Origin: Tausonia pullulans
Lineage: Eukaryota > Basidiomycota > Tremellomycetes > Cystofilobasidiales > Mrakiaceae
DNA: 64,000 nt
Reading direction: 5' to 3'
Assembly (NCBI GenBank): GCA_951802195.1
Contig: OX637633.1
Span: 434,001-498,000, forward strand
Shown here: positions 1 to 64,000 of the stretch, one piece after another
Numbering within the stretch: position 1 is the first letter of the stretch
How the letters are laid out: each line of letters begins with the position of its first letter
Made by a program: the position numbers and the translations under genes
The notes under the pieces: generated by a model
The model's input: only the letters and a program-made list of their open reading frames with translations
Databases searched by the model: none
Told to the model about the DNA's origin: nothing

Positions 1-1
1 C

Positions 2-1526
2 CTCCCAACGACCCAGCCGTCACCTGCATCGCTTACGCTCTCGCCAGAAGAGCCCCTGGCGCGGTTCCTTCCCGCCCGTAAGCTCGTCGTCTCTCAACAT
101 CGGCTTGTCATTCCCCAGTCACAGGAGGAGTCAAACGACGGCGGGACCGCGTCCAGGGACGATGAGCACGACGCGCTCGAGGCACGAGTCGAGGAGATCC
201 ACTCGGTCGCTCGGAGGCTCAAGCGCCGACTCGAGAGGCGGATCGACTTTATTGAGGCCCATAAAATGGTTGGTCTCGAGGCAAGGTTCATCAAGGGCAA
301 GGTGTGTGCATGAGCGAGCAAGATGAGACAGGGGGAACTGGGCCGTCGACACGCGCGACTGTCTTTCTCTTGACCTCTTACAAAGCATCCGTTGGTTGAT
401 TATTTTTGCGAAAGCCTCTTGTAACGTCAACACGCACCCTCCAGTCCATTCACAATATCGAGATTTCCGGCCGAGGCGCCCGCCTCGCGGTCTGCAGCGA
501 TGTCTTTGTTTTTGGTCTCGTCGTCGACCCGCCCCTCGTCGGCCTTATCTCCTCGTCTTCAAAACCTGCTGACGAGGACCACAGACTTGAGTTCCAGCGA
601 ATTCTCAAGATTGGCCGATGTCGCGTCTCGAGTCAGGCTGGTTTGTTATCCTCGTCGCCTCGCTCTCTCTTCATTCGTGCCTGACTGACACCGAGCCCAC
701 CCAGACCATCACATCAAGCTCGAAACCGGCCGAACGACCCTCCACATCACTTCCTATTCTTCCAAGCTCTTCTCACTCCTCCGAGATCTCACCCTCTCAA
801 CGCCTGCCCCTCCCCCGACTCGGCATTTGAAACTCCCTATACCATCCCAACAGCCTTCGTACCACACTCGCCCCCTGAGTCAAGCGTCAGGGACCTCATC
901 CGTCCGAAGCCAGACGAGCTCTATTCGCTCTATCAGCTCCTTCCGGTCGACTTCTACCCGCGGGAGCGAGCCTCTGTGGATCCCAGACGCCGAGGTTCGA
1001 GGGTGTATGCAATGTGGCGAGCTGTTTGGGTGGTCGAGAAGGAGGCATCACTGTCGAGGTGCGCGCGGGTCATACCTCTCTGCCCTCTCTCGTCTGATCT
1101 GACGTACATATGTGGTCCTGGAGCATGCGGGCGGGTCATCTGTTTCGCCTGTTCGCTCTTTCGGCCGAGCATCTTTGGCGCTATCGGCGAGATGCGATGC
1201 TGCCCGACATGTGTCGAGGCGATGGAACGGTAGGTCTCTTTTTGTCCTTATCTTGGTCCAACATCTTGGGTGCTGATTGAAACATTTTTTTCCTCTATAA
1301 TAGTGAAGACTCGGACGACGACGACGAAGACATTCACGGCACAGGCGAACAGGATGAAGGGCGGCAGGCCGCGCCCCGGGGTCCACCTTCTCTTTCGCCT
1401 ATGCGTTTAAGCAGGAGAAGGTTGGCGAGCGAGGCGGTAATGGGGCAGGAAGGGATTCTGGAGCAGGAAGATGAGGAGGAGGGTGTAGACGACAATGACG
1501 GTGCTAGCGAGGGCACGGTTCGCTGA
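2..1526 (+). CDS. PH-FYVE domain protein, 3' part of gene
   Basis: Five exons can be joined in phase: 2-301, 445-640, 705-1058, 1124-1229, 1304-1526 (392 residues; the 5' end lies outside the window). The first exon is a basic/acidic helix (an ARRLKRRLERRIDFIEAHK stretch). The next two read like a PH domain (LAVCSDVFVFG strand, then a final SSKLFSLLRDL helix). The end of exon 3 and exon 4 make a FYVE zinc finger: WIPD at its start, CMQC, the basic RRRHHCRACG patch, RVICFAC and CCPTC, so all eight zinc ligands and the PtdIns3P-binding motifs are present. The tail is acidic and disordered. FYVE fingers recruit proteins to endosomal or vacuolar membranes. PH followed by FYVE would fit a FGD-type RhoGEF, but a DH domain would lie upstream and is not visible, so that part is inference. 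Confidence 0.85.
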
Positions 1527-1659
1527 TGCATACTGATGATTGAGGTCGGAAGACGAACAAAGACTCATCTTCATAAAAGGCAACTACTGCTCAAACTCTC
1601 TCCCTCTGAAGCTCACGCAGCAAAGTTAGCATCCACCCAGCTCGTCGTCCGCACATCCC

Positions 1660-3157
1660 TTACTCCTCTTCGCCCTCGCCCTCGCGCCTCTTCCTGCCCT
1701 CATCAGCAGCCTCGACAGACGCAGCAGTAGCAGCGGACTCGCCCGCCGCCGGCCCCTCCCTCCGAGGTGACCTCTCCCGCTCCCTCGGAGGAGGCGACGG
1801 GCTCCTCCTCCTCGACCTGCCAGGCGACGGGCTCCTCTCCCGCCTAGCGGGCGAGCGCGACCTCTCCCTGTCTCTCCTCGGCGGGCTCGGCGACCTTCCC
1901 CTCCGAGGCGGAGGCGAACGGCGGCGATCATCATAGTCTCCACCGCGGGTACCCCGGGGAGGGGGAGGGGGGCCACGGGAGTCCGAGTCGTACCGCCAGG
2001 CGGAAGAAGGGGTGTTCTTGGCCCACTGGCACGAGATGCGGCGGCCCTCGATGGAGCGGCCGTGCCTTGTATGGGAGCGAGCAGGCGTCAGCGAGGAAAA
2101 AGACAAAGAGATGGAGGGGAGGGTGATGACTGACATGTCATAGTACGCGTCCTCAGCGGCGAGTTCAGAGCGGAACTCGACAAAAGCGTAGCTAGGAGGA
2201 CGCAAGAGCAAAGTATCAGCATCAGTGACGAGAGGGACTAGCTGACAAGTGTGTGCTAAGAGGGAAAAAAGCGAGGAGTTGGACGGTTCGACGGGTGAGG
2301 TGGGTGAAGGGCGGAAACGCGACAGAAGAGACAGGGACGGGTGGTGGATTCGCGTCGTCGGATCGTGGTCCAGTCCTCTGCGCTCGGAACGGCGAGCCGA
2401 CTCGATTTTTTGACGGGCAAAGAGGACGACGAAGATGCGGAACTTTGCCTATCAACACGGTGAGGAGGGGCCTGCCTGGTCGAGTCGTGAACGACAAGCG
2501 CCTGATGACGACGGAAGGACGCCTCTGCCTTCCTCCTCTTCGGCGGCGGCGATGAACAAACGACGACGGCTCAAGCGGCGGCGAAATGGGCTGAAAAAAG
2601 CAGAAAGAACAAAGCTGGTAGTGCAAGTGAGACTCCGAAACTTACGGAGAGGAAGAGGCTGACTTCAACGCGGCTATGTAGGAAGAAGAACGCGATGGAA
2701 GGAAAGGTTGGCCAGGCTCACGCGACTCGCCAGACCGCCTGAAGCGTGCAGAGGTACTCACGAATGTCGCAGCGAACGAGACGACCATAACGCTCAAACT
2801 CATAGGCAAGGTCCCTGGCCCGAAGATTGGCTGGTCGTGAGGTCGAAAGGCAAGAAAGAGGTCAGCAACGTCATGATGACGGCGCGTCGAGCGCGCGAGG
2901 TCGAAAAGAAGGCTTGAAAAGGGAAAGCAAGCGACTCACCACTGAAGCCAGAAACGAACTGCAGGGCGGCATAGAAGTGTGGTCAGCAGGGCGAGAACAG
3001 AACCGGAGGCCTGAGGCAAGTCGAGTGGAGCTGACAAGGATGGTCCTGGACTGAGGGGCGAAGCAGAAGGCCAGAGGGTTTGCAGCGTCAGCGGGAGGAC
3101 GTCCGAAAGCGAAGGAGAGTTAGAGCAGAGAGCAGGACTGACAGCACCGGAAGGCAT
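1660..3157 (-). CDS. SR-type splicing factor (one RRM plus RS domain)
   Basis: Six exons on the minus strand close in phase: 3157-3143, 2958-2940, 2830-2762, 2673-2646, 2191-2135, 2065-1660, giving 197 residues. The first exon is 15 nt and the second 19 nt. The N-terminal two fifths are an RRM (FVSGFSANLRARDLAYEF, then YAFVEFRSELAAEDAYYDM and GRSIEGRRISCQWA, the RNP2 and RNP1 strands). The rest is an Arg/Ser/Pro-rich tail with many RS, SPSP and RSRSP repeats. This is the architecture of SR proteins that bind exonic enhancers and recruit the spliceosome in the nucleus. The intron between exons 4 and 5 (2192-2645) is 454 nt, far longer than the usual 50-150 nt here. The gene is divergent from eIF2-gamma with about 290 nt between the starts. 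Which SR subfamily it belongs to cannot be decided by eye. Confidence 0.86.
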
Positions 3158-3448
3158 AACTTTTGGCAGAGCGAGTACGCGAGTGAAGGGGAATTTGGGT
3201 GGGTGGGTGGACCGTGGTGGATGGCAGGAAGAAGAGGTTAAGAAAAGGCGAGCTCGGTGATGCGGCTTTACTATTGTTTCTAAGGGACTCTCTAACCCAG
3301 TTGCCACCACTTGTAGGAGGCCTTCTTGACCCTCGACGACCACCAACTCGAACCCCTTCTCTTCCTCTCCAGGCCAGGCTCAGACCTCCCTCCCTCCTCC
3401 CCCACCTCTCTCCTCCAGCCCGCCAGCTCGCTCTCGTTGTCCCGCCCC

Positions 3449-5980
3449 ATGGCCGACTCTATCACCGACAAGCTGGCGTCGACCAGCCTTCAGGCCGACG
3501 TCGACCCGTCAAAGCTGGACGCTCTTTCGCCCGAGGTTATCTCTAAGCAGGCCACCAGTGCGTTGGCCATCTGGCTCCTTTTCTCCCCCGCTACTCAGGC
3601 TTTCTGATGCTCTCTATGTCTTGTGTGCTGTGTGTCCAGTCAACATCGGTACGTTTCTTCCTCTCTTCTCTCGGCGCAGAAGGCAGCAAACAAAGACACG
3701 CGCTGACTCCACTTTACGACCCTCTCTCCTATCAATGCGTCTGGCCTCTCTCGTCTCTAGGAACGATCGGTCACGTCGCCCACGGAAAGTCGACTGTCGT
3801 CAAGGCCATCTCGGGAGTCCTGACCGTTCGTTTCAAGAACGAGCTTGAGCGAAACATCACGATCAAGCTTGGTTACGCCAATGCCAAGGTCCGTTCCTCG
3901 CTCGCATCTTCATCCCCGCCGCGCAATGAGGAGGAGGGAGAAAGCATCTTCCGCCATTGGGATCCCCTTGTGGTCTCAGGAAGTGGAGAGGGGAAGGGAG
4001 GGGCAGCGACGGTCGTGTGCGGGGTCGAGCGCGCGACTCGCTGTCGTTGCCCTCGGGGAGGAGGCGAGAGAGCTCATGTGATGCCTCTCTCGTTTATCCG
4101 TCCTTCCCCATAGGGGACGACACATGTCATACTATAGCGGAGAGGCTGGCCTGTTGACGTAGTAGCGTGGCTGCTGCCAGCGAGAGGGATGCAAGGGCGC
4201 TGGAGAGAGAGCGCGTGTTCGTCCGCCGAAGCCTGGACTTTTCTGCGACGACAGACCGATGGCCTCTACTTCGTCGTCCATCCCTTGCCTATTGCCTGTA
4301 GGCGGCGGACGTATTCGTTATGAGCCTACGGCTCGTTCTGTGAGAGCCAGAGCTCTCCCAAACGGCGAGGGTCACCCTCCTGCCCACGCCTCTTGGTCGG
4401 CGCGGGAAGTCTCTGCCAGGGCGACGCGCGACTGCTACCTGCTGCCCCTTTACCAGCGAGTCCGGACTGACCTACCCCACCCGTCTCTCCCTCCTTTCCA
4501 GATCTACAAGTGCCAGGAGGAGTCTTGCCCCCGCCCCGGCTGCTACAAGTCGTACCCGTCGTCAAAGGAGGACCACCCGGCATGCGAGCGGCCAGGCTGC
4601 AAGGGCACGATGAAGCTCGTCCGACACGTCTCCTTCGTTGGTGCGTTCCTGGCTTCCTCGTCTCTGTATAAGAAAGGGGACTTTGAACTGACTTGGGAGT
4701 TGTATTTCTGGCACGTGTGTTCAGACTGCCCTGGTCACGAGTGAGTCACGCGCGCTCATGCAAGCATGTGTGCATCTCTTTCCTGACATGTTTCCCCCCA
4801 GCGTTCTTATGGCCACCATGCTTACGGGAGCCGCCGTCATGGACGGTGCCCTCCTCCTCATCGCCGCCAACGAGTCGTGCCCTCAGCCCCAGACTTCGGA
4901 GCATCTGGCCGCGCTCGAGCTCATGGGCCAAGAGCACATCATCATTCTTCAGAACAAGGTCGACCTCATCCGAGAGCAGGCAGCCCGGGAGCAGATGGAG
5001 GAGATCCGCAAGTTTGTCGACGCGACCGTCGCTCGCAAGGCGCCCATCATCCCCATCTCGGCGCAGCTGAAGTACAACGTCGATACCGTCAATGAGTACA
5101 TCTGCACCAAGATCCCCGTCCCACCGCGCGACTTCACGTCGACTCCGAGGATGATCATCATTCGGTCGTTTGACGTCAACAAGCCGGGATCGGAGGTTGA
5201 TGACCTCAAGGGTGGTGTCGCCGGAGGATCGATCCTCAACGGCGTCCTTCGTGTGAGTCTACCTCGTTGCTCGACCTCTTTTTTTCGCTGCGGACGATTG
5301 ACCCGTGATTCCCTTCACTCGCGTCCCCTCCACAGCTCCAGCAGTTCATTGAGATTCGTCCGGGAATCATCACTAAGAAGGAGGACGGAAAGTTCGACTG
5401 CAAGCCGATTATCTCCAAGGTCGTCTCCCTTTTTGCCGAGCACAACGACCTCCGGTTCGCCGTCCCTGGTGGACTCATCGGTGTCGGAACCAAGATCGAC
5501 CCGACCATGTGCCGTGCCGACCGACTCGTCGGACACGTCCTCTCCAATGTCGGTCACGGCATGGACATCTACACGGAGCTTGAGGTTCAGTGTAAGTACG
5601 GAATGTGCCTGGATCGATAACGAGCCCGAACACACGACCTGATCGCTCCTCTTCCACCGCGTGCAGGCTTCATGCTCCGACGACTCCTCGGAGTCCGCAC
5701 TGAGGGCAAGGAGAAGCAGACCAAGGTTGCCAAGCTCACCAAGGGCGAGGTCCTCCTCGTCAACATCGGCGCTACCGCCTCTGGAGCGCGCGTTGTGTCC
5801 GTCAAGGCCGACATGGCCAAGATTGTCCTCCAGTCACCCGTTTGCACCGAGGTTGACGAGAAGATTGCTCTTTCCCGGAGGATCGACAAGCACTGGCGGC
5901 TTATCGGTTGGGGAAAGGTCCGGCGCGGTGTCATCCTGGATGTCACGCCGGCCGAGCTGCCGGAGGGCGCCTCGGCTTAG
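3449..5980 (+). CDS. GCD11: Translation initiation factor eIF2 gamma subunit
   Basis: Eight exons in phase: 3449-3557, 3640-3648, 3761-3888, 4502-4640, 4725-4740, 4802-5252, 5336-5591, 5667-5980, giving 473 residues, the usual family length. It is the GTPase of the eIF2 complex that carries initiator Met-tRNA to the 40S subunit in the cytosol. Visible motifs are G1 [10 protein letters not shown]3 DCPGHD, G4 NKVD and SAQ (G5), plus the eIF2-gamma-specific cysteine cluster ([11 protein letters not shown] ... CERPGC) between switch regions, and the C-terminal beta-barrel domains ending in [10 protein letters not shown]. Two exons are tiny (9 and 16 nt) and the intron before the cysteine-cluster exon is 613 nt. 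The start ATG at 3449 begins MADSITDKL and lies after a CT-rich leader. Identification is secure; only the exact edges of the 9-nt exon rest on phase and splice signals. Confidence 0.97.
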
Positions 5981-6230
5981 ATGGGGGGGAGGCGAGTGAG
6001 CGAGAGAAGTTGTTGAGAGTCGATTTCGATGCGCTGGGGTTTCCTTCTTCCGAAACGAGGCGGTGGTCTCGTGTGTGGGAACTCGTCACTGCCAATAAGA
6101 GCAAGCAAAGAAAAATGCGAGAAGACACGACAAAACTTATTCCCTCTGGCCGGGCACATCTGGAAGAACTGCTACTGTCATCATCTCCAGCTGAGGCGCG
6201 CATGTGCATGTGCAAGAGGTGAGCAAAGAG

Positions 6231-7635
6231 TCACTCGCTTTGCTTGAAGGAAAAAATATCGACCCTGTGCAGGCGCTGGATCTCCGGCAATGTTCCGGAC
6301 CACAGCCCTTCAACGACGATGTATCGCCAGTGCGTCGCGCCACCGCCCGGATACTGCTTGATCAGAGGGGTGAGGCGGATAGTCAAGCCTGTCTCTCGTA
6401 CACCGCAAGATCATGCAAAAAGAGCAAAACTTACGCCGCCTCCGGCATCGCAAACAATACGTCCCGCTCCGCCGCGCCAACGTCGCTCCGAAAACCGGCT
6501 CCGGCCCCATTGGCGTTGGCGTTGGCTTCCTGGGATCCCCCCCTCTCCGACCTGCGTGTATGCCTTGCACGCCTGATGAACTTTGAAGAGTTCTGTCGCC
6601 AGTGCGAGGGCTTTGGTAAGGTCGAGTACGCGATTGAGGTACACGATGCCTGACTCGGTACGGGACTGAGAAAGCAGATATTTGAGTGAGATCTGTTTGA
6701 GAGCGGATGAAGAGAGAGAGGAACAGAGAGAAAGGGGAAAAAGGGAGAGAGAAAGAACAGTGAGCGGTCGAGGGCTGGAGTTCTTGCCGAAGCCGAGGTT
6801 GTGCTGGAGGACAAGGGTGGAGAGCCGGGCTTGACGGCGCTGGAGAAAACGGTCAAGCGAATTGGCCAGTGAAGGGCCAAGAGTCGTCCAGAGAAAAGTG
6901 AGTCTAACCTGTTGACGGCGGACTCCTGCTGGGCGAGCGCACTGTCGAGGAGTGACCGACGGCCATGACCTCGGACCGGGGAGATCGGAGAAAGTCCATC
7001 TGAGAAGGCATCAGCTGTTTTGTGCCTCGCTGGGAAGGTCAAAGGAGTGGCCCACGAGATCACCCTCAACCTCCTAGAGCCAGAGCGCGACTTGTCGGAG
7101 CTGCGAATGACAACCATCTTTGCCGTATCCTCCGGCGTGAAATTCGCTCCCACGTGCATTTCTAGAAAGATGCTCCACTTCGACACGGCGTTGACGCGGA
7201 AGATGGATGACCTCTGCAGCATGAAATTCCCAAAAGTTCACCTTGAGCTCGCTAGCGAGAAGCACGAGATTGATGCAGCTTGCGCGCAAGCTGCGCGCAT
7301 CGTCCGGTTTTGGAGTAAGCCCGGGGTTGAGGTCTGATAGGTCGACGAGATCGACAGCATGCCAGACCAACGTGGCGGGCCTGAGCACGAGGCTGACAGT
7401 TACCCGGGGCTGGTCGATGATGGGAAGAGACGCCTTTCATGGGACGTGCAAGCGGTACGTTGTTATCGCTGTCGCTGACGATGTCGATGGTGAGGAGGTA
7501 TCGCCAACGGCGGGTACAAGGAACTGTCGATACACGGGCCCAACACTTACGTCTCGGCGTCGCCCTCAGTGGATGCCTTGACGATGTCGCAAATTGAGGA
7601 AACTGAACCTCAAGGCGCGTGGCAAAACTTCCCAT
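6231..7635 (-). CDS. Unidentified multi-exon protein
   Basis: I do not recognise this gene. Coding signal on the minus strand comes in pieces separated by plausible GT-AG introns. A last exon 6388-6231 encodes LTIRLTPLIKQYPGGGATHW and then RYIVVEGLWSGTLPEIQRLH, stopping at 6231. Before it lies an exon with donor at 6435 containing TESGIVYLNRVLDLTKALAL. Further upstream are a segment reading TTLGPSLANSLDRFLQRRQA (about 6780-6900) and, near 7200, FRVNAVSKWSIFLEMHVGAN. A possible start is near 7635 (MGSFATRLE). The helical middle and the compact C-terminus look like a real globular protein of 300-400 residues, but not all introns could be phased. The neighbour on the 3' side is eIF2-gamma (convergent, about 250 nt away). 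A plus-strand frame over 7020-7337 is open too but has no matching context. Confidence 0.5.
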
Positions 7636-7639
7636 TCAG

Positions 7640-8400
7640 TTGAACAAGATGGCTGGAAATTCCCCATTGTCCTCCGAAGTGCTCCGAAGAGCAATCTTCC
7701 CGTTCGTTCCTCCGGACGACTTCAATTCTTCGATAATTCAGTCCCCAGAGAGACAGAGCTCGCCCTCCTCTTCTACAGGGTTCACCTCAGAACCGCGTCC
7801 TCTGTGGGGGTCTTCTTCTGTATTCTCACTCTTGTCCCGAGAGAGGCCGCCTTGTCTCAACTCTTATCTTTCACGCGTCCGCGGCCCATCGTCTCTCAGA
7901 ACGGGTTCGCTCTGAAATTGTCTTCAAATGAGTTTCTTGCCTCAAGCCTCTCAAGAGGTCTATACGGACAATGATTTCGTTGGCGAAGACCTCGACCCGG
8001 TCGTTGTGACTCTCAAGCCGAATGCGAAGCCCTGCACATCGACGTGCCTCTTTACCGCGAGCACGGTTTCCTCTCACAAGTCTCCGATTGGCTTGAGCGT
8101 GCATGGGGTCGGCGTTTGCTAGCTATGTTTATCCCTTTTCGCTCCTTTATCTTCCATGTTCAAAGCATTCCCGTCCTTCCTTGTGGCGGTTCTCAGAGAT
8201 GGAAGAAGACCGCAGCGGCAGCGGCTTCGCCGGAGCCGGTCCGAGCCAGGTGATGGGTGGCCATCAACCCCTCGGTTCAGGTCTCTCGCTCGTAAAAAAA
8301 CACGTGAGTCCGGAACCGCTCCATGTCCTCATTTTTTCTTCAAGTGGCGTTCATCTTGGATCTATTATCGTCGAGAACCGACGACGTGACAGTGACAACT
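7640..8400 (+). other. Possible remnant or unresolved small gene; no firm coding model
   Basis: Between the minus-strand gene ending its 5' part near 7635 and ureidoglycolate lyase there are several short plus-strand open stretches. One begins at the ATG at 7649 (MAGNSPLSSEVLRRAIFPFV) and resembles the start of an F-box-like helix. It is followed in another frame by LALLFYRVHLRTA, the kind of sequence seen just after an F-box in fungal F-box proteins. A stretch around 8060-8150 reads REHGFLSQVSDWLERAWGRR. I could not join these with sensible introns, so this may be a decayed F-box gene or an unspliced gene I cannot resolve. From about 8400 to 8572 I see only the leader of the next gene. Confidence 0.25.
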
Positions 8401-8572
8401 CCGGCCGGATTGACTTACTCTCCCGCGGCCCAGGTCAGCCAACGCGCGGACTCGGGCCGGTGGCACGGCTATACGCGGTTCATGATAACTCTCCAGCTAT
8501 CTTCGGTCATTCCCTTACTCTCTCTAACTCCCAACACCCACCCACCCAAAGATCGCATTGTATATTTCCACC

Positions 8573-9737
8573 ATGGCCATCCTATTCATCGACGCCGTCC
8601 CCCTCACTTACGACGCTTTCGCGCCTTACGGTGACGGTTCGTTTTGATCTCTGCCGCGCGCCCTCCCCCGTCGGAAAGCCCTTCTGATAATGTACTTCCT
8701 TACAGTCATCCAGGGATCCTCCGACCCGTCCACTGCTCCCTCCCATATCAAGGTCAACACAGTGTAAGTGAAACTTTTAGAACCGAGAAAGAAAAAGGCA
8801 GACAGGTGTCTCGCCGGAGCCTCCATTGACACTACCTGTATCTTTGTTCACCTTTCCCAGAACTGCCAACCCCATCACGGCCTACAAGTACAATCGTGTC
8901 TCTCCCATCATCTCCAGTGTGTCCACACTGTCTGGCTTTGGAAAGCGTCATCAACGTGTCTCTGACTCTGCTCGCTGCGGTGCCACCTTCAGCCTACCCT
9001 GCCGACTCGAACGCCGTCACCTCTGTCTCCGTCTTCCGGGCAACGCCACCGGAAGGCCTACGACACGGCGGGACGTTCGACGTCCGGATGTTCGAGCGTC
9101 ACGCCTGCACAACGCAGGCGTTCATTCCGATGCAGCGCGGGGAGTGGCTCGGCGAGAAGGAGCTCTCTTACGAGGCCGAGATGGGCAAGCCTGGGATGAT
9201 CGTCCTGGCTGCGTTGAATGGCCCAGGTGAGAGCAGTGGTACTTATCTTGCGGATCATTTGAAGCTGATCTTCTCTTTCTCTTCTGCGCCAGATGACAAG
9301 CCCGACCTGGCGACGCTCAAGGTGTTCCTGACGAGCCCTGCCCAGGGCGTCTGTTACCGAGCTGGCGTGAGTTCTTCCCGTATACGCTTTTCCGAGATGT
9401 TGATCTCAGTCTGATCTTCCATCTTGCTCGTTTTCAGATTTGGCGTTCGTCCCTCTGTGCTCTTCGCGGCGTGACCGGCCCTTAGACTGCAAAACTGACT
9501 GGACTCTCCCTCATCCCTCTTTTAGATCACTCGATGATCACGATGGTTCCAACCGACTAGTAAGCAATCCCTCTCTCAGACTTCCGTCTACCTGCAGTAG
9601 GGCTGACCACTGAATTTCACTGTTTCAGCGCATGCATCGACACACAGATCACGACAGACTCCAGTCTCAAGATCGACTGCGAGATTCTGCGAAGAACGCC
9701 CGAGGAGGCGCCTTGGGCGGTGATTTCTGTTCCATGA
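8573..9737 (+). CDS. DAL3: Ureidoglycolate lyase
   Basis: Eight exons close in phase: 8573-8636, 8706-8763, 8861-8916, 8993-9226, 9293-9366, 9438-9444, 9526-9559, 9629-9737, giving 211 residues, the normal family size. The enzyme splits ureidoglycolate into glyoxylate and urea, the last step that frees purine nitrogen in the allantoin pathway. Family features seen: N-terminal LTYDAFAPYGDVIQG, the cupin-type core MFERHACTTQAFIPM followed by a Leu/Ala-rich strand (GMIVLAALNGPDD), the GVCYRAGIWHHSM segment that forms the active-site region, and DYACIDTQ near the end. The sixth exon is only 7 nt (ATTTGGC); without it the conserved GIWHHS cannot be made. The start ATG follows an ACC context in a CT-rich leader. 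No other purine-degradation gene is visible nearby. Confidence 0.94.
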
Positions 9738-9839
9738 GCGCATGTATATCATTGGAAACCATTTAGGTCAGAGATTGAGTGCAAATATACTGCGGATCAC
9801 GCGCATACACACAAGGGCGAGCGAGGGAATGAGGGCGCA

Positions 9840-10967
9840 ATGCAAGTCTCCCACGCTCCCTGCTCAACCACTACCGCTTTCAGCTTCATGCCTCCTCTCT
9901 GCCTTCTCCTTTCGAACGGAACCACCATCGATCTTCTGTCCCTATCTCCTTTCCCTCCCCTCCCTAGCCTCACAAACGGCCACGTCTACCCCGAGACCCA
10001 CACTCGCGTTCTTGAAGCCGCCGCCCGCGAGTTTGGCCCATCGCCTTCACTCGAGCACCGGCGGACGCTTGCGGCCTACCTCTCACTCTCGACAGATCGC
10101 GTGTCCAAGTGGTTCAAAGCGAGGGAAAGACGGCTCAGCGAGGAGGCCGAGCGGAGGGACACTGAGTTCAGGAAGATCGCGGGTGACTTCATTGGGTCGG
10201 CTGTCAGTATCGACCCCCCGAGAACCCACTCTTTATCTTCCCCGTCCATCGTCAACGAGACCTTATCTGCAATCGAGAGGAACCACCCACTACTCCTCCC
10301 CGAGTCCCGAAGCGCATATATTGCATACGGACTCGCCAGCATATCCTTCGACATCGCATACAGTCAGCCCCCCGCTGCAGCGATTTCAAGCCATCGCCAC
10401 CACACCGGCCGGCATAGTCTCCTCCCTCTCACAAACTCTCAGGTCAACTACTTCAGCAGTGCCCTACCTCATGCCCCTCCGCCCTTGTCCCTCGTCTCTC
10501 ATCGGCAAGCCCTATTGGTGCCATCGGCGTCGACGTCGGAGAAGCTGGAACAAATGCAGCGCGACGTTGAGGCGGCCTTTGCGAGCATCGATTTTGACTC
10601 GCAATCCCCCTCTGCTTGGAGTGGCAGTAGCAACACCCTAGTGACAGAATCTTCTCTCTCTTTGCGCACGCCATCGCCAGCTCCGACTCCAGCTAGTCAG
10701 CCCGGCGTCACATCCTCCTTCTCTCCTCCTCCTGTCGAAGCAAAGCCGCAGTGCCTCGCCTCTATCGCTTCCACACCAGCGGCATCCTCCTGCATCGACG
10801 ACAACCATCCACGTCCTGTGGCTCTCTCGAGAGCAGCAGAGATGATGCGAGCCAGGCGGGGCCAGCAGCTGAAGCGGAGGACGATCGAGTTTGACGACGA
10901 CGACGACAGTGGGTCTGAGACGGAGCCGGAGGAATTCTCCTCGCCGTGCGTGTCATACTCTGTCTGA
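9840..10967 (+). CDS. Divergent homeodomain-like protein
   Basis: A 375-residue open frame (9840-10967), possibly with one small intron ending near 9968 that would leave the frame unchanged downstream. Residues about 45-105 look like a homeodomain: ETHTRVLEAAAREFGPSPSL, a second helix with RRTLAAYLSLS, and the third helix DRVSKWFKARERRL. In classic homeodomains the recognition helix reads WFxNRR. Here the invariant Asn (position 51) is Ala and the following Arg pair is changed, so DNA contacts would differ. The rest is Ser/Pro-rich and disordered with an acidic Asp run near the end (EFDDDDDSGSETEPEEF) next to a basic patch (RARRGQQLKRR), possibly a nuclear localisation signal and acidic region. 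A role in transcription is inference. It is a lone gene, not a divergent HD1/HD2 pair, so I do not call it a mating-type gene. Confidence 0.6.
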   Translation: MQVSHAPCSTTTAFSFMPPLCLLLSNGTTIDLLSLSPFPPLPSLTNGHVYPETHTRVLEAAAREFGPSPSLEHRRTLAAYLSLSTDRVSKWFKARERRLSEEAERRDTEFRKIAGDFIGSAVSIDPPRTHSLSSPSIVNETLSAIERNHPLLLPESRSAYIAYGLASISFDIAYSQPPAAAISSHRHHTGRHSLLPLTNSQVNYFSSALPHAPPPLSLVSHRQALLVPSASTSEKLEQMQRDVEAAFASIDFDSQSPSAWSGSSNTLVTESSLSLRTPSPAPTPASQPGVTSSFSPPPVEAKPQCLASIASTPAASSCIDDNHPRPVALSRAAEMMRARRGQQLKRRTIEFDDDDDSGSETEPEEFSSPCVSYSV

Positions 10968-11149
10968 ATTTTGACTGCCTTTGACGCTTCCTACTGGCCC
11001 CAGCAGCCCAGTGAAGAGATTCCGACGGGGGTGATGGGGCGTAGCAGAGGGCTAGGGGTTTCGGGGAGAAACCAAACACGAATGTATGCTGCAGTTCTAC
11101 TTCCCCTTCTGTCTAAGACACCGAGCAAGAGCACACACAGTCGAAAACA

Positions 11150-12500
11150 TCATGCGTCTCTCCGCCACTCCATCGTGAACACCTTGACCCTTCGCTTCCT
11201 CTCAGCCATGCCCTCCCTCCACCCCTCCGTCCCAGGCCCAACAAGATTCGAGACGATGAGTTCACCCTCCCAATCGTTCGCAAGCTCGATCTTTTCTGAG
11301 ACCAAGCCCCGCTCGGCGGCCGAGGCGAAGAAGGCGTCTCAAACTTTGTCAGTCGTGTAGGATCCCGCGGCGACGTCTGTGCGAAGAGACAAGTCAGTTG
11401 AGAAGCCAGGCGGATGGGCAAGGAGGGAAGACCCACAGATCTTGGACCCTGGCTCGTGCGACAACGTCTCGACGAGCGTCTCGAGGAGGGCCGGGAGAGA
11501 AACAGTAAGCCAGAGACTGCGGCGTTTCGGGGGATAAAAGTCAGAGCTCGTCTCAACTCTTGAGTGAGAACCATGGCAGCAAAGACGAACAGGTCCGCGA
11601 GCAGGATGATGTCAAACCTCTTTTCCGGTTCGTCCAGTGTGGCCCTGTTTGAAGGGACAACCATCAAGTCAGTCGCCACGACTGATTTCAACACACACAG
11701 AAACTCACAGCAGCTTGGACGAATCGGTACCCCACTCGAAGCCCTGCCATTCCAGCTTGCAACCTGGTCGGACGAGTCCCTTGTTCCGTTCGACGTTGCG
11801 TGCCAAGTTATTGGTGATTGAAGGGTCCGGGTAGTCGGTCAGAAGAACGGACTTGGGCGGCGAAGGAAGGGAGGAAGCGAGCAGGGAGGGGATGCCAGCT
11901 CCACAGCCGTATTCGACCACTTGTCATGCGGAAGAAGGTAAGACAGGTCAGAAGCTGATGACGATCCCTCCACCTGCGACGGCTGACTCACTGGTCTTCC
12001 CTGCGGCGGGGATCCGCCCCAGCTCGACCATCTCGGCGAGGACCTGCAACCGAGAGGCGCAGTGACTTTAGCACGAATCATCGCTGCGAATGCAGGTGCG
12101 TCGCGCCGACAAGGACGTACAAGTCCTGAAGAAAAGAACTGTGATACAATAGGGTTAAGAGATATGAGGTTCGCGCTGACATGGACATCAACTCACCTGA
12201 TCCGCCATAAACATGAGGCTTGCGCCCTCTAGAGAAGGAAAGAGGAGAAACAGGGGCGCGTCCGAGGGGTCAGGCCGTCGTTTCTTCGAATCGCGCAACC
12301 AAGGCCGGCTGTTCACCCTTCTCAGCAGACGTGACAGTGAGCGGTCCAAAATGCACGACATCGGGAGTGAAGATTTCGTCCGTCTCTCCAGTGACGTTGG
12401 CGAAGGAGGCAAAGATATCGTCCATGTCTTCCTCGTCCAGCTTGGTCTCCGCTTTCGTCGCAGGAGGGGCAAGAGGGGGGATCTCAGTCGGTTTGAGCAT
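11150..12500 (-). CDS. EFM7/NNT1-like protein methyltransferase with an in-frame stop
   Basis: Seven exons on the minus strand: 12500-12317, 12228-12197, 12043-11992, 11919-11709, 11644-11591, 11516-11437, 11376-11150. They give a 279-codon frame of the family's usual size. Family features: SAM-binding motif I VEYGCGAGIPSLLAS, post-I LLTDYPDPSITNNLARN, and motif RFDIILLADLLW. The yeast homologue methylates eEF1A at its N-terminus, so a role in modifying the translation machinery is likely. In the last exon a TGA at 11341-11339 interrupts the frame after DKV, while family-like sequence continues beyond it (DAFFASAAERGLVSEKIELA ... GELIVSNLVGPG) up to a TGA at 11150. Either the protein is truncated at 216 residues, the strain carries a pseudogene, the base is a sequencing error, or the stop is read through. 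A 9-nt segment at 12117-12125 could be an optional micro-exon (adds DLY in frame). Confidence 0.8.
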
Positions 12501-13335
12501 GGCAGGATAGATCGGCGAGTTAAACAAGGGTGCCGATGGGTTGGGTGATGCCTGGCCTCGTCGTGGTGTTGGTGGTTGTGCAAGAAACAGGCGACGGCGT
12601 CAAGCGAAAGGGACGCGAGCCTCTGCGCATGCCCCTTCTCGAACAGTAGTGACGAGTTGCTGCTGTCAAGGTCTTGATGACGTTGAACGAGGACATGAGC
12701 ATAGTATCGATTCAGGAATTTTATTTAAGGTGAACCGAGGGACGCGATACCCGCGCAAGCTGCCCATACATCTCATAGCCGACTTCGACTGCCCCTGCAA
12801 GTCCATCCGCTCACAGCCACTCTTCGACTTCGTGTTGATGGAAACGTTGTCCTTCTGTGAGTTGCCCTCTCCCGAGTTCATACGGCCGTAGACCGAAACA
12901 ACGACGATGAGCCTGCCCTGTGCCGGTTGAAAAAGAAAACAGCCTGACTTGCGCATCCAAATCCTCGGGTTTTCGGGCGACGGACAGGCCAAGTCAATGA
13001 CGAGCGAGTTGGGTTCTGTACAGCATCAGATCACGCACCACGAAGTAACGCCCATGAAGGCATCACGAGCGTCGCTGGCTTCGTGGCGTCGAGAAAATCC
13101 GGGGCTGACTCCGAAGACTGGACCTGAATCATGTCCACGTTCTGTCAAGTCTGTTCAAAGGAAAATAAAATAAATATCATAACCGTGACCACCACCTACG
13201 CTGTGCTCCCCCATTGGATCTGGAAACGATTTCTGGCCACGGTGGGTACCGCAAAACGGCGCGCACGTACCAGATAGGACTCAAGCGTTTAAGATCGGGA
13301 CCTCTCTAACGGACGTCGCTCGAGCCATTCGTAAT
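12501..13335 (-). other. Stretch without a convincing gene model
   Basis: This 0.8 kb lies between two minus-strand genes. On the minus strand there is weak coding-like signal around 12950-13130 (a frame reading DARDAFMGVTSW and another reading NSLVIDLACPSPENPRIW followed by a possible intron and GRLIVVVSVYGRMNSGEGNS). The segments do not join in phase into a recognisable protein. It may be an extra small gene, a long 5' leader of the methyltransferase gene, or a decayed sequence. Confidence 0.25.
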
Positions 13336-14476
13336 TCAGAAATCAAGGGCAGTGCAGTCTGTAGCAGGTGTCAGCAGCATCATTGCAATATAGAGGGCGA
13401 GCAATGACGAACTTACCAAACGTTTGCGTGCCCTTGCCTCCCATATTCATGTCTCCCGACATCAGCAAGGCCGTATTGAGTCTCTCATGGATTGATTTAT
13501 TTTTGAACGCCTTCGTTGACGTTTTGAGGCAAAGGACTTTTTCGACAAGTCTGAGGAAGGGGATCAGCTCTGGTCATGCGGGAGGGAGATCGAGTCCAGA
13601 ACAGCGCACCTTTTGCATCGCCTCCAAGTATCTGGTCAGCTAACAGAACATGGAGAAGCTGGCGCAGGGGTGAAGCTTTTGGAACCCAAAGGCATCGAAA
13701 AGCAGCCTCTAAGCGCGAACGACGTCGCTGTGCGAGATGGCTGGGAAAGCGGCGCTCTTATGAGGCGCGGGAGCGTTTGATGAAGAAGAGGAATAGGTGA
13801 TAGATAGAGCTCAGCTTAGAGTGAAAGAAAGTGGAAGAAGAGACGAGGCCATTCGTCCGCGGCTAAGGAGGCCCACCCGGATGATATACATATCAAGGAA
13901 TCGAGCGTCTTTGAAGAGCCGATCAGAGCGTTGTCTCCCTCGCCCTTGACATCACACATCTGCGATCATGAAAGTTTTGATGTCAGGTTTGAGTGTCCTC
14001 TCTCTGAACGCCCGAGCCAGGCGGAGTGACGCTCACGTTTAAGCAGGCTGAGGCGAGGATGGCAGATGGTCGGGACACAGCTGCCTGCTGTGCGTCTCGT
14101 ACGTGAGCTAGATCAACAATATAAAGCCTGACTTGACGGAAAAGGAAGGATGTCACACATATAAAAAGGAATGAGCATGGTGGGTGAGTGGGTGAGGGGG
14201 TGGGTGGATGATGATCGGGTTGAGAGAAACTCGATGACCGCGAACTCGAATGGGTTGTTGGAAACGATTCGAGAGCGGAGGTGGCCGAATACATCGGTTC
14301 TGAAGGCCACACCCTATAGACAGAGAGGCAGGAGAAAACCTCACAGTCGAGCTCGGTGAAGGGCCAGACATGAGTGGGTACTCGGAGAGAAAATCAGTGT
14401 GTGCTGTGGCGCTCGTTGAATGAGTGGCAAAAGCTCGCGTCCGAGGAAAATTCTCCGCGGCGTTCCAGATTATCAT
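13336..14476 (-). CDS. Unidentified multi-exon protein
   Basis: I do not recognise this gene. The start at 14476 (MIIWNAAENFPRTRAFATHS) leads into exon 14476-14345. The next exon starts at 14313 in phase (GVAFRTDVFGHLRSRIVSNN, then PFEFAVIEFLS). Later pieces are RDAQQAAVSRPSAILASACL (about 14100-14038), MCDVKGEGDNALIGSSKTLD (about 13960-13895), a helical exon around 13550-13435 (LVEKVLCLKTSTKAFKNKSI, ERLNTALLMSGDMNMGGKG), and a short last exon ending DCTALDF at 13336. The exons are short with typical GT-AG borders, and the reading is globular rather than low complexity, so a real gene of about 250-300 residues is likely. The starts of this gene and MRD1 face away from each other across about 210 nt, so they may share a promoter. 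Exact internal borders remain uncertain. Confidence 0.5.
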
Positions 14477-14686
14477 CTATTCGAAGTCACTCTTTGAAAC
14501 CTATTTCTATTCATGAAGCCGGCAAGCGCGTGCCTGGATGATGCCACAGCAACGTGAGAGAAGCGCAGGAGACAGGATTTGGCGTCGTCGATTCGCATGG
14601 ACAGTGCGCCCGCCCTCTGCCCTTCCCTTCTCTCTCCTCCCCTCCTTCAGCTAACCTCTACCACCCACCACACTCGCTTTCCCAAC

Positions 14687-17544
14687 ATGTAAGCGCTCTC
14701 ACTCTTTTTATCTGTGGAAGGGCCAGACTGACTCCTATTTTCGCATGCTTCAGGTCCTCCGGCACCCGAGTGATCATCACGAACCTCCCGGCGTCTACCA
14801 CGACATCGTCCTTCCGGACGCACCTTACCACCGCGCCCTCGACGTCGACGTCGTCTTCCGCGGCTATTACCGACGTCAAGGTCTACCCGAAGCGTCGCTT
14901 CGCCTTTGTCGGATATAAGACGGCCGATGACGCCGCCAGGGCTGTCAACTGGTGGAATGGGACCTGGCTCGGCGGTCTCCGGATCAAGTGCGAGGTCGTC
15001 GATGAGGTGAGTCGCCTTCCTTGTTCTTTTCGGGCGGGGAATGGGAAAGGGGAAAGGGGAGAGGGGAGAGGGCAGATCAGCTGTCTAAACGCGAGGTTTC
15101 TTCTGGGAAGAGAGAGACTTCGATCCTTTGGTCGTCTATGGTTGATTGTCGTTGCCCTGTTGCGCGTCCTCAAGACTGCCTCGACTTCTGACGCGCCACT
15201 CGCCACGTTCACTTGCGTTTTCCCAGTCTGCCTCAATCAAGGATGCCTCAAAAATGTCTTCCAAGCGCCGATCCTCGCCTCCCCCCTCCTCGGAGCCAAC
15301 GTCCAAGCGCGTCAAGCAGGCTGCCGTTGCCCCTGCTGTTGCTGCTACTCCCGAGTCGGCCCAGCACGCCGAGTATATGGCTGCCATGACGTCCAAGCGG
15401 GGCAAGAATGCCGGGCGCAGCTGGGAGGACCTTCCCGTTGTGGAGCCTGTTTCGGCAGCCGAACCGATGATGGCCGTTGAGGAGGATGCTGAGCAAGAGG
15501 AGGAGGAGTCCGCTGAGAAGCTTGCGGCCGCTACAGCCGACGATGAGGAGCTTGACGACGCGGCGTGGATGCGGAAGATGATGTCCGGCAGCCTGGAAGA
15601 GCCCGACCCCGAGCCGGTCATGCCGAAGGAGCAGCCAGAGAAGAAGAAGAAGGCCGTAGAGGTCGTCCAGGCGCCTGAAGTGGAGAGCATCCAGGCGGAC
15701 ATGACCGTGAGTACCTTTCTGCCATATTTACTAATTGCTTTACCCTGCTGACTGCTCTTTCTCAGCCCGAGGACCTAATCCTCTCGACAGGCCGTCTCTT
15801 CCTTCGCAACCTTGCGTTCTCCTGCACCGAGGCGGAGCTTTCGGAGCTCTTCTCGCCGTTCGGTTCTGTCATCTCGGTGCGCCCTGCTCTATTTCCCTCC
15901 TACCTGCTTCGTGGGTTGACCGCCATGTTTTCCAGGTCCACATGCCCCATTCGGCGCAGACTAAGACCCCCCTAGGAACGGCCTTCGTCCTGTTCGCGAC
16001 TCCCTCGCACGCGCTCACGGCCTACCAGGCCCTCGACGGCAAGGCGTTCCAGGGTCGAATTCTTCACATCCTTCCCGGCCGCAAGGCGCTCAACGCCCTC
16101 GGCGATGGCGCGGAGGGAGGGGATGAGAAAAAGGTTGGCCTCAAGGGCGAGCGGGAGGGCAAAAAGAAAGCCGAGGCGAGCAAGGAGTTCAGCTGGGGCG
16201 AGCTTTACATGAACGTGAGTAGACCTGCCTGCTATTGTAATTGCATGAGCTGGAGAGAGTCAACTCACCCGTTTTTTTTCTCTTCAGAGCGATGCCGTCG
16301 TCTCGTCTATCGCCGATAGGATGAACATCAGCAAGGCCGACATCCTCGACACCGACTCCGGCTCGAGCAACCCGGCCGTCAAGCTCGCTCTCGCTGAGAC
16401 GCACGTCATCCAGGAGACCAAGAAGTACTTTGAGGACGAGGGTATTCAGCTCGAATCGCTCAAGTCGACGACGCGCTCGCCGACGACGATCCTCATCAAG
16501 AATATCCCCTACGGCACGTCGGCCGAGACGCTCCGCGAGATGTTCGGCCACCACGGCGAGCTCGAGAGGCTCCTCCTCCCTCCCGCAGGCACGCTTGCTG
16601 TTGTTGAGTTTGGCGATGCGGCTTCGGCGCGGTCGGCGTTCAAGGGGCTTGCGTACAAGCGGATGGGCAATTCGGTCCTGTACCTCGAGAAGGGACCCGT
16701 TGGCATGTTCAGCACCAAACCTGATGTTGCTGCACTCAAGCCTGTCGCTACTCCTGCGGCGACTTCCTCCTCAGCTCCTGCTGACGTCTCAACCACGGAG
16801 GGCTCTCCAGCTGCGGCCAACTCGACGCTCTTCGTTAAAAACCTTGCCTTCGCGACGACACCGACTACCTTCACCGCGACCTTCTCCTCCCTCCCTGGAT
16901 TCCTCTTCGCTCGCATCCAGACCAAGCCGGGATCCACCCCTGCCCACCCTCGTCTCTCGATGGGGTTCGGCTTCGTCGGATTCGGGTCCTCTCAGTCGGC
17001 TCAGGCGGCCAAGGAGACGATAAACGGCTTGAAGCTCGATGGTCATGTCCTCGAGGTCAAGTTCGCCCAGCGAAACACGGAGGACGAGGGCGAGAGGAAG
17101 GACAACGGTGCGGGTGGCAAGAAGGGCACTACGACCAAGATGATCGTCAAGAATATTCCGTTCGAGGCGACCAAGAAGGACATCAGGGAGCTCTTCAGGT
17201 GGGCCGACACGTTCGCACCTTTCTCCATCCAAGCCAGATCACTGACACCCCTCCCCCGCACTGATTTTCGCAGCGCCTACGGCCAGCTCAAGTCCGTCCG
17301 TCTTCCGCGCAAGTTCGACACCAAGGCCCGCGGGTTCGCCTTTCTCGATTTCCTCTCACGCCGAGACGCCGAGACGGCCATGGCTGCGCTCCGGCACACG
17401 CACTTGCTCGGCCGGCACCTTGTGCTTGAATGGGCCGCCGAGGAGGAGGACCTGGGCAAGCTGAGGGAGGACGCGAAGGATGTTGTCAAGGCGCGCGAGG
17501 AGGGCGGGATGGGGATGGGCAAGAAGAGCAAGATTGTGATCTGA
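14687..17544 (+). CDS. MRD1: MRD1, multiple-RRM ribosome biogenesis protein
   Basis: Seven exons close in phase: 14687-14688, 14754-15006, 15227-15706, 15766-15876, 15936-16214, 16288-17198, 17274-17544, giving 768 residues. The start codon itself is split: AT at 14687-14688, then an intron, then G at 14754. Five RRMs are visible: about residues 3-84 (TRVIITNLPA ... RFAFVGY), 255-335 (GRLFLRNLAF ... GTAFVLF), 445-515 (TTILIKNIPY), 553-630 (STLFVKNLAF ... GFGFVGF) and 657-735 (KMIVKNIPF ... RGFAFLDF). An acidic/Lys-rich linker separates RRM1 and RRM2. Five RRMs in this order and an RRM1 set apart at the extreme N-terminus are diagnostic of Mrd1, a nucleolar protein needed for 35S pre-rRNA cleavage in the small-subunit processome. 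The family is usually 750-890 residues, so the model is complete. Confidence 0.95.
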
Positions 17545-17741
17545 GAGAAGGGTTTAAATTTGCGATAGGGATGTCTTCTTGCTTCTCAGAGCAAAAGTCT
17601 GTCCGCAGTTGCGAAATGAAATAGGGTCATACGGCGCGTCAGTTGTGGGTGGCGCGGCGCGTCAGTCTCGACTCGACTCCTCCAGGGTTTCTTGCTTTTA
17701 ATGTTCCTCTCCCACCAACCACCACCTTTCCACCAGCCGCC

Positions 17742-18423
17742 ATGCCCAAAGCACCCTCTAGCATATCGTCGTCTACTCCTCTCCTCCGGGATCCATCGAC
17801 GATCTCTTACCCTACGACGGCCCTCGCCCGCTCGAAATACCGCAACCCTTCAACCTCGAAGCCACTCACATCCTTCCAGTGGCAGCTCTACGACCTCATT
17901 CGAGATGTTCGTTCGCGACTTCCTCTCTGTCTCCCACATATGCTGGCACTGACGTTCCTGGTCCTCAAAGCTTCCGGCTGGCCGCACGACGACCTACGGT
18001 CTCATCGCCGCCAAGCTCGCCACTTCCCCTCGAGCCGTTGGGACCGCGCTCAGCAAGAACCCGTTCTGCCCCTTGATCCCTTGCCATCGCGTCATCGCGT
18101 CAGACGGCAAGATGGGCGGATTTATGGGGTGAGTGAAAACCTCCGTTGAGTTGGAGTAATGCCGGTCAACGTCCGACCAGCGAGACGCGCCCTCGTGGCA
18201 CCGACCGGCGAGCGAGCATTGTGTCGTTCGCGAAACTTACGCAGGTGTTGATCGTAAATCTAGGCAGACGACGGGACTCCTCATCGAGCAAAAAGTCAAG
18301 AGGCTTAAGGAGGAGGGCATCGATATCCAGGAAACCAAGCCGGGTGTTTGGGTCGTCCAGGCGCTCTCTTCGGCCGGGAGGTCTGATAGGACCGCGGAGA
18401 AGGAGGTGTTGTGGACGTTCTAA
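17742..18423 (+). CDS. MGT1: O6-methylguanine-DNA methyltransferase
   Basis: Three exons: 17742-17906, 17971-18128, 18264-18423, giving 160 resid. The protein transfers the methyl group from O6-methylguanine in DNA to its own cysteine, a one-use repair reaction in the nucleus. The C-terminal MGMT core is complete: LPAGRTTTYGLIAAKL, the helix-turn-helix SPRAVGTALSKNP with the arginine finger, and the active-site motif PCHRVI with acceptor Cys at about residue 93, then GGFMGQ and a C-terminal LLIEKVKRLKEEG helix. It is short, with only a brief N-terminal region rather than the full N-terminal domain of bacterial Ada/Ogt, as is usual for fungal forms. Intron 2 (135 nt) has the acceptor at 18262-18263. 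The gene follows MRD1 by about 200 nt on the same strand. Confidence 0.93.
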
Positions 18424-19352
18424 AGACTCCTTGAGTGAGTGCTTTATTACGTCTGTGTTGTACTCTGGCGCTGAGACTGACTTGGCTATTCGCCTGCTTA
18501 TGCTTAGCTTACAACTTCCACGTATCGACGGTTCGACCATGCTCTGAAGACCCAATGTCCAAGTCTTCTCGTTAGGATTCGACGTATATCCAAGGTTTCA
18601 CCACGATGGGACCCTGGCATCTTCAAGACTGTCCGATGACTTATGAAGGTTGTTGATTGAGCGTGATCGTTCCTCACTCGCCCACGATCATCTCATTGCC
18701 TCGCTTTCTCGGCATACCGTGTACCTAGTCTATTCCTATCCTCTTCTCCATCGCATCAGTTTTCCAACATGCATTTTAATAGTTACGCTTTTGTTGTCTT
18801 CCGTAGTTTGAAATGAGCGATGCCTTTGAGTCCAAGCCGCTGACAGCGCATGTTTGGGAATCCGTATTTTACGTCTGGTCTTGTCCCAAGTGTCCTTCGT
18901 TGTCTCAGAATCAAGAGCAGGCCATCCGAAACAGCATGTGAGGATGATGACGCGGCGTGGCAAACGTTGGCCTTGCTGGCCAGCCAGCTGGGGTCTGGCA
19001 TCCGCGCGCGCACGCTGGGTCTGGGTTTCGGCCTGGGCTTGTGAGAGCGCACATTGAACGCGCCGGCAGCTCTCCAATATGCAGCAGGGGCTCGAACCCG
19101 TCTGATGGTCGTCCCTTCGTGCACTCACCTCCTTTCCACGCGGCTGGCGGTTGCTTCCCTGGCCTGGCTTTGTCGGCGGTGCCTCCCCGCGGCTTGGCCT
19201 GACAGCAACCACCACTCTCCAAACTCTCCCTCCTCCTTCGACCTTCCTCTTCCCTTCCCCCTTCACCCCTAACAGACTCGTCTCGCTTCGTCTCGACTCG
19301 CCTACTATCCTCTTCTCGGCCTCCTCTCGCCTCCCCCCTTTCATCGCCTACC
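18424..19352. other. Intergenic region upstream of DEF1-like gene
   Basis: About 930 nt between the MGMT stop and the DEF1-like start. Open frames on both strands here overlap each other and show no family features. The 3' half (about 19200-19350) is strongly CT-rich on the plus strand, typical of leaders and core promoters in this genome. I see no other structure. Confidence 0.5.
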
Positions 19353-22300
19353 ATGTCGACGCAGGAGCTCCGTACGAAGTACGCCTCGGCCCTCAGCACC
19401 CTCTCCGCCATCTTCCCCGACTGGTCCGACGACGACCTCCTCCTCGTCCTCGACGAGTCCAAGGGTTCCATTGAGACGGCCGCCACCCGCATTACCGAGG
19501 GTCAGTCTGCGCCTTCCACATCTCCCCCTATCACAGAGAAGGAGAGAACGACGAAGGAAGGACGAGCGAGCGAGCGCGACTGGTGACTGCTCGCCCGCGT
19601 GAGCTCTCGCTCTCTCCTGGCTTTCTTCGCCCTTCCCTGAATGCCGGCCGCTCCCTTCCTACCTCACTGGGCAAGACACTGCCTACCTGCGACCTTATTC
19701 GCGAGAGTCCGACGGATGCCTGAGGGGCCAGCTTATGGAGCTTTCCCCTCGCCCGCTTGAACGGACCCGAATCGCCCGCTGTGCCCTCCCCTGCCCTTGC
19801 CGCCCGCTCTTCCCTTGTTCTCCTTGTCGGCGGGCTATGTGTCGTCATACCCATCTGATCCAATTCTCCTGTTTATCTGTCTGCCTCTCCTCATCCCTTC
19901 CTCCTCCCGCCTCTCTAGGACACGCCTCGCAGTTCACGACTCAGTCTCGCAAGAAGGAGAAGAAGCCCGCGGCTTCGAAGGCATCCACCAACGATGGAGG
20001 TTGGGCCACCTCGGACGGTGTCGCCTTCAGGGGCGGTCGCGGACGTGGCGGACGCGGCGGTGGTGAGTCTTGTGCCTTCCCCCCGTTATGCACAGGTCGT
20101 TGCAAGGAGGAGGAAGGGAACGTCAGAATGGGAGGTGTCAAGGGAAGAGAGGGGGCACGCGAGCACGAGGAAGGCCGTCGTCCTGCGTCTTCCTAGCCTT
20201 GTCTCGCCTCGTCGCCCCCGGATCCGGCTTTTTTCGCTGACGGATATGGGGCGATATGTGAGCGAGAGGCACCTCAATACATGCTAGGTCGACAGTTCAT
20301 GTCCTTGGGCATGATCTGGCGAGCTCGGAGCTGAACGAGGTGTTCTTAGCGCTCATGAGGGAAGATGGCGACCGCGGGAAGGGGGAGACAGCATGTAGAG
20401 AGGGGAGCGCGCGATTGCCCGCCGCCATCTTCTCTCGCCTTCAGTCGACCTTTTCAACCCCGTGTCGTCCTTCAGCGAGAGGGGTCGTGAAAGGCCTTGC
20501 AGGTCTGGCTGTGTGGTCTCTTATTGTGATTTCGTCAAGCGCCCGAGAGCCTCGTCTGCTGCTCTTGGTCACCCTTGCCGCGGGACTTTGCGCGAGATGT
20601 TCGGCGCTGTTCTCCTTCTCACTCTTCTTTCTGCTCCTCTCTCGCTTGCGTGCTGCTCGTTGCCCTTGCTCTCACTGACCACGTGTCCCTGCTCTCTCTT
20701 TCTAGCCGAATCGTTCCGCGGAGGACGTGGTGGAGGACGTGGTGGTCTTGGAGCTCGGGGTACCCCCCGAGGAGCTTTCGCGGCTGGCACCAACGGCTCC
20801 CCTCGGCCTGCTGCTACCACCACCAGCGCAGCGGCGGCCAACCCGACCGCTTCGTCGACTCCGAACGCCTGGGGCAAGGAGAAGGACGCCGCTCCTGCCG
20901 CGGCTGCTGCTGAGGAGAAGACCGTCCCCAAGGCGACTGAGGACACGACCTCTAGCGGCTTGGGCGACTCGCCTCCTGAGGCTCCCAAGGAGACGACCAC
21001 CAAGCCCGCCGCTCCGGCTGACCCGACTCCGGTCAATGGCTCAACCACATACGCCCAGAAGGGCAAGGCTCCCGTTCGCGGAACCATTCCCCAGGGTACC
21101 AAGATGAGCTGGGCCCAGATTGCCCGGTGCGTCCGCTCCTCCATCGCTTGCTCGCCCTGGGCTTTGGACTTTTCACTCCGTACCTGTACGCGAGCGCGTG
21201 CCAACACGGCTGCTGACGCTGGCTCTATTTCCTGTCCTCTCTAGTCCCGCCGAGAAGCCCAAGCCTACCCCCGCCCCTGCTCCTGCTCCCGCTCCCGCCC
21301 CCGCCCCTCTTGCTTCTGCCGCTAAGGCGGCCTCCCCCGAACCGACCCCCAAGCCCACCCCCGCCGCTGCTGCCCCCACCACCACCGATGACTCCTCCGC
21401 GCCTGCCGCCACCCAGGCCACTCCCTCCGCTTGGTCCTCTGCCGAGGCCGCCCCTCCCATCGATAACCAGGCTCCCTCTTGGAAGGACGAGGCCGTCACG
21501 AGCGCGCCTCAGCCCCCGACCCATGACACCTGGGGCTCGATCCCCTCCCAGACCGAGACTTCCGCCGCCACCACGGCCACCCCTGCCGAGCCCGAGCAGC
21601 AGCAGCAGCAGGGTTGGTCCGAGTCGGCCGAGCAGCAGACAACCGAGGCTTCCCCGTCTTGGGACCAGCCCGCCGCCGCCGCTGCCACTGAGGAGTCCAA
21701 GCCTCAGGAGGCCGCTGTTGCTCCGGCCGCCACGCAGGAGTCGTTCTCGGCTCCTCCCCCGGGCTTCGCCGCCCTCTCTTCCACCACCGAGACCAAGGCT
21801 CCGGCTGTTGCTGCCGTCCGCCCCGTATCGACGAGCACCCGCAACAGCTCACGGTTCAAGCAGGTCGGCGACCAGGCCGTCATCATGCCCGGTGGTGCCC
21901 AGGACTTTGGTCGCGTCGGCATGCAATTCGGCTCGCTCTCCCTCGGAGGCGACGGCGAGTTCAATGCTGAGCCAGAGCCTTCGTGAGCAGCTCTCCCTTC
22001 CCTCTTCCATCTTCAGCACGAATCGCTGACAGTTTTCTGTTGGCTTTTCAAGCCACTCCGCGGAGCCACAGTACGCTCCCGAGCCGATCTCTGCGCCTGA
22101 GCCGATCTCGGCTCCTGCCCCCGTTCAGGCCCAGCAACACATTGAGGCGCCTGCCCAGGAGCAGGCTCAGCCTCAACTCAGCTCGATGAACTTCTTCCAG
22201 CAGTCGCAGCAGGCCGCCGCCGCCGCCGCCGCTCCCCAGCAGCAGCAGCAGCAGCGTGCGCCCTCGCCTCCTGAGCAGCAGCCTCAGCAGCAGCAGCAGC

Positions 22301-23666
22301 AACAGACTCCCCAGCAGCAGCTCCACCAGCAGCACCACAACGCCTACGCCCAGGCCACCCAGCTGCAGCACAGCGACGCTCAGTCGTACGGCGCCCACCA
22401 CCCGGCCTCGGTTCTCTCCCCCCACGGCGCCTACTTCCGCCAGGAGGCCTCGGCCCCCTCGCCTTATTACGGCCAGCACTCCCACTCGGCTGCGTCGCAG
22501 GCTCAGCAGCACCAGCAGGCTGAGGTTGCCCAGCATTCGCAGTACGCCTCGCCGTTCGGCAATTTCGCCACCAACACTGGCTACCCGGACCAGTTCAATT
22601 ACGGTCAGGCCGATCGCGTGAGTCCTTTTAACCGCGTCTCGTTGAGTCGGCAGCAAAAAACCAGAACTGACTCATACTTTGCTTGCTCCAGTACGACCCG
22701 TACGCCGCTTTCGGCCAGCGCAGCGAGTCTGACGCTGGCAAGGCCTCGAGCCAGTCGCAGACGTCGGCTGCCTCGACGGGCCCTCAGCCGCCCGTCCCTG
22801 CTCCTCAGCCCGGAGCTGGCGGCGCTGCCTACTACGGCGGCATGCCCCCTTACAACCCCTACTGGGCTGGCTCTAACCGTGGGTGTCGCTGCTCTTTTAT
22901 TCGCTTCATTAGATCTCTCACTGACTCCCCCCTTGGCTCCCTCCCCTCCTTCCATCCATTAGCCTACTACTACCAGCAGCAGCCCGCTTGGGCCCAGCAG
23001 CAGCAGTGGGGACGTCCCCAGTACCCCCAGCCGCCTGCCCCCGCGCCTGCCCCTTCCGCCGCCGCCGCCAAGCCCCCCTCGCAGGCCGCCTCGGGCCCCT
23101 ACGGCCACTTCTCGTCCGGCTACGACGAGCCCGCATCCATCTCCGCCGGAGGCTACTCTGGCAATCAGCTCTCGGGCCAAGCGGCTGCTGCCGCTGCGGG
23201 CCTGGCGGCCTCCCAGTACGGAGGGATCCACTCGTTCCTTGGAGGATCGAGCCCTCAGCCTCAGCAGCAGGCTTCGCAGGCTGGAGGAGGAGCCGGAGCG
23301 AGGCCCGCTGCTTCCCCCGAGACGTCGTTCAAAGGCTACAACGCCGGTGGCGCCTCGGACGGCAGCAAGGCCTCGGGTCAGCAGGGTCAGCAGGCCGGTC
23401 AGCAGCAGGGAGGCAATGGCACTCAGGGCCAGCAGGCTCAGGGCCAGCAGCAGGTTTCGGGACAGCAGGGTGGCGCTGTTCCTAGGGCTGGGGCCGCCGC
23501 TGGTGGAGCTGGCTCGCAGCCGACGTACGGCTCGACCTTCGGTGGTGCTGGTGGGTACAGGGGTTACCAGCCGGCTCAACAGCAACAGCAGCAGTCGGCC
23601 TACCAGGCTCAGCAGGCCCAGCAGGACCCGTACAACGCCTACTACTCGCAGCAGAGGTGGCAGTAA
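19353..23666 (+). CDS. DEF1: DEF1-like protein: CUE domain and Q-rich tail
   Basis: Seven exons close in phase: 19353-19500, 19919-20062, 20706-21126, 21245-21982, 22053-22617, 22692-22878, 22963-23666, giving 968 residues. Residues about 5-50 are a CUE-type ubiquitin-binding helix bundle (ALSTLSAIFPDWSDDDLLLV, then DESKGSIETAATRITEG). Next come RGG-rich segments, a conserved TIPQGTKMSWAQIARP motif, Ala/Pro/Thr-rich spacers, and a very long Gln/Ala/Ser-rich C-terminal half with runs of 4-7 Gln. This order matches Def1, which helps ubiquitylate and remove RNA polymerase II stalled at DNA damage. In yeast the Q-rich tail keeps it cytoplasmic until it is processed; whether that holds here is inference. 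Introns 1 (418 nt) and 2 (643 nt) are long for this genome. Homologous annotation by architecture rather than by strong sequence identity. Confidence 0.82.
22237..22316 (+). repeat. CAG/CAR tracts coding poly-glutamine
   Basis: Several short runs of CAG codons (7 at about 22235, more at 22275-22315, again near 23575-23595) inside the DEF1-like coding region. They encode poly-Gln and could vary in length between strains. Confidence 0.8.
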
Positions 23667-24143
23667 GATGGACACGTCCGTCCCATCAAGGGGAGGAGTA
23701 AGGTAGAGTGGGTGGGAGGGGGGGGGAGTTACGCGGGGGGAGGAAGGGGGTCTCAAGAGATGCTCTCGTTGTCCCTTCATCTCACAAATTTCGCGCTCTC
23801 CCTCATATTTCTTCTTTTTTTCCTCTTTTCTTTCTTGTCTCGACACTTGCAACACTCACTATCTTCTTCTTTCTCTTTCGCTCGCGCCGCTCAAAACAAC
23901 CGCCTGTCTCTCTCTCTTCTCTCTTTCGATTGTTCGTTTTGCACGGCTCTCACTCCCACCCATGTAGGCTAAACAAAGAAAAAACGATGCTTTTCTCTAA
24001 ATTTCTTGGGCAATCTTGAAAATGTCGCGTTTTTGCCGTGCTTGTCTTGTCTGGAAGCAAGAAGGGAACGTCCTATCATCAAAATACACAAAACATGTCC
24101 GAGACGACAGAAGGCAAGTAAGGCAACGGAAGGAGGAGCAGCT
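23667..24143. other. Convergent 3' region
   Basis: About 480 nt between the stops of the DEF1-like gene (+) and the unidentified minus-strand gene. It is T/CT-rich from 23790 to 23930 on the plus strand. No gene seen. Confidence 0.5.
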
Positions 24144-25731
24144 CTACTCGTCAAGTTTAACAAGATCGCTCTCTTTGACACGGACAATCATGCTCGGCGG
24201 CTCAGCCTTGGCCTTGCCCTTCCCGACGACCGGTGCCGGCGTCGGCGGCTTGGCTGGGTTTTCCTGCAAAAGGCGAACGATGGAACGATGAGAGCAAGCC
24301 CCTCTTCGTCAGCTTCCTTCCCTGTTCGCCCTCCTCCGCTTGCTCGCTCCCTCACGAGACGCCGAACGACACCGAGACTCACCGAGTGGCACTCCGCCCC
24401 AAACTCCACCCTCACCTCCCTCTCCCCATCCCGGTTCCTCACGACCCAGACGCGCTCGATCTCGCCACGCCGACCGATGAGGGTGCAGCGGGCGTGGCGG
24501 AGCCCCTGGGGGCAGCCAACGAGGCGCGTCAAGTCATCGAAGCCGAGGTGGCCGTGGCTAATGAGGCAGGAGGACTCGTCGGAGGAGAAGAGGGAGGAGG
24601 AGTTGCCGGGGGTGTAGAAGGAGTGGGCGCCTGAAGGACGACCAAGATGGTCAGGGGGAAGAAAGGCTTCAAGACTATATAAGAAGGTAAGGAGAGGCGT
24701 ACGGCGGCCAATGGAGGGGTCGAGGCGAGACCAGATCGAGCGGGTGATTTCAGGGGCAAGAACGTATTCCTGGGTAGAGAAACAATTAGAAACCAAACTG
24801 CGTGAGGTGAGGAATATGGCGTGACGCACCTGGCCGGTCTTCTCGCAGGTCATGACGTGGAGGCGAACACTAGGAGAAAGATTGCGTGTCAGATACACAA
24901 CAACAAGAGTACCAGGACTGCCTACGCACGTATGGAAGAAGGTGTGGCTATTCGGTGGCGACAACGAGGGGAGATAGTCGAGATGGATCTTGACTGCAAG
25001 CAGACGAGCGTCCGGATGAGCCCTAGTATTTCGCCGCCAGTCAGCAACAAGGGTTACGCACTCTTCTTGAGAGGGCCTGGAAGCCAAGCGTCGACATGAC
25101 TCTTGTGATCACATGTGCTCGTCTCAAAGCACATGGCCGTCGAAGTTGACGGCTTCGGCGCCCTGACACGACCGCGAGCACCGGGCGGGCGAGAGCGAGG
25201 TCCCGAAGGAGGGAGAAAGTTGAGCTTCGAAAGTGCGGCAGGAGAGATGGGGACGGCCACGGGGGTGGTAGCCTTGAGCGGCGGCGAGGAAGGCGGTGAG
25301 AGCAGAGCTAGTGGCGAGCTCGCGTCAGATTGAGGCATCATCGCATCATCATCGATCTAGCCGGCGACAGCGAGGGCGTACCGGTCGTGTGGGAGGGAGG
25401 ACTCAGTTTGAGAAAATTGTTTTCCTTCGTGATCTGACAAGCGAGACAAAACAGTGAGATTGGTATGTCTCTAACATGGACCACTGCTACGGCTTTCACT
25501 CACCTTGCGGATCCTCTTCTCACTGATGGTCCAATCCCGCTCATTCCTCAGGTAGTCCAGCACTTTGAGGATGCCGAGTGCTGGCTGCTCGCGCCTGGTG
25601 CTGGCGATGGCATCGACGAGATCGTTGTCGGACGGGGTGATCTTGGCCGATGTGGGCGACGAAACCATGAAGAGATGGTCCGAGTCTGCGCCATCGGATG
25701 AGACGGGGGAGAGAGGGCGAATGGAGTACAT
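24144..25731 (-). CDS. Unidentified protein with conserved DW-SEKR helix
   Basis: I do not know the function. Exon 1 (25731-25504, 76 codons) begins MYSIRPLSPVSSDGADSD and ends in a helical segment ILKVLDYLRNERDWTISEKR. A helix of this kind (acidic-DW-x-x-SEKR-x-RK) occurs near the N-terminus of many uncharacterised basidiomycete proteins. Exon 2 starts in phase at 25356 (IDDDAMMPQSDASS) and is Ser/Pro-rich. Further coding pieces are ECVTLVADWRRNTRAHPDAR with LLAVKIHLDYLPSLSPPNSH (25060-24930), EYVLAPEITRSIWSRLD (about 24770-24715), and a globular C-terminal part SCLISHGHLGFDDLTRLVGC ... VWVVRNRDGEREVRVEFGAE (about 24590-24390), ending VKESDLVKLDE at 24144. Several short introns separate these and not all borders could be phased. 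Confidence 0.6.
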
Positions 25732-26322
25732 AGGTGCTTCTAATTGGAAGAGTGTGTGTGGAGTAGTTAATGGTTAGTGGAAAGCAGTTGTAAACTGCTG
25801 CGAGCTTCTTAAAGCCGTTCAGGAGCAGGAACTGGCCAGTCGTCGGCTGGGGCCGCGGAGGTCCGCATACCCGAACGAAAGCCTGCCTGCCCGCCTGCCT
25901 GTTGCGGCGTGTGGCACGTCATCATCGCAACCAGAACCTTGCAAATACGAGAAGACTAAGATGGAATCGAGGATGTACGGACATTGAGAGTCGAGGGAGA
26001 ACGTCAGAAGGCGATGATCGGCGACGACCGCCGCAGCTGACGATGAGGAATATCAGAAAGCCCCCTCACCTCGAGATCGGTAAGGAGCTCGTGAAATATT
26101 CAGGCTTCTATCGAATTGTCAGATGGGCCCAGGACGATGTGGAAAATCAGCCGGGTGCCGATAGCAACTGCCGTCATCCAAGAGTGTCGGACGACAAGCC
26201 GTCTCTCTCTTTCTCAGCTTCAAGTGCCTGGTGCCCAAAGAGTTGGTGATTACAAGAAAAAGCACCTTTCCTCTCTTAGCCGGAAGAGTTTTGATCGTAC
26301 AGGTCATTCCTATGCATGCGAA
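25732..26322. other. Intergenic region
   Basis: About 590 nt between the start of the unidentified minus-strand gene at 25731 and the stop of the small membrane protein gene at 26323. It should hold the promoter of the former. No gene or repeat seen. Confidence 0.5.
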
Positions 26323-27188
26323 TCACAGCCGCCACCACGACTTCTTCGGCGCCCCGCCCTCAGGCGGAGGAACCTCCACAACTGCCGCTGTCGTTGCTGC
26401 TGGTACAGTGCTGCCAGTTGCCGGTGCTGGTGTCATCGTCGATGTCGTCGTCGAACTGTTGGGTCCTTCGCCGGCCTGATAAATCTGGAACTGCTTCTTG
26501 CCCGTTGTCGTCGGCGGCTGGTAGTCCTTTGAGTAGTAGGTCATGTCGGCCTTGGCCCTGCAAAGTCAGGCAGGCGAACGAGCGAGCGCACAGGAGAAGA
26601 TAGATTAAAGAGTCAGTCCCGAATCTTTCGTACCTCTCGGCTTCTTTGGACGGCGTGGAGTAGGCACAAGACAGGATGAAGGGCAGGAATGGGGGAGGCA
26701 GGAAGGCGACTCACTTCGGTCCACGCTGCTTCATCTCGGGAATCTCTGTGCTGCCAGAGAGGAGATCAGGAACCGGCTCGGGAGCAAGACCCTTCTCCTC
26801 CTGGCTGGAAAGGCAAGACCGAGGTCGAAGAAGAGAGCGTCAAAAGAGACAGGTCGGTCGGAGGGAGGAGGGAGGGCGAAAGTCGGTCAGCCGCGAACTC
26901 TCGCGGAACGCGCGGGCTTCAGGGACAGGCGTGAGACGGGAGACGGTAATCTTCGACCACTCACAGCGTCTGCTTGGCAAGCCGAAGGGGATCATTCCAG
27001 ATGTAGTAGCCCGAGATGAGGCCTGGGACATGGAAGAGGCAAGAGTAAGGACGCGATTCAGTGCCCGATCAAGGCAGGTGCGGCTTGAATGGAGAAGAAG
27101 ACGCCGCTCGCGTGAGAAGGGGTTGAGAGGACACACCAATGACAGGCCCCCCGATGAGGGTGATCCCGTACCGCTGCATGACGGACAT
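26323..27188 (-). CDS. Small single-pass membrane protein, probably mitochondrial
   Basis: Four exons on the minus strand close in phase: 27188-27137, 27022-26965, 26804-26715, 26557-26323, giving 144 residues. The N-terminus MSVMQRYGITLIGGPVIGLI has one hydrophobic segment (residues about 6-24) followed directly by a charged stretch (WNDPLRLAKQTLQEEKGLAP). The middle holds PDLLSGSTEIPEMKQRGPK and DMTYYSKDYQ; the tail is Ser/Thr/Pro/Ala-rich and ends PKKSWWRL. A short basic-free N-terminus with a single helix and small size fits inner-membrane assembly factors or respiratory-complex accessory subunits, but no family signature is certain. Initiation may be at 27188 or at the second ATG (27179), which only trims three residues. 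It lies between two longer minus-strand genes with its own spacing, so it is probably transcribed alone. Confidence 0.72.
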
Positions 27189-27845
27189 GGTGGAAGGAGA
27201 AGAAAGAGAGGTTGAGGAGGGCGAGGGAGGTAGGGGGAGGGTTGTGGCTGTCTGAAGGGAGTCGTCCGACGTGCGGCTCTCGATTCGAATCGCTGCCGCC
27301 GGCCTTGACGACGGAGTCGTCTCTCATGTCCTCGTCTCAGGAATACTTCTCTCAGGGGATGACCTCTTTTTCCGCATCCTCAGTATGAGGGCCAAGATGA
27401 GCCGAGACGGCGATGAGCACTCTGGTGGCCAAGCACGGCGACTCTCTTGCACTTGAGTTCAGCGGTAAAGAAGGCAAAGACATTGCCTTGAATGAGACAC
27501 AAGCAAAACGAGTGGGGAAGTAAGAGAGAGAAGCGGATCAAAGACTGTTTGAGGATGAGGGTCGTGATGCTACGGTGAGAGGCACGGGGGCGTCAAGTCG
27601 TTAAGGTAGAATAAGGAAGGAGAAGAAGGACTAGGGAGCAAAAGGAAGGTCGACGAGAGGAACACGAAAGGAACAAAACGAGAGGCTGAGACCAAGAAGA
27701 GCGAGCACCAGAGAGAAAGAGAAGAGTCCCGTTGTTGAGGTCGTTATAAACAGAAGGAGATGGAGAAAGATCCGCTACCAAGATGTAAGACAGGAGAGAG
27801 AAAGGAAATTATAAGGACTGATATGAAGAGAGAGAAAATAAGTCT
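27189..27845. other. Intergenic region, AG-rich on plus strand
   Basis: About 660 nt between the small membrane protein start and the RasGEF stop, both minus-strand. It is strongly AG-rich on the plus strand, i.e. CT-rich on the coding strand, as expected for a promoter and leader. No gene seen. Confidence 0.5.
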
Positions 27846-30800
27846 CTAAGTCGAACGCGTGCTGACGGCGATCTCTCTTGCCAGAGCGACGGGGAGGACG
27901 TTCAACTTAAAGCAGAACCGATAGGCAGCTCCGTCGGCGACGAGGTTGTACCCCCCTGCAAGCGTCTTGAAGAGGATGATCTCGCGAATGATCTTGGCTC
28001 GACTCGTAGCCTTGCTGACATCGACTAAAGGGCCTGGGACGACAGCATCGGGGAGAGCGGGGCTCGCCGAGGTGGGAACAGGAGGCGGGATGTAGTCCGG
28101 GGTATTGTCGAGACGGGCGAGCTGGTCGAGATGAATGGCTGGAAAAAGAAAGAATTCGATGTCAGCAAAGAGTCTGTGAGCGGGAGAGAACGGCGATACT
28201 CACGAAGGAAAGGAATGTAGCCTTCGACCCGGGCAGCCGGTAACGACGATGTGCCATTGCTCATCGCCCGCTTGCGACCGCCAGTACCCACAACAGCCTT
28301 CTTGAGGCCGCTGCCAGTGCTCTCCCCAGCACCTCTGCCGCCTCCAACGACGATTTGCGTCGCATTGCTGCCAACAATGGCATCCTCGAGGAAGAAGTCA
28401 CCCTGAGCATCGACGATCTTGTCCTGCGCGCGCCGGACATTGGCGAACGCGTCATCCGGGCGGGTGAACGTCTGGAGACCCTTGAATAGCCGGTACTCCC
28501 ACAGACCGAGACCAACGCGGGCCCACTTCTTGGACCCAAGTGAGAGCTTGACGAGTGGCGTTTGGAGACCGGTCATAATGGCGACGGTCGCGAGAATGTC
28601 GGAGAGCTCGCAGCACCTGAAGGCGAGCTTGACAAAGCGGCCGACAAGTTGGGGACGCTGGGAGGCCTGGGTGAGGATCTGTCGAAGAAAGATAGGCGTC
28701 AGCAAAGGTTAAAAGGCAAGAGACAGTGATTAAAGGCCGACTCACCACCTCGCTTTCTACCCATCGGGACATGAGCTCGAATCGTCGAACAAACATGGAA
28801 ACGTCGCTTAGCCTCGAGTCTCCCCGCTGCTTACGGCTCGTCCGCTCGCATAGGAGGTCCTCCCATCGGTCGAGTCTCGGTGCGGGCGCCATGACCCAGG
28901 GTGGGGGCTGGTGAGCGAGCTCCCCGAAGTCAATCGCCTGGAGGAGCTGAGCGTCAATGAGACAGAACTGGGCGGCAAGGACGTCGGTCTTGATGTCAAG
29001 GCTGGCATGGGGTAGAGAAAGTGAGGTTAGTTTTTAGTCCACTCTCTCTCAAGAAAGAGGGGAGATAGGCGACGTACATAAACGAGCGGTGAAGCATCGG
29101 AGTCGGTAGTCTAGTGATCGGAGCGACGGTCCCAACGACAGCAGCAGGTGTCGAAGGTCGATACCTGGACGAGGGCACAAAGGCGGAGGCTGCCGCAGGG
29201 GGTGCGGCGGTGGCGGTAGAAATGGGCGGCAAGGGCAGCTCGGTCGGTGGACGCGCTGTCACCACGAGCGGCGGCGGCTGAAGAGCATCATTGGCGGCGG
29301 CGGCGGCGGCGGCGGCTGTAGCAGCTGCTGCAGCGGCGTTAGCGGCGACGGTCTCGTTGAGCGAGTCGGCGAGCCTATCCATGTCGGTCGAGGAAAGGAA
29401 GCCCGACGACGACTGCTGTGGCTGCTTCTTTGACTCCGGGGTCTCAGTTGGGGTGGCTGCCGGCTCGTTGACCATCATGTTGGTCCTCGGCGTCGCCTCG
29501 TTGGGGTCGGTATCCTCGTCGTCGGGGTTCTCAGCGGCATGGTCGTTGACCTCCGGCGGCGGCGTCGGGATCGTAAAGTCCATGAGGGACTCTCTATCGT
29601 CCTCGAGTTGTCTCAGCCTCTCCGCCACTAACGCCGCATCCTCCGCGTCGGTATCCGAGTCCGTAAACTCCCCCGTGCCACCACACGCGATCGCATGCTG
29701 CCTCCTCCTCTCCCTCGCCCGACGACGCCGCTGCTTTTCCTGCGACCTCTGCACAGCCGCCTCTACCTTCTCCCTCTTCGCCCGCTCCTTCGCGTCGTCC
29801 ACTCGACCCTCGAGTCTCTTCAGCGCCGCGGCGGGTCCTCCGCCGTCGTCCGAGCCCGAATCGGAGTCCGAGTCGCCTCGCCGGGCAAAGTACTCGCGGC
29901 ACATTTCGTTGATCAACGCGTAGTTGTACCGGTTCCCGCCGGCATCACCCTCATCATCCGAACCCGTCGCGGAGGACATCGACTGGAAGCCAGCGGTCAG
30001 CTTGTGCGCTCCAGCAGCCGGCTGATGCAAACCATCATTGTCGGCGGTCATTGATGGCTGGTACGGCTCGCCGTCGTACTCCGAGAGACTATCAATTGAC
30101 CTCCTGACGAGCTGAAGCGCCCTCCCGCCGGCAGGGAGCCGGCGCACGGGGGGGCGATAGCTGTCCCCGTCAGATGAGTCCGATAGATCGACATCGTCAA
30201 TCGACCGCATCGCGAAGGGCACGATGGCGTTGTCAACGACGGCTGTAGGGGTGCCGCTTGAGGTGGAGAGGCCAAAGTTGGGTTGTCGGAAGTTTAGGGG
30301 GGTCGTGGCAAAGGCAGCGGCGGGAGCTGGGAGCTCGACGGGGATGGTGGAGGGGGAGGGAATAACGAGAGGGGCGGGGTTCTTGGACAACTCCTTTACG
30401 GCCGTGGAGGCAGCAGCCAGGGCAGGCTCTTCCTCGGCGGATGCGGGAGTAGAGGTAGCTCCGCTCTGAACAACGGGAGCAACCGTCTCTTCAGCAGGAG
30501 GGAGAAGTTCCGGCTGCTTCTCCAAAACGGCGGGCCGCTCCATCTCGCCTGAAGTCCTCTCCTCCGAGACCGGGTCCAACCCCATCGCCGCCTGGTGGTG
30601 GTTCTGGCTCGACCGGAACGAGTCGAGCGGGGGGATAACGCTCTCAATGTCCTCGCCAAACCCAAGGCCCGTCATCGCCACCCCACCGCTACATCCACAT
30701 ACACCTCCTCCTACTCCACCACCACTTCCTCCACTGCGGTTACTGTGCCCGCCGTTGCTTCCACTCCGGGACCGCCTGTTGCTCGAAGAGGTGGCGAATG

Positions 30801-33800
30801 GGCCACCGCCACCGTTAGTGAAGACACTGTCTCTCGCCGAGCTCTCCGAAATCGACGTCGATGATTCGGTATCCAACTCCGACGACGGCGGTGAAGCGAG
30901 ATTATAAGCCGACATGAGCGCCTCGACTCCCCCCCTCCGCGCGAGCACATCCCCCGTGTTCCCCGGTTCGACGGGGCCCACGGAGAAACATCCTCCGCCG
31001 ACACCGAGGTGGTCCGAATCCTTGTCGTCGATGCCATCCCCGCCGTTGGCAGAGGACAAGAGGGCAAAAGAGTTTTGAGGCAGGTGGTGCTGCGGGTAAG
31101 GATGGGACCGACCGACGCGGCCTATGGAGCCGAAGAACTTGGCGACGGAGTGAGAGCCGAGCGAGGAGGGGAGGTTGACACTAAGCTTGCGGGTTGAGCG
31201 AAGGGAGGAGGAAATCGCTGTCGCTGAAGTGGTATTACTATTTCCAGCTCCGTTGAATCCACCGGATGAGGTGAAGGGAGGAGGCGGGGAGAGAGAGCCC
31301 GTCGATCCAGTGGAGTAGAACTCGGCGCTTGGGATCGGGGGTCTCCTGTTACCACTTGTCGTAGATAAGGTCGGCGAGCGGAGGGCGAGGTCCGTAGACC
31401 CCGAGAAGACGCTGTAAGGCGATCGACTTATGCTGCTGCCGCTCGTGATGGATGCCGAAGAGAGGGAGACGGGCGAACCGAAGGGCGCTGGAAGGTCAGG
31501 GATACGCGTCGATTCGAAGACCATCATGCGTTCTTTGACGAGGTCCTTGAGTTTCTTGACCAGTTTCTGTGTAAAGAGCGAACGGGTCAGCCGAGAGCAA
31601 AGTAAGGTGTTATGCGTTCGACGACTCACCAACGCCAGCGCATCCAACCCCTCTCTCTTTCTCAGCTCGTTCAACCATCTCCCAAAGACATCCACCCGCA
31701 TCTCGCGATCCCACAGCCAGTCGGCCTCGAAGAACTGCCTGAGCCAGAACCGCCAGACTTGGAACGTCCGCGTGAGAGCGAGCATGCGGGCGCCACGAAG
31801 CTCCTCGGCTTCATCCTCCTCCTTCTCTTTCTGGTGGTCCCCTCCCTCCTTAAATGTCCTCGGCCGACAAGCCCACTCGAACCGCGCGATTAACAACCGA
31901 CAAAGCTCGATTGGCCGCAGATACGACCGGTAGACCAGCAGAAAGTCAAACGTCCCGTCGAGGTCGAGCGCGTATGTCAGTTGAGCGACCCAGCGCTCGA
32001 CAGAGGCAGCGACGAGGATACGCTTTGTCGTCACTTGAGGAGAGCTGAGATAAGCGAAGGAGCCGGTGGGTGCCGGGGGGTCCGAGGGCATCCGAGAGCG
32101 TCGCTTGGGCGTTTCACCTGTCGAAGATGTGGTCGAAGCTGTCGTGGCAGGCGAGGAGGTTGGTCCTGTGCCGTTGGCTGACCGCCAAACGACGAACCGA
32201 GGATCGTCCCCTGGCGCCGAAGGTCCACGAAGCGCCTCATCCTCGAGGGCGCCGCGGTACAGCTGGAGCACGTCGAAGAGTTCTGGCTGGAACGTCTTGG
32301 GTCCGGCGAGGCGACCGAGCCCGCCGACGGCGACACGAGGACGGTAGTGCCGTTCGTCCCGGGCGTCCTCGTCGACAAAGGAATTCGCACCCGTCCCCGC
32401 GAGACCCAGCAGTAGTCCACCTCCGTTCTCGCTGTCATTGCTCTGCGATCGAGCGTGTCCCTCCGAAGTGCGCTGCCGCGCACCACCCGCGCGGGCAGTC
32501 CCACCTGACTCGAAGCTCTGCATCGCTCTCAAGAACGGCGCAGAAGCCTTATGCTTGATCGTTTTGATAGATGCTTGGCTCGGCTTCGGAACGAGCGCCG
32601 GCAGAGGTGGTTGCTGCTGCTGAGCGGCCAGCGAGGTAGTCATGGACGTCGAGGAGGGCGAGCTCGGAAGGAGCCGCATCTGCTGGGAGAAGAGGCGGAA
32701 CCTCTGTGTCGGAGAGAGAGGCGGGGACAAAGGGACAGCCGAGGTGCTCTTCATCGGTGAGCGGGTGCCGATCCGTAACTTGGTCGGGGAGAGAAGGGGG
32801 GGAGCAGGCTGCTCTCGCAGTTGGGGGTGGTCGCCGGCGTCGATGACAGTTCGAGGGAATGGCAGGAGAGAGGAGACGCTCTGACGACGCTTGACGGGCG
32901 AGGTTGAGGTACGCGTCACGGTGAACTGCGGGTTATGCTGGTTCGCAGCGGCGGGTGAAGGTGAAGAAGGGCTTAGGAGGACAGTTGTCGATGGCGATGG
33001 CTGCTGGTTGTGAGGAGTGGAGCCACCGAAGAACTGCCTCAGGACATCTGAAGTGGAGAAAAAGGGGGGAAGGGGACAGGTAAGACGGTCTCCTATCATA
33101 TCGGGCGAAGTAAGGCTGCTCTCCGGCCCGCCCGCCGGTCGGCCTGGTCGCACGTCGCCACTGCTTGCTCACCCTTTTCCGGGAAGGCGCCACCATCCAA
33201 GGAGTCTCCTCCACCCATCTGCGATACCACGACCTCTCGACTCTTGGCTTTACTAGGCCGGAGAGACTGCATGCTTTGGCTGAGCCTCAGCATCCGGCCG
33301 GTCTTGGCTCCCCGGAAGGAAGACGTAGTTGCAGGAGGTGCAGGCTGAGACAGCTGTGGCGGTGAAGCGGCCGTCGAGGCCACCACAGCTGCTGCGATAG
33401 GCAGCTCCTTGGGCTGCTCCACGGGCGGCGAGAGCGGGGAAAAGTGCCGGGCTGCCAAGGGGATGGTCGCGGGCGTGGGCGAACGAGGCTGATTGTTTGT
33501 GGAGGCTGCGAAGAGCGAGGGCGAGCGAGAGGACGATGGCGAGGTCATCGAGGGAGGCTCGGGGAAGCCACCGGTGGATCCGGAGCGGCGTCTGGAAGAT
33601 AAATATGCCAGTTCAGCTGCTGCTCGCCTCTCGCACGTAGAACGCACACAACGACGACATACCGTACGACGAACACCCTCCCACGCTCGCGGTCCTCCCG
33701 CGAGTCTATCACAAACGGGCTCCGGCGCTCGCCGGCTTCGCGGTCGAGCTGCCGCTTGTACGCGCGCGCGGCCTCGGCGCTGAGCGTCTCGACGCAGTGG

Positions 33801-34465
33801 GAGCCGTCGGACATGACGGCGAGGGTGAGCTCGACCTTGGCCAGAGCAGCGGCAGCAGCAGCGGAGGAGGTCGTCGAGTCGGTAGGAGAAGCGAGAGGAT
33901 GGGGCGCCGCCTCCACCCCCGCTGGCGAAGTTGAAGGCGAGCCAGGATCGAAGCGGGACGTCCAGGGATCCAACGGCAGGTGGGATTGATCGAGCGGCAG
34001 CGAGGGGGAGGAGGAAGCCGACGATGATGAAGGAGGCGTCCTCAACGAAAGAGAGGTCGCGTTGATCGCCGCCGGATCGCTCCTGCGCGCCATCCGAGCG
34101 AGCGTCGAGGGCGAGGGGGTCCGCTTCTCAGCAGAGAAATGGCCGCCATCGAGTGTAGGCGGGAACTCAGTCGGCGGGGAGCCCAGAACCGACGACGGCG
34201 GGGTGTCGACGTCGTCGCTGTCGCCGGGCTCGACGGAGCTTCGAAAGCGCGGGGACGAGCCGAGGGAGGCAAAGGTCGAGCCCGAGTGGGTATAGCCGTA
34301 CCTGGATGAGAACGATGGCGGGGGCGGCAGCTCATTCACGAGCGAGGGCAGGGCCGTTGGCGGCCCAGAGAAAGAAGCCGCAGGAGGGGAGGCGGTCAAT
34401 GTTGTCGACCCAGCCGCGGCAGGCGAGTCGACGGCGGCCGCTGGCGGAAGGCTGCCTTCGTCCAT
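27846..34465 (-). CDS. Large Ras-family guanine-nucleotide exchange factor
   Basis: Seven exons on the minus strand close in phase: 34465-33663, 33591-33173, 33047-31630, 31566-29078, 29001-28746, 28678-28204, 28138-27846, giving 2050 residues. A RasGEF_N module sits at about residues 745-890 (TTKRILVAASVERWVAQLTY ... FDFLLVYRSYLRPIELCRLL ... FWLRQFFEADWLWDREM). The catalytic CDC25/RasGEF domain is at about 1711-2040: DVLAAQFCLIDAQLLQAIDF, NFxxxR-like helices, TGLQTPLVKLSL, GYIPFLPIHLDQLARLD and the final FKTLAGGYN region. It would load GTP onto a small GTPase at the plasma membrane or bud cortex. About 1000 residues of Ser/Pro/Gly-rich, partly acidic sequence lie between the modules, with a poly-Ala run. 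The size and separated modules recall Lte1-like and other large fungal RasGEFs; the target GTPase cannot be told by eye. The N-terminal exon contains a DGSHCVETLSAEAARAYKRQ segment often found ahead of RasGEF_N in basidiomycetes. Confidence 0.93.
29293..29341 (-). repeat. GGC-rich microsatellite coding poly-alanine
   Basis: About eight GGC triplets followed by related triplets (29298-29340) encode two runs of Ala in the disordered region of the RasGEF. Likely length-polymorphic. Confidence 0.8.
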
Positions 34466-36109
34466 GCGACGAGGAGCTAGGGGGAAGGATGATAGGGGAT
34501 GTCTGGCGTGGTCCTCGAGCAGAAGATGAGGAGGGTCGCCCGGAGTCTACGTCGTATCGATTCGGAGGCGGAGGGATGATAAAGGGCGGGAGTCGAGTCG
34601 AGGTAGAAGGTCGACGAGGGGAGGCCTTCGCGTCGGCCTGGCAGTTCGCTGCCCGCCTGCCTCGCCTGCCCTGCCGCCCCCTGGGCTCGTGGCCTTTCCT
34701 TCCTCGACCGCAATTCGACGCCTCGACTCGATCTCGTGCACACTCCGTCATGGGAGCACTCGGCCCCCTGTCCGCCTTAGCTCTCCTTCCAGCCCGTCGT
34801 CATGGCATGCATCCCCCTCTCAGCACCATGCTCTCTCCGACTCGAGAGACCTTTCAGGGCGCAGCAGTGTGAGGGTCCAGCAAGGTCGACGAGCGAGGAC
34901 CGATCGCCCTGGAATGTTCTTCCTTGCAGACTCTCAGCTCCAAGCGGATGCGGATCCCTCAGTGGCGTGGCGGGTATCTTTCCTTGCCCCCGGTCCCGAT
35001 GCTCTGCTTCTACTCCATGCATCGAGAACATGGGAATAAGCTAGTACATCGACTGCTCCCGGAAGCGAGATATGCAACCTGCTCTCTTGTCGGGGCAGAA
35101 GCGCACTTGTGACTCTGAGCACGGGCAGGCAGGATACGGCCGCTTCCCCGCTCGAGGGTTGTGTGTCTGTTAGCAAGCAGAAGAGGAGGTCCGCACTCTT
35201 TGGAGCCTGGGCCCGCTCGTTGACGAAGACCCAGTGCCCTCGAATTGCTCGTGTCGGTCAAACTTGAGCGAAACGTGAGGGGAGAGGACGGAGGGTGGAG
35301 AAGCTCCCTTGCCCTCTGTTGTCCAGTGTTGCCCCACCCTTCCATTGCGGGCTCGGACAGGGAAGCAGCCGTCAAGGCCGACCCTCGGCAACGAAATCCG
35401 ACTTGCAGAGATCGCCTTCGCCTCACTTGGGAAGAAAGGGCGGCATCGGCTCGGCTATGGCTCCATCTCTCTTGGTGGTGGTGTCACGAAAGCGACCAAG
35501 ATGACATTTCAGCATGCGCCCCTGCCCGGCTGCAAATGGCTTTCCTTTCTCATCGACTCGCCTTCCTCTCTTCCACTCGTTCACCAAAATGCTTACCATG
35601 TGGTCGAAGGCATATGTCAGCAGATCACGCGGCTGTTCCATGGTTCTTACCTCAATAGTTTTCGGTGGCGGGGCTGCAACCTGTTTGGTTCCTTACGTGT
35701 CATGTCCACATGTCCGAGTGTATGTGCTTGGAATTAACCGGCCCAGAGATCATCGTCATCGTCTGAATGAAGATATAGCTTGTTCCCCCTGACTCTCGGT
35801 CATCTTTCACCCCCGTCGATCGCTCCATTCACTCATCCTCTCCCCTGTCCTTTAATAGACTCCGTTCTTGCCCTCCCCCGCTCGCTGCGCTTCTCGCCTC
35901 GTGCACCGGCACCACGCTGAGCCGGCGGCCGCCATGCCTTCCCTCAACCTCAAGCTCAACCTCCACCTGCCGACGCTCCTTGCTCTTCCGTCAGCGCCCG
36001 CCCTTTTCTCTCGCCCTCTCGACTAACCAGCCTACCGATCCACAAGAACATCACCCGGCAGTTCAGCCCTCTCTCCTTCAACCTTTCTCCCTTCCCTTCC
36101 CCCCTCCTT
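34466..36109. other. Long divergent intergenic region
   Basis: 1.64 kb between the divergent starts of the RasGEF (-) and the zinc-cluster regulator (+), the longest gene-free stretch outside the right end. Open frames here (up to about 140 codons) overlap on opposite strands and show no family features. CT-rich sequence at 35800-35930 and 36000-36110 looks like the leader of the regulator gene. An unannotated small gene or non-coding RNA cannot be excluded. Confidence 0.45.
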
Positions 36110-39100
36110 ATGGGCTCCCACACCGGCCCGCTACCCCCGCCTCCTCCCATTCAACCGGCACTGGCTTACGAATCCCAGTTCCGCCCTCCCCCTTCTGTTT
36201 TCTCTTCGGCGACGATGCAGAAGCATGCCCGTGACGAGGAGGAAGGCAATGAGAGCGGTGGAGGAGGGGATGCTGGAGAAGGGCCTAGCAAGTCGAACAC
36301 CAAGTCGAGGTCGTCGACGGTGCTTCCTGGGTCGGGACCCGTCAAGAATGGTGGGTGGTCTCGCTTCCGCTCTCGCTCTCTGGAGGGGACGGGTGGGGAG
36401 CCAGAGGGAAGAGGCAGTGCGGTCTTGGGCTGGCCTCTCTCCTGATCCCTCCATTGTCCCTCTCGCTCTCGCTCTCTCGGAGGACAGCGAGCGGAGGCGA
36501 GAGCGGGCGACACATCATACGCTTTCGCTCTCGCTTCCTTCGCCTTTTCAACTCCCTCCCCCTCGTCAAGTACAGCAGTAGCAGCAGCAAGAAATCCGTT
36601 CCTGCTGGATGTCTGCCTGCCCCTTACCCCCTCTGTCCGTTTTCGTTTGATGCCCGATTGCCTGGGCCTCCTCACGGGCATTCTGGCCCGCCCTGCCGTT
36701 CCATCCGCATGCCTGCCTGGCAAGTCTAGATTCCACTGACATGCCCCTCCTCACCTCGTCGGCATCGTCTCGCTCGCTGTACTCGCTCTCTTTTCCTATC
36801 TCCCGTGGCAGCTTGTCTCTCTTGCCGTAGCAAAAAGGCCAAATGTGACGGCCTCCAGCCGGTCTGCAGCAACGTGAGCTCACTCAGTCCCTCTCCCTTC
36901 TATTTCCTCCTGCTCGCACACTCTGCCCAGGCTAGATCGCTGACCTCATTCATTGATCGAACGAACGTATGCCCTCCAGTGCGCGAAGAAGGGTACGACG
37001 TGCGAGTACGTCAAGTCGCGACGTGGGGGCGCTCGGAAGAAGAAGTCGCAACAAGGTCAGTCGCTCTTCTTGATAATGGCGGCTTACGAGAGACACCAAA
37101 CCTAAAGAGACTTCCACTAACTTTCCTTTTGTTGTAGACCAGCTCGTCGAGCCTCTTGCGGCCTTCCTCAAGCAACTCGAGAGCCTGGGCAACTACTCTC
37201 GCACGCAGATGGGCCAGTCCGAGCCGGCGTCGGCCCTCGGCGCCATGTTCGACAAAGTGAGCGTCGAGGCTGAGGACACGCTTGACACACCGCTGGACAA
37301 GATCGTCCGGGTGTTTTGTGGAGGGGAGGCGATGTGAGTGGGATGCACATTGGTCCGACGACCGAGTTCCGTTGCTGACTTTCGACCCAGCATCGGAGCA
37401 TACTACACCAACATCTACGCCTTCCTCCCAATCCTCCCTGCCCCGGGCTCTGTCCCCATTGGAACGATCCTCGCGAACATCGGCCCCGATACGCCCTACT
37501 TTTCCTCCGTCTCGGCCTCGCCCTCCTCCACCACTCGCGGGACACCCTCCTTTATAGAGAGCCGCGCGTCTGCGGGAGCAGCTCCCAAGAACTCCCCGCT
37601 CCTCCTCTCCCTCCTCGCCATCCTCGTCCTTATGCCCCACCCCCAGGACCCCAAGCCCGCCTCCGCCGGATCCCGCCTCCTCCGACGCAAGGCGTCCAAC
37701 CGATACGCCTGCGAGTCTATGAAGCTTATCGAGGACTTCATCGGCCGCGCCGGGGAAGAAGGCGACGATGTCCCCATTGAGTGCGTCCAAGCTTTGAACG
37801 TCCTCGTCAGATGGGAGATGGCGCAGAACGGGAACTTCCAGAAGACGAGACAGAGAGCTGGGCATGCGGCGCAGGTAGCAATGGATCTCGGGCTGCATCG
37901 GTCGAATGGGCATTTGACGTTTGTAGAGGGGGAGGAGTGGAGGAGGGATGTCAGGAGGAGGACATGGTGGTTAACGTTTATGGCACTTTGTCAGAGTAGT
38001 TTGGTGTCTGGGACGGTGAGTGAGGTGTCTTTCCCAAATTCGGGATGCCTCCTGTGGATTGACGCCCTCCTTCCAGCTCCCCACGTTCAGCCCCTACGAC
38101 CCCCGCATGACATGCGAGTTCCCTATCTGCCATTCATCCCCTGACGTCTGGTCAGACCAAATCAACATCATGCGGCAAACGACTCGCGCATTTGAGCTCC
38201 TTATGTCGGTCGACTACCCGTACCCCGTCCCCAGCTCCGACACCGCCACGTCCTCCACCACCTCAGCCACTTCGCCACCGCTGGCTGGGGGGATCTCCCG
38301 CTCGCATAAACACCAGGAAATGTTGGCGATCGATCGGCGCGTGCTTGCGATGCTCAAGGACGCGGAGAAGGTGGCGATCAAGGAAGTAAGGAAGAACATG
38401 GGTGCCGAAGAGGAGATGGCGAGGAACTTCCAGCTCTCTGCGCTTTTCATGGTGAGTTGGTGGCGTCTCTGCGTTCTCACTAGAATGGACCTGACCTCTG
38501 CTATCATGCACAGCTCTCCGTCACCGAGCTCGCTCTCCACCGGTCGACGGCCTTCCCTGAGGGTAAGTGTTACGTGTGTATGTGCGCACATAAAGGACTG
38601 ACCAACACCGCTCAATCCCAGTCGCCTTCTTCTCCAAGCGGATGTGCGGCCTCCCAGCGATTGGCAAGGCTCCCCCCGCGTCCTCGCTCGCCGGTCAAGC
38701 CCGCCAGCAGCCCTCACGCCAGATTCGTAGACCTCCCTTGGAGCAGGCTCAGTCGCCCTCCTCTGCCTCCTCACAAACGGGCGGCTCGTCGTCGAACAAT
38801 CAGAGCCCGCAGACGTATACATCGCCCTCGGCGCAGAGCTCGGCATCGAGCGTTCAGCCCTCGTCTCTGCAGCAGCAGCAGCAGGAGATGAGCATGCCTG
38901 TTGGATGGTCGGGCGCGCCTGCCCCGCAGATGATGTCGAAGGAACAGTACGGTAGTGAGCCGATGGCAGAGACGAGCTTTTCGACGGCCGCAGAGGAGTT
39001 TACGCTTTCGTCGGCACCAGCTTCAGGTGCGTCTTTCGTTCGCTGAATGCTCTCTTCATTCGCTGACACTATTTCCGCCATCAGCCTCGTCAAACTTGGG

Positions 39101-40755
39101 CTTCCAGCTCGATAGCAACCTTTCTCGCGATTTTCGACAGCAGGAGCAACAGCCGGCGCTTCCCCTCACCATCCCCGCGACGTACCAGCCCGCAGCACCA
39201 ACACCTGCCCCGGCTATGATCATTTCGACGCCTGCCTCATTCCCGCCCCCATCGCAGCAGTCTCAGCAGCAGTCTCAGCAGCAGCCTCAGCAGCAGCCTC
39301 AGCCGCCGGCCCCGCGGGGGCAGTACAGCTTCGATTTCTCCTTCGACAACCCTTTCTTCTCTTCCAACGGCGCGCCCGCTCCCCAGCCCTGGTGGAACAC
39401 TGAACAAGGCGCCGGCTCCCTCGTCCTTGACCTGGACACCGATATCCTCGCCTCGACGCTCCCGGACCAGAGCTTCGGCGGTGGCTTTCCGTACACGAAT
39501 GAAAGTTGGGTCTCGGATATGGAGTCGATCGGCGGGCAACTGGTTCACCCCCAGCCGACCGCGTACAACCCCTATGAGCAGGAGCGGGCCGAGCAGAACG
39601 CCTACCAGCAGGCGCTGCGTGCGAGGCAACAGCAGCGGATGGAACAGCAGCGGCCTCCTCAATTCCAGTCGACCATCGCTGCTGCCGTGCCTCCACCTTC
39701 GGTTTCGCAGCAACAGCAGCTGCAGATGCAGCCGCAGTTCGCCTCTCTCGCCACCGCCGCCTCTAATGGCAGCGGACCCGCCGGCCTTGTGGTCGGGTAT
39801 AACGACGCCTTGTCCTCATCCATCAGCCCCTCGTCGAGCGGTGTGCCCGCCCCGCTCCCGACGTCACCTCCCCAGACACCACCGAAGCAGGTCCCCTGGG
39901 GTCTTGGCGACGACCTCAAGCCTGCGCCTCCCCCTCCGACCAACGTGGAGTTGGCCCCCATTGATGGCATCGTCGCGAGGCAGAGTAGGGGCGAGGAAAA
40001 CCTCACGTTCGTTCCGGAGAACGAGGGGCCATTCCCAGCTGGACTGAGTCTCGCGAGGTGCAGTGCCGCGGCGCATTCAATCGTCCGGTGAGTCTCTCAG
40101 AGTCGTCTGTCTCTCTCTTGCAAATCTGACTGACCGCTGCATCTTCACTGTCGTCTAGGTTGGAGATTCTCCATCGATCTGCCGCGTTCGCTCTGCTCGA
40201 TGGACCCCCTCGTGCCCTCCCCTTCTGCGCTTGCGGTCTCGTCGCCGCCGCACATGCCTTCCTCTGTGAGTTTGAGCTTTACCAACCTCCCCTCAAGTCT
40301 CTTGCTGACCATCGCGTTTTTCTCGCTCCCTTCAGTGCTCGCGCTCACCGTCCAGGCCTGCGACAGCTTCAGTGACGACCTCAACACTGACGGCAGTGCC
40401 GATCAAAAGCGCAAGAAGGAGCTTGATAGCCTATACACGAACGTTCGGATTCTCCTCGCTGGACTGGAGAAATACGGCCAAATGTGGGAGGGTATCGCGA
40501 CGATGGCGAGTGCGTGTTCGAACTCCTTCTTCCTCTTTCCCTTGGGCACTTGCTGATAACGACTACGAACACCTCTCGTCTCCAGATGAGGTCCGCGACG
40601 CCCTCAATTCGGCGATATCCCTCAGCTCGCAAGTCAATCAGCGGCGCAAGATTGTCGAGGACGAAACGCTGGACGCCGAGGGCGAAGAGGAAGAGGACGA
40701 TAGTCAGTTCGACGACCAGCAGCTCGCCTTCAAGGGGTATGGCGAGTCCGTGTGA
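36110..40755 (+). CDS. Zn(II)2Cys6 transcription factor with Q-rich tail
   Basis: Twelve exons close in phase: 36110-36350, 36812-36873, 36980-37055, 37138-37333, 37391-38015, 38077-38451, 38514-38562, 38622-39026, 39085-40087, 40159-40265, 40336-40509, 40586-40755, giving 1160 residues. The zinc cluster spans exons 2 and 3: ACLSCRSKKAKCDGLQPVCS then NCAKKGTTC, with the canonical C-x2-C-x6-C-x6-C-x2-C-x6-C spacing, followed by a basic RRGGARKKK. The middle homology region is present (PHPQDPKPAS ... AGHAAQVAMDLGLHR ... DVRRRTWWLTFMALC). The C-terminal half is rich in Gln, Pro and Ser (repeated SQQQ/PQQQ) with aromatic/acidic patches (YSFDFSFDNPFF) that look like activation segments, then a helical and acidic end. 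This is a nuclear DNA-binding regulator; its target pathway cannot be inferred from the neighbours. Confidence 0.92.
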
Positions 40756-41633
40756 AGCGGATCGAGAATCATCCCTTTTGTCACCCTTCTCATCATTTCC
40801 TTTGTCGCCACTTCTCTTCTCTTCTTGCTTCCCCTGTTTGTCTGCTTTTCCTTGTAGGTTTTTCTTACTTTCTTTCTTGTCTTGTCCTCGCTCTCGCCTT
40901 TCCCCTTTCTCTCTCCATATCAGCCCAGCTCTTTGTTTCATTATCAGATCCGTTATTCTATGTCCTCCTGCTCTCTCTGTCAACCAACTTATGAGTCGCT
41001 TTCGCGACCACACAGCTTCTCAAATCAAGGGTCCACCGAAGGAGGAAGTCCTAGGTATATAATTAATTCATGTGGGTCCGGTGTTTTCTTCGGTGAGTGA
41101 CTTGCACCGCCTCGTCGCTTCCTCGCTGTTCTGAATCGCATCGTCACCTCTCACCAAACAATAATCCCTATTCCTTGATGCATCAGGCTAAAGGGCAGAG
41201 ATCAAGAGCGGTGACGAGACCTTTCACAAGCGGAACGAGCGGGAGAGGCGCGTATCGAAAGTGAGGCGCTCAACGAAAGTAAATCGGCATCCCCCGGGGG
41301 GCAACCCACAACTCGCACGGCGTGCTGGATCGACGCCCCTTAGCTCCTCTCGGGCATAAGGGGCCGTCGCCTGCACTGCATGCCCGCGAAACTCTCGAAT
41401 CCTGCACTGCATTGCCCCTCATTCGGGCTCGGCTACCCGCATGAATCCCGCTCGCTCGCTTGCGAGCTGCGAAGCGACTGAGTATGTCGATCTGTCGCTT
41501 GATGGAGATCAGGGAGGTGATAGCTATTTCAAAAACGATATTGCTCTCTTTCTGTACTACCGCTAACAACCACTTCCCCCCCCCTACTCTTTCGGACCGC
41601 CGTTCTCGCTCTCTTCAGCATGCCCCTTTCTCA
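40756..41633. other. Intergenic region
   Basis: About 880 nt. The first part (40780-40960) is T/C-rich 3' sequence of the regulator gene. The part before 41633 is the CT-rich leader of the RTA1-family gene, with a C run at 41577-41583. No gene seen. Confidence 0.5.
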
Positions 41634-43375
41634 ATGTTAGTCGCATCAGGGAATCAAGCGACTGGCATGCGTCCGCCGCATCAAGCTGATGGATCACGTC
41701 CTTCGTCTCCTCCTTCTCCAGCCGACTCGGCCGCCAACTCCACCATAAATTATGCCGTCGGTAGCATCAACCTGATCACGGGCGAGGTAGAGTGAGTTCC
41801 TAAAGCTGCTTCCTCCTTGATCCTGGCCGGCGTCACACATATGACGTATTGACGGTTATGCTGGATTCCCAGATATACAAATCTTGGTTACAACATCACC
41901 CGCTCCACCGCCATTGTCTTTCTCGTGCTTTTCGCGATCTCCACCAGTTGGTCCTGTCCTCTGTTGATGCTTTTTTCTTCATTGGACCGTGGAGCTGACG
42001 ACGGAAGTTCTTCTCCATCCTCCTTGCCACCAGTCGCACATCTCGGCCAGGGCATCGCTTCCCGCCGCTGGTTCCTCCTAGGGACTCTGGTCCTCGGAGG
42101 CGTCTCAGAATGCATCGGCTGGAGCGCTCGTCTCGCTTCGGCCCTCAGTGTTAAGTGGGTGGCTTCCCAGGGTGGCTTTTGGGACTCCAACGGCACAGCG
42201 TTCCTCGCGCAGATCTCGACCTTGATCTTTGCGCCGGCTTTCTTACAAGCGGGCAACTACATTATCCTCGGCCTGATTATCGGAAGACTCGGGTGAGGAG
42301 GTCTGCAAGCAGATCTGAATCCTTGGCCCGCCCACTCATGTTTCCCCCTCTCGCCCACTAAACAGGTACCGCTACTGCCGCCTGGAACCTCGCACGTACA
42401 TCATCACGTTCATCTTCGGCGACGTTGTCTCCCTCGTTGTCCAAGCCATTGGAGGAGGTCTGGCATCTGCAGCGGAGACAAACGCTCAGGCAAACAAGGG
42501 AGGTATGTACGCGCTGTCTGTCTCCTCTAGGCGTCTTCCATCCTCCTACTTTCTTCCTTCCGAAGTCTCTCACTGATCAATCAGTTGTATTGCCCCTCTA
42601 GCCTACATCGTCGTCGGAGGAGTCATCGCCCAACTCATCGTAATGATCGCCTTCTCGGCGATCCTCGTCGATTTCAGTCTTCACTATCTCCACGATCGGC
42701 CTGTCACTCGTCAGTGGCGACCCTTTGCGTGGTGCTCCGCCTGCTTTTCGTCACTCCGGCCGAGTAGTTCCCGATCTTCCAGCAACGACAACTCTCTCTT
42801 TGAGCTGGACAAGAGGACGGCAGCGACGGTGACGACGACCGCGAGCCTAAAAGTGATCCGCGGCGTCAAGTTGTTGCTTCTAGGCATCTCGGGTTCGACG
42901 CTCTTGATCTGTATCCGAAGCATCTATCGCAGTGAATCTTGATCTCACTCATTCTGACTCTATTCGATGGCCTTAAACTAACTTGTCCTCCTCCGCCTGT
43001 CAGCGATCGAGCTCCTTGACGGGGTGTGTCTCCCTCCCATGAGAGCTCGCCCATCTGCACACGCACACTAACAGTTGCTGACAAAACTGCGACTCAACGC
43101 AGTGGAGCGGACCAATCATCACTAACCAGTTGCTCTTTAACGTTCTCGATGGCATGCCGATTCTCTGCTCCATGGTCCTCCTCAACGTCTTTCACCCGGT
43201 GTTCTTCCTCAAGTGAGTGGTTTCCTCGGTAACTTTTGTTCTATGAAGCTGAATATTTCCATCCATCTCTCAATCTCTCAGGAAGCTGCCAGAGACGACA
43301 GTGTCAGGCGGCGACCAGCAGCAAATCGCCTTAATCGATTCGACCGCGATGAGACCGCAATCTGAAGTGAAATGA
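41634..43375 (+). CDS. RTA1-family seven-helix membrane protein
   Basis: Eight exons close in phase: 41634-41791, 41873-41946, 42034-42292, 42366-42502, 42602-42931, 43004-43023, 43103-43212, 43282-43375, giving 393 residues. One exon is 20 nt. After a 50-residue Ser/Pro-rich N-terminus comes the RTA1 fold: STAIVFLVLFAIST (TM1), IAHLGQG, FLLGTLVLGGVSECIGWSAR (TM2, with the conserved E-x-IGW-x-R), AQISTLIFAPAFLQAGNY (TM3, with the conserved A-P-x-x-x-A), IIGRLG then ITFIFGDVVSLVVQAIGGGL (TM4, D-x-x-S-x-x-x-Q-x-x-G-G), a fifth helix in VVGGVIAQLIVMIAFS, and two more near KLLLLGISGSTLLICIRSIY and LLFNVLDGMPILCSMVLLNV. Family members are plasma-membrane proteins linked to sphingoid-base export, azole and 7-aminocholesterol resistance. 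An upstream in-frame ATG is possible, but 41634 follows the leader best. Confidence 0.93.
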
Positions 43376-43677
43376 CCGGCTTCGTTGCTCTTTCTCCCTC
43401 TTGCCTCGGACGTTTACGCTGTGCACCCATACTTGAATAACGTCCCCTTGATAAATGCCAATATATTTTCTAAGAACTGTCTAGAAGATGGATGCCCTGA
43501 TGGTTGTCTGCTGCCCGCGGCCTCTTCTTCTCAATGTCGTCGGCCAGCTCCGATCTCCTCCCCCCCTTGTTCACGACCCACCCTTTCCTTGCCTGGCAAT
43601 CCCTTGACTTCAATCGCTCAGCCTCTTGCTTCTCTTCAACTGAACGCCGAAGGAGCCTCCCCTTTCCACGCTTCTAT

Positions 43678-46498
43678 ATGCACGCAGCCACCCTCCGGAA
43701 CAGAACCCAAAAGCTGCAGAAGGCCGTCGACAAAGCTGCCGCCCAATCTCCTCCTGGCTCAGCACCCCCTCCTCCTCCTCGTTCGACCCATCACATGAAG
43801 ACAGCCCGGATCCGAGCCGTCTCAGCGGCGTTCGTCGTGCTCTTCGTGCTTGTTGCTTTGCAGATCAAGAGGAATGGCGCCGGGGGCGGCCTCATGCGCT
43901 TCGGCTCGGGAGAAGATGCGTTTATCGTCGGCAAGCTCAGCGAGGCGTATGCCGTTTGTGGGACGATATGGACAGGCGCTGAACCGGACGAGACCTCAAA
44001 GAAGAGTTGCTTTGTCGTTCAGGGCAAGACGATTATCGACACTGGTAGCCTTGGTGCGTGCTCGTTCTTGCGCCACCCGGTGACGCGTCGACGCGTATCG
44101 ACCCTGAACTCCTCCTCGTCTTCCCCAGAGAGCATCCGGAAGACCTACGGGGACAAGGACACGCTCGGTCCCCCCACATCCTACTCTGCTCAGATCCCAC
44201 TCTCCGCTCGTCAGACCGGACTCAAGATCCACATCCTCCCAAAGGGAGCCGCCGTGACGGTGAGCTTTGGTTTCCAATGCGACTAGCTCTCCTGCTTCAT
44301 CGCTACTGATTAGCTCGCCGCTCTTTTCAGCCCGGCCTGGTTGACTCGCATGGCCACATAATGGAGTACGGACACTGGAAAAGCAGCTGCGATCTCCTCG
44401 GGAGCACCTCGGTCGCTGGTGAGCCCTGCTTGTCGTTGCCGTTCTGCTTGGCTCTCTAACCTTGTCGCATCTTTGTCGCATCGCAGAGGTCCTCACGCGT
44501 CTCAGGGACTATGTCCTCAAGAACGGCACCATTGCCGACGACATGAGCCGCTGGATTGTCGGCGTTGGCTGGGACCAGAACAATTGGGACGTCAAGCAGT
44601 TCCCGACAGCGGCTGACATCGAGACTGAGCCTTGGCGTGAGTCCTCGTCACTCAGTTTCGCTATGTAAACTCGCTAACACTCTTTATCTACAGTTCGTGG
44701 GCGCTTTGCGGTCCTGTCACGTGTCGATGCCCACGCCGTCTGGGTCTCTCAGGGTGAGCACCGGGCCCTTGGGTTCGCTTCAGTCTAGGGCCTCACTGAG
44801 CGGCGTTCCCAGCTGTCCTTGACCTCATTCTCCCTACTCTTCCCGACACCGTCGACGGTGGCGAGATCGTCCGCGACAAGAACGGAAAGCCAACGGGCGT
44901 CTTTGTCGATAACGCGATGAAACTCGTCTGTCAGTCAAGCTGTTCTTTTATTTCTTGAGTGCGGAGTGACGCTGGACTGATCTGGGATGACCCGTGCAGC
45001 CGCTGTGCGCCCTGAGCGGACAGAGAAGGAGCTGCTCAGCTTCCTGAGGCGCACCGTCCGTGATGCACTCAAGTTCGGTGTGATCTCGATCCACGATGCA
45101 GTCAGTTGGAATGGTCGGTTGTTAGAGGAGAAAGCAGAACGCTGACGTTTTTCGACTTACAGGGCACCACCCCTTCCGAGCTTGCCTTCTTTCACAAGTG
45201 CGTCGCTGTTCTCACTAACAATCCTCTCGATTGAGCCCCCCTGACGAACGGCCGTTTGATCGACCCTCCAGGCTCGCTGAGACTGGCATGCTACCAATCC
45301 GGATCTATTCAATGCTCGGCTGCCCCGATCGGTCTCAGTACTGCGGCGATGGCTACAAGCAGGTCCCTTGGAGCGAGTTTGACGGTCGCTTCGTCTTTCA
45401 GAGCGTCAAACTCGTTTCAGACGGTTCGTTTATCCTCCATATACCTCCCCTTCCCCTCCATACCCCGTTCTATCGAGAAGGAGTAGACTGATGCTAATCT
45501 CTCACTCCCTCGATCAGGTGCTCTCGGCAGCTGGGGCGCAGCCATGCATGAGCCGTACTCTGACCGCGATGATGGCTGGCGGGGTCTCATGCTCTCGCCT
45601 GAGGAGATATTCCCGCCCCTCGTCAAGGAGTGGGTCGAGGGGGGGTTCCAGGTTGTGAGTGAGCGTTCATGCTTTTCAAAGAGATATCTCGCTGAGCGCA
45701 CCCGTTAGAACGTCCACGCCATCGGTGACCGCGCCAACACGGCCGTCCTCGATGCTTTCGAGGCGAACCCAGATGCGAAGCGGCCTCGTCTGGAGCACGC
45801 TCAGGTACGCCAGAGGCCGTTTCTTCTCTGTGAAGCGCTCCCTCTGATGCCCGCTTTCCAGATCCTCACTCCTCGGGACCTGAAGAGGATCGTGGAGCTT
45901 GATGGTACACCCTTCAGCTCTTAACCTACCGAACCTGAAACTTCCGCTGATCTTGGATCCATCTCTTTTTCAGTCATCGCCAGCTATCAGCCCACGCATG
46001 CCACTGTTCGTTCGTTCGTTACTCCATCCCTCGTTGATCGTCTCCTGATCGCTCTCTCCCTCGCGCCTCCAGAGCGATATGAACTACGCCGAGACCAAGA
46101 TTGGCTCTCGGATCGCCGGCGCTTATGCCTGGCAGACAATCCTCCAGAACGGCGGCCGGCTCACGCTCGGCTCCGATTTCCCTATCGAGTCGCTTAACCC
46201 TCTCGAGGGCTTCTACAGCGCCGTCACCCGCCTTGACCATGCCGGGTCATCCCCGCACGGCCCTGGTGGGTGGTTCCCGCACGAGCGGCTCTCGCGCGCC
46301 CAGGCGCTCAAGGGCATGACGGCCGACCCGGCTTGGGCGAGCTTCTCGGAGAACGTTACGGGAAAACTCGTCCAAGGCATGAGGGCAGACTTTGTCGTTT
46401 GGGACAGAGACCTCATGAAGGTCGACGCCTCGGACATCTTGAGCGCCCAGGTTCTCGCAACGGTCATCGACGGTCAGCCAGCATTTGGGACATTCTGA
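43678..46498 (+). CDS. Membrane-anchored metal-dependent amidohydrolase (YtcJ-type)
   Basis: Fourteen exons close in phase: 43678-44053, 44129-44259, 44331-44418, 44487-44636, 44694-44753, 44813-44929, 45000-45100, 45163-45197, 45272-45423, 45518-45654, 45709-45804, 45862-45904, 45974-46005, 46073-46498, giving 647 residues. A signal anchor (about residues 47-64, AVSAAFVVLFVLVALQIKR) follows a Pro-rich cytosolic N-terminus. The catalytic part is amidohydrolase_3: TPGLVDSHGH with the metal-binding His pair at about 176 and 178, IGVGWDQNNWD-like segment, VSIHDAGTTP, FQSVKLVSDGALGSWGAAM, NVHAIGDRAN, LEHAQ, and LTLGSDFPIE with the catalytic Asp, ending GKLVQGMRADFVVWDRD. Such enzymes hydrolyse amides or imides; the substrate is unknown. 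With the anchor it probably faces the ER lumen or outside. The start could also be the in-frame ATG at 43534, adding 48 residues. Confidence 0.92.
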
Positions 46499-46640
46499 AC
46501 CGAGATAAATGAGTATGCTCAGGGTCTCATCAGCTCGTCTACCATGATCAAGCTTGCCTGGGAAAGCTTCCGACGTGATGACGGGCAATGGGAATGATTC
46601 TCCCTGGACGGCGGTTGTTTGTTCAGCCGGCAAAAAGAAT

Positions 46641-46712
46641 TGAATGTGAGGTGAATCGAACACCTGTCTCAAGAATGGAAATCTTGAATAATAACCACTA
46701 TACGACACATCC
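46641..46712 (-). tRNA. tRNA-Gly (UCC)
   Basis: Seventy-two nt on the minus strand fold as a tRNA. The acceptor arms GGATGTG (46712 side) and CACATTC pair with one G-U, the discriminator is A, the D arm contains AGTGGTTA, the anticodon stem CAAGA/TCTTG encloses TTTCCAT so the anticodon is UCC, and the T arm AGGTG-TTCGATT-CACCT is perfect. No intron. A T run (about 46625-46636 read on the minus strand as TTCTTTTTG) follows as a Pol III terminator. Confidence 0.93.
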
Positions 46713-47827
46713 TTTTGTATTTGATGTGAAAAAGCCTTAGCAAGACATATATATACCGTTTCTTGATCCTGTCCATGCCTTTTCCCCTGCACCTAATCCA
46801 CAAGAAATACATAGAGGAGGCAGCCTTCATTTTCTGGTCTCTGCCCCGGTCCCCCTTCCCTCCAGACGGTCGGCATTTGATTTTGGTCTATTTTCTTTCC
46901 CTTCCTCTGCACCCTCCTATTCCTCTCTTCTTACCTCTCTCCTTGTTGTACTCTCCCACCTCTTCCACCCTCCTTCTCCTCTCTCTTTTCTTCCTTCCTC
47001 TCGCCCCCTCTCATAGAATCATGTCGTCCTCTACACTTGATCAGTGACTTAAAATACCAAAAAAAAAAAAACCCCCCCTGCAGCTCGTGAGATGACTTTA
47101 AATCAACAAGCATGTTTCCTTCATTAATCTTGCGCGCCTGCGGATGTCACCACATGGTCGCCGTCTTCGCTTGTGGATCAGCGACGGTCGAGCTTCACTG
47201 TAAATAGAGGAGAATCTGACAGTTGATATTTCTGGGACAGTCGCTCACAAGGGGTCTTTGTAGGCACCAGACTTGGACAAAGTGTGGGCGCACAGTTGGC
47301 GGTCGACGAGGCTCGTTTCCGTTTGTCAAGCGCACAGATCATCTTTCGTTCCACAAAATGTGTGAGCTGATCCACCGGGGTACTCGCTCCTCGTCGAACC
47401 TTCCATCCGTGCTCTGCTGTCTCGATTCCACTCAAGCGGGGAAAGGAGGGGTCGGTTCACAGCTTCGCGGAGCCGGTACGCAGTTCGGCGCTGTCCGCCC
47501 TCTCGCTTACTGTCGGGCGAGTCATGCGCCGGCGAAATATGTAGCGACAACGGCACCGCCACCTGCCGAACGCCGACTGACTACGTCCCCAGTCATGACG
47601 CTCGCTTAATTAGATGAGACCCTGCGACCGCGTCCGCTGTCGATAGATGGTGCCACAGGCTGAGAGGCTTGCGGACGCGAACAAGCGTAAGCAGTTGTCT
47701 CATTTATGCGAGGGAGGGCTGGCTGCGTCCGTAGTTCGCTTCAATGAGCATAAAACTCTCGTCAATCCTGGCCTTTATCATATTCTTACCACCATCCACC
47801 ACCTACCCGTCCCTCCCTCGTCTTAAC
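46713..47827. other. Intergenic region after tRNA
   Basis: About 1.1 kb from the tRNA 5' end to the start of the His/Gly/Pro-rich protein gene. A CT-rich stretch lies at 46840-47020, followed by an A13-C7 run at 47059-47078. Open frames at 47223-47609 and its complement show no family features. No gene assigned. Confidence 0.45.
47059..47078 (+). repeat. A13-C7 homopolymer block
   Basis: Thirteen A directly followed by seven C (AAAAACCCCCCC at the junction), in an otherwise mixed intergenic sequence. Confidence 0.9.
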
Positions 47828-49199
47828 ATGACCATCAACCAGAAGCAGCAGCAGCAAAAAAGCTCCTCTCAGGCTGGGCAGCGCCAGCAACAACAGAACG
47901 ACACCCAGGTACGTGTCCTCCGTCTTTCATCCCTCTTTCCCTGCTCCTGAGCGACTTTGACTGACATGTATCCCTCCTCTTCTCAGTCTCCCCAACAGCC
48001 CACCGACCTCGAGTGGGAGATGGCTGACGAGCTGGGCGACGACGAGAACGCCCCACGCGAGCTTAATGCTTCTTCCACGCCGTCCGACACCTCAGCCACG
48101 CCGTCCACTGACAAGGTCACTAACGACCCGTCTCTCGTGGCCGACCTCTCGGCACTCCTCTCGCAGGTGGCCTCATCCCCGCTTCTCGCCACCATCCTCG
48201 GCCGCGTAGCCTCAGGCGCCTACATCTCGCCTCAGGGGACCTCTGACGATGTCGCTGCCGGCCTCACCGTCGTTGAGAGTATGCTCGGCGACCTTGGACG
48301 CTCGCTTGGAGTGGGGCCGGATGGAAGCCGCTCTCGCTGCGGAGGCGGGCGGGGCGGGCGAGGTCATCATCAATGGGGACCTCACCCATCTTTTGGCCCA
48401 CCTCCCTCTAGCCACCATGGATTTCACCCTTACGGACCTCCCCATGCTCTGCACCAGACTTTCGTCGGAGGCCGTGACGCTCATCACCGCGGCCCTCATC
48501 CTTTCGGCCCTTTCGGCGGCCCCTTCGGCGGCGGCCCACGAGGCGGCCCACGACGAGGCGGACCTGGTGGCGGACCCCCTGGCGGCGAGCGCCCATCGTT
48601 CCCGAACTTCGACTGCGACCTCAGCGATGAGGACGGCTGGTCTGGATCGGAGCGTGGCGGCAAGCACGGTCGTGCAGGTTGTCGTTATGGTCGCCACAGT
48701 CGCCGCGGTCCTGTCCCTTCGCCCCCTCCGCCCTCCCACTACAGCGGACACCCGCCCCCTCCTCCTCCTCCTCCCCCTCCCCCTCCTCCTCACCACGATG
48801 GAACTCCTCCTCCTCCTGGTCCTTTCTCTTCTTTCCCATTCGGAGACGACGCCGACGGCTTCCCCCACCGCCACCACCGCGGCGGTCCCGGAGGCAAGAG
48901 GCAACACACCCGCTTCGACGACGACTCCGACCGGTGCTCCCGTCATCACCACCACAAGAACCGTGGTGAGAGGTGGAACGAAGTGGTCTCCTTGGACGAC
49001 CAGTTTAGTCGGCTTGCCTCCAGGCTCGAGAGCGTGCGTACCTCTTTCTTCCCCGATCACGCCTCCATCTCGGAACTCGACTGAGATCCCCTCCTGGTTC
49101 GCCATTTCTCTTTTTTTCTTTCTTTTTCAGATGGGATATGAGGAGGAACACTACGCCCCAATCTTACGTGAGATCGTTGCATCGAAGCTTGAGGACTAG
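47828..49199 (+). CDS. His/Gly/Pro-rich low-complexity protein
   Basis: Three exons close in phase: 47828-47908, 47987-49033, 49131-49199, giving 398 residues. After a Gln/Ser-rich start and an acidic patch (DLEWEMADELGDDENAP), residues about 80-130 form an amphipathic region (VADLSALLSQVASSPLLATI ... TVVESMLGDLGRSLG). Then come about 200 residues dominated by Gly, His, Pro and Arg, with many HHH, GGP and PFGP repeats and an uninterrupted proline run. The C-terminus is again ordered (SLDDQFSRLASRLES, then MGYEEEHYAPILREIVASKL). I do not recognise a family. The composition suggests a condensate-forming or RNA/metal-binding protein, but this is inference. The start ATG is the first after the leader. 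Confidence 0.75.
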
Positions 49200-49408
49200 C
49201 TCGTGGAGGACATTGTCGCTCGACTGGTGAACGAGCTCCGAGGCGATTAACTAGATAGATACTCCTGGTTTTATTTTCCCTTTCCATTGCCCTTCTCCTT
49301 TATTGTTTGTTCTGTTGGTGTCCGTGCAACGCACATATATATAACGAGATTACTGGTACGAGCACAATAGATCGAAAGAACACGAGTAAGAGCTCTCTTG
49401 CTCTGCAA

Positions 49409-51040
49409 CTATCCCGCCCGCTCACCGACCCGGTCCAGTACGTTCAACGTCACCGCCGAGAGGTTGAACATCTTGACAAAGTCCTCATCCTCCCGGCTCC
49501 CCGGCCAACCACGGACCCAGTTCCAAAAGACGATGTCGCGGAGGCAAGGGGCATGCTCAGCCCAGTCGGCGGGCCGACCAAAGTTGGCGATGAGGCTCGA
49601 TGCCCAGGCTTTGACGTCGCTGGTGGTTGGCGCCGTCCTTGCATCATTTTCTTCTCCTCCTCCCGCAGGAGCAGTGATCGCCTTCCCCCCGTCGTGTCTC
49701 AGCTGTGACAGGTCCGCCGACCAAGGCGACCCCACGACGAGCCTCGTCAGCGACGGCGGCGCGTCCCTCAGCAGGTGTCGAATCCAATCGCCCGTCGTCT
49801 CCAAGAACGGTGCCGCGACGGTCGGATCACCAATCGAGATCCACAACGTCTTCAGTTTCGGACACGCATGGACGATCCATGATGGGTGCTGGCCTCTCTG
49901 TCGGAGATGGGCGACGTGCCGGACGTGAGTGTGCTCGGTGAGTTGGAGGGTGTCTAGTTGGGGGCCGACCCGAGGGAGGAAGGGCCGGAGGGAGGGGAGG
50001 TACCCTTGAAAGAGGGTCCCGGCCCAGGCGTCGAGAGGGAAGTGCTGGCGGGCGTGCATGACGTGGAGGGAGCGGAGGGAGCCGAGCGGGAGGGAGAAGA
50101 GCGGGATGGGGCGGCCATAGAGGGGGAGAGCAAGCGATCTGAGGAAAGAAGCGGCCGTCAGTTCCGCCCAATCGGCTGACATGCTGCTTGACAAAACTTC
50201 GGAAAAAGGCGACGCACTCGAGATCCGGCAGGTCCTTGACGAGCAACGGGTCGAACGTGATGTCGCACACCGAGAAGAGCTGCCGAAGGTTTGGGAGTCC
50301 GTCGATGGAGACCGTTTGCTCGGTGTAGTTGCTCTCAAGCTCCCGACGGTCCGAGTAGACGAGCGAGAGGACGAAAAGGCTAAGGTCCGGCCGGTCAGCG
50401 ATGGTGCGGGCGAAAAGGCGCGACTGGGCCAGCGTCATCAGGCGGATGTTTCGATAAAGCAAGGGAAATGCCATTTCCTGGTCACCATCGCCCGCGCATC
50501 TCGATGTCAGCACTTGTCTCCATCTTCTTCGAGGACCCAAGCAGACAGCAGACCGAGCGACACCCGCTTCGGCTCGCACTCGGCGTCGTCGTCGTCGTCG
50601 CCGTCGCCGGCACGCACAGCCGAGGCCGGCCACCCTGCACTCACCTGAAGCCTCCGGGAAACGAGGGCAAGTGTTGCCAAGTGCAGCGAGCACTCGTGGG
50701 CACCCCGGATACCATCCGGAGGGTACGCCGACGCCGAGAACGAGTCCTGGTCCTTGAGGACCTCCAGGACGATGAGTCGGAGAACATCGTCGGGAAGCCG
50801 CTGCACGCTGTTGATGCGTTCGCTGACGGGGGAGTCGTTCTCCCGGCCACTGTAAAAAGGGGAAGAAGAGAGATTGTGGGCGGTAGTTCGTACGGGCAGA
50901 CAACGACGGCCCTCTCGTGGCGACCTACGGCGAGTCCATGGAGAAAGAAGTTCGGAGAGGGGATGAGGATAGGGGCGAGAAGACAAGCGGCGACGCAGCC
51001 ACGCGTCGAAACCGCCCGGCCTCTCTCTCTCGGTCTCCAT
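49409..51040 (-). CDS. F-box/leucine-rich-repeat-like protein with apparent frameshift
   Basis: Minus strand. An exon ending at 50645 contains an F-box (INSVQRLPDDVLRLIVLEVL, then HLATLALVSRRLQ). It is spliced to 50477 (EMAFPLLYRNIRLMTLAQSR, LFVLSLVYSDRRELESNYTE, GLPNLRQLFSV, DLPDLECVAFF). From there the family-like sequence continues in another frame (SSSMSADWAELTAASFLRSL, ALPLYGRPIPLFSLPLGSLR, VMHARQHFPLDAWAGTLFQG ... CLRDIVFWNWVRGWPG) to a stop at 49409. The frame changes at a run of five A (50203-50207 on the plus strand) without an obvious intron; a run of four would keep one frame. F-box proteins are substrate receptors of SCF ubiquitin ligases and the LRR-like part would bind the substrate. 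The start is uncertain: an ATG at 51040 is open, but an intron ending just before 50847 is also possible. Confidence 0.75.
50203..50207. repeat. A5 run at the frame change of the F-box gene
   Basis: GGAAAAAGG on the plus strand. Losing one base here joins the F-box half and the repeat half of the gene in a single frame. Confidence 0.7.
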
Positions 51041-51585
51041 GCCTTCACCCGTCCGCTAGCAGTGACAGGCCGGACAGGACATCTCCCTCAGGGGTTGGGT
51101 CGGACGAGAGGAGAACCCGACGGACCACAGGAGAAAATGCGCTGCGGGCCGTCATGGAGTCATGGCCGACGACATCGTCCAGAGATCGACAGTGGCGTGG
51201 CAGGCTGAGCCCGTCCGGGCGCGCGCGGACGGGCGACCGCTCGCTGCTGCTGTATCGCGAGAACACCACTGCCGCGCCATCCCCTCCCAGCCCTGAGGGT
51301 CCCAGGCTGATGCCGGCGACCAGCGACGGGCGGAGAGGACCCAGCATGTGGCCCAACTCCGCGAGCCAGCGGGCCGGCGGGTGTTTCTCGCTGCCGTCGG
51401 CGGGCCCTTGACCGGAGCGAGCTGCTCTCGCTGATCCCAGCCTCTGACGACCACTGTCCTCGCATTCGCGTATCGCCCCCGGCTCTCACCACGCGTCTCT
51501 CGCCGCCCTCTCCTTCTCCCTCCCGCCTCTCCCGCTCGGCTGCCCCGGCCCAGGTCACCCAAGGAACCCTCAAGGGACTCCCATC
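51041..51585. other. Divergent promoter region
   Basis: About 545 nt between the divergent starts of the F-box gene and the polymerase gene. It is CT-rich before 51585. No other gene seen. Confidence 0.5.
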
Positions 51586-54500
51586 ATGTCCCACGCCGGT
51601 CGGCAACGCTACCTTGAGGAGCTCTCCTCAGCCCTCTTTCACTGTCAGTCGCCTCCGCCGTCCCCTTCAATGCGAAGGCCAGCGTCGCCCGCCCAGGGGC
51701 CAAGGCAGCCAGCTGACCGGGTTCTGTCTTCGGCAGTCATCCTTCCTCTCCTGCCGACACCGGAGGAGCTCAACACGAAGCAGCAAGTCCGGGTCCTCAT
51801 CGAGAAGCTCATTAGGACCGTTGAGCCCAACTGCCGCCTGCTCCGGTTCGGAAGTACGGTGAGTCCCTCAGTGCTGCCTCTAGTCCAACGCTAGGGGGAA
51901 GCCTGCCCGATCTCGGGGCGGTGGCGAAGCAAGCGATAGCGGGCGTCCTCCGGTGACAGGGTGGCAGCGAGGGCCGTTGCCGCTGGGCGAGCGAGCGAGG
52001 CCGGGCAGTCGTCGTGTCGCTTCTTCTCCTGCGGGCTCTCCCCTTGGGCTAGCGTCGTAGATTGTGACGTCCAGAGCCCCAAGGACCTCCTGGGTGATCA
52101 ACTTGCGAGGTCTCGGTCCATTGAAGCCAGCGAGCGGCCGACCTGTCTTCTCTCGCAGTCCTCGCGCGCGTTCCTGCCTTGCTGTCGATCTACCCGTCGT
52201 CCCCATCCGTTCCTCGCGGTGACGGCCTTTCGAGGTCCTTGTGCCGCCTGCCCTGGCCTCTCGAGGACTCTGAGCTGATACAGATGCTTTCCCCCAGGCC
52301 AATGGCTTCTCTCTTCGCAACTCAGGTGTGTGACTCTTCCCCTCGTGGATCCCTGCTCCCTGCGCTTGCTTCCGCCCACTTTTCGCGCGTCACTCTTGCT
52401 GATCGCGTCTCGGTCTCCTCTCCTCCACTCTCGCTTGTTCGACCCTGCAGATATGGATCTCTGCGTTCTCCTCGATGGCGAGGAGCCACGGCCCAAGTCG
52501 GCAGAGCTCGTGACGCTCATCGGCGCCCTGCTCGAGCGAGGTGCGTGAGGACCAGTTGACGGGACGAGCAGCGAGGCCCGTCGCCAACGTGTTACGCATG
52601 CAGCATGCTGGTCCTGATTCCCGTGTGCATCCTGCCTCGACGTCCACAGAGACCAACTTTGCTGTCAAGGCTCTCCCCAAAGCCTACGTTCCGGTGAGTC
52701 TTGACCACCCCAAGTCAGCGAGCGATGAATTGTCCCCTCTTAATTCACACACACACCCCGCCCGGCTCCGCGTCCACGTGCTCTCTCGGCCTTGCGCGAA
52801 TCCAGATCATCAAGCTGTCTCTAGCGCCCTCACCTGGGCTTCCCTTTGGCATTGCTGTGAGTTCTTTCCGAGAAACGAGGAACTCCCTCACCGCGCTGGT
52901 TTGGCGCTGATTCGCCTCTCACGTCACCCAGTGTGATATTGGCTTTGAGAACCGGCTTGCCCTTGAGAACACCCGATTGTTGCTCACCTACGCGTGAGTC
53001 AGACTGGTCGTTCGACAGCAGTCAGGCGACTCATCGGCTGAACCGTTCCTCCTTGCTGTTGTGCTACAGTACGGTCGACCCCGCCCGAGTCCGGACCATG
53101 GTCCTCTTTCGTTCGTCCATGCTTCCTGAAGCACGTCCTCGCGCTCATACTCTCACCTACTGACCAAGTCGTCCTCTCTCTACAGTCAAAGTTTGGTCGA
53201 AGCGAAGGTCTGTCGGGTGCTGGAGGCCATCAACCTGTTCTTGCACTGTTTGGCTGACCGCTTCTTCATCCTCATCGCCACCTCACAGAAAGATCAACTC
53301 TCCATATCGCGGCACACTCTCCTCCTACGGCTTCACCCTGCTTGTCCTTTTCTTCCTAATCCACATCCAAAACCCGCCCGTCCTCCCGAACCTCCAATCT
53401 ATCCCGCCCGTCCGGCCGACGACCAAGGAGGAGACTGAGCTCGACGGCCACAATATCTGGTTCTTCGACGACACCGAGCTCCTCCACAAGGTCTGGCAGT
53501 CGGCCAACATGCAGAGCGTCGGAGAACTGTCAGTTTGACTGTCCTAAGACTACATCAGGCTCCCTTCTGATCATCTCTTCTCCCATGCGGCAGCCTCATC
53601 GACTTTTTCCGCTTCTACTGCAACGTCTTTGCCTTCAACACCGATATCGTCTCCATACGTGCCGGTCTTTTGACAAAGGTGAGAATGTAAAACGCCATGG
53701 CGTTACTGGATTTATCTGACCTCGCCACCCAACTCCTCTCCCTCGCCCCCCCCCCCCCCTTCCTTCTTCTGCGTTTTCCAGGAGTCCAAGCAGTGGACTA
53801 CCGACAGCGATGTCGGCGGACCCAACGAAATGGCCCGGGATCGCAACAGGCTCTGCATCGAGGATCCCTTCGAGACTTCCTACGTGAGTTGCCTGATATT
53901 TGCGGGACATCTCGCAAGTAGCAGGCTCCTGATTCATTCGTCCTCTTCCCCAGAACGTGGCTCGGACTGTCACTAAGGACGGACTCTATACGATCCGCGG
54001 CGAGTTCATGCGTGCCTCGAGGATCCTCACCTCGCGACCGGATCGGGCTGTCAATGCGCTGGCATCGCTCTGCGAAGGTAAGCAGGAGTCAGGAAAGGTT
54101 GGGGTTCAACTTTGACGCCTCCCTTTTCTTCCAGAGCGAGATGAGGATCTCATGCGAGCTCCCCGCTCCCGGTCACCTACCCGAGGTGGTCGGCTTCCCT
54201 ATAATGTCGCTCCTGGAAGCTTCCGGGTAAGCGAGGAAACACCCGGTGTTTGAGAGGGATTCAACTGATCTCTCCACTTCTGGATTCAGGATCCTATATC
54301 CCCGCCTCAAAAGTATAATCACCCTCCCCCTTCCACGTCTACCTACCAAGTCTCCCGATCTGTCTCCGCCTCTGGACCTATGCCCGCATCCTCAGCCAAT
54401 TCACGTCGGCAGTGGTCAAACCGCGTCGCATCGAACTACTCGCCGGTCGTCTCGCCTAAGAACGGCACCGTTCCGCTCCCCAATCACGTCGTCGGTAACC

Positions 54501-55480
54501 CCCAGGGCCTCATGCTCGACCACTCCCACCATACGACTACGTCGACGCTGCCCCATTCGAGCAATAGCCCCTTCGCCGTGGTGCATCCGGACCCTGTGCG
54601 CGGACGCGACCCATCCGCTCGCCTGCTCAGCCAGGCTCGCGGCGAGGTGACGCCGCCAGCCTCCTCCAGTCCCGGCGCCTCAGGCAGCCTGAATGGCGCC
54701 GGCATCTGGATGGGCGACGTCCACAGCTCGGATGACTTGCCCGTCCCCTCGAGCCGGAGCTCGTCGGCCCGCGGCCGGAATCGCGTCAGCGAGCTCCAAA
54801 GCGAGTTTGGCGTCGCGTCCTCCCTCAACGGCGAGGCCGGCTCCTCGTCGCGGTTAGCAGGCAGCCAGCTTGCGCCCGGATCCGGGTCATCGTCGTCTTC
54901 CATGAGCCGGAGAGCTGTCTCAACGCCTCCACCGATGTTGTCGCATCATTACTCTGGGTACGAGGCCTCCTGCGGGCCTCGAGGACCCGCGACAGCGGAT
55001 CTTCCTGGTCCTTCTCCTTTGCATGTCCTTGGAACGTCCTCACAGCTCAAGACGTCTTGCTCGTCATCCTCTCTCAACACATCCCACACTCCATTCGCCC
55101 CCTTTGGCAATGGCCACCCTCCAACGCCGAGCTACCTGAGCCCGTCTCTGTTGCTCTCCCCGACGGGCCCCCACTCGGAACCCGTTAACGTCCCACCGCT
55201 ATCGACGTCCTCCCGAGCTCCCGGTGCGGCGAACTATCCTCGTTTCCAGTCGGACGACTCGCTTCATGCCCAGCCCCGGTCGACAAGTCGGCCTCCAGGT
55301 GACCGGAACGCGCCGAGTCTCGAGGACGACATTGTCACGGCCCTCGACCGGGTTGAGCTCGCGGACAAGACGGGTCCCGTCGTGGGCCGCGGTGAGGTCG
55401 GAGACTCAACACCGTCTTCTGCGGCTGTTACAGCTCCTGGGGGGGCTCTTAATGTTGAGGAAACCCGGGGGCGGCGGTAA
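51586..55480 (+). CDS. Cid1/TUTase-type poly(A) or poly(U) polymerase
   Basis: Fourteen exons close in phase: 51586-51858, 52298-52325, 52451-52540, 52650-52693, 52806-52856, 52932-52993, 53070-53110, 53186-53207, 53289-53528, 53594-53678, 53782-53883, 53954-54077, 54135-54226, 54290-55480, giving 814 residues. The nucleotidyltransferase core has the GS motif (RFGSTANGFSLRNS) and the catalytic carboxylates DMDLCVLLD (about 101-109). It continues with RTMVLFLKVWSKRRKINSPY, then the PAP-associated domain (VGELLIDFFRFYCNVFAFNT) and the nucleotide-recognition motif CIEDPFETSYNVARTV. Such enzymes add A or U tails to RNA in nucleus or cytoplasm; which nucleotide is used needs the recognition-loop residue and cannot be fixed by eye. 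The last exon alone encodes an almost 400-residue Ser/Pro-rich disordered tail. Many exons are 22-60 nt. The first intron is 439 nt. Confidence 0.93.
53747..53759 (+). repeat. C13 run in intron
   Basis: Thirteen C in the pyrimidine tract of the intron before exon 53782 of the polymerase gene. It forms most of the tract in front of the acceptor. Confidence 0.85.
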
Positions 55481-56111
55481 GCCGGTGGGCTACTGCGGTG
55501 GTGGTGATCGACTGGCTCGTAGTTCTCTTTTTTTTCGTGCATGGCTTCTTCTCCTCTTCTTCTAGCGTCTCCTCCCTGGTCCCATCAAACAAGCGACTCC
55601 TCAATCTCAATTAACACAACAAATCACCTCGTCTCTCGCCGTTCAAAACCCATGCCCGCAATTCAACTCGCTCCCGATCCACCATCATCATCATTATCTC
55701 AACCGAAGAACACACCCCATGTCATCCTCCGTCTTCTTTTTCTTTTCTATCCTTCCTTGCTATCGTCGCCACGCCTTGCTGCGCTCTCTTTGTAAACGGC
55801 GCGTGCGCCTCTCCTCCATCCCCTCCCCTTTTCCGCCTGTGACGTCTCCGCCCCCCCCCCCCCCCCCCCCTTTGCTTTGATCTCTGCGTCTGTCTGGCGA
55901 CGTCCTTCACACACACACCCCAAAAAAATAGCATGAGATCTGTCTGGATTGAAATGACTGTTAGCGAGGACCCACCGGTCAAGGCCGAGCCCGCAACGAC
56001 GCGTGCCAAGGAAGGCCAGTCGCGTCGAAATGTGCTCATCGAGTCGTCTTTCTTTTTCTCTTTCTTCACCCGTCAGCCTGCATCCTGGCTGGCTTCGTCG
56101 TCCTGTTTCGC
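55481..56111. other. Intergenic region
   Basis: About 630 nt, T/C-rich, containing the C20 run. An upstream coding exon at 55934-56100 is possible but has no family features. Confidence 0.5.
55851..55870 (+). repeat. C20 homopolymer run
   Basis: Twenty consecutive C between the polymerase gene and the methyltransferase gene. G-quadruplex or i-motif formation is possible and sequencing length error is likely. Confidence 0.9.
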
Positions 56112-57844
56112 ATGCGTTCCTCCCCCGGCTCCGTCTCCTCCCCCTCCCAAGCCCCCCCGTCCTCACCAGCACCCCCGTCGCCGTGGGTCCTCGCCATCGT
56201 CCTCCCCCTCCTCCTCTTCGTTGCCGGCCTCGTCTACAAGGTCTTCTCCTCCTCTCCCACTTTCACCTCCTCGCTCCTCAACTTTCACAGCACATCGCCG
56301 ACGTCTTTCCTCGGTGGAAGCACAACAACTTCCCCAGTCGAGTCCCTCCATGTTGCGCTTAACTCGTTGGCGTCGTATCGAGGCTACCAGCAGCGGATGC
56401 TCGAGCGCAAGGCCCGGAGTTTCAGCAAGCTGAACGCCCGACAGCACAAGCTCGGCGTCGTGAGTTTTCCGTATCACCCTCTGCACATTCTTGAGCTCGC
56501 TGACGACAAGACTGGTTCCAGGCCATCGGTTACGAAACCAAGCTCAAAGACCTCCGTCGTGCCGTCGCTGCCAACGCCTTCCTCTGCGAGGGTCTCCTTC
56601 AACTGGGCAAACGCTCAGTCCTCGGTGGGCTCTCCTGGCGCAAAGGCACGCATGTCGAGATGGGCCGGGTCTCGGAGTTGTTGAAGCATTTCGTAAGGGA
56701 TTGGAGTGACGAAGGGAAGGAGGAGAGGGATGCGTTGTTTGTGCCAGTGCTGAGTGCTTTGGAGAGATACTTCCCGGAGAGGGAGAGAAGAGAAGGGGTG
56801 AGGGTGATGGCGCCTGGGGCTGGGTTGGCAAGGTTGCCGTATGAGGTGGCGATGCTGGGTGAGTGAGCCGGACGAAAGGGGAAGGTGGTCAGGGTGGCAG
56901 GCGACACAAGCTGATGCGCACAATCTCGGCTCGGCTCACAGGTTTCCAGGTTGAGGCCAACGATTACTCCCAGTTGTGCGTCGATTGGTCTTAATACTTG
57001 ACTTGTGTGGTTGATTAGGCTGATGTTTTTACATCTTGGGCTGGCGATCAGTATGAAGTCCGTCACTGCGTGTCTACTGGCTAGCAGCTGTCCATCTGCT
57101 CACTCCTTCCCTTCCAATATAGCCTCGGTTCCCAACTCATCTTCAACCACACAGAGAAGGTCGACGAGCACTCACTCCAGCCCAATATCCACACATTTTC
57201 TCACCACCTAAAGACGGAGGATATGCAGTTCGTCTCCGCTCAACCTCGTCCCACCACCGTGCAACGCTCACGATTCGACCTCCACGTTCGCAGCCGGAAA
57301 ATCACTTTCCCAGACGTCGTTCCAAGCAGAACCGCCTCCATTTCACACCACCCAGGCGACTTCCTCGAAGTCTTCTCAGACTCAGAAACGCACGATGTGG
57401 CGCTCGTAGGTCTTCGTGTCCTGTTCTCTCCCATCTGACGTCCCTCGCTGACCCCCGAGGGTAGACTCTGTTCTTCATTGACACGGCCTTCAACATCGTC
57501 GACTATCTTGAGCGAATCTACGACGTCCTCAAGCCCGGCGGCCTTTGGATCAACGAGGGGCCGGTCCTCTGGGCAGGAGACCGTGGGTCTCGGTCGCCTC
57601 CGCCTCATCTGTCCCTTCCCGAGAGACGAACTGATCCTTCTCTTCATCAGCCCGTATGGAGCTCTCCATCGAAGAGGTCCTCGCCCTCGCTCAGGCAATC
57701 GGCTTTGAGCTCCTCGAGCATGAGTCCGTCGAGTCTGTGTACACTGGTGTCAAGGGAGGCCTCTTCCAATTTGTCTACGAGGCTCAGATGTGGGTCATGC
57801 GGAAGCCGGGGAGAGGCGTCCTGGTGGATGTGGATGATCTGTGA
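56112..57844 (+). CDS. Carnosine-N-methyltransferase-like (N2227 family) with N-terminal membrane anchor
   Basis: Exons 56112-56459 and 56522-56858 join in phase, followed by an exon from about 56943 ([10 protein letters not shown]), one from about 57124 to 57408, one from 57466 and the last ending at 57844; borders between 56980 and 57124 are uncertain. Total is about 470 residues. The N2227 family signature is present: [40 protein letters not shown] (SAM-binding Gly loop, normally VLVPGAGLGRL), [16 protein letters not shown], a later [20 protein letters not shown] and [20 protein letters not shown] (the conserved Asp-Thr-Ala and G-P-L-L-W). Known members methylate carnosine to anserine or related dipeptides in the cytosol. 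Here residues about 25-43 ([19 protein letters not shown]) form a clear membrane helix ahead of the enzyme, which I have not seen described for the family. Ends [18 protein letters not shown]. Confidence 0.88.
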
Positions 57845-58948
57845 GCGGGCTTAAGAGCTTCGCGAGCGAAGGCGAACTTATCCTCCTGAGAAGATGGGAC
57901 TCAGGGGGTGGCGATGGAAAGAAACCGAGTGTGTGAACTCCCACTGACCACCACTCGAATTGGAAGAGAGCCAGTTCTTGCTCTGATGGCTTGTCGGAAG
58001 AGAAAGAGAGAGACATGTGCCGCGTTGCTGTGCGGTTAGAGGCATCCACGCTCCATACCCGCCTACGATAGAGCACTCATCATTCCTGAGCTCGAGCCGA
58101 GATCCTCCCTCCGACCATTCTATCCACCAAGCAGTGCGCACTTCCTCATGCTTCTGGTTGTCCATCGAGGTAGGCAAGAAATGCCAGGGTGTTTTTGAGC
58201 CTAAGTTCCATCAAATTTCTAGTCCTGTCACGACTCAAACCTCGCCCCTTCTAAACCCGGTCGAGACGCTCACGGGTTGTGGGACGTTGGAAATTCGCTC
58301 GGTGCTCGCTGTCGTCGGTTTCAATCTCAAGGCCGTTGACAAGAGATGGGCCAGCTCTTCGTCTACTCTCGATGGGAATGGCTGTCCCGGGCTGACTCCT
58401 TCCTTCTGTCGAATTTCTCGATCCTCTCTCTTAACTTGCTGCTGCGAGATCAATCGAGAGGTTTTTATTATTTTTATTCTTCCACGAGTGAGTATGCACG
58501 CCGCGCGCTTGCTTCTCTCCTCCCTGCATTCGCGCCTCCGTCTGACATTCGCTTCAATATCTTGTCTTCCCTCTCACCCGGTCTCCCGAACGACGGTGTC
58601 AAGATTGGAGGGACGTCGAGGGTAGCAATAATGGCTCCTCAGTTCCAGCCCCCTCTCCTTGTCAATGCTCTCGGCTCCAGCCTGATCCGCCTCTGTCGAG
58701 TTTAGAGGCAGGAGCCTTGGATGATCTGCATATATACTGGAGTTAGCTCTACTGCCACCACCTTGCAGCGATTTGAGACATCGACTTCACACTAATACAA
58801 GGCACGCGTAGCGCACCTTTCTCGCTCTTCGTCGGTGGGTTTGTGGTGATGAAGAGCGCGCGCGATGTACAAGAGACGCTTGCGCAGACCCACTCTCCAC
58901 CCTACGCCAAAATTTCCACATCTTGATAACGACAAGTTGACAAAAACT
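57845..58948. other. Gene-poor region before tRNA and LINE
   Basis: About 1.1 kb. A plus-strand frame at 58017-58625 is open for 202 codons but has an odd composition. Another at 58346-58705 ends with a fairly protein-like stretch (SDIRFNILSSLSPGLPNDGV). Neither has splice or family support. It may contain decayed genic sequence. Confidence 0.35.
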
Positions 58949-59029
58949 TAATGGTGCCGGGAATTGAACCCGGGCCTAGTGCATGCTGCTAATGGCAAGC
59001 ACCAATGATAGCCACTTCACCACACCATT
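58949..59029 (-). tRNA. tRNA-Gly (GCC) with 9-nt intron
   Basis: Eighty-one nt on the minus strand. Acceptor arms AATGGTG and CACCATT pair fully with discriminator A, the D arm holds AGTGGCTATCA, the T arm CCGGG-TTCAATT-CCCGG is perfect. The anticodon stem GGTGC/GCACT (one G-U) encloses TTGCCA, a 9-nt insert at the canonical position after base 37, and T. The anticodon is therefore GCC and the insert is a tRNA intron. The acceptor starting with A is unusual for tRNA-Gly, so identity rests on the anticodon. The 5' end faces the LINE that begins about 20 nt away. Confidence 0.8.
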
Positions 59030-59050
59030 GCAATAGATCTTGAGGATCTC

Positions 59051-60991
59051 ATGTGCTTGTTAAACCTCATTCCCAAACATCGCCCGAGGAGTCAACCACC
59101 ACCAGGTCAATCCAGGTCACCCTACCTTATGCCTAGTGAATCAACCCCCAAGCGACTCCAAGAAGCCCTCAAGGCTCCCAAGGATCCCCCAGACCCTCCC
59201 TCTCCAGCAAAGAGAAAGAGCGGATCCGATGAAACCCCCAGCGTCCAGGACGCGACCAATACGCCCTCTCGCGTCGACGAACGTCCCCAAACGCTCGCCA
59301 ACAAACCCACCCTCAGCCCACCTACCCATCCGACCAGTCCTAGCACCCCTAGCACTCCTACCAACCCTACCAACCCTACCAACCCTACCAACCCTACCAC
59401 GCCCCACATCCATATCAGCCCCACGGCCCTCCTCTCTTCTCCCTCCCCCCTCCGCAGAACCCCTGCAACCCCCTCAACTCGCCGTATTACGCGGTCGAGC
59501 TCAGCCATCAGCGACCTCAATGCCGCTCTATCCTCAACGTCCGAAGTGACGCATCCCACACCGTCTCGCTCCACAGGCGAGACTCTCTCTCAACAACCTC
59601 TCTTCGTCCCCGGCGCCGCGTCGCCCGTGCCGGCGAACCCCGCCGACACTCGCACTCGCAATCGCGCCGCCGCGAAATCCCAGCCGAACGCCATCGGCCG
59701 CTCATATGCGCACGCCGCAAAACAGGCTCATTCTACAAACTCAGCTGCGAGGCAACGTGACTCGTCTAGCACCCAGCCCGGGTTCACCTTCGTCTTCGGA
59801 ACCGATCAACAACCCCCGCAGGATAATACCCCAATCGCCCCAGCCTTGGCTACCGACCGCGGGAACTGTCTAGCCATCTCAGTCCCTCGAGATACCACTC
59901 CTTTCGAGATCTCTCTCGCAATCTCAAAGTGCGACGAACGACTGTCTTTCATGATCCGTCCTGTCAAGGACCCAAAAGACAGAATGCTCCTTATAGTCAA
60001 CTCCCGAGGAAATGCTCAAGACATCTTGACTCAACTACAGGCCCTCCCGCTGAATGTGAGAGGCGTCAAACCCCAGATCCACGCGTGCTACAATTCCCAA
60101 AACAAGCTCCTGCAAGAAGGTCTGCTGGTGAACTTCGAAGACGAAGACGGAGTGGAGGAAGCTTTTCGCAAACAAGTAGAAGCTTCTGGAGACAGAGTCA
60201 TCATATTCCAGCGTCAGTATTACGCCCGCCTACCCGGCGTCCCAACTGGCCGGGTTAGAGTCCTGCTCGACCTTTCTGGCTCCAAGACGATGCCAAGGGC
60301 GAATGCATTCCCTCAACAGCTACCCGGCTGGGTCAACCAACATGTCATCTTCAAACCTGTCCAACCTGGCACTGGGACGAACTCTCCAGCTCGACCAGCC
60401 TCGTCATACTGCTATTACTGCCACTCATTTGAGCACGCTCGTGCCAAGTGTCCTACCGCTCCAGAGTGTGGCGGATGCGGATCGCACGCTCACCCATCGG
60501 CCCGATGCCCAGGTCGTCCAAAGGCAAATCTTCCAGCGAGTGCACGAGCACCAACCGAAGGACCCCCCCAACGGCCTGTCGAACCGGGACCAGACCTGGA
60601 TGGTTTCCAGCTTGTACAAAAATCCAAGAGGAGGTCACTGAACAGGCCGACTGAAGCCATGACGGAGGTGACCACACCCCCTGCCCACGCCAGCCCCTCC
60701 CACTCCCACTCAGAGCAAGCACCGCGCAATGCGGGCTCGCAACCCATTCGCACGCTGAGCGCCCTAGAGGAGGACAACGAGGGGGGTCTGGAGAGGACAG
60801 AAGACGGGATGCAGATCGAAGACGAGCATCCATCCCCCACTCCACCTCCCCTGTCACCATCGTCCCCCCCCACCCCCATCCCCATCCCCGCCATCTTCGC
60901 TCCCCCTGAACCCACCCTCCACTCCTTCTCTCATCCCCTCCACGCCGTCCTCCCAGGCATCCATCGAGCGCACCCTCGTGACCTTGGCTGA
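59051..60991 (+). CDS. LINE ORF1 (gag-like, two CCHC zinc knuckles)
   Basis: A 646-codon frame; the ATG at 59129 (MPSESTPKRLQEALK) is another possible start. The N-terminal third is Pro/Ser/Thr-rich with a TNP repeat. The centre is a basic, RRM-like region (NCLAISVPRDTTPFEISLAI ... GLLVNFEDEDGVEEAFRKQV). At the C-terminal side two knuckles of spacing C-x2-C-x4-H-x4-C are adjacent: CYYCHSFEHARAKC and CGGCGSHAHPSARC. A nucleic-acid chaperone and RNA-packaging role is known for such ORF1 proteins. The end is again Pro-rich. Confidence 0.9.
   Translation: MCLLNLIPKHRPRSQPPPGQSRSPYLMPSESTPKRLQEALKAPKDPPDPPSPAKRKSGSDETPSVQDATNTPSRVDERPQTLANKPTLSPPTHPTSPSTPSTPTNPTNPTNPTNPTTPHIHISPTALLSSPSPLRRTPATPSTRRITRSSSAISDLNAALSSTSEVTHPTPSRSTGETLSQQPLFVPGAASPVPANPADTRTRNRAAAKSQPNAIGRSYAHAAKQAHSTNSAARQRDSSSTQPGFTFVFGTDQQPPQDNTPIAPALATDRGNCLAISVPRDTTPFEISLAISKCDERLSFMIRPVKDPKDRMLLIVNSRGNAQDILTQLQALPLNVRGVKPQIHACYNSQNKLLQEGLLVNFEDEDGVEEAFRKQVEASGDRVIIFQRQYYARLPGVPTGRVRVLLDLSGSKTMPRANAFPQQLPGWVNQHVIFKPVQPGTGTNSPARPASSYCYYCHSFEHARAKCPTAPECGGCGSHAHPSARCPGRPKANLPASARAPTEGPPQRPVEPGPDLDGFQLVQKSKRRSLNRPTEAMTEVTTPPAHASPSHSHSEQAPRNAGSQPIRTLSALEEDNEGGLERTEDGMQIEDEHPSPTPPPLSPSSPPTPIPIPAIFAPPEPTLHSFSHPLHAVLPGIHRAHPRDLG
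59361..59396 (+). repeat. 9-bp tandem repeat (ccaacccta, four units)
   Basis: Four perfect units in ORF1 of copy A encode a repeated Thr-Asn-Pro. Confidence 0.95.
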
Positions 60992-61012
60992 AGCCGAGGA
61001 CATGGAAGAATA

Positions 61013-62167
61013 ATGGTGTACAACGATGTACAGATCGTCGCGGCGAACATCCAGAGGGTGTTCACGCGAGATCGCGCCCGCAGTCTCCTCCTCTCCCTCT
61101 ATTCACGATCCAAGGCTGACATATACCTTCTCTCAGAAGTGGCATGCACAACACCAGATCAGGTAGCGACCTGGACAGCCGAGTGTGAAGATATGGGCTT
61201 CGGCTCGATCTTTACGGTCGGCTGCCAGACTGCCATCCTCTGGCGGCATGCCTCTCGATTCCTCCCTCCCAATACCCCTCCGACTAGGATCAGATCCATA
61301 TCCCGCTCCTCCCCCATCCTACGAACCAACCTGACGGATGCCGTTTTTGTTATCGCCGGCGAAGCCGTCAGGGTGGCTGCAGTCTACGCCCCCTGCCGAG
61401 ACAGCCAATCGAATGGCCGCTCGACAAAGGAGTTCCTCTCTACTCTATCTCGCAAGATACCTGCCCACTCTGACATTCCTCTCCTCCTGGGCGGGGACTG
61501 GAACTGTGTGGAGGACAGCTACCTCGACGGGATGAGCCCATTTACCCAGAACGTGGGGAAGGAGGAAATGTGCCGGCTGGTCCGGGACTTTGCCCTCTCC
61601 GACCCATACCGATCCTTATACCCGCTCCAGCGCGAGTACACTAACTATACTGGCATCACGCGAGCAGATCGCCGCATCGATCGCTTCTACCTGTCCCCTC
61701 TACTCGCTAGCCGAGCCGTGCGACAGCGCTTCCTGCCACGCCCGACCGGCCATCTCTACTCTAGCCACAAGCCGATCGCACTCAGCCTCACCTTCCCCGG
61801 TGCAATAGAGCACGGTCCCGGATCGTACAAGATCGGAACACACCTTCTGAAGATTACCGGTTTTGTTGAGTACTTCCTCTACCACGTTCCCAAGTGGTAC
61901 CAAGATGCGCTCACCGAGATCAGGGACCCCTTCGAGGCCTGGGACGAGACCAAGCTTCAGATAGCGGATCACGCGTCTGACATCTCAAGACACCTCGCCC
62001 GAATGAGCAGAGTGTCAGGCGGGGATCCACACAGGTCGATCCTCCATGGCCACGCTCTTCGAGCCCACCTCGAACCAGCCAACACAAGCGAGTATGCCGT
62101 CAAGCAGCGACTCAAGATCGTCCGCCAGGCCGACACTATCGCAGCCCTGCGGCCGCTGGGTTGTTGA
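61013..62167 (+). CDS. LINE ORF2, endonuclease part only
   Basis: 384 codons, of which about 381 are element sequence. The exonuclease-endonuclease-phosphatase fold is clear: VAANIQRVF (Asn), IYLLSEV (catalytic Glu), VAAVYAPCRD, LLLGGDWNCVEDSYLDG (Asp/Asn), RADRRIDRFYLSPLL and YSSHKPIAL (the SDH-like final motif, here SSH). This enzyme nicks the target DNA. The following linker ends at the palindrome centre and the frame closes in the spacer. The reverse transcriptase domain is missing. Confidence 0.9.
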   Translation: MVYNDVQIVAANIQRVFTRDRARSLLLSLYSRSKADIYLLSEVACTTPDQVATWTAECEDMGFGSIFTVGCQTAILWRHASRFLPPNTPPTRIRSISRSSPILRTNLTDAVFVIAGEAVRVAAVYAPCRDSQSNGRSTKEFLSTLSRKIPAHSDIPLLLGGDWNCVEDSYLDGMSPFTQNVGKEEMCRLVRDFALSDPYRSLYPLQREYTNYTGITRADRRIDRFYLSPLLASRAVRQRFLPRPTGHLYSSHKPIALSLTFPGAIEHGPGSYKIGTHLLKITGFVEYFLYHVPKWYQDALTEIRDPFEAWDETKLQIADHASDISRHLARMSRVSGGDPHRSILHGHALRAHLEPANTSEYAVKQRLKIVRQADTIAALRPLGC

Positions 62168-62456
62168 GTGGCCGCAGGGCTGCGATAGTGTCGGCCTGGC
62201 GGACGATCTTGAGTCGCTGCTTGACGGCATACTCGCTTGTGTTGGCTGGTTCGAGGTGGGCTCGAAGAGCGTGGCCATGGAGGATCGACCTGTGTGGATC
62301 CCCGCCTGACACTCTGCTCATTCGGGCGAGGTGTCTTGAGATGTCAGACGCGTGATCCGCTATCTGAAGCTTGGTCTCGTCCCAGGCCTCGAAGGGGTCC
62401 CTGATCTCGGTGAGCGCATCTTGGTACCACTTGGGAACGTGGTAGAGGAAGTACTC
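61868..62456. repeat. Palindrome: 287-bp inverted arms, 15-bp spacer
   Basis: Bases 61868-62154 and the reverse complement of 62170-62456 appear identical on reading, separated by the spacer 62155-62169. Outside these borders the two copies differ clearly (about ten differences in the next 80 bases). Confidence 0.9.
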
Positions 62457-64000
62457 TACAAAGCCTGTAATCTTCAGCAGGTGTGTGCCGATCTTATATG
62501 ATCCGAGACCGTGCTCTATTGCATCGCGGAAGGCGAGGCTGAGTGCGATCGGCTAGCGGGTAGAGGAGAAGATTCGATGCGGCGATCTGCCCGCGTGATG
62601 CCAGTATGGTTAGAGTATTTTGGGTAGATTGGCTTATCCCGTCGAGGTAGCTGTCCTCCACATAGTTCCAGTCCCCGCCCAGCAGGAGGGGAATGTCAGA
62701 GTGGACAGATACCTTGCGAGATGGAGTAGAGAGGAACTCCTTTGTCGAACGGCCATTCGTATGGCTGTCTCTGCAGGGGACATAGACTGCCGCCACCTTG
62801 ACGGCCTCGCCGGCGATGGTGAACACGGAATCCGTCAGGTTGGTTGGCAAGATGGGGGAGGGAGGAGCGGGAGATCGATCTGATCCTGGTTGGAAGGGTA
62901 TCGAAAAAAAATATGAGACATGCCGCCAAAGGATGGCAGTCTGGCAGTCGACCGTAAAAATCGAGCCGAAGCCCATATCTTTACACTCAGCTGTCCAGAT
63001 AGCCGTCTGTTCTGGTGTTGTGCATGCCACTTCCTCTGGTTGTTCGCCACGATGATCTAGACGTTGTTGTACACCGTTGTTCTTGCATGTCCTCGGTTTC
63101 AGCCAAGGTCACGAGGGTGCGCTCGATGGATGCCTGAGAGGAAGGCGTTGAGAGGATGTGAGAAGGAGTGGGGGATGGTTCAGATGGGGGATGGTTCAGA
63201 TGGGGGAGGAGATGAAGGATATGGAGGAGGTGGCTGTGGCGGTGCAGCGAAGGTTGGTGGTGTGAGAGGCGGGGAGGAAGGTGGGTGATCGTCAACGAGC
63301 TGAGGCTCGTCGTCGATTCTCATCTCTATCCCCCCAACGCCTTTGTCAGGGACTATCGTCCTGCGTTCGGGCTACGTCCCCGCGCCCTGTAGAGCATGAT
63401 CTGGTAGGAGGAGGCTGGTGCGAGTGAAACGTTGAGTCACGTCCTTCATGGCCTCAGTTAGCCTGTTCAATGCCCTCTTTTTGGCCTTGTGTACGAGTTG
63501 AAACCCGTCCGAGTTCCGCTCCGGGACCGCGGTTGGTTGAGGGCTTCCAGTTAGTGGTTGCGCACCCACTGGGAGGTTTGCCTTAGGGCGGCCTGGACAT
63601 CGGGCAGATTGGTGGGAGCGTAACCCGCGACCGCTACACTCTGGGGCAGAGGGACGCTTGGGCCGAGCTTGCTCCATTGAGTGGTAATAATTACAGTACG
63701 TCGAAGTTCGCCGTTTAGGGGACATCAGGGTGGATGCGGCTTGGATGGGTCTGAAGATGAGCTCATGGTTCTCCCACTTGGTGAGTTATTGGTAGTATGA
63801 GTCGGCCTTCGGCATCCTCTTTGAACCAGACAGGTGAGCAGAACTCGGACTCTGCCCGTTGGCGCCGTGGGTAGTCTGGGGTCAAGCTGGACACAATCTC
63901 CGGAGCTTGCTACTTGTTTGCGAGACTCCTCCTCAACTTCGTCTTCGTCTTCGAAGTTCTCAAGCAGCCCTTCTTGTAGGAGTTCGGTTTGGGTGTTGAA
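62170..64000 (-). mobile_element. LINE copy B, reverse orientation, diverged
   Basis: Same element as copy A read on the minus strand, running off the window. It holds the ORF2 linker (62170-62540), the endonuclease (about 62560-63030, reading ACTTPEQTAIWTAECKDMGF, VAAVYVPCRDSHTNGRSTKE, IPLLLGGDWNYVEDSYLDGI), the ORF1-ORF2 junction near 63050-63110 where the ORF2 start is changed, the Pro-rich ORF1 end, and the zinc-knuckle region (63372-63725, RTSTYCNYYHSMEQARPKRP, where knuckle cysteines are lost). The endonuclease lacks roughly 90 bp relative to copy A around 62610. Frames are broken, so this copy is dead and older than copy A. Confidence 0.9.
63170..63201 (+). repeat. 16-bp tandem duplication in LINE copy B
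   Basis: Two units of gggggatggttcagat in the Pro-rich end of ORF1 (copy B); copy A lacks this exact pattern. Confidence 0.85.

What the first reader, a model, noticed from the sequence alone, without database searches (positions are those of the whole stretch)
61868..62456. LINE palindrome with homogenised centre
Two copies of the same LINE meet head-on. The inner 287 bp of each arm look identical, whereas directly outside the copies drop to roughly 85-90 % similarity and copy B has deletions and broken frames. One explanation is a single inverted duplication followed by decay, but then the centre should decay too. The sharp border argues instead for recent arm-to-arm gene conversion, or a fold-back repair event joining two older copies, or an assembly fold-over. 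The 15-bp spacer is not part of either arm.
Basis: seen in the sequence. Interest (0 to 1): 0.75.

Follow-up and report, generated by a model that had tools for sequence, protein, structure and literature searches.

The report
LINE hairpin fold-back junction in fungus
Two copies of a jumping gene in a (probably fungal) chromosome are joined tail to tail at a small hairpin that the jumping gene itself carries, most likely by a DNA-copying slip in which the copying strand turned around at the hairpin; it is a clean natural example of a known kind of accident.

Summary
Two parts of the reading change. (1) The 15-bp spacer is not foreign: it is the loop of an 8-bp-stem hairpin native to this LINE, in copy B's orientation; of 75 genomic sites listed with the hairpin (≤3 mismatches) only this one has the palindromic junction. 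(2) Arm-to-arm homogenisation is not shown. Copy A is a uniformly young LINE, and its inner sequence occurs in other young copies; only copy B is a hybrid, young from the hairpin to 290 bp and old and decayed outside. B's young-type loop, absent from A's arm, argues mildly against plain arm-to-arm conversion. Best reading: a copying strand reversed at the LINE's own hairpin, with an in-register switch between young and old LINE ~290 bp away, probably deleting the 3' halves of two convergent LINEs. The mechanism class is known; order of events, donor and read support are untested. Noticed: in 30 examined 5' ends the LINE lies upstream of a tRNA gene (15) or abuts another LINE's tail (15).

The parts
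59093..62154 (+). LINE copy A: young, 5' end complete, ORF1 and the start of ORF2 (endonuclease part), cut off at the hairpin; the last ~2.7 kb (reverse transcriptase, 3' tail) is missing
   Evidence: 99.5% to full-length copy L026, 5 mismatches and 10 gap positions in 3,024 columns; Exo_endo_phos in the ORF2 piece; 5' end shared with the copies
61868..62154 (+). inner arm A, perfect 287 bp
62147..62154 (.). CTGCGGCC: one half of the native 8-bp inverted repeat, shared by A and by the distal stem of B (position of the template switch)
62155..62169 (-). 15-bp 'spacer' = loop of the native LINE hairpin, in B's orientation
   Evidence: identical to the native LINE sequence in young copies such as L002, L003, L005, L006
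62170..62456 (-). inner arm B, perfect 287 bp, young haplotype
62457..64000 (-). outer part of LINE copy B: old, decayed, other subfamily in part of ORF1; it goes on past the window to about C14:499020
   Evidence: among the matches listed, pieces of 150 bp or more are 67-88% identical and the best short one (112 bp) 93%; the list was cut and counts are lower bounds; profile
61013..62167 (+). truncated ORF2 of copy A (384 aa against 1,224 aa in L026)
58949..59029 (-). tRNA gene whose 5' end faces the 5' end of copy A, 63 bp away
   Evidence: ARAGORN: tRNA-Trp(cca) without introns, tRNA-Gly(gcc) with a 9-nt intron

Best explanation
Shown: two convergent LINE copies, young A and old B, are joined at a hairpin native to the element (stem CTGCGGCC/GGCCGCAG, 15-nt interruption). 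The loop is kept once, in B's orientation, and B is young-type from the hairpin to about 290 bp and old-type beyond, in homologous register. Inferred: during replication or break repair a growing strand switched template twice. One switch was homologous, between old LINE B and a young LINE (A itself or a near-identical copy) about 290 bp from the hairpin. The other was a turn-around at the 8-bp inverted repeat onto the opposite strand. The result is a short perfect palindrome flanked by diverged arms, with the 3' halves of both elements and whatever lay between lost. The sequence fits either direction: B's sense strand snapping back at the hairpin, or A's nascent strand jumping to the complementary strand. 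The loop's orientation speaks against a simple snap-back of A's own sense-strand end.
For: The 15-bp centre and both stem halves are the exact reverse complement of native LINE sequence. The hairpin is listed at 75 sites with up to 3 mismatches, this junction included, but the palindromic junction at 1 (up to 3 mismatches). Full-length copy C has only 2 inverted repeats with stem >=8 and loop <=20 in 5,844 bp, and the junction is on one of them. The hairpin folds as single-stranded DNA at -9.6 kcal/mol in L002 (perfect stem) and the same place in L026 at -3.0, though L002's z-score against shuffles is only -1.53, 16 of 200 shuffles folding as well. B's loop has the young type, found in 8 of 17 distinct copies compared. 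Inner B equals A's haplotype at all 37 positions, outside the spacer, at which two or more fetched loci differ from A. The step at offset 290 is sharp and in register. A's left flank has one match and B's right flank none beside itself above 88%, so no recent duplication of the flanks is seen.
Against: No ancestral (unrearranged) locus and no reads were available. A and the inner tract share no private marker, so copying from A itself is not proven. A's nearest relatives by substitutions (L004, L008 = L026) have an imperfect stem and another loop type, so the young tract may come from another copy. LINE mosaicism occurs here without any palindrome (8 of 190 pairs with a strong step), so B's border could be an earlier, separate conversion. 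Short hairpins of this size are no rarity: ten shuffles of copy C had 0-2 each. The turned-around product was not found at the element's other short hairpin, nor on the 3' side of this one.
Confidence: 0.55

Rival explanations
1. Two separate events: old copy B was first partly overwritten by a young LINE (ordinary gene conversion from any young copy, covering the hairpin and 290 bp), and later A and B were joined at the 8-bp hairpin stem.
For: Stepped mosaics among LINE copies exist apart from this locus; the young loop in B is explained; A need not be the donor.
Against: Needs two independent events within the short time since A inserted; the young tract ends at the very junction.
Confidence: 0.22
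2. One reading: the A-B palindrome formed first, with B old throughout, and arm-to-arm gene conversion later copied 287 bp of A onto B.
For: Identical centre with a sharp border. Conversion between arms of palindromes is known in other systems (recalled).
Against: The 15-bp loop is not in A's arm, yet B's loop is exactly young-type; at a divergence of about 12% an unchanged 15-mer has a probability of about 0.15 (worked by hand, 0.88 to the 15th power), so this is mild evidence. The inner sequence is shared by other young copies, so identity of the arms is not evidence of exchange between them.
Confidence: 0.08
3. Assembly or library artefact (chimeric or fold-over read).
For: No reads examined; long near-perfect palindromes are unstable in yeast (recalled), so a persisting one deserves suspicion.
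Against: A fold-over read would give identical arms for its whole length; here the arms part at 290 bp into a distinct old copy with one full-length match in the genome, itself, which runs into further sequence of the same 974-kb contig.
Confidence: 0.09
4. Reverse-transcription origin: a 3' end in LINE DNA ending ..GGCCGCAG primed on LINE RNA at CUGCGGCC and was extended to the RNA's 5' end, making A as cDNA.
For: A runs to the canonical 5' end and sits 63 bp from a tRNA gene like an ordinary insertion; stem pairing would allow such priming.
Against: Does not explain the young-to-old border in B; would need B's broken end to lie right at A's ordinary target site.
Confidence: 0.06

Closest known systems
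[quoted passage not shown] PMC10766183, passages seen)
   Same: Junction at a pre-existing short interrupted inverted repeat (2-14 bp in the yeast work), arms within 100 bp, interruption kept once, strand reversal.
   Different: No inverted triplication seen and no test for an origin; the inverted copy lasts only ~290 bp and then passes to another LINE; total repeat span is 31 bp, below the 40-80 bp most used in the yeast data.
Fold-back inverted duplications in the human genome (PMC3907307, passages seen)
   Same: Inverted microhomology at the turn (2-8 bp at 13 junctions there, 8 bp here) and hybrid repeats as partners (a hybrid L1 junction in one patient).
   Different: There the spacer is 0.77-70 kb and the duplications are of megabase size in the table rows seen; here the spacer is the 15-nt loop and the duplicated part ~290 bp.
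Gene conversion between palindrome arms (recalled, e.g. primate Y palindromes)
   Same: High identity near the centre with a defined tract.
   Different: Here the young tract includes a loop that is not in the other arm, and the 'homogenised' sequence is shared with other young copies of the family.
TRE5 non-LTR retrotransposons of Dictyostelium (PMC5006619, PMC5911963, passages seen), for the LINE family, not the palindrome
   Same: Non-LTR element lying a short fixed distance upstream of tRNA genes in a compact genome (about 50 bp there, 63-108 bp here).
   Different: Host probably a basidiomycete; no phylogeny was built; the best organism-named ORF2 relatives are in Microbotryum at 33-34%.

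Membership tests
Fold-back / template-switch junction at a short inverted repeat | Junction lies on a pre-existing short inverted repeat of the parental sequence | tested here: met
   Native CTGCGGCC..GGCCGCAG in other copies
Fold-back / template-switch junction at a short inverted repeat | Interruption between the repeats retained once, in one orientation | tested here: met
   15 bp at 62155-62169 = native loop in B's orientation
Fold-back / template-switch junction at a short inverted repeat | Sequence on the two sides of the turn identical at birth | tested here: met
   287 of 287 bp; beyond that the partner changes
ODIRA proper | Inverted triplication of a segment holding a replication origin | tested here: not met
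   Left flank has one match, itself; the right flank's only other match is 88% identical (which score only the best candidates); origin not tested. Not filed as ODIRA
Arm-to-arm gene conversion | Converted tract lies wholly within sequence present in both arms | tested here: inconclusive
   The young type in B continues through the 15-bp loop absent from A; 15 bp is short, chance about 0.15 by hand
Read fold-over artefact | Arms identical over their whole length | tested here: not met
   Identity steps down at 290 bp in register
Read fold-over artefact | No spanning reads | not testable with these tools
   No reads held
tRNA-targeted non-LTR retrotransposon (TRE5-like behaviour) | 5' end at a fixed side and distance from tRNA genes | tested here: met
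   15 of 30 held 5' ends (A included) are 63-108 bp from an ARAGORN tRNA call on the opposite strand (one of them, L051, named tRNA-Stop and doubtful); the other 15 have a LINE tail motif starting 26-45 bp upstream, 10 of them with a tRNA call within 1.5 kb and 5 without
tRNA-targeted non-LTR retrotransposon (TRE clade) | ORF2 groups with Dictyostelium TREs | not tested
   No tree built

The most novel reading that the evidence does not exclude
The hairpin inside this LINE's ORF2 is a mobile fragile site: each insertion carries a turn-around point, and convergent insertions at tRNA genes turn it into inverted rearrangements. A second rearrangement fits: L070 (C6:887900-890300) has element positions ~3120-4170 inverted in place, with one end within a few bases of the same hairpin and a shared GCCAT at that end. 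L070 was fetched because it carries the hairpin, so its closeness is partly a matter of choice.
Probability: 0.15. Interest if true: 0.6.

Novelty: new member of a known kind. Interest (0 to 1): 0.4.

Why it matters
It is a natural junction in which the turn-around point, the strand polarity and the place of a second, homologous switch can all be read from sequence, because the two partners differ in age. It also shows that a palindrome with an identical centre need not mean arm-to-arm conversion: the wider repeat family must be checked first. If the hairpin proves to be recurrently used, a mobile element would be spreading fold-back sites through a genome.

Tried and rejected
Hairpin as a general border of LINE mosaicism: among copies chosen by their match to the 403 bp left of the hairpin, borders seemed to sit at the hairpin, but that choice favours such a pattern. 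With 20 copies chosen by the hairpin motif alone (20 of the 75 sites), 8 of 190 pairs had a strong step, none at the hairpin (borders at about -739 to -511 and +455 to +828). That script looked for one border a pair, not nearer than 150 sites to an end, and left out pairs with under 1,200 comparable sites without counting them. Rejected for this sample.

Other turn-around products: none found on the 3' side of the same hairpin, none at the element's other short hairpin; both with up to 3 mismatches.

Spacer as foreign insert: rejected. tRNA remnant beside B's 5' end: none by ARAGORN in L010; Rfam at a permissive threshold on L010 4900-6000 gave only one sub-threshold snoRNA match, E 2.6. Donor of the inner tract: not resolvable, no private markers. 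Host species: not pursued beyond the Microbotryum hits. Relatives or other strains: not searched; the own genome has no relatives held.

Full report
Setting. The window is C14:434001-498000 of a 23.86-Mb genome in 21 contigs. The element is a LINE with ORF1 and, in copy L026, an ORF2 of 1,224 aa holding a reverse transcriptase (RVT_1) and an endonuclease-like domain (PF03372: 21.8 bits in L026, below the curated cut-off of 24.5, and 24.8 in copy A). The best ORF2 relatives come from sources without an organism name (36-37% identity); the best organism-named ones are from Microbotryum (33-34%), of 108 hits among the 7,993 candidates scored. This suggests a basidiomycete host, by inference only.

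Observation. The arms are exactly as described: 61868-62154 and 62170-62456 are perfect reverse complements, 15 bp apart. At offset 290 the identity falls at once: 15 mismatches in 113 bp. A step fits better than the two smooth rises tried. Arm A beyond the border stays 99-100% like L026 in every 100-bp bin; only arm B changes.

The spacer. In young copies such as L002 the LINE reads CTGCGGCC ACTCAACAACCCAGC GGCCGCAG. The window's centre is the exact reverse complement of that. Copy C, full-length, has two inverted repeats of stem 8 or more and loop 20 or less in 5,844 bp; ten simple shuffles had 0-2 each, so the hairpin itself is no rarity. That the junction falls on it is what matters. The hairpin motif is listed at 75 places with up to 3 mismatches, the junction included; the extended palindromic junction is at one.

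The partners. Copy A is young: 5 mismatches and 10 gap positions in 3,024 columns against L026, complete at its 5' end, without its last ~2.7 kb. Copy B outside the border is old: large deletions, broken frames, and only 67-88% identity to the listed matches of 150 bp or more. In part of ORF1 (1800-2299 bp from the centre) it is nearer to L016 (89-95%) than to A (63-78%). Inside the border B has the same haplotype as A, L002-L006, L008, L021, L023, L024 and L026 at the 37 positions, outside the spacer, where two or more loci differ from A (L003/L021, L005/L024 and L008/L026 are the same copies fetched twice, so these are seven distinct copies beside A). So equality of the two inner arms is not by itself evidence for exchange between them. 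B's loop is also young-type: 8 of 17 distinct copies compared have the same 15 bp. A's arm lacks the loop, so plain arm-to-arm conversion does not supply it, though 15 bp could be unchanged by chance (about 0.15, by hand).

Mechanism. The polarity is informative. Had A's own sense-strand end snapped back, the loop would stand in A's orientation. It stands in B's. So either B's sense strand snapped back, or A's nascent strand jumped to the complementary strand at the stem, as in the leading-to-lagging switch described for yeast (PMC10766183, passages). A second, homologous change of partner lies ~290 bp away. Fold-back inverted duplications with 2-8 bp of inverted microhomology and, in one case, a hybrid L1 are described in human (PMC3907307, passages). 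The left flank has one match and the right flank only an 88% paralogue: this fits a local deletion between convergent LINEs better than a fresh duplication. Order of the two switches, the donor and the enzymes are inferred.

Why convergent LINEs lie here. The family lies upstream of tRNA genes. Of 40 listed 5'-end matches 30 were held as loci, A among them. In 15 of 30 a tRNA call lies 63-108 bp away on the opposite strand (one, in L051, is named tRNA-Stop and is doubtful). In the other 15 of 30 a LINE tail motif (up to 3 substitutions) starts 26-45 bp upstream, that is, stacked insertions; 10 of these 15 have a tRNA call within 1.5 kb, 5 have none in the 1.5 kb held. As a yardstick, four tRNA calls were made in 90 kb of contiguous sequence here, one of them with a 1,351-nt intron and probably false. 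A lies beside a tRNA gene at 58949-59029; copy C, pointing the other way, lies on the tRNA-Phe side at C14:510268. LINEs inserted from the two tRNA genes therefore point at each other.

Results against the reading. The copies nearest to A (L004, L008 = L026) have an imperfect stem, so A may not have been the donor. Mosaic LINEs occur without a palindrome, so a separate earlier conversion of B remains possible. Turn-around products elsewhere were not found. No reads or relatives could be used.

Novelty. For the palindrome the class of mechanism is known, and this is a new example. For the tRNA habit of the LINE family, four searches of the paper library were made: 5 of 5 papers listed, 15 of 84, 1 of 1, none. 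By title and start of abstract none reports such a family in basidiomycetes. Passages of the review PMC5911963 name LTR elements for fungi and say that LINE target specificity is not fully worked out. The library lacks most subscription papers.

Noticed in passing
loci L028-L057; window 58949-59093; C14:509215-510342: The LINE family lies upstream of tRNA genes: 15 of 30 held 5' ends are 63-108 bp from a tRNA call on the opposite strand and the other 15 have a LINE tail motif just upstream (stacked insertions). Four literature searches, seen as listings (15 of 84 in one), showed no such LINE family in basidiomycetes.
   Followed up: partly
G000 C2:367000-398000 and C11:449000-470000: Tandem same-strand LINE arrays with spacings of about 6.1-6.3 kb and 5.8-5.9 kb.
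   Followed up: no
L010 5021-9371 (C14:499021-503371) against L078 (C4:710809-715121): A 4.35-kb block at 87% identity to one place on C4 lies exactly between B's 5' end and the poly-A tail of LINE C; the 9.5 kb fetched around the C4 place show no LINE match to this region. How a duplicated block came to be bounded by two LINE ends is unexplained.
   Followed up: partly
L070 (C6:887900-890300): In-place inversion of about 1.05 kb inside a LINE copy, one end within a few bases of the same hairpin. Of 70 loci checked, some overlapping, 2 had LINE pieces in both orientations: L070 and L028, where they look like separate neighbouring pieces.
   Followed up: partly
LINE copies L002-L008, L016, L026, C, L058-L077: Copies are mosaics of subfamilies with stepped identity, e.g. 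L003 and L005 differ at 1 of 1,474 positions before the hairpin and at 46 of 1,510 from the hairpin on.
   Followed up: partly
L011 5238-6226: 95-bp tandem repeats and two LINE 3'-end pieces stacked between LINE C and tRNA-Phe.
   Followed up: no
L010 5019 (C14:499020): B keeps its 5' end but has neither a tRNA gene nor a LINE tail directly next to it, unlike the 30 examined copies.
   Followed up: partly
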